Source: Membranipora membranacea
Lineage: Eukaryota; Bryozoa; Gymnolaemata; Cheilostomatida; Membraniporidae
Assembly: GCA_914767715.1 (NCBI GenBank)
Contig: OU612069.1
Location: 5,456,001 to 5,520,000 of the forward strand
Length of the DNA stretch: 64,000 bases
Reading direction: 5' to 3'
Made by a program: the position numbers and the translations under genes. Of this stretch, positions 1 through 64,000 are shown piece after piece. Numbering within the stretch: the first letter of the stretch is position 1; every line of letters begins with the position of its first letter. The notes under the pieces were generated by a model. The model did no database searches, was not told the origin of the DNA, and saw only the letters and a program-made list of their open reading frames with translations.

Positions 1-400
1 TTGTGGAGCACACTATCTAAAAAATCTCACCTTTGCAAAGGCCAAAGGTCAGTTTATTATTATTAATATTATCGTGTTGGTCAACCCTTTATCACAGTGG
101 CAACATTGGTAGGTATAAATGGTCCTGGGCCTTAGCAAAAGGCCAAAGGATATCATTTTTGGTCATCAAGACTGAAGAAGTTTCCTTAATATGTGGGCAG
201 CTCCGATTTCTGTATCGTCTCATAAGTAGTTCAGACACCAATAACTATTGGTATAACTTTGGTTCTTACATTCAACAGTCCTCCTATCTCAAATCTTTGT
301 TTTTTTTGCACTCCTCCATTTTCTCTTCTTCCTTTTTTATCACTCTCATGTCTCCAGGTTTAGCAATGCCTATGATTTGACATTTGTTGGTGGCCTTATT
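1..400. other. No gene seen
   Basis: AT-rich sequence. An open frame at 33-380 on the plus strand is hydrophobic and low in complexity, with no motif I recognise and no splice context. I treat it as chance. Confidence 0.5.
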
Positions 401-470
401 CACTATTATTATTATTATTATTATTATTACTATTATTATAACTATTATTATTATTATGACTACTATTACT
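401..470 (+). repeat. TTA/CTA trinucleotide microsatellite
   Basis: An imperfect run of ATT/TTA triplets with ACT interruptions is visible directly. No function is implied. Confidence 0.9.
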
Positions 471-832
471 ATTGCTGTGTTATCAATATGATTTCTCTTC
501 CAGAAGAAAAATTATAAAGAGAACGAAGAGGAAGAGATATACTCTTGGACTATGAAAGCTATAAATGCATATATAATATCGTATAGGTGATTTGGCTCTA
601 TGTAATTGTATCTTACTCTCTGTCGTCATACATGTTTTTTGTCAGATTGACGGAGTTCACATGCAAACATTTTGTTGCTTTTGTCATCAATACCTAAATC
701 ATAACATCATTTTTTTGACATCCTGCTAAAAACAGTTGCTGTATCTCCTTGTATTGCTCAAAGATCCTTTTTGCAAAAAAAAAACCTATGATGTTCATTC
801 ATCATTGATCATTTTATCTGATTTCCAACTTC
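471..832. other. AT-rich spacer, nothing recognised
   Basis: No coding signal, RNA gene or repeat structure was recognised between the microsatellite and the satellite array. Confidence 0.5.
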
Positions 833-2262
833 TCAGAAGGTAGTTTAAGTGCTCAAACTGATTGCTGTGTTGTTAGGGTGCGACCCTCTAATTTAGACTA
901 TTATATATTAACCTTAGTGTATTTTTTCGCCTGAATATTTTCAACTTCTCAGAAAGCTGAGCGCAAGAGTGCGGTTGGTGGGACCCTCTAAATTTGGCTA
1001 TTATATATTAACCTTAGTGTATTTTTTCACTTCAATATTTTCAACTTCTCAGAAAGCTGAGCGCAAGAGTGCGGTTGGTGGGACCCTCTAAATTTGGCTA
1101 TTATATATTAACCTTAGTGTATTTTTTCACTTCAATATTTTCAACTTCTCAGAAGGCTGAGCGCAAGAGTGCGGTTGGTGCGACTCTCTAAATTTGCCTA
1201 TTATATGTTTACCTTAGTGTATTTTTTAGCCTAAATGTTTTCAACTTCTCAGAAGGCTGAGCGCAAGAGTGCGGTTGCTGCGACCCTCTAATCTTGGCTA
1301 TTATATATTAACCTTAGTGTATTTTTTTCACATAAATATTTTCAACTTCTCAGAAGGCTGAGCGCAAGAGTGCGGTTGGTGCGACCCTCTAAATTTGGTT
1401 ATTATATATAAACCTTAGTGTATTTTTTCGCCTAATTAATTTCAACCTCTCAGAAGGCTGAGCGCAAAAGTGCGGTTGGAGCGACCCTCTAATTTTGGCT
1501 ATTATATATTAAACTTAATGTATTTGTTCACTTAAATATTTTCAACCTCTCAGATGGCTGAGCGCAAGAGTGCGGTTGGTGCGACCCTCTAAATTTGGCT
1601 ATTTTATATTAACCTTAGTGTATTTTTTAGCCTAATTATTTTCAACCTCTCAGAAGGCTGAGCGCAAGAGTGCAGTTGGTGCGACCCTCTAATTTTGGCT
1701 ATTATATATTAACCTTTGTGTATTTTTTCGCCTAAATATTTTCAACCTCTCAGAAGGCTGAGGGCATGAGTGCGGTTGGTGCGGCCCTCTAAATTTGCCT
1801 ATTATATATTTACCTTAGTGTATTTTTTTGCTTAAATAGTTTCAACCTCTCAGAAGGCTGAGCGCAAGAGTGCGGTTGGTGCGACCCTCTAATTTTGCAT
1901 ATTATATATTTACCTTATTAGTGTACTTTTTCGCCTAAATATTTTCAGCTTAACAGGAGGCTGAGCGGGGGAGTGCGGTTGGTGCGACCCTCTAATTTTG
2001 CCTATTATATATTTACCTTATTAGTGTACTTTTTCGCCTAAATATTTTCAGCTTAACAGGAGGCTGAGCGCGGGAGTGCGGTTGGTGCGACCTTCTAATT
2101 TTAGCTATCATATATTTACCTTATGAGTGTACTTTTTTGCCTAAATATTTTCAGCTTTACAGGAGGCTGAGCGCGAGAGTGCGGTTGGTGCGACCCTCTA
2201 AATTTAGCTATTATATATTAACCTTATTAGTGTACTTTTTCGCCTAAATATTTTCAGCCTAT
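833..2262 (+). repeat. Tandem satellite, unit 100-103 bp, about 14 copies
   Basis: A unit with the core GCGCAAGAGTGCGGTTGG recurs at 961, 1061, 1161, 1261, 1362, 1462, 1562, 1662, 1762, 1862, 1965, 2068 and 2171, with a degenerate first copy from about 833. The spacing is 100 bp in the first copies, about 101 once and then 100, and 103 in the last three. The step to 103 goes with a TTA insertion (TTATTAGTG or TTATGAGTG in place of TTAGTG) and with TCAGCTT replacing TCAACTT. Each unit alternates a GC-rich half and an AT-rich half (CTATTATATATTAACC). All copies face the same way. No unit has an open frame. It lies downstream of the ROCO-caspase gene. Confidence 0.95.
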
Positions 2263-2664
2263 ACCTTTTTTTAAATTAGCGCAATTTATGACCTGAATAA
2301 TTTCAGCCACTCAAAAAACTCACCAATAACTGGAATCTGTAAACGATACTTTTGGCGTTACATTAGCTGTCGCGCACAAAAACAATTTACCCGCTGTGTT
2401 CTGTTACGAAAAAGAAATAGATGCTATCAAGCGCAGATAAGAAGGACCTATTCAAAAAATGGTAGGGTTTTCCTTCTTGCGGTTGGCACTAGACATTAGT
2501 CACTAGAAGTTCCCAAATTATGATGAGCTGATGTAAGTATATAAGGGGAATTAATGTAAACTTATTCCAAAAATAGACCAATTCAGGGCGCCTCTGGAAG
2601 TGAAGTAGATATTTACTTCATCACAATGACAATATAGAGTATCACGCCTTTCCCGTTTGTATAC
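2263..2664. other. Spacer, nothing recognised
   Basis: Non-repetitive sequence between the satellite and the aldo-keto reductase exon. I looked on the minus strand for the next reductase exon (the Asn-Gln / His-Pro-Tyr part that normally follows) and did not find it. Confidence 0.4.
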
Positions 2665-2769
2665 AGGTTTGATTCTTGCGTATCTTAACAACTCCTCAAT
2701 TTGTAGGTGGTTGAAGTTTGATATTCCGAGCGCCCTCGCTTTACCTTTATCAAACTCATCCTCCATCCC
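2665..2769 (-). CDS. Orphan aldo-keto reductase exon (partial)
   Basis: A 105-bp, 35-codon minus-strand segment bounded by an acceptor (CTGTCTTGTAG) and a donor (GTATAC), phase 0 at both ends. It encodes a stretch with DKGKARALGISNFN and, near its end, ARIKP. This is the family segment of NAD(P)H-dependent aldo-keto reductases around the G-[IV]-SNF motif, just before the strand carrying the conserved VNQ. Complete reductases have about 310-330 residues, so this is roughly one tenth. No other exon is visible: the ROCO-caspase gene ends 2 kb upstream at 4,779, and nothing recognisable lies downstream. It may be a relic, a captured exon, or one exon of a gene with distant parts. The family call is firm; that it is expressed is not. 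Confidence 0.65.
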
Positions 2770-4350
2770 CTACAAGACAGACAGGGTGTAATACATGGAC
2801 AATTATCGCTAAGTAACAGATTGCCAACCAATTGACAAGGTCACATTTTAAAAAATGGAACTGCCTCTGGTATTTTTATTGGTAGTGTTGGCAAAGAATG
2901 TTTTCTTTTGTCACGTTTTTACTTCTGATAGGGGATATTTTAGTGAGTTTTAAAGGGCAAACAAGGTTTCGCAGCAATGCATTAGTGGGGAGTAAATAAT
3001 ATGCTAGGCAGCATCAGCTTTGTGCATTCTATTTGTATTCTATTTTAGCTGAGTTTGAGTACCTGATAGATGATATGTTTCACAAAAATTATGACAGAAT
3101 AATTATCCGAATTAGATTCTGTTGTTTCCCTATGCAGAAGGTGCAATCTACTATTAATCCTCGAGTTTGGTCTATACAATCAAGAAGAAAATCTCAATCC
3201 ATCGTAGATGAACTTAGCTTGGCCTCGCTCGGCTATACCTATTGGAGTGAGGGTAGTGATGGGTCCCCCCTTCCCGGAGCTACGCAAAACTATCTAGAGA
3301 GAGTCTAATATCCCACAATGCAGTTTATACTCAGCTCAGGATGATGATGATGTCAATCAACAGTGTTTCACGCAGGTTGAGTTATGATATAACAACAATT
3401 AGAACCTATCTTACCTTCCAAGTCCCGTATCCTAAGATAGGCATAGTGACTCCATTACCCAATGCAACATGGGGCATCTCCATGCCAAGCTGTTGGGTTG
3501 CTCGTCGAATCATTATTTATTATTGGAGGAATTAATCAAAGGAAAACTTCACCCCGTCTTGCCACACCATTGAGGGAGGTTGAAAACCCAGGTTAGGCTC
3601 AATAGCAGGTTCACCTCTGCTGGGAGTTTGACAGAGCTTGTTATTACAGTATATATACATCAGTGATTTGTTATTGTGGTGACCTGTCATATTAATTTTT
3701 AACTAGCCCCTATATAAATAAACAACGGTACTCCAAATATACCTGCTGTACTTGAGATCTGTCTCTACTCAGCTAGCAATAACAAAAGTATCAAATCCAA
3801 CAGGTTCAAGATTTAAGACTATTCGTATCATAGCTCTCAGCCTACAATGATGAACTACTCATGTTACAAATAATACCAACAACCTGCATTCTCTGCACAG
3901 GCTATTTATATAAATAATAGCTCATGGAACATGAATTCTGTTCCAGATAGGTGCAAACATAACACTTAATTAAATACAGAATTGTATTGAGACAAAAAAT
4001 AACAGATAGCAAATAAATTATCACTTGTATAATTTCTATGCTGGCACAAAGAACAACAAATTATCTACATCCAGACAGTATAAATATTATAGCCTTATCA
4101 AGTGGCTAATTTCTTTGTTTTGGGGAAACCACCAAAAAAAAAACTGCCGAGTGACAAGGCTTATCCGAACAGCAACGGATACAAAACTTAGATAATATTT
4201 GTACAAGGAGTTATCCTCTCTCATGCAAAGAGAAGATAAGCGCTATAACAACAGTCACAAAATGACAAAAAGAGGAATGAAAAGCGATATAGATTGTGAT
4301 GATCATTTTTGTTCAGTCTACAGCCATAAATTCGTAACATATATAGGAGA
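2770..4350. other. Intergenic spacer, no gene recognised
   Basis: Between the reductase exon and the MITE. A 91-codon frame at 3033-3308 (plus) and shorter frames at 3341-3535 and 4199-4408 match no family I know and lack conserved motifs. I saw no other reductase exon here. Confidence 0.45.
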
Positions 4351-4353
4351 CTA

Positions 4354-4611
4354 CCCTACAGTAAGAAATGTTTGGTGGGAATTAAATTTTGCGATTTTGG
4401 CGGCCTAGAAAATCGCTAATAATTTATTCCACCAAAAAATTGATCCAAAAAGGAAGAAAAATAGAAAAAATAAAAAAAAACTGAAAAAATGTTAGAAGTT
4501 ATCTTCTCTTTTTAGCGATTGGACAACTTCGCTATACTTATATTCCTCTAAATCACCCTTGAGAGGGCAACTCGCGAAATTAAGTTCCACCAAACATTTC
4601 TTCCTGTAGGG
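4354..4611. mobile_element. 258-bp MITE with ~40-bp terminal inverted repeats and TA target site
   Basis: The left end starts CCCTACAGTAAGAAATGTTT at 4354. The right end, read in reverse from 4611, starts CCCTACAGGAAGAAATGTTT. Similarity continues for about 40 bp through a GGTGG..TTAA..CG stretch. Both ends are flanked by TA (4352-4353 and 4612-4613), the target of Tc1/mariner-type transposases. The interior is A-rich and non-coding. It lies just beyond the 3' end of the ROCO-caspase gene and carries AATAAA on that gene's strand at 4428-4423, so it could supply the polyadenylation signal. Confidence 0.85.
4423..4428 (-). promoter_or_regulatory. Candidate polyadenylation signal of the ROCO-caspase gene
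   Basis: AATAAA on the minus strand about 350 bp past the stop codon at 4,779, inside the MITE. It is the nearest canonical hexamer I noticed downstream. This is a weak call from position only. Confidence 0.3.
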
Positions 4612-4778
4612 TATTCCGCCATTGTTAACTGACAGGAGAAATACAAATTAATGCAGTACAAATAACCAATTGATTAGCACAGTCTATAACATGGTGTATT
4701 TACTTTCAAGATAAACCGACACGCTAATGAATAGTTGAGGTGCTTACTTCTCTTAATAATGTGTGAGACAGTCAGTGC

Positions 4779-5207
4779 TTAAATTGCCTGTGGGTAGCCA
4801 AGCTTTTTTAGGAGACTCTCTTTTGTATGCTTGGATCTTCGTAGAGGACCTGTACTGCTTACTACAGGAGGAAGAACAAGGTTCTTCTGAAGTGTATTTC
4901 GTGATTCTGGAGACTGATCATACTGGTCTCCTTCATTCTTTTTCAAGTCCATGACAGCATTTGTAACCATCTCACGTATGGTTGTCTTCCCATCAGCCTT
5001 AGCAAACTGTCTGGCTATGGCTCCAGTAAGAGCTCCTCTGACAGCCATCTCTCCAACCACTGTTGACATCAGTAGCAGTGTATGAGGCCTCTTTAGTACG
5101 ACATGGTCCACCTCATTTGATTTACCTTCCTTTGCATCAGAATGGCTTGTCGAAGGTCCAGCTGCTTGTGGAAGGTTGTAATATTGGCAGGCCTGAATTA
5201 TGGCAAT
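4779..5207 (-). CDS. Terminal exon: caspase-like catalytic Cys and p10-like region
   Basis: 429 bp, phase 0, after an acceptor ending TTGTAG; 142 codons plus stop. It opens with IAIIQACQYYN: a hydrophobic strand then the caspase signature QAC with the presumed nucleophile Cys (residue 818 of the 953-residue product). The fifth residue is Tyr where active caspases have Gly (QACxG), so activity is uncertain. A polar ~25-residue linker follows, where p20 and p10 are separated in caspases. Then comes PHTLLLMSTVVGEMAVRGAL, resembling the p10 stretch with ST, G and a substrate-pocket Arg (R868), and a helical segment. The tail near TLQKNLVLPP and a basic end is family-like but not diagnostic. The stop is TAG or TAA class at 4779-4781. 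Confidence 0.8.
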   Translation of the reverse strand: MAIIQACQYYNLPQAAGPSTSHSDAKEGKSNEVDHVVLKRPHTLLLMSTVVGEMAVRGALTGAIARQFAKADGKTTIREMVTNAVMDLKKNEGDQYDQSPESRNTLQKNLVLPPVVSSTGPLRRSKHTKESLLKKLGYPQAI

Positions 5208-5424
5208 CTACAATGTGTAATATATTATATCGATTGACTACGAATATTTTGAAAGTATGATTTAGTGTGGAACCGTAATTACAATTTTATTTTGTTTGAT
5301 AGTCAACAGATGGTGGTTATTCGAATGAGAAGTTATCACATCATCAGCCCATGCCACATATTGATCCATTTTTCCGATCATCAGCATGTTTGGTGCCCTG
5401 GAGTATTGAAGAATGAATACATAC
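5208..5424 (-). other. Intron between caspase exons (217 bp)
   Basis: The donor is GTATGT at 5424 downward and the acceptor TTGTAG ends at 5208. The intron falls exactly between the strand preceding the catalytic Cys and the p20 body. No other feature was seen. Confidence 0.8.
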
Positions 5425-5843
5425 CATTGGGACTTGCTCAGACAACTTATTATCTAGTATCTGTAGAACATCAGTGATGGGGATATGCGAGCCATTGCAG
5501 CCACACAGCATTCCGGCTTTTCCATGGGTCATGATGGAGATGACAAGAAGGGAGATTCCTTGGGATGGAAGCTCATCAATTCTGTGACGCAGGTCTAATG
5601 CACTTTCCCATTCTATTTTCTGAGTGTCGCATCCTGCTGTGACTAGGCTGTCAGTCATTTTATTAGCTTCATCTTCAGCATCAGGTCTATTCTCGGTGTT
5701 GAACAGCACCAGATCGTACCTCTTCATATGATCTTGATGATGTGGTATGATGTACTGGTCACTCTGAACAAATAGTCGATTGATGTCGTTAGCGTCTAAT
5801 GGATGCTTCTCTATGAGCTCCTTCAGTATCTGTGACTTGTCAC
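5425..5843 (-). CDS. Exon encoding the caspase-like p20 half with catalytic His
   Basis: 419 bp after an acceptor TTAACCAG, ending at a GTATGT donor. It begins with two bases that complete a Ser codon from the linker exon, then 139 codons. The first ~35 residues form a charged helical linker. From RYDLVLFNTENRP the peptide follows the caspase fold: first strand, acidic helix, then LLVISIMTHGKAGML with the catalytic His followed by Gly (H778). Next come the GCNGSHIPITDVL segment, which matches the 'G-x-DG..I.I..I' stretch of caspases, and ...SEQVPM leading into the next exon. His to Cys spacing is 40 residues, close to animal caspases (42 in caspase-3). The usual R-x-G-[ST] substrate-binding motif near the start is not obvious; an NRPDAED stretch sits there instead. 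Confidence 0.8.
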
Positions 5844-6363
5844 CTGGTTAAAATTAGAATTCAAGTCGAAGAGATATAGACAACCTGCAGCTTCCATTCT
5901 ATTGTATATATAGCATTTTACAATTGTAGATTTTAATATTTAAATGAGATATATATATATGATTGTGACATATAAACTCATATTTAAGACGAGTGGTTGT
6001 CATCATTAGTATGCATTGATGTACCCAACAAATATATCTGCTAGCTGTGCAACTTGGTGTCACATTACAGTAATGTCAGTTGTAGCACCTTACCACTGAC
6101 TTCAGATATAATGATAACCATAGCACATATATAACTTGAATCAAATTAGCAGACTTTTGTTAGAGAGTCATAATTGACTAGATCAAATTTTGTTCATTTG
6201 CTTGATTTTCAAGTTTCTCCCATTTATGGTCACACTAAGATGATCACACATAATATGTATAATGTAATATATAGATGTAATACAACAACTTTTAATGGAT
6301 AAAAACTGATTAAACATGTACTAAGTTTTATAAATTTTAATTCAAATTAATTCGGAAACTTAC
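5844..6363 (-). other. Intron (520 bp)
   Basis: AT-rich intron with GTAAGT donor and an acceptor ending at 5844. No coding or structured element was recognised. Confidence 0.7.
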
Positions 6364-6429
6364 TTGATAAGACAAGCTTTGATATGTAGTCTTGAAGTTC
6401 AGTATGACCAGCCTCTGTTATGCTTGAGC
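6364..6429 (-). CDS. 66-bp linker exon of the ROCO-caspase gene
   Basis: This exon lies after acceptor ATATTTTAG and ends at a consensus GTAAGT donor. It reads in the one frame that matches both neighbours: two leading bases complete Cys, 21 codons give SSITEAGHTELQDYISKLVLS, and one trailing base starts Ser. The peptide is amphipathic-helix-like and links the COR side to the caspase-like part. The splice phase agreement on both sides is the main support; I recognise no domain in it. Confidence 0.7.
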
Positions 6430-6659
6430 CTAAAATATTCGCAAAAAATCATTGATAATAAAATGAGTTTTCCATGCAGACAAAAATCAGTGTCTGGGAG
6501 GGCTGCTGAAGAGGGGGTTCAAGGTAGCTAAGCAGCTGTAGTGGCTGGAGCACAGGGAGATGGTGCTTCAAGTTCATTTTATTAAAGCAATTTGCCTTTT
6601 CCATGCCAATAAAGATACTTTGCACTATGATAATACATATTTTTATGACTTTTACATAC
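6430..6659 (-). other. Intron (230 bp)
   Basis: The donor GTATGT is at 6659 downward and the acceptor ends at 6430. Open frames in this stretch on either strand are intronic. Confidence 0.7.
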
Positions 6660-8608
6660 ATGGTTTCATGAGTGGTTGTGGAACAAGTCGGTTCTCTTTG
6701 TTCTGCACTTCCTTTCTGCAGACAAACTTCTCATACCCGGTATAGCTGGGAGCTTTTTCTCTAGAACTATCTGGAACCTCCTCTTGGTACCAATCAGGAT
6801 CAACAGCTGTTTGTGGGTCTAGTTTGATAGTTAGTAGGCAGTGAGAACAGTAGAAGACACTCTCATAACGAACTCCTTTCCAGACAGATTTGAGTTCGGT
6901 GGTGAGCTTTCTCAGGGTCGAAATCTGCTCTTCTCTCGCTTCACAGAGGCTTTTCTGAGGTGTCAGAGTGATTAGAGTGACACGCTTTTCACCTGCATTG
7001 TGAAGGAGGTGTTCGATTATCCCATTACTTTTGGTCACAGTAGCACCATTCCCACCTGCCTCTGGAAAGTTTGAAGGATTAGAATTCATGTCTAGATAGA
7101 CGGCAGTGATGAGGGAGAAGATGTAGCTGGGTATGGGTAGACCGCGGAGATGAAGATCGACCTTCAACGGCACCAGTTGATCGTACACTTCAGGGGATGT
7201 TATTGTTCGGCTGGCAAAATACGGTATAATGTATTTCTGATTGCTTATTGCAGCATTTGAACCGCATAGATGCACAAGATGAAATGTTCTTAGGATTTCG
7301 ATGGACACATCGGCAGGGAGTTGGGATTCTTGCCCTAAGAGGTGTAGAAGCAGAGGTGCATCCATCACTCCTGTGTCATTGAATGTGTCTATCATTTCTA
7401 CATATCTGCTCTTCTCTATGGTTTTTCCGTCAACAAGAGAAAACGGAGTAAATTTATCTAGCCTTTTGTACCAGGATTCCTCTTTTGTGTGGTTGTATAG
7501 GACTTCTATCACACTTGTTATGACTTTAGAGCAATGGAATATAAAGTTTGATAGCTTGTTTAGTCTCCTGAACCACATTATTTGACTTATTTCATGAAGA
7601 TACTCGAGAGTGACATGTCCTTTATCATCAGGAAATTCTTTCTCTATTTCAGACAGGGTGAGCATGGGCTTGTCAGAGTGTTGGACTAGCTTCTGTAGTA
7701 TTCGATACCAGCTACCGGGAATCTCAGTGATTAATCCTGCACCAGCTGCTATGATAGCATTTTTCAGCTTGTCGATTTCAGGCTGTCCGGATGTCTTCGA
7801 GAAGTGATGGATGTCACAAGGCCTTATCAGGACTTCTGAGGTGTTGGCGAAGCTGGTCATGGTGAAGATCGGGTTAGAGTCATTTTTCTGTTCGACATTA
7901 TTTTCTGCTTGAATTATACGTTGGCGCAATTTCTCAGTCACTTTGAGCAGTTGATGAGTCGTCTGTTCAACCTTATCAGGTATACTGTCACAGTGAGTGA
8001 GGACTACTACGGGTCTTTTCAGTTGAGGACACGCAATGTAGAGGTGGGATAACCACTCAATACAAAGCTCTTGACAGGCAGATTCCTCACCTTTCTCTGA
8101 AACTAATCTATCAAACTCAGCAATGTCTATCACTAGCAGCGGCACACATTTTCTTCTAAAAGTCAGTCTATAGGAAAATTGATAGATCTTCTGGCCTCCG
8201 AAGTCAGTAAAGAGTATTTTTGATTTCTCGTCAGCTTCCACCTCGCTCATTTCAAACACTTTAGTGGCAGCATCCAATTTCCCCTCATCAGAATCGCGTT
8301 GTGTCAGCACCCTTTTGTTTGCTTGCACACTGTTAACAAGGCTTGTTTTACCAGCTCTGCTTTTCCCGATGACAGTGACAGCTATAAGTCTCTGATTACT
8401 GGCTTTCTCAATATGGAGGTCATGAATGTACTTTCTCACAGCTTCTACACCTTGCCTACAGACACCTAGTGGTGGAGATGTTAGAGAATCACAGTCATCA
8501 CACTTTACTTTTTCTAATGTGGGGATACTGAATAAGCTCTCGGGGATGGTTGTGAGAGATCTGTTATACTCGATATCCAAATACTTCAGATTAATCAGCT
8601 GGCTGATG
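6660..8608 (-). CDS. Large exon: last LRR, Roc GTPase domain and COR-like region (ROCO family)
   Basis: 1,949 bp after a strong acceptor (TTCTTTTGCAG), continuously open. Residue numbers run from its first full codon. Residues 1-45 finish the LRR (INLKYLDIEYNRSLTTIPES). The Roc domain has a Walker A G81-x4-GKT (GKSRAGKTS), a switch II D135-F-G-G followed by QKIYQFSYRLTF, hydrophobic strands VPLLVIDIAEF and RPVVVLTHCD, the last in the place of the base-specificity NKxD motif (THxD occurs in ROCO proteins). Residues ~290-560 have the length and helical character of COR, with an aromatic-rich stretch IMWFRRLNKLSNFIFHC. A ~90-residue tail leads to the splice. A likely role is a guanine-nucleotide-controlled dimerising switch in the cytosol. 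There is no kinase domain as in LRRK1/2. No stop or frameshift was seen. Confidence 0.85.
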
Positions 8609-9271
8609 CTGCAAAAGAACAGAAGATAAAGTGTATTGTGTGAGAAGGTGAAGTGGTCACCTGGTTATCATCTTATTCAGAGGGGATCATGCTGGGAAGA
8701 GAGGGATGTGGCAAAGTATGCTGAATCGTTTGGCAAGTAGAACCTTCCTACAACTTCTTTATAGAAATGAAGGTGAATTCGATATAAAGTCCTTTTAGCT
8801 AACAAAATGAAAATGCTCCAATTCAATTTCAATGACAATCTAGAATAATATTTATAAATGCATACAAATTTTTATATACATGTTTCTGTAATCTTCATCA
8901 AGACTAGACGATATTAGACTTCATTAACTTCAAGCTCAAAAACATTTCTGAGATAAACTCATCTAGGCTCAACATTATCTGTGAGTATTTAAAAAATTGT
9001 AGTGCATGGATTCGAGGAAGAGACACAGGGGTCAGTGAATATCAACTTTTTGTACTCCTGCTGCATAGCTACTGATCAGTAACAGCTCATAAAAATGTGA
9101 TTGGATGACGTTGTCTCATTTCATCCAAGAAATGAGGCCAAAAAGGCTGTTTTTATGAAAGTGGGTGGCTGAGCTGATATGATTGCTGTATATTTCAAAA
9201 CACGTTATATTTATTCTTAGAGATATAGATTTAGAAAGATATATATAGATATAGATTTAAATTTTATGATT
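8609..9271. other. Start of the ~10-kb intron, no feature recognised
   Basis: Minus-strand intron between the last LRR exon and the Roc exon (8609-18574). This part is AT-rich with a short GATATAGATTTA-type repeat near 9230-9270. Confidence 0.5.
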
Positions 9272-9756
9272 TAATGTGAAATTTTTATGCTACGATTTGA
9301 GACAGATCGGATAAGTTTTGCTGTTTCCATCTGAAGTGCTGTTTGAATGACACATAATAATAAATTATCAAGATCATTGAGAGTAGATAAATTTTGCCTC
9401 ATTTTTAACAAACATGCTGTCAAAAGGACCATTACAAATGCTAGACCTTTTTTAAAAAAGAAATTGGTCTGGCCTAAATAATGGTCCTTTTGACAGGATG
9501 TTTTGCACTATGGACAAATGACCCGAAATATATTTACATTCGATAGTCTGTGCTGATCTTGAAAATTTGCACTGCCAAATTTGGAAGAGCATCAATTTAA
9601 CGGTGAAGATTGTTGTCAATTAATGTTAAGAAAAAATTGTTATACTGCTGAAAATATGTGTGTGGGTCATTCAAACAGCGCTACAGTCGATAATAGCGAA
9701 TAATTGGCTCTTACTTATTCGGTCTGTCTCAAATTGTTGCTTAAAATTTCACATTA
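9272..9756. mobile_element. Fold-back element with nested inverted repeats
   Basis: The outer arms begin TAATGTGAAATTTTTA (9272) and, in reverse, TAATGTGAAATTTTAA (9756). They stay similar through GACAGA..GGATAAG and through a GTTTGAATGAC stretch, though spaced unequally. A second, nearly perfect 23-bp inverted pair sits inside at 9411-9433 and 9480-9502 (one mismatch). I see no coding potential. The target-site duplication is not clear, so the class is open; a foldback or long-TIR MITE is likely. Confidence 0.65.
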
Positions 9757-10105
9757 TTGATCATCAAATTTCAAAAACTTTGTGAAGTAAAATGCTGCAG
9801 TAGGCTCATCATGTATCATTTTCAAACAAAAATTGGGATGGTCTATATCACTTAGAAAAAATATGATCTGTTTTGAATTTCTTAGCAATCTAATAAGCTC
9901 AGCCATCCACATTATCTCATACATGGCGGACATGGCGGACATGATAAATTTCAGCTCTGATAAAAATTAACATAATACAAACAATACCAACACTCAACCT
10001 AGTACTACAGAACACTCAACCCTGCAGGAAGGTGTACCAAACCACAAGATCAGTTCCTGAACACTGCCAGCTGGATACAAGGAGTCTTTGGTACTCTTAG
10101 GAGGG
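9757..10105. other. Spacer between fold-back element and BEL/Pao remnant
   Basis: No recognised feature. A direct GGCGGACAT repeat occurs near 9924-9941. Confidence 0.4.
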
Positions 10106-10485
10106 TCACTGTGGCTGATCATTTTTGGCGGGAAACTGAAAACTGAGAAAGTCTAGAGTAGCTACACCAGTGGAACATCAAACAACTCTAACATCTTGGT
10201 ATTTATAGTTCAAAATGTCAAAACCCCAACTGCACCATCTTATTCAAACCTATGATACCCCTTCTTGCCCATCCAAGAATAGCCATATACTATCCCCTGA
10301 GCTCTAAAGCTAGCGCTCGGTAGGTTAGTGATTTCAACTATTAATTACTATTGGTAGTTGTTGTATAGTTGAGCTTCGGAGTCAGAGATCACTATGAGGT
10401 GTATATTGATACTTCTCGTCTGTGACACAGTTCTGGTAGCGTAGACTTTGTTTCGCTTACTTGCACTGATCATAGTGTTCTGAGT
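10106..10485 (+). mobile_element. Possible 5' LTR and leader of the BEL/Pao element
   Basis: A stretch ending ...TGTGACACA near 10429 is followed by TTCTGGTAGCGTAGAC, which starts with TGG after a few bases as a primer-binding site would. A TGTGGCTGATC near 10106 could be the LTR start. There is no 3' LTR to compare with, so this rests on position and end motifs only. Confidence 0.3.
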
Positions 10486-11672
10486 TTGTCAAACATGGCT
10501 GGGGAGACTAGCAGTAGGCCTAACAGCAGAGATAGCAGTCCTGCCTCAAAGAACGGTGGCTGTGTTGTGTGTTCAATGAAAATAGGTAAGAAGCTAAATC
10601 TTATGTGTGCATGTTGCAATAAACCAGTCCATACCACCTGTATGGAAGACTGGAAAGAAATCACAACTGGTCAAGATCTCAAAAATATATTTGGTAAATC
10701 TGGTTTACTCTGATATTGTCATGCTTGTCTCCCTAAATTACCGACATACTTTCCGGCACCTGGTGTTCGAGAAGCACTAGATTCGGTTGACAAAAAGCTA
10801 GAGAATATGATGAAATTGATCGCTGTCACTAATACTAATATTGAATCATATAGTGAGGTGAGGTGAGTCCAAACCTGACCCAAATGTGAATCAAGTCTCA
10901 GGTCTAGCTCAAAGGCTTGAGGATGGACTCAAACAGGTTGATAAAGTCAATGCTAAGCAGATTAGGAAAACTTGTGCCATTTTGCACAACATATCTGAGG
11001 AATTGAATACACATTCCATAGTATTTGCTTCTCTTGCTGATCTATCTATGCATGAACACACTGTTGTAGAAATTAGCAGGTTAGACAAGCAAAAGAGTAC
11101 CTACTCCAAACCTCGCTTGATAAAGATTCAGTTCACCTCCGAATTCAACAAGATCGAATTCAGGTGGTAATAAGGCCTTTTCTCAAAAAACAACAGCAGC
11201 TGCTGGTCAGAAAGCCATGTATAAGAAAGACTGCCTATATTGCAAATCTAACGATCATTTTATGTGTCTAAATGTCCGAAGTTTCGAGAGTTGTCTATCG
11301 ATGAGCGCTGGATAGCAGTGCAGTCATGTAATAGATGTCTCGGAATTAAACACCAACAATCAGATTGTCAATTGATTGGAAGTGCAGTAAGTGTCAAACA
11401 AAAACACGCCACAGGCTGCTCCACCGAGACACTGCTACATCAGCCTACCAGTCTAGCACACAGCCATCTGCTAATACTGTTTGTAACGCCCCACAACCCC
11501 ATTATGCTGAACACAGTATCTTTTCTCCAACAGTACCTGTTCGGGTTTCCGCTCTAAATGATCCACACAATGAAGTGATGACTTACGCAGTGATAGATTG
11601 GCAGTCTAGCAAGACATTCATAACTGATGATATATCCAATGCTCTTGATGCTAAATCTCTCAGGCAATCGTG
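10486..11672 (+). pseudogene. BEL/Pao gag and protease remnant
   Basis: The start ATG at 10495 (frame open from 10486) begins a Ser-rich leader followed by a Cys-rich finger-like segment (CVVCSMK...CACC...HTTC). An in-frame TGA near 10711 interrupts it. Further on, a zinc-knuckle array of the BEL type appears as CLYCKSNDHFM, then after a frame change KCPKF...CNRCLGIKHQQSDC. A segment near 11,580 with TYAVIDWQSSKTFI occupies the position of the aspartic protease. Several stops and frame changes make the reading frame non-functional. The homology is to retrotransposon gag-protease; I do not reconstruct it. Confidence 0.75.
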
Positions 11673-14191
11673 AGATATCTACTATGACTAGTGTAAATAA
11701 GCAAGTGCAGTGTAAAACATACTAAAATCTCACAATCAGAGGTTTCTATAGCTCAGTGTATTACGACCTACCCAGGACTTACTGTCGTGACCAAATACCA
11801 TGTTGTATCTCTGATATACCAACCTTGGAAAATATCAGGGATCTCAAGCGTCTAGAACCGATCGCAAACTACAGAGCACTCAGACTAAACTGTGATGCTG
11901 GTCTGTTGTTAGGTCATGATTTACTAAAGCAATTACTATCAAGGAAGTGATTGAACCTCCCGAAAGTCGAGCACAGGCTGTGAGATATGCCCTATTGGAC
12001 CTAATCAACATGAAACTAATACTGTATTTTCTGATCAAGTCGGATTTAGTCACTTTACATATTCTGTTGCATCTGATGTATCGACCCAGTGTATGTCAAC
12101 TAACGCCTCTATCTGTAATAAGTCTCAAGTCACGGATGTGACACCGCGAGAACTCATGAAACAAAAAGACGGTCTAGAGTTGCAGGATTTAAATTTAGGT
12201 CAAACTGTTTCTCAGGACGATTTAAAATTGCTAAACATTCTTGATGAGGCCACGTACCAGGATGAGAACAATTATTATGTCACGCCACTACAGTTCGAAG
12301 GCAGTTATACCAGCCTACAGTCGAATTATGAACCAGTGGTCAAGCGTTTTAATGGATTGCTGTCACAATTCAAACGTCGTGGTTCAGAATTTAGGGATAA
12401 GTATACTGAATTCATCAGCGGTGTCATATCCAGAGGCGAGGCCGAGCTGGTACCAGATTCTGATTTGAAAAGCGGGGAGGGTTGTTGGTAATTGCCACAT
12501 CATGGAGTATTCCACAGCAAAACCAAAAAACTCCGATGTGTATTTGATTATAGCAGTAAATACAAAGGCATGAGTAGTAATGACGCTTTTTATCAAGGAC
12601 CCGATCTTAATAACTCACTCTTAGGGGCGCTTATGAGATTCAGACAGAAACCTGTTGCGGTTAGCTGTGACATTGAAAAAATGTATCATATATTTTGTGT
12701 TACACCCGCACATAGAGATTATATGAGATTCTTATGGCTAGATCAAGAAAAGAATGAGCAGACCTATCGAATGTGTGTACATATTTTTGGCGCCAGATCT
12801 TCACCACGCTGTGCCAAATACGGACAACGCCGCTAAGCTAAATATCATGGTAACCAATATCCAGAAGCCCAGAAATTTATCATGCAACATTTCTATGTCG
12901 ATGATGGTCTGCACAGTGTTGATATTCCAGAAGAGGCTACTAAGCTTCTTAATGACACTAGAGCTGTTTGTAGTAAGGGCAACCTCAGGGTTCATAAGCT
13001 GCTATCTAACAATAGTGGTGTGTTCAAGTCATTTCCACAAGCAGATGTAAATATTAATCAGTCCGGTGATTTTGAGTTACTGAGCACAGAACGCGCCCTC
13101 AGGATGCTTTGGTCACTGCAAACAGAGTCATTCAAGTATCAGTATATGCCTAAAGACAACCCATGTACTCGCAGAAGCATATTATTAGCTAATGTAGCAT
13201 CTGTGTACGACCTGATGGGTCTAATCTCACCACTGCTTTTGTCTGGCCATAACATGATTCAGCAAACATGTAAATCTGGTCTTGATTGGGATGAGCCTCT
13301 AAGTGGCGCCACTGCTGATCAGTGGAAATTATGGGATGCAGAAATGTCAAGAATATCAGAAATACCTATTCCACTGTGTATATACCCTACAGGTTTTGTG
13401 CCAGCCTAATGTGAGCTCCACACATTTGCTGATGCCAGCCAGACAGGCTACGGAGCTTGTAGTTATGTACGTGAACTAAACTCTAACCAGGATATACATT
13501 GTTCACTGTTACTAGGAAAATCTTGTGTAGCTCCTATGAAGCCCACTACGATACCACGGCTTGAGCTTCAAGCTGCTCTACTAGCGGCCAAAGTGTGTTA
13601 TCTGAAATGGACTGGAAGTGTGATTCATATTTGTGGTCCGATTCTAAGATAGTTTTAGGCTACATACACAATGGTGGCAAACGCTTCCACACTATTGTAG
13701 CTTATCGTTTGAGCCAAAACCTTGACGTCTCAGATTTATCTCAGAGGCATTATTATAGGACAAATAAAAACCCAGCTAATATAGCCTCTAGGGGTGTCAG
13801 TTCTGTAAATGAGCTTAGTAACTCTCAATGGTTTCAGGGACCTAGTTTTCTGTGGGAGCAATGTGATCTCGAAGATTCTGCCAGTAATAAATTTGATGTA
13901 GACCCAAATTATCTAGAAACCAAACAGTCGACGACAGTTTTGGCCACTGATACCAAATCTCTATCATGTTTGGAACAAGTAGCTGTAGATATAGCCAATC
14001 ATTTTTCATCATGGTCAAAGACTCAGCACAATGTGGCTGTATTGCTCAAAATCAAATCTTCTCACAAGTTTAAAGGATCTGGCAAAGTCTCTGTCAATGA
14101 ATATCGGAATGCCTCTAAGCTTATTATCAAGGCTGTACAAAAATCTGGATTCAGTAGGGGAATACAACTCCTACAATCAGATGAAGTTTAA
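11673..14191 (+). pseudogene. BEL/Pao pol remnant: reverse transcriptase and RNase H, integrase absent
   Basis: Reverse-transcriptase homology begins in 12093-12491 (FISGVISRGEAELVP) and continues after a stop at 12491 with LRCVFDYSSKYKGMSSND, VSCDIEKMYHIF, then, in another frame from about 12882, the catalytic motif FYVDDGL. RNase H begins past a stop at 13407 with HTFADASQTGYGAC and PRLELQAALLAAK. A later frame (13595-14191) has NPANIASRGVSS, typical of the region after RNase H. At least four breaks are visible. Homology stops at 14191 and array sequence (alpha) begins at once, so integrase and the 3' LTR are gone. It sits in the last LRR-to-Roc intron, opposite to the host gene. Confidence 0.85.
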
Positions 14192-16945
14192 TTATGCTGC
14201 TAGATACTTTGTTACCACTCGCACATACAAATCTTCTGCAAAAAAAGTTTAGGTATCTTTACCAGTAGGGGTTGATCTAATGACGTCATTTGTCGAACAA
14301 TCATGTAAGGTTATTGACATTTTAAGTTTCGGAAAATTTTTTTTGTGATATGGTTATTGGAGTATTTTGAGCAATAGTAGGGGTGTCGGTTAGAAGATGT
14401 CTCTTTGCCGATTTAAGCCTGCATTACAAGACTAAAATCCATGTTTTACAGCACAGTTGGAGCAATTGAACTTGTAAGAAGATAATTCCTAATTTAGCGA
14501 TATGTTGGTGTAAACTTGTGAAACAGATAGTGGTGTGAACTTGATCAGTGCTGCCAAAAAAAATGAATTTATAATGGCATTCATTGTATATATGTAGCAA
14601 ATTTTATTATTCTCAGTAGCGAGCCTGTCTGCCAGCATGTCTGACAATCAATGAAACCAATAAATTGGTAACAACTGTGAAAATTATTGCACAGGGTAGA
14701 TTAGTCCAAAGATTGAATATTCCACTCAATTTCCTCATTGCTCCAATGAATATATTTAAAATAGTCCTAAGAGTGGATAACAAATGCTTAAACATCCTAA
14801 ATCTAATTTGACTTAAAACTGTCACAAGGCATATCAATTCTATCATCAAGCGGTACCGTTATTTATACCTTGAACAGTATTCAAATGTATATAAGTGATG
14901 ATGTAATAATTGTTTGAAATAAGGTTGTATCCCTAACCATGTGGATTCATATTTCTTGGGTGGCTCTGCTTACTGTAATGTTGTTAGTGTGCACACCTAA
15001 TTCAACCTATTGAAGGCAAGAATTTGGCTATTATTCAAATTGTGTAGCTTGCTGTATGGTCATAACCTTTGTGTGTGATACTACCATGGCTCTGATGATT
15101 GTGTATACATTTTGGTTTCTTATTTGTACATATTTTTTTATTTACGTGTTCTGCAGCTAGCCGCGTACCAAATCTGTTTCTCAGTTTGTACCAAACTTTG
15201 AGAAGCCTAGGTGATGACAGTGATATATAGAGTTGTTTCTTCTAAAATCTTTCATTCAAGTAAGTTTTAGCAGAGAGCAAGTGTCGTTATTAATGACTTC
15301 TTAATTTTTGTGATGTTTTTATTATGTTCTCTCAAGCGAAGTTTTCCTTGTTTTACTCTTTCACTTCAGATTTTGAGCAGGAAATCTGAGAGTAGCCACA
15401 TCTCTGCGTCTTGATCTTGAATAATATCCTTCACAGCACAAGAAGTCACTAATTCATAATAAATAAGCTATAATCAATAAATATTGGTTTGCGCCATAAA
15501 CAGAAGTCAAATTTATGTCTGTTGTCAGGGGAACACCACGGCCACTGGGATCATTAATAAAAAAATTGAAAAGCAATAAATCTATTACAGAATAGGTGCT
15601 CAATTAGTCTGTGTGCGAGTCTCTTTCAACTCGGATTTTTCTGTCCAGTGACTACCAATGCATTATAAGTAACACCAAACAATACTTAATAACTTTGTCA
15701 AGGTATGTAGGCCTATTGTGATACAATACAATTCATTTGATACATGTGTGGTACCCAGTCATTACGCAGTGCAGTGAAGTGGAAAAGTTATGTTTGTCAT
15801 CTAACATGTCAGCTCTTTGTTTTTTGATCTCAACCAAATTTTGTATGGAGTACATGTTTGGCACTGAAAATTTTAATCTGAATAATAAAAAGAAATATGA
15901 CTTTGTATACAGAAGCTTACATTATTAGCCGAATGATTACTGGAAATAAGCGAAAGCTCTCAAAAATTATTGATCCTACTAATCTGTGACTTTCCCTTGT
16001 ACAGAGACAGCTAGAGCCTGATAGTTGTATCATCACAAAATGCAGCGGTGTTTCTTAAATCAGTTAATTATTGATATACAGGCAGCTGAATAGAGTGCTA
16101 TATTGTTGATTTAAGGTTGATTGTTTGATGAGATAGATCTTGACGAAAAACTTCCTGAGAAATTTATCCCCCTTGTTTTACAAAATTGTGCCCATTTTCT
16201 ACCTCAACAGGTATTTTCCAATTAACCCTTATTGAAATGTTTGATTGGGCTTCGTGAAATATTAAGGGAATGAAAACAGATTGATCATGGAATCTCTGGT
16301 TGCCAAGAAATTCACATGTGAAGTTTGTTCATGCGAAAGTTTACAAGATCACTTTGCAGTGAAAGTAAGCCAACGACTAACTGAGTGTTAAATTGTGAGT
16401 TCAATACTTGCAACAGGGCCAACTGATAGCAAGTGTCATTACAGCTGCTATCCCTACAAATTCAATACAAATTTAACTCGACTTGATTTTTTCATGCACG
16501 AACTCATCTTGGCCGAGAACTGTAATGTAAAATGATAAGTTATTCTTTTTTTCAGTTATCGCTTTTGTTGTGACAGCTCATGCCCGCCCAAGTAATTGTT
16601 GGTTGTTTTATTCGTTTGTTAATTTTCTAATCAAGTTTTACCTAGAACACGCCTCCAAGACCCAGTAAATTCATTAATTTGCGAGGTCTCGTTGGAGGGA
16701 GGGGTGGGGGGGGGGCCTACACCGCCTCTGTCAAACCAAAAAAGCTTTATCTCTTTAACCCAAGAGTTCATTTGGTGTTGAAACTGTGCTGCACAGGATA
16801 GTCAATGATGACAGGATCACATCTGAAAGCTAAAAATCCCTCCTGGTTAGGAAGCCCTAACCTGAGCAACTCTGATTATCACAATAGACATTATTTTAAA
16901 TGCCTTAGATTTAGATATGTTTATAATCTTTTCTTAAAAGTTAGT
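14192..16945 (+). repeat. Array segment alpha, copy 1
   Basis: It starts with the TGCTGCTAGATACTTTGTTA family end, the same boundary as at 61,313, and runs through shared landmarks: GAACTTGATCAGTGCTGCC (14539), GGTACCCAGTCATTACGCAG (15749), GTAAGCCAACGACTAACTGA (16364) and a G-rich tract (16694-16715). I see no coding function. The left side abuts the truncated BEL/Pao element, which is the left end of the array in this window. Confidence 0.8.
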
Positions 16946-18034
16946 CATTGATAGATCATTGAACTGAGGCAGTTTTTGACATTGTACGGGACAACCTGTA
17001 CTGAAAAGGCATAGGCCTAAGCAGATGGAAAATTTGTTTTAATGGGCAGACAGTTTTAGCTGGACGGATATACCAAATTGAATGGCCAATTTTTTTTTCA
17101 GCTAAATGACCTCCTCCCACTTGCTCTAAATTAAATGACATTGGCGGCAAAGCAATTTTGGACTGATCAATTTAACAATCCACCCGGGAAAGAGGTATGT
17201 GTTGGGTATACCATGAATTGGCTACATTTTTATAGAAACAGAGGGGCAACAAAAATAATAACATAGTATACCACCTGTATTATTGAACCTTATCGGAACA
17301 GACCTAAATAGACCTAGATGAACAAACATTCAATGGCTGGTTCATGCTACAAAGCTAAAATTAAAAATACGCTCTATTCATCCTCATATTAACTAATATG
17401 GCACTTATCTGTACTTCTTGTGACAAGCCTATTAAGACAATATTAGGGGAATGAGTGACAAAACAACAGACTGATCAGTTTAAACATTCCTCCATCTCTA
17501 ACCCACATTTTGTGAAACTCACTTCTTTTTGCGATCATTGATTTGAGTTTCATATTATTGCCAATGCAACGTCAATCGAACCAAGTCACAATTTATTGAA
17601 GTAGTCTTTTAGAAACCAGTCTTTGATTTAGTCAATCACTTATTTTCTCTTGACATACTCATTTGAGATCAAAATACTGCAGCCTGTCTAGCAATTCTGG
17701 ATAAGGAGGGCAAGTTGTTATACTGTGAAGAATATTTGAATACTAGATGCATTGTGTGCATAATGAATATTGCTAATATTATTAAATTGTTAATATTGAA
17801 TCGTAATACAATTGCATATGTATGTGCTTTCATTTTCCTTGCGCCTAATTAAATCGATGATGCACCAACTAAATCATTTGCACCTAAAACCAGAGTTCCC
17901 TATTTTAAGTTTTCCTCAAATGAAAGTTAGTGTAATGGGGTCATTCGAATGTTGTCCCGACCTCTTTTAGCACCACTGTAGGGAAGCGCATCTCACTTAC
18001 TCAAAGGTACTACTGTTGCAAGCATCTGACTCAC
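16946..18034 (+). repeat. Array segments delta(partial)/epsilon, copy 1
   Basis: Homologous to about 54,280-55,440 and 37,150-37,945. It includes ACCTGTACTGAAAAGGCATA and, near 17,760, an AATATTGCTAATATT stretch. It precedes the LRR exon of this unit. Confidence 0.75.
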
Positions 18035-18547
18035 ATGTTTGTTTCAAATATTCAAAGGTATTTCTAGTGATGCAAGTTACTTGATTCAGATGTGAAACTC
18101 AACCTATAATTGCTGACTAAAAATATAGACCTAATATGTAAATATAAATGCTTAACTAAACTTGTTTTCTAGTGATGCATGTTATGCCATTCAATTTATC
18201 AATCCATAGTAACAATTCACTCCATCCTTAAAAAATGTGAATAATTCACTAGCCTTAGCTTCTGACTGGTATAAGTGTGATGCATTGATACTCGATGCAT
18301 TGAAGACAGATGTTATAACAGTCTCCTATATTGATGTTGAGTTGATTTTTCTCCAACTAATTTTTCAGGGCATGTTGTCCTCAAACATTCTGAAAAACTT
18401 AAATATTTAGGAGTAATCTTTAGAAAAAAATATGAGTTTTAAATCCTATGTCAATGGGATTAAACAAAACCTAATCCTGTCATAGCAAACTTTAAGAGAA
18501 ATCACCATACTCAGGGGGAACAAACTAGTTCTACAAAAAGTGTGATA
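18035..18547 (+). mobile_element. LINE-derived fragment next to an LRR exon
   Basis: The plus-strand peptide pieces ASDWYKCDALILDALKTD, HSEKLKYLGVIF, SFKSYVNGIKQNL and TLREITILRGNKL recall the end of non-LTR reverse transcriptases (W..N.L.LN..KT, then KYLGV). Frames change between pieces. A 27-bp identical repeat flanks the segment (18008-18034 and 18548-18574). That could be a target-site duplication or a duplication of the exon's donor flank. Related fragments are at 28,560 and 38,150. Confidence 0.6.
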
Positions 18548-18574
18548 TACTACTGTTGCAAGCATCTGACTCAC

Positions 18575-18715
18575 CTGTCTGGAAGGCTGGTCAAGCCACA
18601 GCTACTCGCATCTATACTCTTCAATGATGCAATTTCCCCCAATCCTGCAGGTAATGTCTGTAGGGCTTCATTGTTATAGACTTGTAACGACTCCAGTCCT
18701 GGCAGTTTGCAGATG
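18575..18715 (-). CDS. LRR exon (third of those visible, next to the Roc exon)
   Basis: 141 bp, acceptor ...CACAG and donor GTGAGT. It begins with C completing a Ser codon and ends with AG starting one (phase 2-2), so it can be added or removed without a frameshift. It encodes about two leucine-rich repeats: LPGLESLQVYNNEALQTLP and, after AGLGEIA, SLKSIDASSCGLTSLP. The spacing L-x2-L-x-V-x2-N-x2-L-x2-LP is the LRR consensus. It splices in frame to the LRR start of the Roc exon (AG+C gives Ser-Ile). The flanking introns are array DNA nearly shared with the 38.5-kb exon. Confidence 0.8.
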
Positions 18716-20437
18716 CTGTGGTTGATAAATAACAGAATGTTAAAATACCATGCAATACTGCTTGTCAGTTGATGGAGCAAACACAATCGAGCAAAGCATT
18801 ATATTAATAGGAGAAAGTTTCAGATTGATCTGTTACCCGCGTAAGTTGTAACTTTCAGATACAGAGAAATGTATGAATTTTACAGCGCTTCTGCCGAAGC
18901 TGAGGTTAATTGATATGAGGATAGTCAATGATGGCAGGTTCACATTCAAAAGCTTGAAGTCCCCCTGCTTAGGGAGCCTTATCTGAATATAGGCTTCATG
19001 GAATATTAATAGAATGAAAACAGAATTAACACGGAGTCACTGGTTGCCAAGAAATTCACATATGAAGGTTTTTCATGCGAAAGTTTACAAGATCACTTTG
19101 CAGTGAAAGTAAGCCAACGACTAACTGAGTACTAAATTGTGAGTTCATTACTTGCCAACTGATACCAAGTGTCATTACAGCTGCTATTCTTACAAATTCA
19201 ATTCAAATTTAACTCCACTTGATTTTTTTCAGGCATGACCTCATCTTGGCCGACAACTGTAATGTAAGATTTCTTTTTTGTCAGTTATCGCTTTTGTTGT
19301 GACAGCTCATGCTCGCCCAAATAATTGTTCATTGTTTTATTCGTATGATAATTTTCTAATCAAGTTTTACCTAAAACACGCCTCCAAGACCCAGTGAATT
19401 TATAAAGTTGTAAGACCCCGTTGGAGGGGAGGGGGGGGGTTTAAAGCGCCTCTGTAAAACCAAAAAAGCTTTATCTATTTAACCCAAGAGCTAACCTGAG
19501 CAACCCTGATTATCACAACAAACAGCATATTAAATGATTTAGATATGTTTATAATCTTAGCAAATGAATTATGGTGATCTATTAATAATATAAGTAAAAT
19601 TAGTAATTGAAAGATCATGGAACTGAGGAAATTTTAAGTTTGATAGGCCAGATAATCATGAAAACAGCGTCATTTCGCTCTATTTTTCAGTAACAAAGTT
19701 TTCTTATTCACTGGTAATTGGCTACATTTTGTTATTTTTACAGGATAACACAGCCTTGGCATCGTAAATTTTAACATACTATTACTTGATAGAGTTGAAA
19801 GTCTCAGATTATCACTATCAAAAAACTTGTCTTATTGACTTACTGTACAAATTATTTTTATTTCAAATTGGTACAGAGTTGATTTGTTATTACATGAGGT
19901 GATGAGGACTAATTAATTTGCTAAATATAGTCTCATCATACTGCATTTTTGTTCTGGTCGATTTTCTTGCTAATTGATTCAATATCCGATAGTTATTTTG
20001 TATCAAGTCTGCCCTGTATACTTAAGAAGGTTTGAAAAGGTTACTGTCCAGTAGATTTAGGATAGGCAAGATGTATTCCATAGAAAGATAAGCAAAGTAG
20101 ATATTTCATGTCAGCTTGGAAAAGCTCCATTGGGCTATGTACTGAAATGCCGATAAACTACAAACCCAACATGAGGAGCATAGAGCACCATTATAAAGTG
20201 CTGCTTTGCACCCTCAAGGATTATTACTTTCCCTATATAGATCAGTCTTTGAGAAATGGCACCGGTATTGAAATATTTCATAATAGTTTAAATGACACAT
20301 AATATTATACCCTACCTAATTTCAATTTGGTAAAATCGCAATTCAAATCTGTATGCAGCATTACTTTGAAGAGTATTAAGAAACCACATCACTTGCTGGT
20401 GTCTTGCTGAACATTGTGCCAGTATGTTGTTTATACA
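18716..20437 (+). repeat. LRR-exon upstream flank repeat, copy 1
   Basis: 18716-19935 is similar to 38600-39540, and about 19980-20170 to 39780-39970. It contains a second short copy of the alpha landmarks (GTAAGCCAACGACTAACTGA at 19104 and a G tract at 19423-19439). No coding sequence was recognised; frame 20108-20302 is unsupported. Confidence 0.7.
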
Positions 20438-20820
20438 TCTTCCAAAATACTATTTCCAAGGTGGTAGAGAGACATTGCGGTAGCAGAAATCATATCCCAT
20501 CACACTCATGATATTAGTTGAGAGGACAATCCAATGCTCTCATATTATTGTAATGAGGAGAGTCACCATGGTGAAGAGATAAAGCACTGAACATTGTGAC
20601 AGTTTTATGAAAAAACATTACCACAATGCATCTCATTTTGAACATTATCGGTGCCAACTAGGTGGTTGTCACAGCATCATAAAACAGACATCATGAGATG
20701 ATAATAAAATAATGCTGTAGTGATGGAAGAACTGTGATGCTATAACATTGTTAAAATTGAATACTTTTTGATAGCATGATCATAACATCATTAAAGTGCT
20801 AATTATAAGCTGTTTTCTGG
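20438..20820 (+). repeat. Dispersed repeat gamma, copy 1
   Basis: About 380 bp matching 57,338-57,718 in the same orientation, from CCAAAATACTATTTCCAAGG to a GTGATGTATCA end. The two copies lie 37 kb apart with different neighbours, so it behaves as a mobile or shuffled piece. The class is unknown. Confidence 0.75.
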
Positions 20821-21522
20821 TATTCAACAGTGATGTATCACAACTCTGGAAATTGGTATTGCATATCTTTTTCAGCATATCAAAAACGCTCTGAATCATC
20901 AAAATCAAAAATATAGTCTGCTGTGGCTGGCCGGTGGCTTTATTTTTGTGTGCCTAATGCTGTTTGCTGACAAAACACTATGGTCTAGAAGTTTTGAAAT
21001 ATTACAACACAACGCAGTGGAATTGCTGTGTGTGCCCCTGAGCGATGTAAGATGGTTGAGATACAATGCTTGGATGCTGCTTGAATTTGCTACTCTGCGA
21101 CAGGGATTTGCGAGATCTAGTTTCCATTATCAGTGCTAATAGTGTTGCTTGATGTGTAAATTTGATGTAAAGTTATGATCTGGGCAAGATGCTGAAACTT
21201 GGTGGCCTGAAGTTAGAAGAGGAAAGCTCAAAAGACTTGACTAGTTATCTTATAGGTATTAAAAAAATTTAGAGTGTATTGTGATCAGATTAACCCCCCT
21301 GTACTGAAATGACTTAGGTAAAATAATGCATAAATCTGCCAGACCATGTTTTACGATCCCAATATTTCTCTGTCATGTGGAGGTTTCTAAAATCACTGGT
21401 TCTTCTATCATACCTGGGTACTCTTTATATTCTGCTTTCACAATTAAATATGGGTTCCATTTTCATATTACGAACAAAAATCTAAGTCGGCATTCGATAC
21501 TCATAATCTGATATTGTTTTAA
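20821..21522 (+). repeat. Array segment beta, copy 1, left part
   Basis: It begins near GGAAATTGGTATTGCATATC, a landmark repeated at about 29,994, 40,127, 47,061 and 49,296, and runs to the TTAA at 21519-21522 where a transposon interrupts it. The frame 20948-21139 recurs in other copies with stops, which argues against a gene. Confidence 0.8.
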
Positions 21523-21650
21523 AGTGCTTGTAAAGAAAACAGGTTTTTGGTATCGTTCTAGAGCTCTCAGTCTAGTTTAGAACATTATGCTATGTCCAAA
21601 AGCAGCCTGTGGCCCAGTTAAGAATTATTTTCACTCAAAATTGGGATGAG

Positions 21651-21726
21651 AAGGTACTAAAAAGGTACTATTTTTCTCCTTTAGAGTTGTGATCACTTGT
21701 AGAAAATAGTACCTTTTTAGTACCTT
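21651..21726. repeat. Perfect 24-bp hairpin inside the TTAA transposon
   Basis: Arms at 21651-21674 and 21703-21726 are exact reverse complements with a 28-nt loop. Each arm holds two GGTACT (or AGTACC) words. Confidence 0.95.
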
Positions 21727-21941
21727 AGATTATAATGGGAATATACAGTATCTTGTCAATAAGACTTTGTTATGACACAGTGGTTTTGATATTCCCTGCA
21801 TACAATATTAAACCACACAGAATTTATCTATTGAATGAATGAGTGAATACAATGCAAAGTTAATCTGTCCCATGTTATGTGGCTTAGCTGGTAAAATGGG
21901 ATAGTGTATAAAATTTCATAATTGACTGACAAAGCAAACGA

Positions 21942-22154
21942 TTGAAATCAAGCACGGCAAAAAATTACAACTCTAGCTCATCCGACAGCGACAGTGAAAA
22001 TTGTAGGGAGATTAACAGATCCAGTGAGAGCGAGATTGAATATCATTCAGGAGGCAATTGTAGCCAATCGACGTCGAGTCCATGTGATTATCATAGGGAA
22101 AATGTCCCTGAGGTAGTCACACCAATGAACTTAGTTCATTGGTCACACCACTAA
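21942..22154 (+). CDS. Short acidic, Ser-rich open frame in the TTAA transposon (doubtful)
   Basis: 71 codons with SSSSDSDSENCREINRSSES, then His/Ser-rich sequence. Acidic low-complexity leaders of this kind occur at the N-terminus of piggyBac-like transposases, which would suit the TTAA sites, but no catalytic DDD region follows. It may be the surviving first part of a transposase, or chance. A short 11+1+11 palindrome at 22121-22143 overlaps its end. Confidence 0.3.
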   Translation: MKSSTAKNYNSSSSDSDSENCREINRSSESEIEYHSGGNCSQSTSSPCDYHRENVPEVVTPMNLVHWSHH

Positions 22155-23673
22155 GTTTAAATCTGTATGATTTCGGCCACTTGAAATAACCCACAGTGCT
22201 TTGACAGATACAGCATTTTCAGTTAACCATGGTTACTGCTCGAGATAGAAATTGGCAATGTAAAGGCAGATCAATACATGGATCAAGTATTTCAAGGTTT
22301 TGTTTATATTTATTTGATGAATAAATGAGATTATGGCTACATGGATTGTATTGAAGATTATGAATACTAAGATATGACATTCCAATCAAACTCTGTCTTC
22401 AGCCGTTATGCTTTATGATTAGTGGCTTTCAATAGAATTTTAATGGAAGATACAAAATTTACACATGTAGACTGGATGTTTTTCTAATTTGCACAAAAAT
22501 CTAAAATAATTTGTTTTAAATCTCGACATTTCAGGCATTAGGATGATGTTAAAATCCAAAGCATGCGATGATTAATACTGAGTGATTTAAAGTTTTGGAA
22601 TCTTTACAACAATTTTTGCAAATATTCTGATGGTTGGACTCACAAGATTTTCTCGGGTAACTTTGTTGTTTACATCAAAAACTGGAATTTACAAGTCACA
22701 AAGTAAATTGAAGTAAATAAAATTGTCATCTAGTTATTTCGGACTTCAGGGTGATGAAAAATGTAAATGAATTTGACTGCCCCCTAAAGAGAGGAGTATT
22801 GATAATCGTGTAAGCAGTGGAATACCTTGAGAAACTTTCTATATTATTTTACATCAGATCTTGTCCATTTGTGCATCACAGATACTCAGCACATCTAAAC
22901 ATGGACTATCATATATTACTGACTGAGTGCAGCATGCCATATGAGAACCTATGTCAAAGCACACATCAGTCACATAGGAAATTAATTTGTCGAGATTTTG
23001 AGTTATTTCATCAGTATGGATCTTATTTGGGGGGCTAGTGTTGGATATTATCGCAATATTTGGTACTAACCATAAAGCATTGTATGGACCATTTTTAGGT
23101 AAATCTGAAATAAGCAATTGGCTTTGTCAGCAGGAAGAATCCATTGCTCCAGTGTAATCTTATTTAAACAGAGCAAACAAGCGCAGCGGTATGAAATGAA
23201 AATCACTCGCTTGAAAAGCTGTGGACAGGGAATGGGTCATAGTCATTGATTGTAATGTACAGTCAGTATTTATAATCTTTGGTACAGTGGTTCTTCTAAT
23301 CTCTTCTTCAACATGGGCTCATAACAGAAATGAAGGTTGTTTTGATTAGCGGTCTCAACTCATTAAATTTGAACTTTTATGTCATCGACAGACTTGTGAG
23401 TGACTTGGTCATGTATTTGCAAAAGTAGTTATCCAACCACAATAGTCACTAATATTACTGTATATCCCCCATAATAGGCTCATTACAAATCGGCTGGACA
23501 AGTTGGGCTGTGCATGAGTAGGCAACTCAATAGTGTTAACTTATAACCCCCAAACCTACCAGACCAAGTAACCCTGAAGACTTATTTTTCATGCAAATGC
23601 ATGTGTGATAGCTGTCTTAATCTCAATTCAAGCTCAAAAATAATACCAAGAACCCTGTTCCTTTACAAACACT

Positions 23674-24700
23674 TTAAGTGATGTCATGTTAGAAGACAAG
23701 ACTACAGGTTCACATCAAATCTTCAGTGTGATATTAATATTGTATCACTGTAATGTGCTGAGTGTGAGGCCTCTATACAATTCAATGCTTTTCATTGTTT
23801 CAACCTTTGGTAAACAAAATAATCCTTTATATGCTGTATCTGATTCTTTTCAATAGAGGATAAATGTAGCATGTCTGCTTGAATCCAAAGTTTATATGAG
23901 AAAACTAAGAATAAATTTTAAGAAATGCTGCATTAAATGAAGGGACAATTTGATAGAGTGACCCTGAATGATTCATCTATTGGTAACGTCACAACGAGGT
24001 CACAAAAACTTTGACGCTTCTAGCATTTGTAGAAGTGCATTTTAATTGATTCATCTGGTTAATAAAAGATAATTTTTTTGCCAACATTCCATCATGTTTA
24101 ATGAAATTCATCATTTTTCATAATTCATTTCATTATTTGAATAGTGATTAAACCACCAAGTCTGGACAATAACTGTCAATCATTTTGTGATGGTTTCTGC
24201 AACAAATTTAAAAATCGTAGAGGGAGATAAAGAGGATACCATATAAGTCACTGAGAAGCAGAAATAAGATCAAGTTGTTAACAAGATGCTACTGTTTGTA
24301 AAGTAATTTTGAAACTCGAAATCGGATCGATTTGATTGAGTTATTTATGGACATGAAACCTGAATTGTTGACAGTAAGTAAATGATAATATAATTGCTTA
24401 CTACACCTTCCAACGACGTTGCATTGCCCACAATTGAGTGCCTCACTTCAGCTATATGTAGTGTCCTGTCTAGGTTTATAATTAAGTCTATTGGTGCAAT
24501 TGATTATGTTACAAAAAATAATATAAATTTGTTATCATATTTCAATTAAGGCGAAATAATCTAGTATTTACACTAAAACATACAGCCTATATCTTGTTCA
24601 TAAAAGTGGTCACAGCTTTAGAGTGTCACGATACACAAATTAGTAATATTTTCTTCTAAACTTATCCGTGATAATTTATAAAAAATTAGTTGGGGGACAA
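23674..24700 (+). repeat. Array segment beta, copy 1, right part
   Basis: Continues beta after the transposon: TGAGGCCTCTATACAATTCA and CTTACTACACCTTCCAACGA landmarks, then the beta-alpha boundary at about 24,700. Confidence 0.8.
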
Positions 24701-27700
24701 AAAGCCATGCTGCTAGATATTTTGTTATCACTCTCACATACAAATCTTCTGCAAATAAGTGTAGGTGTACTCTTAATCTTTACCAGTAGGCGATGATCTA
24801 ATGAAGTCATTTGCAGAACAATCAAGTAGGCCTATTGAGATTTTCAATCTCGGAATATTTTTCCATGACGTAATTGTTATTATTATAATAACCTAACTAT
24901 GGATTTAATTACTTCTTTTTATAAGAATAATACGGAATCTTCAAGTGGGAGATGTGGGATGGAAGTCAACAAAAGTACTTTGGTATAGGAAAACATATTA
25001 TTGTGATATGGTTACTAGAGAATTTTGAGCAACAGTAGGGCTTTCGGTTAGAAGATGTGTGTTTGCCCATGTAAGCCTGCATTACAAGATTAAAATCCTT
25101 TTTTTTCAGCACAATTGGAGCAATTGAATTTATTAGAAGATAATTCCTAATTTAGCGATATGTTGGTGTTGGTATTGTTTGAAATGAGAATGTATCCTTA
25201 ACCATGCGGATTCATATTTCTTGGATGGATCTGAGGCTGTTGTTTGTGGTAACTGTAATGTTGTAAGTGTGCACACCTAATTCAACCTGTTGAAGTCAAG
25301 AATTTGGCTTTTATTCAAATTGTGTTGCTTGCTGTATGGTCATAACCTTTGTGTGTGATACTACCATTGCTCTGATGATTGTGTATACATTTTGGATTCC
25401 TATTTGTATATATTTTTTCGTTTACGAGTTCTGCAGCTAGCTGCCTACCAAATCTGTTTCTCAGTTTGTGCCTAACTTTGAGAAGCCTAGGTGATGACAG
25501 TGATATATAGAGCTGTTTCTTCTAAGATCTTTCATTCAAGTTTTAGCAGAGAGCAAGTGTCGTTATAAATGACTTATTGATTTTTTTAATGTTTTTATTA
25601 CGTTCTCTCAAGCAAAGTTTTACTTGTTTTACTCTTTCACTGGAGCTTGTAAGCAGGAAATCTGAGAATAACCACATCTTTGCGTCTTGATCTTGAATAT
25701 CTTTCACAGCACAAGGAGTTCCTAATTCATAATGAATAAGCTATAATCAATAAATTGGCTTGCGCCATAAACAGAAGTCAAATTTATCCCTGTTGTCAAG
25801 GGAACACCACGGCCACTGGGATTTAATAAAAAATTGAAAAGCAACAAATCTATTACAGAATAGGTGGTCAATTAGTCTGTGTCCCAATCTATTACAACTC
25901 AGATGTTTCTGACCAGTGTCCAGCATTGCATTATAAGTAGCACCAAACAATCATTAATAACTCTGTCAAGGTATGTAGGCCTATTACGATACAATACAAT
26001 TCAGTCAATATATGTGTGGTACCCAGTCATTACAAAGTGCAGTGAAGTGAAACTGTTATGTATATCAGCTGACATATCAGCTCTTTGTTGTTTGATCTCA
26101 ACCAACTTTTTATGCAGTACATACTTGTCACTGAGAATCTTACTCTGATTAATATCAGAAAATATGACTGTGTATACAGAAGCTTACTGTATTAGCGGAA
26201 GGATTTCTGAAAATAACCAAAGGCTGTCAAAAAACCGGCTCTCAAAAATTATTGATCCTACTAATCTGTGACTTTCTCTTGTTCAAAGACTAGAGCTCGA
26301 TAGTTGTATCATCACAAGATGCAGCGGTGTTTCATAGATCAATAAATCATTGAAATACAGGCAGCTGAACAGAGTGCTATATTGTGGATTTAGATTTAGA
26401 TGAGATAGATCATGACGATAAACAACAAATTAATCCCGTGTCTTACGAAATTATGCTCATTTTCTACCTCAACTGGTATGTTTCCAATTATCCTAATTAA
26501 AAGATGTTTCATTGGGCTTCGTGACATATTAAGAGAATGAAAACATAATTAAAAATGGAATCACTGTGTGCCAAGAAGTTCACATGTAAAGTTCATTCAT
26601 GCAAAAGTTTACAGATCACTTTGCAGTGAACGTAAGCCAACGACTAACTGAGTAATAAATTGTGAGTTTGCTACTCGCAACAGGGCCAACTGGTAATCTC
26701 TCAAATCTTTGTAGATTAATCAAGAAGCCTTGTAGTCCAGAACAGTTACGAAGTCAATCCAAGAGTAATCTGTTTGTCAAATAGAAACTTAGGAAGACAT
26801 CCTCAGACCTGCTTTCAAGTTTTGTGAAATGTTTGTTATGTGTACCTTCTGGACTGTCCGTAAGCATTCCCAAAACATAAACATAGCGAGAATATAAATA
26901 AAACAAAGTGCACATATCTCTAGACTACATTGAGTTTAGACTGTGAAAGTCCCCCAAATGAATCAAGCCCTAGCTTCATTATTCTTTCAACCTTATATCT
27001 TCCACGACTAGCACCGCTCTCCCTCCAAAAATCAATGGTCTGCTTTTATAACCAGTGTCTTCACTTTGCTGTCAACACATACTTATGCCTTTGACCATGT
27101 AATTGCATAAATTTGACGGGATCGATGGTGTCACATCTGTGGTTTAATTGCTTGACAATTATTTTGTATGTAATCTGAGTTGGTTTATGATTTTTCATCA
27201 AATATGGGAGTGTGAATTAATTTGGTATCAGAATGATAGGATTCCTACCCCGCTAAATAGCCTGAATCTTATTATATTATAATCATACCTACATACATTC
27301 ATGAGTGGGCATCTATGTAAAGTTCATGCTGCATGGTGTGTCTAAATGTCTGAGGTAATATAGACAGCTTGTCATATCTTGTGTAACGGATATAGTATTG
27401 AACAATAGCAGGTATAAATAAATAGAAGTGACAATCGGGGGGGGGGATGGGGAGGGGGGCTTACAGCACCTCTCTCGAACCAAAAACCTTTATCTCTCTA
27501 ACCCAAGAGTCTATTTGGGGTATCTCTGCGCTGCGCAGGGTATTCAACTATGACAGGATCACATCTGAAAGTTAGAAGTCCGCCCTGGTTGGGAAGCCCA
27601 AACCTGAGCAACCCTGATTATCACAATAAATAACATTTTAAATGATTTAGGGAGATATGTTTATAATCTTAGCAATCTTAGAAGTTGTGCCCATTTCGTC

Positions 27701-28079
27701 TTTTTTTTAAAATTAGTAATTGATAGATCATTGAACTGAGAAAATTCTAAGTTGAGTTCCTTGCAGAAAAGGATGTTAAATAACTCGATTTTAGGGTTTT
27801 CGTATTTGATAGGAATCGGCTACATTATAATGATAACTACGGGATAATACACCCTTAGCATCATACTTTTGAGCTCAATATAACTATATGGTATTGGAAA
27901 TCTCAGATTATCTTAATCTTCACCAGAAAGGGATGACGTAATTCGTTTGGCAGATCACGCAAAATCAGGCTGGCCTACATCGCCATACAGAGCAGCACCA
28001 ACTTTTCTTGAACCAATAAACAACGGCCAAAGGCTGTGAATATCATCCTGAAACTCTATTGATTTGATGACTGCTGGCC
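24701..28079 (+). repeat. Array segment alpha, copy 2, with a 0.75-kb extra stretch
   Basis: Shares alpha landmarks to about 26,690. A stretch to about 27,430, partly also at 42,930-43,390, replaces the usual middle, followed by a G tract (27437-27459). From about 25,176 on, it is nearly identical to 30,403-33,298. Frames 25747-25950 (minus) and 25879-26148 (plus) recur in other copies but overlap and have no known family. Confidence 0.8.
25176..28079 (+). repeat. 2.9-kb direct duplication, left copy
   Basis: Matches 30403-33298 with few differences (for example a short deletion in TTACTTGTTTTACTC near 25,620). It ends at GACTGCTGGCC in both copies, after which the sequences diverge at once. 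It is the closest pair in the array. Confidence 0.85.
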
Positions 28080-28545
28080 TTGTGGCCTTTTTCAAGAAAA
28101 GGTTGCCCACCCATGTATTGGACAATAACCCAATCCTATCATTTACACACCATGTAATACTTGATAAATTTATATGCAAAACGTTGTTACAATGTTCACC
28201 GTTTGCTGGGTTTTTGACCTTCATTTGTAACAAGAAGTCAAATAGTTTTTAGGTTATGAAATATAGGGATCACAAAAATTCCCAGGGATCAATATATTAA
28301 TAGCATTTATAAACTTGGATTATCAGCTTTGTGATAGTTTAACTATAAAGATTAATTCCTTTTCTTTTATATCTACTGGTAGGAACATATGACGATTGTC
28401 TTAAACAAACTGCTCACATGGATTTATAATAAAAGGCAATATCACCTTGACTAGCATACTCTGCAAGTCTTCATCGAAAAGATAATAAGACTGCCAACAC
28501 TGGTCTCCAAAATTTAAATTCACACTTCTGCTTTTAAATTTTATG
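28080..28545 (+). repeat. Dispersed repeat zeta, copy 1
   Basis: Similar to 57,825-58,235 (GGGTTTTTGACCTTCATTTG and flanks). Non-coding. Confidence 0.7.
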
Positions 28546-28857
28546 TTATGGAATTAAATTTGGAATATTCACTAGCCTTAGCTTCTGACTGGTATAATTG
28601 TGATGCATTATTACTCCATGCATCAAAGACAGATGTTATGACAGTCTCCTATTTTGATTTGAGTTGATTTTCTCTAATTAACTGTTCAGGGCATGTTTTC
28701 CTCAAACATTCTGACAAATTTAAATATTTAGGCGTAGTTTTAGTAGTTTTAAATCCCATGTCAATGAGATTAAACAAAACCTAACCCAGTCATAGCAAAC
28801 TTTAAGAGAAATCACCATACTCAGAGGGAACAAACTAATTGTACAAAAAGTCTGATA
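28546..28857 (+). mobile_element. LINE-derived fragment before the 28.9-kb LRR exon
   Basis: Same family as 18,250-18,540: it begins in TAGCCTTAGCTTCTGACTGG and contains the KFKYLGV-type segment, more damaged here. Confidence 0.5.
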
Positions 28858-28884
28858 TACTACTGTTGCAAGCATCTGACTCAC

Positions 28885-29025
28885 CTCTCCGGAAGGCCAG
28901 TTAATCCACAGCTACTCGCATCTATAATCTTCAATGATTGAATTTGCCCCAATCCTGCAGGTAACTTTTGTAGGCCCTCATTCTCTCCCACACATAACCA
29001 CTCCAGTCCTGGCAGTGTGCAGATG
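28885..29025 (-). CDS. LRR exon (second visible)
   Basis: 141 bp between acceptor CTCCTCCACAG and donor GTGAGT, phase 2-2 like its paralogs. It encodes LPGLEWLCVGENEGLQKLP and SLKIIDASSCGLTGLP, so two LRRs. It is the most diverged of the three: most changes against the 38.5-kb exon are replacements, several at the variable strand positions of the first repeat (L to W, R to C, Y to G, N to E). Framework Leu, Pro and Gly are kept. The open frame and both splice sites are intact, which supports function. Confidence 0.75.
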
Positions 29026-30402
29026 CTGTGGAGGAGAAATAATGTAATGATAAAATACCATGCAATACTGCTTGTCAGTTGATAGAGCAAACACAATTGA
29101 GCAATGCATTCTATTAATACGAGAAAGTTTCAGATTTATCAATTACACATGTAAGTTTTAACTATCAGATATAGATAAATGTATGAATTTTAAATCCCAT
29201 GTCAAAGAGATTAAATGAAACCTAACCCAATCATAGCAAACTTTGAGAGAAAACGTAAGTTTTTGAATGAAACCTTAGCTGCAGTATTGAGCACAGGGTA
29301 AACAAAACCAAAGATTGAATATAACCTTACTGCTCTAATTGATATATCTAAAAGAGTCCTAAGAGGCGATAGCAGTTGTTTAAATATCATAAATCTAAAT
29401 TGACTTAAACTTAGACAAGGCAAAAGCATATCAATTTCATCATCAAGTCGTGCCATTATTTATACCTTTTAACAGTTTTCAAACTGAATTGAATTGTTCT
29501 CACCAGTAAACTTTGGTGCCAAATTATTTAGTGACTTGCTTCTGATCATTAAGCTGTGCCCTGATCTCAAATTATTCAAGTTAGACGTCATAAGACACTT
29601 TTTTTGAGCAAAATTATTAAACTTTTCTATATCATAATAATTGTATTTTCATTCTTCTTCTTCTAAAAAATTCAGCTGTAATCTCTGTATTTTTTTTGTT
29701 TGTTTTCCTAGTAGTTCAAACACACTTTCATTATTTATTCTTTTAAAAGAAATCTTTGCTACCCGGGTTATGGACCATATTCCCTTGACTTATTTATTCT
29801 ACCAGAATGAATATGGGATATATATAAATGATAAGTGAAGTGTTAAGGTTGTATCCCTGTTGATTCAGATTATTTGTCACAGGTTTCAAGATTATATATT
29901 ACAAAGTTAGAAGATATCCATAGGTTGCTTGCTATGATAAACCAATGGCATGAAATAATTAAATTACAAATGAAAATCTGTTGCCACAACACTGGAAATT
30001 GGTATTGCATATCTTTTTCAGCATGTCAACAACACTCTGAATCATCAAAATGAAAAATATAGTCTGCTGTGGCTGGCCGGTGGCTTCATTCTTGTGAAAC
30101 AGATAGTGGTGTGAACTTGATCAGTGCTGCCAAAAATTTGTATTTATTATTGTATTCATAAGCCTGTCTGCCAACATGACTGACAAACGAAAAAACCGAT
30201 ATGGTTGTAACAACTGTGAAAATTATTACACAGGGTAAATTAGTGCAAAGATTGAATATTCCGCTCCATTTCCTTATTGCTCCAATGAATATATTTGAAA
30301 TAAAACTTGGAAAAGGCAAAGGCATATCAATTCCATCATCAAGCAGTACCGTTATTTATACCTTTAACAGTATTCAAATGTATATAAGTGATGATGTTAT
30401 AA
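29026..30402 (+). repeat. Mixed array pieces: LINE-like, 29.6-kb repeat and beta fragment
   Basis: 29160-29510 is a decayed LINE-like stretch related to 48,425-48,660. 29,620-29,850 matches 46,675-46,880 (an interrupted CTTCTT/TTTTTT run). 29,985-30,088 is a beta landmark cut short. 30,100-30,402 joins the alpha landmark near GAACTTGATCAGTGCTGCC. No gene was seen. Confidence 0.6.
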
Positions 30403-33298
30403 TTGTTTGAAATGACAATGTATCCTTAACCATGCGGATTCATATTTCTTGGATGGATCTGAGGCTGTTGTTTGTGGTAACTGTAATGTTGTAAGTGTGC
30501 ACACCTAATTCAACCTGTTGAAGTCAAGAATTTGGCTTTTATTCAAATTGTGTAGCTTGCTGTATGGTCATTACCTTTTGTGAGTGATACTACCATGGTT
30601 ATGATGATTGTGTATACATTTTGGATTCCTATTTGTATATATTTTTTCGTTTACGAGTTCTGCAGCTAGCTGCCAACCAAATCTGTTTCTCAGTTTGTGC
30701 CTAACTTTGAGAAGCCTAGGTGATGACAGTGATATATAGAGTTGTTTCTTCTAAGATCTTTCATTCAAGTTTTAGCAGAGAGCAAGTGTCGTTATAAATG
30801 ACTTATTGATTTTTTTAATGTTTTTATTACGTTCTCTCAAGCAAAGTTTTACTCTTTCACTTGAGCTTGTAAGCAGGAAATCTGAGAATAACCACATCTT
30901 TGCGTCTTGATCTTGAATATCTTTCACAGCATAAGGAGTTCCTAATTCATAATGAATAAGCTATAATCAATAAATTGGCATGCGCCATAAACAGAAGTCA
31001 AATTTATCGCTGTTGTCAAGGGAACACCACGGCCACTGGGATTTAATAAAAAATTGAAAAGCAACAAATCTATTACAGAATAGGTGGTCAATTAGTCTGT
31101 GTCCCAATCTCTTACAACTCAGATGTTTCTGACCAGTGTCCAGCATTGCATTATAAGTAGCACCAAACAATCCTTAATAACTCTGTCAAGGTATGTAGGC
31201 CTATTACGATACAATACAATTCAGTCAATATATGTGTGGTACCCAGTCATTACAAAGTGCAGTGAAGTGAAAATGTTATGTATATCAGCTGACATATCAG
31301 CTCTTTGTTGTTTGATCTCAACCAAATTTCTATGCAGTACATACTTGTCACTGAGAATCTTACTCTGATTAATATCAGAAAATATGACTGTGTATACAGA
31401 AGCTTACTGTATTAGCGGAAGGATTTCTGAAAATAACCGAAGGCTGTCAACAAACCGGCTCTCAAAAATTATTGATCCTACTAATCTGTGACTTTCTCTT
31501 GTTCAAAGACTAGAGCTCAATAGTTGTATCATCACAAGATGCAGCGGTGTTTCATAGATCAATAAATCATTGAAATACAGGCAGCTGAACAGAGTGCTAT
31601 ATTGTGGATTTAGATTTAGATGAGATAGATCATGACGAACAACTTTCTGAGAAATTTATCGCGTGTCTTACGAAATTATGCTCATTTTCTACCTCAACTG
31701 GTATGTTTCCAATTATCCTAATTAAAAGATGTTTCATTGGGCTTCGTGACATATTAAGAGAATGAAAACAGAATTAAAAATGGAATCACTGTGTGCCAAG
31801 AAGTTCACATGTAAAGTTCATTCATGCAAAAGTTTACAGATCACTTTGCAGTGAACGTAAGCCAACGACTAACTGAGTAATAAATTGTGAGTTTGCTAAT
31901 CGCAACAGGGCCAACTGGTAATCTCTCAAATCTTTGTAGATTAATCAATAAGCCTTGTAGTCCAGAACAGTTACGAAGTCAATCCAAGAGTAATCTGTTT
32001 GTCAAATAGAAACTTAGGAAGACATCCTCAGACCTGCTTTCAAATTTTGTGAAATGTTTGTTATGTGTACCTTCTGGACTGTCCGTAAGCATTCCCAAAA
32101 CATAAACATAGCGAGAATATAAATAAAACAAAGTGCACATATATCTAGAATACATTGAGTATAGACTGTGAAAGTCCCCCAAATGAATCAAGCCCTAGCT
32201 TCATTATTCTTTCAACCTTATATCTTCCACGACTAGCACCGCTCTCCCTCCAAAAATCAATGGTCTGCTTTTATAACCAGTGTCTTCACTTTGCTGTCAA
32301 CACATACTTATGCCTTTGACCATGTAATTGCATAAATTTGACGGGATCGATGGTGTCACATCTGTGGTTTAATTGCTTGACAATTATTTTGTATGTAATC
32401 TGAGTTGGTTTATGATTTTTCATCAAATATGGGAGTGTGAATTAATTTGGTATCAGAATGATAGGATTCCTACCCCGCTAAATAGCCTGAATCTTATTAT
32501 TATAATCATACCTACATACATTCATGAGTGGGCATCTATGTAAAGTTCATGCTGCATGGTGTGTCTAAATGTCTGAGGTAATATAGACAGCTTGTCATAT
32601 CTTGTGTAACGGATATAGTATTGAACAATAGCAGGTATAAACAAATTGAAGTGACAATGGGGGGGATGGGGAGGGGGGCTTACAGCGCCTCTCTCAAACC
32701 AAAACCTTTATCTCTCAAACCGAAGAGTCTATTTGGGGTATCTCTGCGCTGCGCAGGATATTCAACTATGACAGGATCACATCTGAAAGTTAGAAGTCCG
32801 CCCTGGTTGGGAAGCCCAAACCTGAGCAACCCTGATTATCACAATAAATAACATTTTAAATGATTTAGGGAGATATGTTTATAATCTTAGCAATCTTAGA
32901 AGTTGTGCCCATTTCGTCTTTTTTTTAAAATTAGTAATTAATAGATCATTGAACTGAGAAAATTCTAAGTTGAGTTCCTTGCAGAAAAGGATGTTAAATA
33001 ACTCGATTTTAGGGTTTTCGTATTTGATAGGAATCGGCTACATTATAATGATAACTACGGGATAATACACCCTTAGCATCATACTTTTGAGCTCAATATA
33101 ACTATATGGTATTGGAAATCTCAGATTATCTTAATCTTCACCAGAAAGGGATGACGTAATTCGTTTGGCAGATCACGCAAAATCAGGCTGGCCTACATCG
33201 CCATACAGAGCAGCACCAACTTTTCTTGAACCAATAAACAACGGCCAAAGGCTGTGAATATCATCCTGAAACTCTATTGATTTGATGACTGCTGGCCA
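30403..33298 (+). repeat. 2.9-kb direct duplication, right copy (alpha copy 3)
   Basis: Partner of 25176-28079. It carries the alpha landmarks and a G tract (32659-32678). The frames at 30967-31170 and 31099-31368 are the paralogs of those near 25,800. Confidence 0.85.
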
Positions 33299-33959
33299 GG
33301 TCATACTGTAGGCTATTGAGATTTTCAATCCAAGACTATTTCTTGCCAAAGCAATTGTTATTATTATAATTACCAAATTATGGATTTACTTAGTTGTTTT
33401 TATAAATTCAGAATTTTCAAGTGGGAAATGTGGAGTGGAGGTTAACATAAATATTTTCCTGAATTTATATTGAAAACAATAATATTGCGCTATGGTTATT
33501 AGAGCAATGTACAGCTTTCGGTTAGAAAATGTGTCGTTCCCTTATTTAAGCATGCAGGACAAGAATAATGATACCATTTTTAAGAGCATGATTAGATCGT
33601 TGGAATTTGTAAGAACACAATTCCTATTTCAGCAATATGTGGGTGTAGACTCGTGATACAGATAGTGGTGTGAACTTGATATGTGCTGCCCAAAATTATA
33701 TTCATATTTATTATTATTTTTATTTATTGTGATATTCATTGTTTATTTGAGCCAATTGTTACATATTAAATGCAATTACTTTCAGTTACATTGATTATGA
33801 GCCTGCCTGCCAGCATGTCTGAAAATCAACAAACCTACTCAGGTGGTTACAACTGTGACAAAATTTAATATAAACTTATTGCTCTACTTAATATATCTAA
33901 AAGAGTCCTAAGAGTTGATAGCAGATGTTTAAACATCATGAATCTAAATTATCTAGGTA
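33299..33959 (+). repeat. Segment eta, copy 1
   Basis: Similar to about 56,880-57,080 and 63,150-63,570 (TTGAGATTTTCAATCCAA; AGCCTGCCTGCCAGCATGTC). Begins exactly where the 2.9-kb duplication ends. Non-coding. Confidence 0.65.
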
Positions 33960-35270
33960 TTAAGGTAGGTATTAGGTATTAAAAAAATTAAGAGTGTATT
34001 GTGATCACATTAACCCCCCTGTACTGAAATCACTTAGGTAAAATAATGAATAAATCTGCCAGACCATGTTTTAGAATCCCAATATTTCTCTGTCATGTGG
34101 AGGTTTCTTAAATCACTGGTTCTTCTATCATACCTAGGTACTCTTTATATTCTGCTTCCACAATTAAATATGGGTTCCATTTTCATATTACAAACAAAAA
34201 CCTAAGTCGGCATCCGATACTCATAATCTGATATTATATTAAGTGATGTCATGTAGAAGACAAGACTACAGGTTCACATCAAATCTTCAGTGTGATATTA
34301 ATATTGTATCACTGTATTGTGCTGAGTGTGATGCCTCTATACAATTCAATGCTTTTCATTGTTTCAACCTTTGGTAAACCAAAGAATCCTTTATATGCTG
34401 TGCCTTATTCTTTTCAACGGAGGATAAATGTAGCATGTCAGTTTGTATCCAAAGTTTATATGAGAAAACTGAGAATAAACTTTGGGAAATGCTGCATTTA
34501 ATGAAGGGAAAATACGATAGAGTGAGCCTAAATGATTCATCTATTGGCAAAGTCACAACGAGGTCACACAAAAAATTTGACGCTTCTAGCATTTGTAGAA
34601 GTGCATTTTAATTGAGTCATCTGGCTAATAAAAGACAGTTTTTTGCGAACATTCCATCATGTGTTATGAAATTCATAATTTTTCGCATTCGTTTCATTAT
34701 TTGAATAGTGATTAAACCACCAAGTCTGGACAATAACTGTCAATCATTTTGTGATGGTTTCTGCAACAAATTTAAAAATCGTAGAGGGAGATAAAGAGGA
34801 TACCATATAAGTCACTGAGAAGCAGAAATAAGATCAAGTTGATAACAAGATGCTGCTGTTTGTAAAGAAATTTTGAAACTCGAAATCCGATCGATTTGAT
34901 TCAGTTATTTATGGACATGAAACCTGAATTGTTGACAGTAAATTAATGATAATATCATTGCTTACTACACCTTCCAACGACGTTGTGTTGCCTACAATTG
35001 AGTGCCTCACTTCAGCTATATGTAGTGTCCTGTCTAGGTTTATAATTAAGTCTATTGGTGCAATTGATTATGTTACAAAAATTAATAAGAATTTGTTATA
35101 ATATTTAAATTAAGGTGCAATAATCTAGTATTTACCCTAAAATATTCAGCCTATATCTTGCTCATAAAATTGGTCACAGCTTCAGAGTGTCACAATACAC
35201 AAGTTAGTAATTTTTACTTCTAAACTTATATCCGTGATAATTTATAATCATTAAGTTGAGGGACAAAAAA
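33960..35270 (+). repeat. Array segment beta, copy 2
   Basis: Landmarks as in copy 1; the TTAA site is filled in copy 1 but not here. Runs straight into alpha copy 4. Confidence 0.8.
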
Positions 35271-36600
35271 TCATGCTGCTAGATATTTTGTTATCACTCG
35301 CACATACAAATCTTCTGCAAATAAGTGTAGGTATACGCTTGATCTTTACCAGTAGGGGATGGTCTATTGAAGTCATATTCCAAACAATCAAGTAGGCCTA
35401 TTGAGATTTTCAATCTCAGAATATTTTTCCATAAAGTAATTGTTATTTTTATAATTACCTAACTATGGATTTAATTACTTCTTTTTATAAGAATCATACG
35501 GAATCTTCAAGTGGGAGATGTGGGATGGAAGTCAACAAAAGTATTTTGATATAGAAAAACATATTATTGTGATATGGTTATTAGAATATTTTGAGCAATA
35601 GTGGGGCCTTCGGTTAGAAGATGTGTCTTTGCACATTTAAGCCTGCATTACAAGACAGCGATCCCTTTTTTACAGCACAATTGGAGCTATTAAATTTGTA
35701 AGAAGATAATTCCTAATTTAGCATTATGTTGGTGTAGAGTTGTGAAACAGATAGTGGTGTGAACTTGATCAGTGCCACCATGTATTTAAATGTCCATTCT
35801 ACGCAAGACTGCGGGAGAGAGTTGGCATTAACCAGGGACCTCTGGGCCTACAACAATTTATACAGTACTGTAGCAGTACTAACAGACTGTGATACCAGAC
35901 GAGCACTCACTCAAGCTGGCCGCTCGGAGTACGGGGTCCCGGGACCCATCCACCACTGTGATTGCTGAATGAGCCAGGACAATCCGGAGATACAAAGACA
36001 TAGCTTACTCCTTTGGTCGTGTTATTAAATGTATTAATTTTGTGCAAAAGTATAGATTTTTTTTTTGGAATTATTCGGAATTTTCTATTACCAGTGACTG
36101 ACAGCCCGTATTTACCGAAGTATTATATTTCTAAGGAGACTGAGAAACCACCTTTTGTTTTGGGCCTTTAATAGCGCATTGCTTAAATATACTTAGCTCA
36201 AGTTATAAAATTGCATCAATAATCTAACTGCCCGTTCGATTTCATGTATACTTTTGCCACAGTCAATATATATTGTTACATTTTCATCTCTTTAAACGTT
36301 ATAGACACATCTCTTTATAATGTCACACTATTAACCTCAAAAAAAAAAGATTTTCATTTTTGTTACTAAATTGAAAACAATTATCAATTTGGCAGACTGG
36401 ATCATCATTTTTGCCTGCAAATAGAGGCTTTTGTGTTAATACTACTACAGTGCCGCCGAAAAAAATGAATCTACTATGGTATTCATTGTATATATGTAGC
36501 TAACTGGTACCAATTGAATTTAATTATTTCCAATAACTTGGACTATGAGCCTGTCTGCCAACATGTCTGACAAACAACAAAACCGATAAGGTGGTAACAA
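35271..36600 (+). repeat. Array segment alpha, copy 4 (left part), with an insertion
   Basis: Alpha from its start to the GCCAACATGTCTGAC landmark. It is interrupted at about 35,776 by a unique insert (see next entry). Confidence 0.75.
35783..36452. mobile_element. ~0.67-kb insertion of unknown class with short target duplication
   Basis: In other alpha copies GATCAGTGCTGCCAAAAAAA is continuous. Here GATCAGTGCCACC precedes and CAGTGCCGCCGAAAAAAATG follows the insert, giving a 7-bp CAGTGCC duplication (10 bp with one mismatch). No terminal inverted repeats. The left third is GC-richer than its surroundings with a 70-codon frame (35759-35968), in which no family is recognised; a T run lies near 36,057. 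It may be a retro-inserted transcript piece. Confidence 0.6.
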
Positions 36601-37010
36601 GAGTAATTATTTTGTCTTTTTGTCCTGTGACGGTAATTATTTTCTCTTTTTGTTTTTGTAAATACTTTTGAGAGAGAAACTGCTTTTGTTCATAAAATTA
36701 AGAAAGTGTAGCGGCACATCTGGCAGTTCCATGATTCAATGACAAATCAAGCTATGTTGATAGCTTTAGTCGGTGTTGATTTTTATTTTAAGCACTCACC
36801 ACCAGGTAAGTGGCTGACAGGTTACCCGACCGGCAGCCGTGTCCATGCGAACACAGTTGGGGGGACAACCTTTACTGGACCGGCATAGACAAGAGCAACT
36901 TGTTTCATTGGACAAACCAGATTTGCTGAATAGGCATGGGTGGATAGTCAATACGGAATGCCAAACTTGTTCAGCTTGATCCGAAGCCTTTACCAACTGG
37001 CCCTCGTGAA
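36601..37010 (+). repeat. Array segment delta, copy
   Basis: Similar to 42,400-42,860, 54,075-54,480, 57,110-57,337 and 63,570-64,000: a TTTTGAGAGAGAAACTGCTT-type start, then CACCACCAGGTAAGTGGCTG and repeated GGAC words. Non-coding. Confidence 0.7.
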
Positions 37011-38431
37011 ATTACATTGTTGCTAGCATGGTGCCATTATGCTGAGAACAGCTTAAATTAAGAGATTGTATGTGCCAGTTAAAAGTCTTCATCCACAAGA
37101 AGAGATGTTAGAGCTCGTGTAAAATTTACACAAGTTTGGAGCAGTCAAGTGCTCTAAATAGCAAGATTGCTCTTGTATGATGACTGTAATGACTGAATAC
37201 TTTAAAACACCACCTGTATTACTGACCCTTATTTGAGCAGACCTAAATAGACCTAGATGCATGCAATGGCTGGTTCGTTTTCTAGCTTGACTGATCAGTG
37301 TCAACATCCCTCAATATCTAGCCCACATTTGGTGATGCTCGCTTCCTTTTGCCATCATTGATCTAAGCCAAGATCTTACCAATGCGACGCCTATGGAATT
37401 TAGTCACAATATATCGAAACAGTCTTTTAGAAACCAATCTGATCAAACACCTATTTTCTCTTGACATACTCATTCGAGAACAATCTACTGCAGCCTGTCT
37501 AGCAATCATTTAAAAGGAGAGGAAATTGTGATACTGTTGAGATATTTGAATACTAGATGTATAAAAATGCCAAAAGAGAAGGTAATAAAAATTTTAAAAT
37601 GTCCTGTTATGTCTTTTCTCTTTACATGAGAGCTCCAATTCAGTGTCGATCAATGAAACTTAATAGATGACCAATTTTGAATTGTGTGCATGATAAATAT
37701 TGCTAATATTGTTAAATTGTTAATAGTTGATTGTAATATAATTGCATATGTATGTGCTTTTCATTTGATGATGCGACAACTAAATTATTTGCACTTAAAA
37801 CCGGAGTTCCCAAATTTAAGTTTTCCTCACGGGAAAGTTATTGTAATGGGGTCAGACCAATGTTTTCCTGACCTCTTTTAGCGTCGCTGTAGGGAAGCGC
37901 ATCTCGGATAATCAGAGGTACTACTGTTGCAAGCACCTGACTCACATGTTTGTTTCAGATATTCATAGGTATTTCTAGTGATGTAGATGTGAAACTCAAT
38001 CTATAATTGCTTACAAAAAATATAGACTTATGTAAATATGTAAATATAAATGCTTAATAAATCTTGTTTTCTTGTGATGCATGCTATGCGATTTAATTTC
38101 GCAATCCATAGTGACTTTTCACTCAATCCATAAAAAATGTGGAATAATCACTAGCCTTAGCTTCTGACTGGTACAATTTTCATGCATCAAAGACAGATGT
38201 TATGACAGTGTCATATTTTGATCTTGAGTTGATTTTCTGTAACTAATTTTTTAGGGGATGTTGTCCTAAAACTTTCTGATAAACTTAAATATTCAGGAGT
38301 AATTTTACTTAAAAATACAAGTTTTAAATCCAATGTCAATTAGATTGAACAAAACCTAACAAGTCATAGCAAAATTTAAGAGAAATAACCAAACTCAGAG
38401 GGAACAAACTAATTGTACAAAATGTCTGATA
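37011..38431 (+). repeat. Array segment epsilon, copy 2, with LINE-derived end
   Basis: Matches 17,260-18,547, including the 27-bp donor-flank repeat (37919-37945, again at 38432-38458) and a damaged LINE piece at about 38,150-38,430. Confidence 0.7.
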
Positions 38432-38458
38432 TACTACTGTTTCAAGCATCTGACTCAC

Positions 38459-38599
38459 CTGTCTGGAAGGCCAGTTAATCCACAGTGAGTCGCATTTAGA
38501 CTCTTCAATGATTGAATTTCCCCCAATCCTGCAGGTAATGTCTGTAGGGCTTCATTGTTATAGACTCGTAACAACTCCAGTCCTGGCAGTTTGCAGATG
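38459..38599 (-). CDS. LRR exon (first visible)
   Basis: 141 bp, acceptor CAACCACAG, donor GTGAGT, phase 2-2. It encodes LPGLELLRVYNNEALQTLP and SLKSLNATHCGLTGLP. Hand count against the 18.6-kb exon: about 10 replacement and 3 silent base changes in 141 bp. It is the most 5' exon of the gene that I can place; the upstream exon is not identified in the remaining 25 kb of the window. Confidence 0.75.
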
Positions 38600-39540
38600 C
38601 TGTGGTTGATAAATAACAGAATGTTAAAATACCATGCAATACTGCTTGTCAGTTGATGGAGCAAACACAGTCGAGCAAAGCATTCTATTAATAGGAGAAA
38701 GTTTCAGATTGATCTGTTACCCGCGTAAGTTGTAACTTTCAGATACAGAGAAATGTATGAATTATTCGAACTAACATATAACGACTCCAGTCTTGGCAGA
38801 TTGCAGATGCTGTGGTGGATAAATAACAGAATGTTAAAATGCCTTGCAATACTGCTTGTTAGTTGATGGAGCAAAGACAATTGAGCAAACGCATTCTATT
38901 AATAGAAGAGAGTTTTAGATTGATCAATTACCCATGTAAGTTGTAACTATCAGATAGATATCTGTATTAATTTTACAGCGCTTCTCCCAAAGCTGAGATT
39001 AATTGATATGACATTGCGCTGCACAGGATAGTCAATAATGGCAGGTTCACATTCAAAAGCTAGAAGTCCCCCCTGTTTAGGGAGCCCTAATCTGAGCAGC
39101 CCTGGCTGTCACAATGATCAACATGGAAAATGAATTATGGTGATCTATCAATAATATTAGTAAAATTAGTAATTGAAAGATCATTGACCTGAGGAAATTT
39201 CAAGTTTGATAGGCCACATAATCATAAAACCAGCGTCATTTCGCTCTATTATTCAGTAACAAAGCTTTCTTATTCAATGGTAATCGCCTACATTAAGTTA
39301 TTTTTACAGGATAATACACCCGTGGCATCGTAACTTTTAACATAATATTACTTGATAATGTTGAAAGTCTCAGATTATCACTATCAAAAAACTTGTCTTA
39401 TTGATTTACTGTACAAATTATTTTTATTTTAAATTGGTACACAGTTGATTTATTATTACATGAGGTGATGAGGACTAATTAATTTGCTAAATATAGTCTC
39501 ATCAAACTGCATTTTTGTTCTGGTCGATTTTCTCGCTACT
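38600..39540 (+). repeat. LRR-exon upstream flank repeat, copy 2
   Basis: Paralog of 18716-19935, which shows that the exon and its upstream intron were duplicated together. Confidence 0.75.
38760..38809 (-). pseudogene. Truncated LRR exon remnant
   Basis: On the minus strand, CACAG then CATCTGCAATCTGCCAAGAC gives SICNLPRLESLYV. Homology to the LRR exons ends after about 50 bp, with no second repeat or donor. It lies 160 bp upstream of the intact 38.5-kb exon, so a tandem exon duplication has been lost. Confidence 0.75.
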
Positions 39541-40100
39541 TGCCAAAATAGGTATAATTAATCAAATTAATATTATGCCTAATTGATAACTTCCCTCATA
39601 CTAGGAAAGGTTGCTCCAACATTATAAAATGATAATAATAATAATAGAAATTTAGATAAAGATAATAATGATATATGTTTGTATTATGCACATGTATCTT
39701 ATTGGATTAATAAGTATTGCCCCTCATGTTAATGGAAGAAGACAACTCAATAGAGCGGTCAAGATGTAAGGTCATTGACACAACATCTGATAGTTATTTT
39801 GTATCAAGTTTACCCTGTTTACTTAACAAAGTTTGAAAAGGTTACAGTCCAGTAGATCTAGGATAGGCAAGATATATTCCATCCCATCGAAAGATAAGTA
39901 AAGTAGATATTTCATGTCAGCTTGGAAAAGCTCCATTGGGGTATGTACTGAAATGCCGATAAACTGCAAACCCAGCAATTCATATTACTTGTCACAGGTT
40001 TCAAGATTATATATTACGAAGCAAGAAGATATCCATAGGTTGGTTGGCCCAAATGCCAATAATGCTGATATACCTATGACACAAAATAATTAAATTAAAA
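39541..40100. repeat. AT-rich array pieces
   Basis: An AATAAT-type run at 39,628-39,675; 39,780-39,970 matches 19,980-20,170; then a piece related to 29,880 and 46,930 (CACAGGTTTCAAGATTATAT). Confidence 0.55.
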
Positions 40101-41809
40101 ATGGCAATCAGTTGTCACAACTTCGGAAATTGGTATTGCATATCTTTTTCAGCATATCAACAACACTCTGAATCATCAAAATCAAAAATATAGTCTGCTG
40201 TGGCTGGCCGGTGGCTTTATTTTTGTGTGCCTTATGCTGTTTGCTGACAAAACACTAGAGTCTAGAAGTTTTGAAATATTCCAACATAAGGCAGTGGAAT
40301 TGCTGTGTGTGCCCCTGTGCGGTGTAAGATGGTTGGGATGCAATGCATGGATGCTGCTTGAATTTGCTACTCTGTGACAGGGATTTGCGAGATCAAGTTT
40401 CTATAGTCAGTGCTAATAGTGTAGCTTGAAGTGTAAATTTGATGTAAGGTTATGATCTGGGCAAGATACTGAAACTTGGTGGCCTGAAGTTAGAAGAGGC
40501 AAGCTCATAATACTTGACCAGTTATCTTATAGGTATTAACAAAATTAAGAGTGTACTGTGATCACATAAACCCCCTTCATGATGTGTACTGAACTGACTT
40601 AGGTAAAATAATGAATAAATCTGCCGGACCATATTTTAGAGTCCCAATACTTCTCTGTCATGTGGATGTTTCTAAAATCACCGGTTCTTCTATCTTACCT
40701 AGGTACTCTTTATGTTCTGCTTTCACAATTAAATATGGGTTCCATTTTCATATTACAGACAAAATATAAGTCGGCATTCGATACTCATAATCTGATATTA
40801 TTTTAAGTGATGTCATGTTAGAATACAAAATTACATGTTCAAATCAAATCTTCAGTGTGATATTAATATTGTATCACTGTATTGTGCTGAGTGAGAGGCC
40901 TCCATACAATTCCATGCTTTTCATTGTTTCAACCTTTGGTAAACAAAATAATCCTTCATATGATGTGCCTGATTCTTTCCAATAGAGGATAAATGTAGCA
41001 TGTCAGCTTGCATCCAAAGTTTATATGAGAAAATTGAGAATAAATTTTAAGAAATGCTGCATTAAATGAAGGGAAAATACGATAGAGTGACCCTATATGA
41101 TCCATCTATTGGCAACATCACAACAAGGTCACACAAAAAATTTGACACTTCCAGCATTTGTAGAAGTGCCTTTTAATTAAGTCATCTGGTTAAAAAAAGT
41201 TAATTTTTTGCCAACATTTCATCATGTTTTATGAAATTCATGATTTTTTGCATTCATCTCGTCGATTGAATAGTTATTAAACCACCAAGCCTTCAATCAT
41301 TTTGTGATGCTTTCTGCACCGATTTAAAAAAATGTAGGGGGATATAAAGAGGAAACCATATAATAATCGCTGAGAAGAAAAAATAACATCGAGTTAATAA
41401 CAATATGCAGCTGTTTGTAAAGCAAATTGAAACTCGAAATCCGATAAATATTGATTGAGTTATGAACATAAAACCTGAATTGTTGACAGTAAATCAATGA
41501 TAATATCATTGCTTACTACACCTTCCAATGACGTTGCCCAAAATTGAGTGCCTCACTTCAGCTATATGTAGTGTCCTGCCCTGTTTATAATTAAGTATAT
41601 GGGTGCAATTGATTATGTTACAAAAATTCATAAAAAATTGTTTTCATATTTCAATTAAGGTGCAATAATCTAGTATTTACCCTAAAATATATAGCCTATA
41701 TCTTGCTCATAAAATTGGTCACAGCTTTAGAGTGTCACAATACGCAAATTAGTAATATTTACTTCCAAACTTATCGGTGATAATTTATCATCATTTAATT
41801 GAGGGACAA
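40101..41809 (+). repeat. Array segment beta, copy 3
   Basis: A near-complete beta with an intact TTAA empty site near 40,802, leading directly into alpha copy 5. Confidence 0.8.
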
Positions 41810-42399
41810 AAATTCATGCTGCTAGATATTTGGTTATCACTCGCACATACAAATCTTCTGCAAATAAGTGCAGGTATACTCTTAATCTTTACTATTAGGG
41901 GATGGTCTAATGAATTCATTTGCCGAGCATTCAAGTAGGCCTTTTGAGATTTTCAATCTCAGAATATTTTTCCATAAGGTAATTGTTATTATTAAAATTA
42001 CCTAACTATGGATTTAATTACTTCTTTTTATAAGCATAATACGGAATCTTCAAGTGGGAGATGTGGGATGGAAGTGAACAAAGGTAATTTGATATAGAAA
42101 AACATATTATTGTGATATGGATATTAGAGTATTTTGAGCAATAGTAGGGCTTTCGGTTAGAAGATGTGTCTTTGCCCATTTAAGCCTGCATTAAAAGAGT
42201 AAAATCCATTTTTTAAAGCACAAATGAAGCAATTGAATATGTATGAAGATAATTCCTAATTTAGCGATATGTTGGTGTAGCCTTGTGCAACAGATAGTGG
42301 TGTGAACTTGATCAGTGCTGCCAAAAAAATGAATTTACTATGGTATTCATGAGCCTGTCTGCCAACATGTCCGACAAACGACAAAACCGATAAGGTGGT
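41810..42399 (+). repeat. Array segment alpha, copy 5 (left part only)
   Basis: Alpha start to the GCCAACATGTCCGAC landmark, then delta replaces the rest. Confidence 0.75.
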
Positions 42400-42929
42400 A
42401 ACAACAGTAATTATTTTGTCTTTCTGTCCTGTGACAGTAATTATTTTCTCTTTCTCTTTTTGTTTTTTGTAAATACTATTGAGAGAGAAACTGCTTTAAT
42501 TCATAAAATTAAGAAAATGTAGCGGCACTTCTGGCAGTTCAATGATTCAATGAAAAATCAAGCTGTGTTGATACCTTTAGTTGGCGTTGATTTTTATTTT
42601 TAAGCACTAACCACCAGGTAAGTGGCTGATAGGATACCCAACCGTCTGCCTGTGTCCTGTGTCCTGTGTCCTGTGTCCTGTGTCCTGTGTCCTGTGTCAT
42701 GTGTCCTGTGTCCTGTGTCCTGTGTCCTGTGTCCTGTGTCTTGGTATAGACGGACGGGCCATTTGTTTTAATGGACAGACCAATTTTGCTGAACAGGTAT
42801 GGGCGGATAGTCAAAACTGATCTGATCCGAAGCCTTTACCAACTGGCCCCTAGTGAAATTAAATTGTTGCTAGCATTGTGCCTAGTTGACATTATGCTGA
42901 GAACAGCTTAAACTAATCATAATCAAATC
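42400..42929 (+). repeat. Array segment delta with heptamer expansion
   Basis: Paralog of 36,601-37,010; the GTGTCC-containing part is expanded to a microsatellite (next entry). Confidence 0.75.
42651..42741 (+). repeat. (TGTGTCC)13 microsatellite
   Basis: Thirteen 7-bp units without gaps; unit 7 is TGTGTCA and the last is TGTGTCT. Paralogs at 57,228 and 54,255 have TGTG(T)CCATGTGTCCTT-like sequence, the likely seed. A minus-strand frame reading RTQDTGH repeats is a by-product. Confidence 0.95.
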
Positions 42930-43390
42930 AAAGTGCACATATCTCTAGACTGCATTGAGTTTAGACTGTGAAAGTCCCCCAAATGAATCAAGCCCTAGGT
43001 TCACTATTTGTTCGACCTTATGACTAGCACCGCTTTCCCTCCAAAAATCAATGGATGGTCTGCTTTTATAACCATTGTCCTTACTTTGCTGTCAACACAC
43101 ACTTATGCCCTTGAGCTTGTACCGTGTAATGGTAATCTGAGTTGGTTTATGATTTTTCGTCAAATATGGGAGTGTGAAGTAATTTTATATCAGAATGATA
43201 CAATTTCTAACCCGCCAAATAGCCTGAATCTTATTATATTGCATACCTACATACATTCATGAGTGGGCATCTATGTAAAATTTATGTTGCATGGTGTGTT
43301 TAAATGTCTGAGGTAATATAGACAGCTTGTCCTATCTTGTGTAAGGGATATAGTATTAAACAATAGCAGGTTGAAACAAATAGAAGTGAC
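42930..43390 (+). repeat. Copy of 26,920-27,420 region
   Basis: Shares AAAGTCCCCCAAATGAATCA and following sequence with 26,946 and 32,170. Non-coding. Confidence 0.7.
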
Positions 43391-43560
43391 AATTGTCACC
43401 ACCTAGCGTTTTTTATCTAATATTTGATACAGCCCTATACAAAATAACTATCAATTGATTGGATTCTATAGCATCTTTGGACGTTAACTATTCCTTGTTA
43501 GCCGTGGACAAAATTTGAAGGGTGGTAGCTTAGGAGAACAAATCTAGATGAATTTGGCGA
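43391..43560. other. Spacer, nothing recognised
   Basis: Short stretch between a repeat copy and a LINE fragment. Confidence 0.4.
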
Positions 43561-43865
43561 TGTCGTGAGAGAAATTTAACACTTTTTGTTTGACCATAGG
43601 AACAGTAAGAATTGGGGTGCCAAAAAGATCTGTATCGGCCCCATTCTCATTTGATTTTTATTAATGATCCTAATGATAATATTGGCATCGCAACTGAAAT
43701 ATACATTACTTTCAGATGACACTAATATTTTATGTTCAGACCCACCAACCTCAAAACAACATGTTTGTAATGATGAAGAGTGCAGGTGCGCAGCAAAGCA
43801 CTTCATAATAAACACCAACAAAACTTTTAAGCTCGTGTTTACAGCTCACAATAAAATAGCATGAT
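43561..43865 (+). mobile_element. Non-LTR retrotransposon reverse-transcriptase fragment
   Basis: Peptide pieces IGVPKRSVSAPFSF and INDPND, then LSDDTNIL, then INTNKTFKLVF recall the LINE reverse transcriptase order GVPQGS..GP..F..YIND, (A)DDT, and N..KT. Stops and one frame change interrupt it. A different, older LINE from the one beside the LRR exons. Confidence 0.7.
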
Positions 43866-44889
43866 GAACCTCTAATACACATTTTTTTACTTACACATTA
43901 TATATGGCCTGGAATTTTGGGACTACGCATCACTCAAGTTCACTGACATGTAAAAATTGTGTATAAGTACTGGCCTGTGGCTTTTCTTTTTGGTGCCTTC
44001 AGCAACTTTGTTGAAGTTGATGTGGTATACTGTTAGCACTTGTAACCTAGGATTCGCATAATCTTTGCGTTAGTCAGATGTTAGAGAGAAATTTGAGCAA
44101 TTTTTATTGACATTCTATAATACATAATACATACCTGTAAACATGGTACACTAATACGATCTGCTTTAGTCTACATAATTTTGTTACATTATTTTCACCT
44201 GGTGTGATACTTAAAAGCATTTTTGTTGGTGTTGATGAATGGCTGAAGTGACTCAGCCATACCCGCCAGTCAGTCAAATAACCACTACAATAATAGTTTA
44301 AGCGCTCAAACGGCGGCGAGATGCTGGTAGAAGCATTTCATTATCAAACCCTTTCTTTTCTCAGTTTGGTACTTACCCCAATAATATGGTAGTAATGGCA
44401 CTAAATTAATGAGGACAACTCCAAACAGTATGTAAAATGGAGATGAAGCTAGATAAAAAGACTGTTCATACAAGAGAAAAAGGTTCTGAGCAAGCTAATG
44501 GACAGTTATGTATAGGCAATCAAGACATATTGTTTCATATCCACCATACCAATATGCTGACATAATGTTTTCTTGAGAAGCAGGGTGTGAATGAACATTA
44601 CTACACACATCTCAAGATAAACTCGGTCAATAGCTTGTTTGCCAGCCAAAGAAGAAGTAAAGCTTAGTGCATAAATTGATACTAAATGCATCAAAGACAG
44701 ATGTTATAACAGTGTCTTATTTCGATTTTGATTTGATTTTCTCAAACTTATTTTTCAGGGCATGTCCTTCAAGCAGTCTGACAAACTAAAACATAAAGCA
44801 ATTTGAGAAAAATGAGAGAAATTTATAAACTTTAAATCCAATGTCAATGAGATTGAACGAAACCTAACCCAATCAGAGCAAGTATTGAG
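43866..44889. other. Unique stretch then LINE remnant
   Basis: 43,866-44,680 shows no repeat, gene or RNA that I recognise. 44,685-44,889 is a remnant of the LINE fragment family (CATCAAAGACAGATGTTATA). No LRR exon follows. Confidence 0.5.
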
Positions 44890-46675
44890 AGAAATCGTAT
44901 TGATGTATGGTCATGACTTTTGTGTGTGATGCTACCATGGTTATGATAATCGTTTTATACATTTTTTGTTCCTTATTAGGATATATTTTCTTATTTACGT
45001 GTTCTGCAGCTAACTGCGTACCTAATCTCTTTTTCGGTTTGTACCTAACTTTGAGAAGCCTAGGTGATGACTGTGAGATATAGAGATGCTTCTTCTAAAA
45101 TCTTTCATTCAAGTAAGTTTTAGCAAAGTGTCGTTATAAATGACATTAATATTTGTTATGTTTTTATTACGTTCTCTCAAGCAAAGTTTTACTTGTTTTA
45201 CTCTTTCACTTGAGCTTTTGAGAGGAAATCTGAGAATAGCCACATCTTTGCGTCCTGATCTTGAATATCTTTCGCAGAACAATAAGTTCCTAATTCATAA
45301 TAAATAAGCTATAATCAATAAATTTGCTTGCGCCATAAACAGAAGTCGAATTTATCCCTGTTGTTAGGGGAACACCACAGCCACTGGGATTTAATAAAAC
45401 ATTGAAAATCAATAAATCTATTACAGAATAGGTGCTCAATTAGTCTGTGTCCCAATCTCTTACAACTCAGATGTTTCTGTCCAGTGACCAACAATGCATT
45501 ATAACTGACACCAAACAATAATTATTAACTCTGTCAAGGTATGTAGGCTTTTTACGATGCAATACAATTCATTTAATATATATGTGGTACCCAGTCATTA
45601 CGAAGCGCAGTGAAGTGAACAAGTTATGTTTGTCATCTAACATGTCAGCTCTTTGTTGTTTGATCTCAACCAAAGTTTGAATGCAGTACATGCTTGGCAC
45701 TGAGAGTTTTACTCTGAATAATAAAAAAAATATATGACTGTGTATACAGAAGCTTACTGTATCAGCCGACTTATTACTGAAAATAAGCGAAGGCTCTCAA
45801 AAATTATTGATCCTACTATTCTGTGACTTTCCCTTGTACAGAGACAGCTAGAGCTTGATAGTTGTTTCATAACTAAATGCAGCGGTGTTTCTTAGACCAA
45901 TTAATCATTGATATACAGGCAGCTGAATAGAGTGCTATATTGTGGATTTAAGGTTGATTGTAAGATGAGATAGATCTTGACGGAAAACTTCCTGAGAAAT
46001 TCATCCCCCTCGTTATACAAAATTGTACCCATTTTCTACCTCAACGGGTATTTTTGGATTAATCCTTATCAATAAATGTTTTATTGGGCTTCGTAAAATA
46101 TTAAGAGAATGAACACAGAATTAACATGGAATCACTGGTTGCAAAGAAATTCACATGTGAAGTTTTTTCATGCGAAAGTTTACAAGATCACTTTGCAGTG
46201 AAAGTAAGCCAACGGCTAACTGACTACTAAATTGTGAGTTCATCACTTGCAACAGGGCCAACTGATACCAAGTGTCACTACAGCTGCTATCCCTAGAAAT
46301 TCAATGCAAATTTAACTCGATTTCTTCAGGCATGACCTCATCTTGGCCGACAACTGTAATCCAAAATGATATATGTTATGTTATTCTTTTTTTTTCAGTT
46401 ATCGCTTTTGTTGTGACAGATTATGCCCGCCCAATTAAATTTTGATTGGTTTATTCGTTTGATAATTATCTAATCAAGCTGTACCTAAAACACGCCTCCA
46501 AGACCCAGTAAATTTTTCTTTGTAAGGCCCTGTTGGAGAGGAGGGGGGGGGATTACAGCGCCTCTTTCAAACCATAAAAGCTTTATCTCTTTAACCCAAG
46601 AGTTTATTTGGTGTTCCACTGCGCTGCACAGGATAGTCAATGATGATAGGATCACATCTGAAAGCTAAAAAACCC
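44890..46675 (+). repeat. Array segment alpha, copy 6 (right part)
   Basis: Starts inside alpha (GTATGGTCATGACTTTTGTG) and continues through its landmarks to the G tract (46541-46551). Contains minus-strand frame 45315-45518, a paralog of those near 25.8, 31.0 and 52.1 kb. Confidence 0.75.
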
Positions 46676-47039
46676 TTCTGACTATTTTTATTCTTCTTAT
46701 TCTAAAAATTTCAACTGTAATCTCTATATTTTTTACGTTTTGGTTTTCCTAGTAGTTCAAACACACTTTCATTATTTATTCTTTTAAGAGAAATCCTTGG
46801 TACCCAGGTTATGGACCATATTCCATTGACTTATTAATACTACCAGAATGAATATGCAATATATATAAGTGATTATGTGAGCATTGTTTTAATTAAGGTT
46901 GTATACCTGTTGATTCATATTACTTTTCACAGGTTTCAAGATTATATATCACAAAGCTAGAAGATATCCATAGATTGGTTCTCCCAAATGCCAATAATAC
47001 CGATATACCTATGGCATAAAATAATTAAATTAAAAATGG
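46676..47039 (+). repeat. Copy of 29,620-29,960 region
   Basis: Shares ATTCAACTGTAATCTCT-type and AGGTTTCAAGATTATAT-type sequence with 29,670 and 29,880. Confidence 0.6.
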
Positions 47040-48424
47040 CAATCAGTTGCCACAACTCTGGAAATTGGTATTGCATATCCTTTTCAGCATATCAGCAACA
47101 CTCTGAATCATCAAAATCAAAAATATAGTCTGCTGTGGCTGGCCGGTGGCTTTATTTTTGGGTGCCTAATGCTATTTGCTGACAAAACACTAGGGTCTAG
47201 AAGGTTTGAAATATTACAACACAGCGCAGTGGAATTGCTGTGTGTGCCCCTGAGCGATGTAAGATGGTTGAGATACAATGCTTGGATGCTGATTGAATTT
47301 GCTACTCTGCGACAGGGATTTGCGAGATCTAGTTTCTATTATCAGTGCTAATAGTGTTGCTTGATGTGTAAATTTGATGTAAGGTTGTGATCTGGGCAAG
47401 ATGCTGAAACTTGGTGAAAGACATAGAAGAGGCAAGCTCGTGAGACTTGACTAGTTATCTTATAGGTATTAAAAAATTTAGAGTGTATTGTGATCAGATT
47501 AACCCCCCTGTACTGAAATGACTTAGGTAAAATAATGAATAAATCTGCCAGACCATGTTTACAATCCCAATATTTCTCTGTCATGTGGAGGTTTCTAAAA
47601 TCACTGGTTCTTCTATCATACCTAGGTACTCTTTATATTCTGCTTTCACAATTAAATATGGGTTCCATTTTCATATTACGAACAAAAATCTAAGTCGGCA
47701 TTCGATACTCATAATCTGATATTATTTTAAGTGATGTCATGTTAGAAGACAAGACTACAGGTTCACATCAATCTAAAGTGTGATATTAATATTGTATCAC
47801 TGTATTGTGCTGAGTGTGAGGCCTCTATACAATTCAATGCTTTTCATTGTTTCAACCTTTGGTAAACAAAAGAATCTTTTATATGCTGTGCCTGATTCTT
47901 TTCAATAGAGGATAAATGTAGCACGTCAGCTTGAATCCAAAGTTTATATGAGAAAACTAAGAATAAGTTTTAAGAAATGCTGCATTTAATGAAGGGAAAA
48001 TATGATAGAGTGACCCTAAATGATTCATCTATTGGTAACGTCACAGCGAGGTTACACGAAAAATTTGACGCTTCTAGCATTTGTAGAAGTGCATTTTAAT
48101 TGATTCATCTGGTTAATAAAAGATAATTTTTTGCCAACATTCCATCATGTTTAATGAAATTCATCATTTTTCGCATTCATTTCATTAATTTAATAGTGAT
48201 TAAACCACCAAGTGTGGACAATAACTGTCAATCATTTTGTGATGGTTTCTGCATCAAATTGTAGAGGGAGATAAAGAGGGTACCATATAAGTCACTGAGA
48301 AGCAGAAATAAGATCAAGTTGATAACAAGATGCTGCTGTTTGTAAAGTAATTTTGAAACTAGAAATCGAATCGATTTGATTGAGTTATTTATGGACATGA
48401 AACCTGAATTGTTGACAGTAAGTA
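47040..48424 (+). repeat. Array segment beta, copy 4
   Basis: Full landmarks up to GTTGACAGTA, then a LINE-like piece in place of the beta end. Confidence 0.75.
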
Positions 48425-49205
48425 AAGTTTTGAAATGGAACGTTAGCTGCAGTCGTGTAGGCAGGGTAAATAAAACCAAAGATTGAATATGCCACTCCAT
48501 TTCCTTATTGCTCTAATGAATATATTTAAAGTTGTCCTAAGACTCAATAACAGATGCTTAAACATCATAAATCTAAATTGACATAAACGTGAGAAAAGAC
48601 AAAGGCATATCAATTCCACCATCAAGTGGTACCATTATTTATACCCCTCAACAGTGTTAAAATGTATATAAGTGATGATGAAATAATAGTTGAATTAAGG
48701 TTGTATCCCTAAACATGTTGATTCATAATTCCTAGGTGGACCTGTGGCTGTTATTTGAGATTACTGTAATGTTGTAAGTCCGGAAACCTAATTCAGCCAC
48801 TTGAAGGCAAGAATTTGTCTTTTATTCAAATTGTGTAGCTTGCTGTATGGTCATAACCTTTGTGTGTGATGCTACAATGGTTATGATAATTGTGTATTCA
48901 TTTTTCGTTTCTTATTAGGATATATTTTCTTATTTATGTGTTCTGCAGCTAGCTGCGTACAAAATCTGTTTCTCGGTTTGTACCTAATATAGAGAAGCCT
49001 AGGTGATGACTGTGAAATGTAAAGTTGATTCTTCTAAAATCTTTCATTCAAGTAATTTTTAGCAGAGAGCAAGTAATGTCTTTATAAATGACATTAATTT
49101 TTGTGATGTTTTTTATTATGTTCTCTCAAGCAAAGTTTTGCTTGTTTTACTCTTTCACTTGAGCTTTTGAACAGGAAATCTGAGAGTAGCAACATCTTTG
49201 CGTGT
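48425..49205 (+). repeat. LINE-like piece and alpha copy 7 (middle part)
   Basis: 48,425-48,660 matches 29,240-29,460 and 55,580-55,640. 48,660-49,205 is the alpha middle (GAGAAGCCTAGGTGATGACT). Confidence 0.65.
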
Positions 49206-50744
49206 TGATCAGTAAGTCCCAAATACCGATAATACAGATAAACCTATTTCATAAAATAATTAAATTAAAAATGGCAATCAGTTGCCACAATTCTGGAAAT
49301 TGGTATTACATATCTTTTTCAGCATATCAACAACACTCTGAATCATCAAAATCAAAAATAAAGTCTGCAGTGGCTGGCCGGTGGCTATATTTTGGTGTGC
49401 TTAATGCTGTTTGCTGACAAAACACTAGGGTCTAGAAGTTTTGAAATATTACCACACAACGCAGTGGAATTGCTGTGTGTGCCCCTGAGCGATGTAAGAT
49501 GGTTGAGATACAATGCTTGGATGCTGTTTGAATTTGCTACTCTGTGACAGGGATTTGCGAGATCTAGTTTCTATTATCAGTGCTAATAGTGTTGCTTGAT
49601 GTGTAAATTTGCTGTAAGGTTATGATCTGGGCAAGATACTGAAACTTGGTGGCCTGAAGTTAGAAGAGGCAAGCTCATAAAACTTGACAAGTTATCTTAT
49701 AGGTATAAAAAATTAAGAGTGTATTGTGATCACATTAACCCCCCTGTACTGTAATGACTTCTACCATACCTAGGTACTCTTTATATTCTGCTTTCACAAT
49801 TAAATATGGGTTCCATTTTCATATTACGAACAAAAATCTAAGTCGGCATTCGATACTCATAATCTGATATTATTTCAAGTGATGTCATGTTAAGAGACAA
49901 GGCTACAGGTTCACATCAAATCTTCATATGCTAAGCCTGATTCTTTTCAATAGAGGATAAATGTAGCATGTCAGCTTGCATCCAAAGTTTATATGAGAAA
50001 TGCTACATTAAATGAATGGAAAATACGATAGAGTGATGCTAAATAATTCATCCATGGGCAACGTCACAACTAGGTCACACAACAAATTTGATGCTTCAAG
50101 CATTTGTAGAAGTGCACTTTAATTGAATCATCTGGTTAATAAAATGAAATTCATGATTTTTTGCATTGATTTGTGGATCAAATAGCAATTAAACCACCAA
50201 GCCTGGACAATAACTTTCAAACATTTTGTGATGGTCTCTGCATCAAATTTTAAAAATGTAGGGGGAGATAAAGAGGAGACCATATAAGTCACTGAGAAGC
50301 AGATATAAAATCAAGTTGATAAGAAGATGCTGCTGTTTGTTACGCAATTTTGAAACTCGTAAATCCGATCAAAATTGATTGAGTTATGAACATAAAACCT
50401 GAATTGTTGACAGTAAATCAATGTTAATATCATTGATTACTTAACCTGCCAATGACATTGCGTTGCCCACAATTGAGGCCAGTTATACTTCAGTTATATG
50501 TAGTGTCCTGTATAGGTGTATAATTAAGTCTATGGGTGCAATTGATTATATTACAAAAATTAATAAATTTTTTTTTATCATATTCAAATTAAGGTGCAAT
50601 AATCTAGTATTTACCCTAAAATGTACAGCCTATATCGTGCTCGTAAAATTGGTCAGAGCTTTACAGTGTCACAATTCATAAATTAGTAATATTTTCTTCT
50701 AAACTTGTCCGTGATAATTTATAATCATTTAGTTGAGGGACAAA
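49206..50744 (+). repeat. Array segment beta, copy 5
   Basis: Beta with an internal deletion near 49,925; leads directly into alpha copy 8. Confidence 0.75.
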
Positions 50745-52556
50745 AAATCATGCTGCTCGATATTTTGTTATCACTCGCGCATACAAATCTTCTGCATATA
50801 AGTGTAGGTATACTCTTAATCTTTACCAGTAGGGGATGATCTAATGAATTCATTTGCAGAACAATCAAGTAAGCCTATTGAGTTTTTCAATGTCGGAATA
50901 TTGTTCCATGAAGTAATTGTTATTATTATAATAACCTAACTATGGATTTAATTACTTCTTTTTGTAAGAATAATACAGAATCGTCAAGTGGGAGATGTGT
51001 GATGGAAGTCAACAAAAGAAGTTTTGTATAGAAGAACATATTATTGTGATATGGTTATTACAGTATTTTGAGCAATAGTAGGGCTTTAAAAGATGTGTCT
51101 TTGCCCATGTAAGCCTGCATTACAAGATTAAAATCCATTTTTTTACAGCACAATTGGAGCAATTGAATTTGTAAGAAGATAATTCCTAATTCCGATATGT
51201 TGGTGTTGACTTGTGAAACAGATAGTGGTGTGAACTTGATCAGTGCTGCCAAATAAATGTATTTAATATGGTATTCATAAGCCTGTCTGCCAACATGTCC
51301 GACAACAGCAAAACCGATAATGTGGTAACAACTGTGAAAATTATTACACATGGTAAATTAGTCCAAAGATTGTATACTCCGCTCCATTTCCTTATTGCTC
51401 CAATGAATATATTTGAAATAAACCTTAGACAAGACAAAGGCATATCAATTCCTTCATCAAGCGGTACCGTTATTTATATCTAGATCAGTTTTCAAATGTA
51501 TGTAAGTGATGATGTTATAATTGTTTGAAATAAGGTTGTATCCCTAACCACGTGGATTCATAATTCTTAGGTGGACCTGTGGCTGTTATTTGAGATTACT
51601 GTAATGTTGTAAGTCCGTAAACCTAATTCAGCCAGTTGAAGGCGAGATTTTGGCTTTTATTCAAATTGAGTAGCTTGCTGTATGGTCATAACCTTTGTGT
51701 GTGATGCTACCATGGATATGATAATTGTGTATACATTTTTTTGTTTCTAATTAGGATATATTTTCTTATTTAAGTGTTCTGCAGCTAGCTGCGTGCCTAA
51801 TATGTTTCTCAGTTTGTACCTAGGCGATGACCATGAGATATAGAGTTGTTTCTTCTATATTCTTTCATTCAAGTAAGTTTTAGCAGAGAGCAAGTGCCGT
51901 TATAAATGACATTATTATTCGTGATGTTTTTATTACTTTCTCTCAAGCAAAGTTTTACTTGTTTTACTCTTTCTCTTGAGTTTTTGAGCAGGAAATCTGA
52001 GAGTATCCACATCTTTGTGTGTTGATCTTGAATATTTTTCACAGAACAAGAAGTTCCTAATTCATAATAAATAAGCTATAATCAATAAATTGGCTTGCGC
52101 CATAAACAGAAGTCGAATTTATCCCTGTTGTCAGGGGAACACCACGGCCACTGGGATTTAATAAAAGATTGAAAATCAATAAATCTATTACAGAATAGGT
52201 GCTCAATTAGTCTGTATCCAAATCTCTTACAACTCAGATGTGTCTGTCCGGTGACCAGCAGTGCATTATAAATAACACCAAACAATAATTAATAACTCTG
52301 TCAATGTATGTAGGCTTATTACGATACAATGCAATTGATTTAATATATATGTGGTACCATGTCATTACGAAGTGCAGTGAAGTGAATAAGTTATGTTCGT
52401 CATCTAATATGCTCTCAAAAAATATTGATCCTACTAATCTGTGCTTTTGCCTTGTACAGAGATAGCTAGAGCTTGATAATTGTATCATCATAAGATGCAG
52501 CGGTGTTTCTTAGATCAATAAATCATTGAAATACAGGTAGCTGAACAGAGTGCTAT

Positions 52557-52990
52557 TGTAACAGCCATCACCTGTCATGTATCAGGTCATGACAGTGACC
52601 GTTCTGGCTGTCACTGGAAAAGCCATAATAATAAACATTTTTTATTAACTTCCAGTGGCAGAAATAATAGCCTTTTAATAGACATTTATTACATTAATAA
52701 TGACCAACTTATGGGCTGTGTCCTGGTGTGCAGTGTTACGCTTTGCCATCTTGATGAGTGTGAGCCAATTAATTATCGCTTTGCTATTGCCTAGTTTTTG
52801 CAGTTTAATTGATATCATACGATGTCCTGTTTTCACATCCTTTTGGTGATACTATATAAGAGATTGTTTTTACTCAGTTTAGTGTGTGTTGTTTGAGAGA
52901 GCAATAAAGATGCTGGTGTGCAATTAAAAGTCTCGTCAATTCACCCTAGTAACCGCTCAGTGTGCGGCATAGTGGTTTAGTGCCGTCACA
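52557..52990 (+). mobile_element. Solo LTR (434 bp) in alpha copy 8
   Basis: Starts TGTAACAGCC and ends GCCGTCACA, i.e. TGT..ACA ends, and is flanked by the 4-bp duplication CTAT. The empty site GAGTGCTATATTGTGGATTT is present in alpha copies at about 16,095, 26,370, 31,590 and 45,935. Inside are TATATAAG at 52853-52860 and AATAAA at 52903-52908, spaced as promoter and polyadenylation signal of an LTR. Gypsy or BEL type is possible; I saw no internal region in the window. Confidence 0.9.
52853..52860 (+). promoter_or_regulatory. TATA box of the solo LTR
   Basis: TATATAAG about 50 bp before AATAAA within the LTR; the start of the R region would lie about 25-30 bp downstream. Confidence 0.6.
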
Positions 52991-53400
52991 CTATATTGTG
53001 GATTTAAGGTTGATTGTATGATGAGATAGATATTGAGGAAAAACTTCCTCATAAATTTACCCCCCTTGTCTTACAAAATTGAGCCTATTTTCTACCTAAA
53101 CAGGTATTTTTCAATTAATCCTTATTAATAAGTGTTTTATTGAGCTTCGTTAAACATTAAGAGAATGAAAACAGGATTAACATGGAATCACTGGTTGCCA
53201 AGAAATTCACATGTGAAGTTTGTTCATGCGAAAGTTTACAAGATCACTTTGCAGTGAAAGTAAGCCATCGACTAACTGAGTACTAATTTGTGAGTTCATT
53301 ACTTGCAACAGGGCCAACTAATACCAAGTGTCACTTCAGCTGCTATCCCTACAAATTCAATGCAAATTTAACTCGACTTGATTTTTCTCAAGCATGACCT

Positions 53401-53467
53401 CATCTTGGCCGACAACTGAAATGTAAAATGATAATATCATTTTACATTTCAGCTGTCAGCCAAGATG
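53401..53467. repeat. Copy-specific 32-bp inverted duplication
   Basis: Arms at 53401-53432 and 53436-53467 match with two mismatches and a 3-nt loop. Paralogs at 16,503, 19,246 and 46,339 have only the left arm. Confidence 0.9.
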
Positions 53468-54074
53468 TTATTCTTGTGACAGCTCATGCCAGCCCAAATA
53501 ATTGTTGACTGTTTTATTCATTTGCTAATTTTCTAATCAAGTTTTACCTAAAACACGCCTCAAAGACCAAGTAAATTTATTAATTTGTAAGGCCCCGTTG
53601 GAGGGGAGGGGGAGGGGGGCCTACAGTGCCTCTGTCAAACCAAAAAAGCTTTATCTCTTTAACCCAAGAGGGTATGTGGTATTCCACTGCACTGCACAGG
53701 GTAGTGAATGATGACTGGATCACATCTGAAAGCTGAAAATCCCTCCTGATTAGGAAGCCCTAACCTGAGCAACCCTGATTATCACAATAAACATCATCTT
53801 AAATGATTTAGAGTTAGACATGTTTATAATCTTAGCAATCTTAGAAGTTGTGCCCATATTTTCTTAAAAATTAGCAATTGATAGATCATTGAACTTAGCA
53901 AGTTCTAAGTTGAGTTCCTTGTTCAAAATGATGTCAAATAACTCTATTTCAGTTAAAAAGGTTTTTGACATGGTAGCAATCCGCTACATTTTAGTAATTG
54001 CTACAGGATAATACATCCTAGGCATCGTACTTTTGAGCTTAATATAACTTAAATGTATTGGAAATCTCAGATTT

Positions 54075-55430
54075 AATTGATTTCCCTTTTTGCTTGTGGT
54101 ATATACTTTTGAGAAATAAAGTGCTTTAGTTCTTCAACTTAAGAAAGTATAGCCTCACATCTGACTGTGCATCGATACAATGGTAAATCGTTGATTTTTA
54201 TTTTTAAATACCCACCAGAGGTGTGATGCTGATTGGATTCCAAACTGTCCACCTGTGTCAATGTGTCCTTTGCCCATCTATTGGACACATTTTACGGAAA
54301 ACCTGTACTGAAAAGGCATAAGCAGATGGAAAATTTGTTTTAATGGCCAGACAGTTTTATCTGGACGGATAGACCAAATTTAATGGCTAATTTTTTATCA
54401 GCTCAATGACCTCCTCCCACTTGCTCTAAATGAAATTACATTGGCGGCAAAGCGATTTTGGACTGATCAATTTGACAAGCCACCTGGGAAAGAGGTATAT
54501 GTTGGGTATACCATGGATTGGCTACATTTTTTATAGAAACAGAGGGGCAACAACAAATAACATAGTATACCACCTGTATTATTGAACCTTATCGGAACAG
54601 ACCTAAATAGACCTAGATGAACATGCATGCAATGGCTGGTTTATGCCAAAAAGTAAATATTAAAAAACCGCTCAATTCATCCTTTTATTAACTAATATGG
54701 CACTTATATGTACTTCTTGTAACTCGCCTATTAAGACAATAATAGGGAAATGAGTGACAAAACAGCAGACTGATCAGTTAAAACACTCCTCCTTCTCTAG
54801 CTCACATTTTGTGAGACTCACTTCTTTTTGCAATCATTGATTTAAGTTTCATATATTGCCAATGCAAGGTCAATCGAACCAAGTCACAATTTATTAAAGC
54901 AGTCTTTTTGAAACCAGTCTTTGATTTGGCCAAACACTTATTTTCTCTTGCCATACTCATTAGAGAACAAACTACTGCAGCCTGTCTAGCAATCCTGTAT
55001 AAGGAGAGGAAGTTCTGATACTGTTGAGATAGTTGAATACTAGATACATAAAAATGACAAAAAGAGAAGGTAATGTTAATTTTAAAATTTCCAGTTATGT
55101 CTTTTTTCCTTACACGAGAGCTCCAATTCAGAGTTGATCAATGAAACTTAATAGATGACCAATTTTGAATTGTGTGCATGATAAATATTGCTAATATTGT
55201 TAAATTGTTAGTAGTGAAGCGTAATATAATTGAATATGTATGTGCTTTCATTATCCTTACGCCTAATTAAATCGATGATGCGACAACTAAATTATCAGCA
55301 CTGAAAACCGGAGTTCCCAATTTTAAGTTTTCCTCAAAGGAAAATTATTGTAATGGGGTCAGACCATTGTTTTCCTGACCTCTTTCTGCGCCGCTGTAGG
55401 GAAGCGCATATCGCTTACTCAAAGTTACTA
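54075..55430 (+). repeat. Array segments delta/epsilon, copy 3, without LRR exon
   Basis: Matches 16,960-18,005 and 37,100-37,915 but passes from TTACTCAAAGTTACTACTTA straight into LINE remnant sequence; the exon present in the other two units is absent. Confidence 0.75.
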
Positions 55431-55645
55431 CTTATTTTTCAGGGCATGTCCTTCAAGCAGTCTGACAAACTGAAACCTAAAGCAATTTGAGATAAATGAG
55501 ATCAATGTATGAATTTTAATTCCAATTTTAATGAGACTGAACGAAACCTAACCCATCAAAAACAAACTTTGGGAGACTTTGTGAGTTTTTGAATGGAACG
55601 TTAGCTGCAGTCGTGTAGGCAGGGTAAATAAAACCAAATATTGAA
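55431..55645 (+). mobile_element. LINE remnant
   Basis: TTTTTCAGGGCATGTCCTTC matches 44,752; then a piece shared with 48,425 and 29,240. Confidence 0.55.
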
Positions 55646-56590
55646 TACATTCAATACTCATAATCTGATATTATTTTAAGTGATGTCATGTAAGAAGACA
55701 AGACTACAGGTTCACATCAAATCTTCAGTGTGATATTAATATTGTATCATTGTATTGTGCTTAGTGTGAGGCCTCCATACAATTCGATGCTTTTCATTGT
55801 TTCAACCTTTGGTAAACCAAAGAATCCTTTATATGCTGTGCCTGATTCTTTTCAATAGAGGATAAATGTAGCCTCTCAGCTTGAATCCAAAGTTTATATG
55901 AGAAAACTAAGAATAAATTTTAAGAAATGCTGCATTAAATGAAGGGAAAATAGTATAGAGTGACCTTATGATTTATCTATTGGCAACGTCACAACGAGGT
56001 CACACAAAAATTTTGACGCTTCTAGCATTTGTAGAAGTGCATATTAATTGAGTCATCTGGTTGATAAAAGATAATTTTTTGCCAACATTTCATTATATTT
56101 CATGAAATTCATGATTTATTGCATTCATTTCGTGGATTACATAGTAATTAAACCACCAAGCCTGGACAATAACTTTCATTCATTTTGTGATGGTTTCTGC
56201 ATCAAATCAAAAATTGTAGGGGGAGATAAAAGAGGAAACCATAAAAATCACTGAGAAGCAGAAATAACATACAGTTGATAACAGGATGCTGCTGTTTGTA
56301 AAGCAATTTTGAAACTCGAAATTCGATCAAAATTGATTGAGTTATGAACATAAAACCTGAATTGTTGACATTAATTAAATATCATAATATCATTGCTTAC
56401 TACACCTACCAGTGGCGTTGCGTTGCCCACAATTGAGTGCCTCACTTCAGCTATATGTAGTGTCCTGTCTAGGTTTATAATAAATTTGTTATCGTATTTC
56501 AATAATAATAATCTAGTATTTACCCTAAAATATACTGCCTATATCTTGCTCACAAAATTGGTCACAGCTTTAGAGTGTAATATTTACTTC
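55646..56590 (+). repeat. Array segment beta, copy 6 (right part)
   Basis: From the TTAA site region on, with the CTTACTACACCTACCAGTGG landmark. Confidence 0.75.
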
Positions 56591-57337
56591 TAAACTTATC
56601 CCTTACTTTCAAACTTAATATAACTAAATGGTATTGGAAATCTCAGATTATCTTAATATTTACCAGAAAGTGATGACGTAATGGAATTGTAATTGTAATG
56701 GAACGTAATTTGCCAAATTATCAAGTTATTGATGTTCCTAAACTGGTTTGGCAGATCGAGCAATATTTATCAAGCTGGTGTACATTGTCATACAGAGCAG
56801 CACCAACCTTTCTTCCACTAATTAACAACAGTCCAAGGCGGTGAATATCATCCAGAAACTCTATTGATTTGATGAATGCTAGGGTTTATTGCTATGTAGG
56901 GGAATTGAGATTTTCAATCCAACAATATTTCTTGCCAAAGTAATTGTTATTATTATAATTACCAAATTATAGATTCACGTAGTTGGTTTTATAAATACAG
57001 GGTTTTCAAGTGGGAGATGTGGAGTGAAAGTCATCACAAATATTTTCCTGAATTAATGTCAAAAACTATATTATTGTGATAAAATTATGGTTATTAATTT
57101 ACTGCTCAACTATAATTTGTTTGCAGTATATACTTTTGAGAAATAAACTGCTTTAGTTAAAAAATTCATTGATTTTTATTTTTAAACACCCACCAGAGGT
57201 GTGCGGCTGATGGGATTCCAAACTGTTCACCTGTGTCCATGTGTCCTTTGCCCATCTGTTGGACACATTTGATGGGACAACCTGTACTGAAAAGGCATAG
57301 GCAGATGGAAAAATTGTTTTAATGGACAGACAGACAG
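56591..57337 (+). repeat. Pieces of the 27.9-kb region, eta and delta
   Basis: 56,600-56,880 resembles 27,870-28,080; 56,880-57,080 is eta; 57,110-57,337 is delta. Confidence 0.6.
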
Positions 57338-57718
57338 TCCAAAATACTATTTCCAAGGTTGTATCGAAACATTGCGGCAGCAGAAATCATATCTCGTTAC
57401 ACTCATGCTATTGGTTGAGAGGACAATCCAATGCTCTAATATTATTGGAATGAGAAGTGTCATCATTTTGATGAGACAAAGCACTGAACATTGTGACAGT
57501 TTTATGAAAAAACATTACCACAATGCATCTCATTTTGAACATTATCGGTGGCTATGAGGTGGTTGGCACGGCATTATAAAACAATCTTCATGAGATGATC
57601 ATACAATAATGCTGTAGTGATGGAAGAACAGTGGTGCTATCACATTGTTAAAATTGGATGCTTTTTGATAGCATGATCATAACATCATTAAAGTGCTAAT
57701 TATATTATGCTGTTTTCT
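57338..57718 (+). repeat. Dispersed repeat gamma, copy 2
   Basis: Partner of 20,438-20,820. Frame 57372-57557 reads over it without family similarity. Confidence 0.75.
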
Positions 57719-58240
57719 CGCAATTAAAAGTGATGTATCATGTCAAAAATAATGTTTGACTAATACTTAGAACCAAAGATTCTGCCATAACTGACTCTGA
57801 ACATTGTGAATACTATTCTGTATCCTATTAGACCATAACCCAATCCCATCATTAACACCATGTAATACTTGATAAATTTAAATGCAAAACATTGTTAGCA
57901 TGTTCACCGTTTGCTGGGTTTTTGACCTTCATTTGTAACAAGACGTCAAACAGTTTTTAGGTTATGGAATATAGGGATCAATATATTATTAGCTTTTATA
58001 AACTTGGATTGTCAGCTTTGTGATAGGTAAACTATAAAGAATAATCCCTTTTCTTTTATATCTACTGGTAGGAACATATAACAATTGTCTTAAACAAACT
58101 GCTCACTTGGATTTGTAAACAAAAGGCAATATCACCTTGTCTAGCATACTCTGCAAGTCCTCGTCGAAAAGGTAATAAAACTGCCAACACAGGTCTCCAA
58201 AATTTAAATTCACACTTCTGCTTTTAAATTTTACTAATCG
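57719..58240 (+). repeat. Dispersed repeat zeta, copy 2, with leading spacer
   Basis: 57,825-58,235 matches 28,100-28,540 (GGGTTTTTGACCTTCATTTG). Confidence 0.7.
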
Positions 58241-58429
58241 CAGTCACGTAGATATGTTGGTAGTCGGTTTTTTGACTGAACTAAATACAATATCTTTATT
58301 TTCAGTTTTAACGCTTTGTATATTTGGTATTTTTGCAGGTCCTTGCAATCATTTGAAGGACAAATCCTCCACCTGTACCATTTAAATATTTGTAAATGTA
58401 TTCAACTGTCAACAAATTGATAATAAACC

Positions 58430-58640
58430 TAGACATGACACTATATGGATATTGAGGCACTGAGGGACTTAATTGTGGGCAACGTAACGTCGTTGGAAGG
58501 TGTAGAGGCAACGATGCTATCATTGATTTTCTGTCTACAATCCAGATTTTTTGTTCATAACTCGATCAATTTTGATCGGATTTTGAGATTGAAAATTACA
58601 ATAGATTTAGCAGCTTATCTCATTTACGCCATAAAAGATT
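58430..58640 (-). repeat. Inverted beta fragment
   Basis: On the minus strand this reads TAGTGTC(A)TGTCTAGGTTT back to the TTGACAG..ATCATTG part of beta, i.e. the beta end in reverse orientation. All other beta pieces are plus. Confidence 0.8.
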
Positions 58641-60000
58641 TGGAACTCAGTGACTTGTTACCCCACAAATTTGATATACATATAGAAAGTCTTTTGTTCT
58701 GCTATGAAAAATCCACATGAAATTTAGAAGAATAGAAACAAAGGACAGTGGATATTCTAGTTTGTATCAACTGTTGTGTCTTTTGATTGAAAGCCCAGCA
58801 GTTTTGAATTTGACACACTATACTAAAATTAAATAAAAAATTAATTTCACACAGTTAAATTTTAATTTGATTCTGCAAGGTTTTGGTCTTTATATTTTTT
58901 AATATGCCTAACGTATACCATGCTCACTGAGTTAGAACTTTATCGACAGAGGACTGAGGACTAGGGGGTATAAAGATTTCTTAGCAAAACTTTTCAAATT
59001 GATGATAATCCAGAGCGGCAGAATTTCACTCAGGATGGCAGCATTAGAGCTGCAACAGTTTAATATCCAACAGTTTCCTCTACTCTTTTGTCTCTATGAT
59101 AATTTTGAATTTCTTGCCACAAGCTGGTATTGCTGGTATGTCGGGTAGATGCAGTAGTGAATTTGCCTAGGGGACTTGACCCTACCAATTTTCAGCGTGT
59201 CAATTTTGAAAAACCTCTTGTTTTTAATTACCAAGTGCCCAGAGGGCCTCATTGTGAGATTAGTTGGAATTATGAATGGATTACGCTGGTTTACTTGGTG
59301 CAATAGCCAATTACCATGATTTTCCCCTTTGATCTGAGCAAATAACTATAGCCAACATCACTAGGCACTGATTTTCTTCATCCTTGATTTCGGTACACCA
59401 ATCTACACATATTTAAAATTAAGACCAATAAAACGATGGTCTTTTATAACAGACTCAGGCATTAAAATTTGAGTCCATAATGGCAAACAATATGATATGG
59501 TCTTCTAATCTAAAGCTCATCTGCAGGAGTGAACTCTCACTGCAGGAGCCATCGAATGTTCTCAGGGTTGACAATAACAGGATAATCTCATTTATTGAAC
59601 CCACCATACACAGACCATTTATGAGAGATTTCACAAAGGAACATTACACAGGACACTTTTTTGTGTAAATACCTAGAGATAATAATCAGCCTTCACTCTA
59701 TTGTTTCTTTGGAGATTAGGCATCACATCCTTTTTAAATTTAATGTAAATGAAATTATCCTAAGAAGACAGGAGACACCTATACTTGTTTATGTGAACAA
59801 ACTCAGAGTAGTTCTCACAAGATGATGTCTCAATAACAATAACAAACCCAGGTGAAATCAACAAGCGGAATTTATGGTTATGGTTAATCTATCACATTTG
59901 GCCTATTTTAAAACTGGCAATATACAAAAAATGTAAACAATTTGTATTTAAGTGTTAACAGCTGAGAATAAATGTGTTTCCCTGATCTGAAAAGACACTA
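58641..60000. other. Unique 1.35-kb stretch, no gene recognised
   Basis: Not seen elsewhere in the window. Frames at 59094-59303 (minus) and 59480-59668 (plus) have no motif I recognise. It may be an old mobile element or single-copy intron. Confidence 0.4.
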
Positions 60001-61310
60001 AGACTTGACGAGTTATCTTATAGGTATTAAAAAATTAAGAGTTTACTGTGATAACATTAACCCCCTTCAGGTGTACTGAAATGACTTAGGTAAAATAATG
60101 AATAAATCTGCCGGTCCCTGTTTTAGAATCCCAATGTTTCTCTGTCATGTGGAGGTTTCCAAGATTTCTGGTTCTTCTATCATACTTGAGTACTTTTTGT
60201 ATTCTGCTTTCACAATTAAATTTTGGTTCCATTTTCATATTAGGAACAATAATTTAAGTCGGCATTCAATAATCTGATATTATTTTAAGTGATGTCATGT
60301 TAGAAGACCAGACTTCAGGTTCACATCAAATCATCATTGTGATATTAATATTGCATCATCGTATTGTGCTGAGTGTGAGGCTTCTACACGATTTAATCCC
60401 TTTCATTGTTTTAACCTTTTGTAAACAAAAGAATCCTTTATATGCTGAGCCTGATTTTTTTCAATAGAGGATAAATGTAGCATGTCAGCTGGCATCCAAA
60501 GTTTATATGAGAAAACTGAGAATAAATTTTAAGAAATGCTGCATTAAATGAATGGAAAATGCGATAGAGTGACCCTAAATGATTCATCCATAGGCAACGT
60601 CACAACTAAGTCACACAAAAAATTTGACGCTTCTAGCATTTGTAGAAGTGAATTTTAATTGAATGATCTGGTTAATAAAAGATATTTTTTTGCCAACATT
60701 TCATCACGTTGTATGAAATTCATGATTTTTTGCATTCATTTCGTTTATCAAATAGTAATTACACCACCAAGCCTGGACAATAACTTTCAATCGTTTCGTG
60801 ATGGTTTTTGCATCAAATTTAAAAAATGTAGGGGGAGATAAAGAGGAAACCATATAAGTCACTGAGAAGCAGAAATAACATCAATTTGATAACAAGATGC
60901 TGCTGTTTGTGAAGCAATTTTGAAACTCGATATCCGATCGAAATTGATTGAGTTATGAACATAAAACCTGAATTGTTGACAGTAAATCAATGATAATATC
61001 ATTGCTTACTACACCTGCCAACGACGTTGCATTGCCCACAATTGAGGCCTCACTTCAGCTATATGTAGTGTCCTGTCTAATTGTATAATTAAATCTATGG
61101 GTGCTATTGATAATGTTACAAAAATTAATACAAATTTGTTATCATATTTCAATTAAGGTGCAATAATCTAGTATTTACCCTGAAATATACAGCCTATATC
61201 TTGCTCATAAAATTGGTCACAGCTTTAGAGTTTCACAATACACAAGTTAGTAATATTTACATCTAAACTTATCCGTGATAATTTATTATCATTTCGTTGA
61301 GGGACAAAAA
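60001..61310 (+). repeat. Array segment beta, copy 7
   Basis: Right two-thirds of beta with empty TTAA site near 60,283; leads directly into alpha copy 9. Confidence 0.8.
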
Positions 61311-63145
61311 ATTATGCTGCTAGATACTTTTTTACCACTCGCACATACAAATCTTCTGCAAAAAAGTGTAGGTATCTTCATCAGTAGGGGATGATCTAAT
61401 GACGTCATTTGCCGAACAATCATGTAGGGTTATTGACATTTTAAATTTCGGAATGTTTTTCCATAAAGTGATTGTTATTATTATAATTACCTAACTATGG
61501 CATAAATTACTTCTTGTTATGAGAATAATACGGAATCTTCAGGTGGGAGATGTGGGTTGAAAGTCAACAAAAGTATTTTAATATAGAAAAAAAATGTTGT
61601 GTGATATGGTTATTGCAGTATTTTGAGCAATAGTAGGGGTGTTGGTTAGAAGATGTCTCTTTGCCGATTTAAGCCTGCATTACAAGACTAAAATCCATGT
61701 TTTACAGCACAATTGGAGCAATTGAACTTGTAAGAAGATAATTCCTAATTTAGCGATATGTTGGTCAGTGCTGCCAAAAAAATGAATTTATAATGTCATT
61801 CATCGTAAATATGTAGCAAATTTAATTATTCTCAGTAGCGAGCCTGTCTGCCAACATGTCTGACAATCAACAAAACCAATAAATTGGTAACAACTGTGAA
61901 AATTATTACACAGGGTAAACTAGTCAAGGATTGAATATTCCACTTGATTTCCTCATTGCTCCAATGAATATATTTAAAATAGTCCTAAAAGTGGATAACA
62001 AATGCTTAAACATCCTAAATCTAATTTGACTTAAAACTGTCACAAGGCAAAGGCATATCAATTCTATCATCAAGCGGTACCGTTATTTATACCTTGAACA
62101 GTATTCAAATGCATGTAAGTGATGATGTAATAATTGTTTGAAATAAGGTTGTATTCTTAACCATGTGGATTCATATTCCTTGGGTGGCTCTGAGGCTGTT
62201 ATTTGAGATTACTGTAATGTTGTTAGTGTGCACACCTAATTCAACCTGTTGAAGGCGAGAATTTGGCTATTATTCATATTGTGTAGCTTGCTGTATGGTC
62301 ATTACCTTTGTGTGTGATACTACCATGGTTATGATGATTGTGTATACATTTTGGATTCCTATTTGTATATATTTTTTTGTTTACGTGTTCTGCAGCTAGC
62401 TGCCTATCAAATCTGTTTCTCAGTTTGTACCTGACTTTGAGAAGCCTAGGTGATGACAGTGATATATTGAGTTGTTTCTTCTAAAATCTTTCATTCAAGT
62501 AAGTTTTTGCAAAGAGCAAGTGTCGTTATAAATGACTTCTTAATTTTTGTGATGTTTTTGTTACGTCCTCTCAAGCAAAGTTTTATTTGTTTTACTCTTT
62601 CACTTGAGCTTTTAAGCAGGAAATCTGATAGTTGCCACATCTTTGCGTCTTGATCTTGAATATCTTTCACAGAACAAGAAGTTCCTTATCCATAAAAAAT
62701 AAGCTATAATCAATAAATTGGCCTGTGCCATAAACAGAAGTCAAATTTATCCCTGTTGTCAGGGGAACACCATGGCTACTGGGATTTAAAAAAAAAATTG
62801 AAAAACAATAAATCTATTACAGAATAGGTGCTCAATTAGTCTGTGTCCCAATCTCTTACAACTCAGATGTTTCTGTCCAGTGACCAGCAATGCTTTATAA
62901 GTAACACCAGACAATACTTAATAACTTTGTCAAGGTATGTAGGCCTACTACGATACAATACAATTCATTCTATATATGTGTGGTACCCAGTCACAGGTTA
63001 CGAAGTGCAGTGAAGTGAATAAGTTATGGTTGTCATCTTACATGTCAGCCCTTTGTTGTTTGATCTCAACCAAATTTTGTATGCAGTACATACTTGGCAC
63101 TGAGAATAATATAAGAAAATATGACTGTGTATACAGAAGCTTACT
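61311..63145 (+). repeat. Array segment alpha, copy 9
   Basis: Shares alpha landmarks and is closest to copy 1 (14,192) in its left part; ends after CAGAAGCTTACTGTG. Confidence 0.8.
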
Positions 63146-64000
63146 GTGCAAGTCAACACAAATATTTTCCTGAATTGATATTGGAAACAATATTATTGTG
63201 CTGATGTTATTAGAGTAATGTACAGCTTTCGGTTAGAAAATGTGTCGTTCCCTTATTTAAGCCTGCATGACAAAAATAATAATACCATTTTTAACAGCAT
63301 GATTAGATCGTTTAAATTTGTAGGAACACATTACCTATTTGAGCAATATGTGGGTGTAGTCGTGTGATACAGATAGTGGTGTGATATGTGCTGCCCAAAA
63401 TTATATTCATATTTATTATTATTTTTATTTATCGTGATATTCATTGTTTAGTTGAGCCAATTGTAACATATTAAAGGCTATTATTTTCAGTTACATATAT
63501 TATGAGCCTGCCTGCCAGCATGTCCGTCAATCAACAAACCTAATCAGGTGGTAACAACTGTGATAATACTTAATTTCCTTTTTTTACAGTATATACTTTT
63601 GAGAAATAAACTCCTTTAGCTCATATAATCGAGAAAGGGTAGCCTAGTAGCTAGTGCATTTTACAAGGAAAAATAGAGCTGCATTGAAACCTTCAGCAGG
63701 TACTGATTTTCGTATTTGATCACTCACTCACTGCAGCTGATGGAATTCCAAACTATCCACCTGTGTCCATGCATCCTGTGCCCATCTGTTGGACACTGTT
63801 GGCATGCAACCTGTACTGGACGGGTGTTGACTGACGGGCAATATGTTTTAATGGATGGACAGGTTTTTGCTGGACGGATAGACAAAGAAGTATGGCCAAT
63901 TTTTTTCAGCTCTTTCCACCTCTTCTGACTCGCGCTAAATAATATTACTTGGCGGCAAAGTGTTTTTAAACTAATCAATTTAGCAAGCCATCTGGAAAAG
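63146..64000 (+). repeat. Segments eta and delta, last copies
   Basis: 63,150-63,570 is eta; 63,570-64,000 is delta with GGACGG-like words. The array runs off the window. Confidence 0.65.

Follow-up and report, generated by a model that had tools for sequence, protein, structure and literature searches.

Does this stretch of Membranipora membranacea DNA (the window, 64,000 nucleotides) encode a single protein in which an LRR sensor, a Roc-COR switch and a caspase are joined, or do two genes, one ROCO and one caspase, lie side by side so that the fusion is only apparent? The first-pass annotation had read it in the former way, proposing four exons in one frame with consensus splice sites, a Roc GTPase, a COR-like region and a caspase-like protease. 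The LRR-Roc-COR-caspase observation is confirmed as real.

Exons and domains of the window gene

The four exons have AG and GT borders at the coordinates proposed (Table 1) and, with their predicted joins, form a single frame of 953 residues with the stop in the last exon. The interval 4779..8608 stands as a set of exons but not as a whole gene, as it holds the 3' part only and the LRR exons lie further upstream. Neither a first exon nor a start codon of this gene was found within the 64-kb window.

Table 1. Positions of the predicted exons, domains and key residues in the window.
Feature	Position	Strand	Remarks
LRR exon	38459..38599	-	two LRR units in 141 nt; equal phase at both ends; AG/GT borders, open frame
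LRR exon, second copy	28885..29025	-	141 nt, two LRR units; AG/GT borders, phase fits Roc exon
LRR exon, third copy	18575..18715	-	141 nt, two LRR units; AG/GT borders, in phase with Roc exon
Large exon: last LRR unit, Roc GTPase, COR	6660..8608	-	
Roc GTPase	about 8379-7987	-	inside large exon
COR	about 7986-6796	-	inside large exon, directly after Roc
Linker micro-exon	6364..6429	-	66 nt, phase 1-1; a similar stretch in 28 of the 29 loci modelled (the window counted among them)
Caspase p20 exon (exon 3)	5425..5843	-	His 5524-5526, Arg 5686-5688
Caspase Cys and p10 exon with stop (exon 4)	4779..5207	-	Peptidase_C14 27.2 bits alone
Residues of exon 4	Cys 5187-5189, linker Asp 5136-5138, Arg 5037-5039	-	

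N-terminal LRRs, which many but not all ROCO proteins have, are provided by in-phase predicted exons upstream of the Roc exon, on the same strand. When the three LRR exons and the start of the Roc exon are joined in silico, LRR_14 is matched at 73.8 bits (Pfam). A degenerate fourth LRR copy begins near 38814, and a Pao retrotransposon lies on the opposite strand inside the intron preceding the Roc exon. Pao/BEL elements are not known outside animals, and this one, like the animal-type caspase, points to animal DNA. The LRR exons at 18575 and 38459 differ by 10 nonsynonymous and 3 synonymous changes, and their intron flanks are 98.8% identical in the upstream 160 bp and 87.4% identical downstream; the pair looks like a mosaic and is not proof of diversifying selection on LRR exons.

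The Roc assignment holds, as PF08477 scores 30.0 bits on the 953-residue product, above its Pfam cut-off of 27, and 25 of the 27 exon relatives, the window's exon counted, match it (E up to 1). COR directly follows Roc, the arrangement by which ROCO proteins are recognised. The COR-like region is upheld by structure and by relatives but not by Pfam COR-A, which is absent from the window member's match list (E up to 1); its assignment rests on the former two, with a Foldseek match to 6hlu (Chlorobium tepidum Roco) at E 6e-17. In two relatives, L019 and L020, Roc is also under the Pfam cut-off of 27 (24.0 and 25.7 bits), as is COR-A. No NACHT or NB-ARC ATPase was found for the 953-residue product (Pfam, E up to 10), and of 27 exon relatives two have a weak NACHT match, the better one at E 0.023.

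The caspase-like part is borne out in the same way, Peptidase_C14 scoring 51.1 bits on the product, above its Pfam cut-off of 21.4 (E 1.9e-13). Taken alone, exon 3 reaches 19.5 bits over profile positions 14-108, slightly below the cut-off, and exon 4 reaches 27.2 bits over positions 121-232; the C-terminal 303 residues, joined, reach 54.2 bits over positions 14-232. As exons 3 and 4 match complementary parts of the profile, they give strong evidence of being spliced together. Both the p20 and the p10 domain, which define the caspase family, are present in the product. From sequence, the domain architecture is near certain, and the presence of LRR, Roc-COR and caspase domains within one gene is supported.

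The family across the genome

The genome (339,339,785 bases in 18 contigs) reveals a family larger than a single window could show, with at least 68 Roc-COR exons. This is a lower bound, as 68 matches were scored among 338 candidates. They are 46-100% identical, and 66 of them are free of internal stops. A caspase match lies downstream on the same strand for 67 of the 68, 0.7 to 7.2 kb away (<10 kb by script). This count used 62 of 150 exon-4 matches and 28 of 145 C14 matches, and chance linkage is expected at about 0.4% per locus (from the 145 and 150 matches in 339 Mb). The 68th Roc-COR exon (C3:26116827, locus L046) has a caspase frame of 38.2 bits (Pfam), so that 68/68 carry both parts. 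Since Roc-COR parts down to 46% identity with the window's keep this link, it must be old. The copies, on contigs C5, C3, C11 and C1, are clustered for the most part and tandem-amplified; they are not 68 independent events.

Thirty-one loci (L018-L048) were retrieved from the 67 copies besides the window's. The Roc-COR exon is present in each of the 31, and window-type caspase exons stand in order in 28. In L023, L024 and L046 the caspase is more canonical (51.5, 42.5 and 38.2 bits), with motifs, read by eye, of THG, SHG or GHG and of QACSGG, QACAGS or QACAGG. The multigene family is a large one, and its caspases fall into two subtypes or more. In three copies or more, LRRs and Roc-COR share a single open frame, of at least 2442 aa in L018, 1745 aa in L019 and 1634 aa in L020, each with dozens of near-identical LRRs. 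L041 has a stop inside its Roc-COR exon.

The window and the 28 loci with window-type caspase exons were modelled, giving 29 loci in which the predicted splice sites could be compared, with additional AG and GT close by. In 29/29, the (P/L)L(M/I)xP motif of the Roc-COR exon is followed, one base on, by a GT, and the exon 3 donor GT follows the same codon in 29/29. The exon 4 acceptor AG precedes the same codon in 27 of the 29 and lies three bases on in 2; for exon 3, the acceptor takes one of two in-phase positions that differ by three bases. A micro-exon of phase 1-1 and of the type SS..GHxxLxxYISxLxxLS is predicted between the Roc-COR exon and exon 3. A similar stretch scores 35-101 (self 101, without a shuffled control) in 28 loci and 16 in L025. 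The best stretch ends identically (Ser, then GT) in 25 of the 28, a different GT scoring best in L020, L042 and L043, and its start was probably chosen too early in several diverged copies.

The LRR, Roc-COR and caspase parts lie on separate exons in the window, as they would if two neighbouring genes only appeared fused. All 68 scored copies nevertheless keep Roc-COR and caspase on one strand, the intervening micro-exon recurs in 28 of 29 loci, and splice sites and phases recur as well. We consider a two-gene accident very unlikely on these grounds, and reject two adjacent genes because of the recurring micro-exon and the 68/68 linkage.

Selection was estimated from 17 pairs of copies. In diverged pairs without dS saturation, dN/dS is 0.09-0.56, which shows purifying selection between diverged copies. 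For the four pairs of the window with a close copy, values are 0.21-0.81; exon 3 departs from this in two pairs, where 1.50 and 1.63 come from very few changes. A one-off assembly or a pseudogene is ruled out by family size, open frames (66/68) and dN/dS.

Caspase exons may also have been exchanged. By Roc-COR, L039 and L040 fall with the window clade (82-83% identity), but in the caspase exons their identity to the window drops to about 50%. The AU test, on the 29 rows minus L047 and L048, does not reject a shared clade (p 0.095), and effectors have possibly been swapped among copies.

Outside this genome, a protein search with the product gave 31 proteins with E no higher than 0.01. P0001-P0026 (26 proteins) cover the Roc-COR exon at 30-67% identity, and none of the 26 reaches the caspase part, which is what exon-sized gene calls would lead one to expect. 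Searches with caspase pieces gave 3 proteins, then 23 in all. Three public metagenome contigs seem to carry both exon types (P0007 and P0034, 8216 jgi; P0004 and P0041, 5183 jgi; P0001 and P0048, 4757 lgn), the pairing being made from matching source and length only. No relative was confirmed in bacterial and archaeal genome contigs, and viral contigs held a single weak locus of Roc type, L001, which matches query residues 72-159 at 33%.

Caspase residues and proposed working of the protein

The His-Cys dyad of the window product (THG and QAC) aligns with SHG and QAC of caspase-2. The caspase His and Cys, the Gln of QAC, and one Arg in each of exons 3 and 4 are kept in 29/29 modelled loci; both Arg were matched by motif and, with the Gln, may form the Asp-specific pocket. 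An Asp with Ala, Gly or Ser as the next residue occurs in the otherwise variable Cys-p10 linker of 28 of the 29 loci (L047 is the exception), once per locus and 13-19 residues past the catalytic Cys. Caspases autoprocess at a linker Asp of this position, and this one is a candidate autocleavage site. In the GTPase, the Walker A Lys and the G3 Asp are each kept in 28/29 loci, with one gap, and the G4 Asp in 29/29.

In a Foldseek comparison of the caspase part by structure, animal-type caspases make up 50/50 of the matches listed. Against PDB sequences, the window-type caspase is matched weakly (best E 0.0087), and exon 4 alone is not matched. Profile A3 (112 positions, the exon-4 part being hardly covered in its protein search) ranked three AroA chains (E 0.13-0.14) above caspase-2 (E 0.6), which we take for chance. 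The window-type motif reads QACQ and is not followed by Gly; many caspases have QACxG.

The caspase part of a genuine fusion could be a pseudo-enzyme or a scaffold, as cFLIP is. The divergent QACQ, the weak sequence match to solved caspases and the exon 3 score just under the Pfam cut-off would fit such a role, which is nevertheless quite improbable given that the His, Cys, Gln and both Arg are invariant and that the linker Asp is nearly so.

It is probable, in our view, that this is an expanded animal LRR-Roc-COR-caspase family in which LRRs sense, Roc-COR switches and the caspase executes; activation, caspase activity and an immune role are what we infer for its proteins. The LRRs would bind a ligand, microbial or danger-derived, and this binding would release the Roc-COR module. 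Bacterial Roco proteins go through a nucleotide-dependent monomer/dimer cycle, and Roc-COR could likewise alternate between GTP- and GDP-bound forms and between monomeric and dimeric states. A change of dimer state would bring two caspase domains together and activate them, both by proximity and through autoprocessing at the conserved linker Asp. The freed p20/p10 protease could then cut substrates of cell death or inflammation at Asp, one chain doing the work of the sensor, adaptor and caspase of an inflammasome or apoptosome.

An active ROCO-caspase could alternatively serve developmental or stress cell death rather than immunity; vertebrate DAPK1 and LRRK proteins, to our knowledge, are not classical immune receptors. 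We find such a role somewhat unlikely, arguing that at least 68 clustered copies and varied LRR make-up better fit the recognition of variable targets. Returning to the immune reading, we tentatively propose a lineage-expanded receptor system that may well exist in this form: each gene would be a complete single-chain inflammasome, with LRR exon cassettes duplicated and diversified and Roc-COR kept constant as the switch. Two or more caspase subtypes would act as its C-terminal effectors, possibly passing from gene to gene. If true, this would parallel, in an animal, both the AP-GTPase conflict systems of bacteria and the expansions of NLRs.

Comparison with known systems

Vertebrate LRRK1, LRRK2, MFHAS1 and DAPK1 carry kinase or other modules, whereas the window family has a protease instead. 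The Chlorobium tepidum Roco structures 6hlu and 3dpu share the LRR-Roc-COR fold of the window gene but, judged from their titles, are without a caspase. NLR inflammasomes and the apoptosome also combine an LRR or other repeat sensor, an NTPase switch and caspase activation. Their switch is however a STAND ATPase, and a separate caspase is recruited through death-fold domains, in contrast to the Roc and the fused caspase of the window gene. Animal caspases normally reach sensors via death-fold adaptors, and a fusion of sensor, GTPase switch and caspase would show an adaptor-free route to death signalling. It would also tie LRRK2-type switching directly to easily assayed proteolysis, and the effect of Roc-COR dimerization becomes testable because the output is measurable cleavage.

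Outside vertebrates, brown-algal ROCO genes are described as expanded through LRR exon shuffling and their proteins are proposed as immune receptors (Teng et al., 2024, PMC11378527). They resemble the present family in being expanded LRR-ROC-COR genes with LRR units on separate exons, but have one LRR per exon and not two units as in the window. The word caspase is absent from that paper, which reports three members with another C-terminal peptidase (IPR009003). The Aplysia immunome includes ROCO-TIR proteins, in which an invertebrate Roc-COR is likewise joined to an innate-immunity domain; this is TIR rather than caspase, and in a few genes only (PMC9334734).

The first-pass annotation knew of no ROCO protein with a caspase domain. 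For animals this agrees with the literature, mainly open-access and taken from best-ranked matches, in which no animal ROCO-caspase was found, which is not proof of novelty. In bacteria there is a precedent: LRR-AP-GTPase-COR proteins with at least 24 C-terminal domains, caspase included, are described by Kaur et al. (2021, PMC8195603). The identical domain order in those proteins might suggest that the entire gene came by bacterial transfer and gained its introns later, and the product has a weak tail match to P0030, named a Streptomyces COR-domain protein (E 3.3e-3). We hold such an origin to be unlikely, as the listed structural matches of the caspase part are to animal-type caspases and the multi-exon structure is common to deep paralogues.

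The fusion would mirror these bacterial LRR-GTPase-COR-effector systems, in which, as here, LRR, Roc and COR are followed by a C-terminal effector. Up to 11 paralogues are named in one bacterial genome (PMC8195603). They have differing effectors, whereas the present family is animal and multi-exon and keeps a caspase in 68/68 scored copies. The LRR-Roc-COR-caspase architecture is not unprecedented, and it is an animal example that was not found in the literature listed.

Possible diversification of the LRR region

All three LRR exons of the window gene are carried by a same-strand array of repeated blocks (14333-63574), whose blocks are 66-98% identical, mostly >80%. The upstream introns seem, from these repeats, to have been duplicated along with the LRR exons. 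When exons 18575-18715 and 38459-38599 are compared, they differ by 9%, that is by 10 replacement and 3 silent changes; their intron flanks differ by 1.2% over the upstream 160 bp and by 12.6% over the downstream 300 bp. This mosaic divergence may be a pointer to diversification. In L018, another family copy of the same genome, dozens of near-identical LRRs precede Roc-COR, all read without interruption over 2442 aa or more, which suggests that the repeats have expanded recently.

Effector modules and neighbouring frames

The Roc-COR exons of copies L039 and L040 are 82-83% identical to that of the window, and their caspase exons are only about 50% identical to its own. A shared clade was not rejected by the AU test (p 0.095). 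An exchange of the effector module between copies is possible for these two loci.

In the canonical-caspase subgroup, the two extra frames of L024 and L046 (see table) gave no match in a Pfam search at E up to 1.

Additional elements in the window and in two canonical-caspase copies
Feature	Position	Strand	Remark
Pao retrotransposon (Peptidase_A17, 48.1 bits)	12837-13406 + adjoining frames	plus	in intron preceding Roc exon
Tandem array, 100-bp unit, 13.7 copies	877-2256		
Possible aldo-keto reductase exon of neighbouring gene	2554-2769	minus	18.4 bits, cut-off of 24 not reached
Frame between COR and caspase exons	L024:2781-3047	minus	resembles L046 frame by look
Frame between COR and caspase exons	L046:1561-1833	minus	resembles L024 frame by look

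Caspase matches across the genome

Genome-wide searches of the 339 Mb returned at least 145 Peptidase_C14 matches and at least 150 matches to the p10-like exon. As some clusters of caspase matches (e.g., 9.49-9.56 Mb of contig C9) lie on contigs that hold none of the 68 Roc-COR exons scored, further caspase fusions or stand-alone caspases may have expanded in this genome as well.
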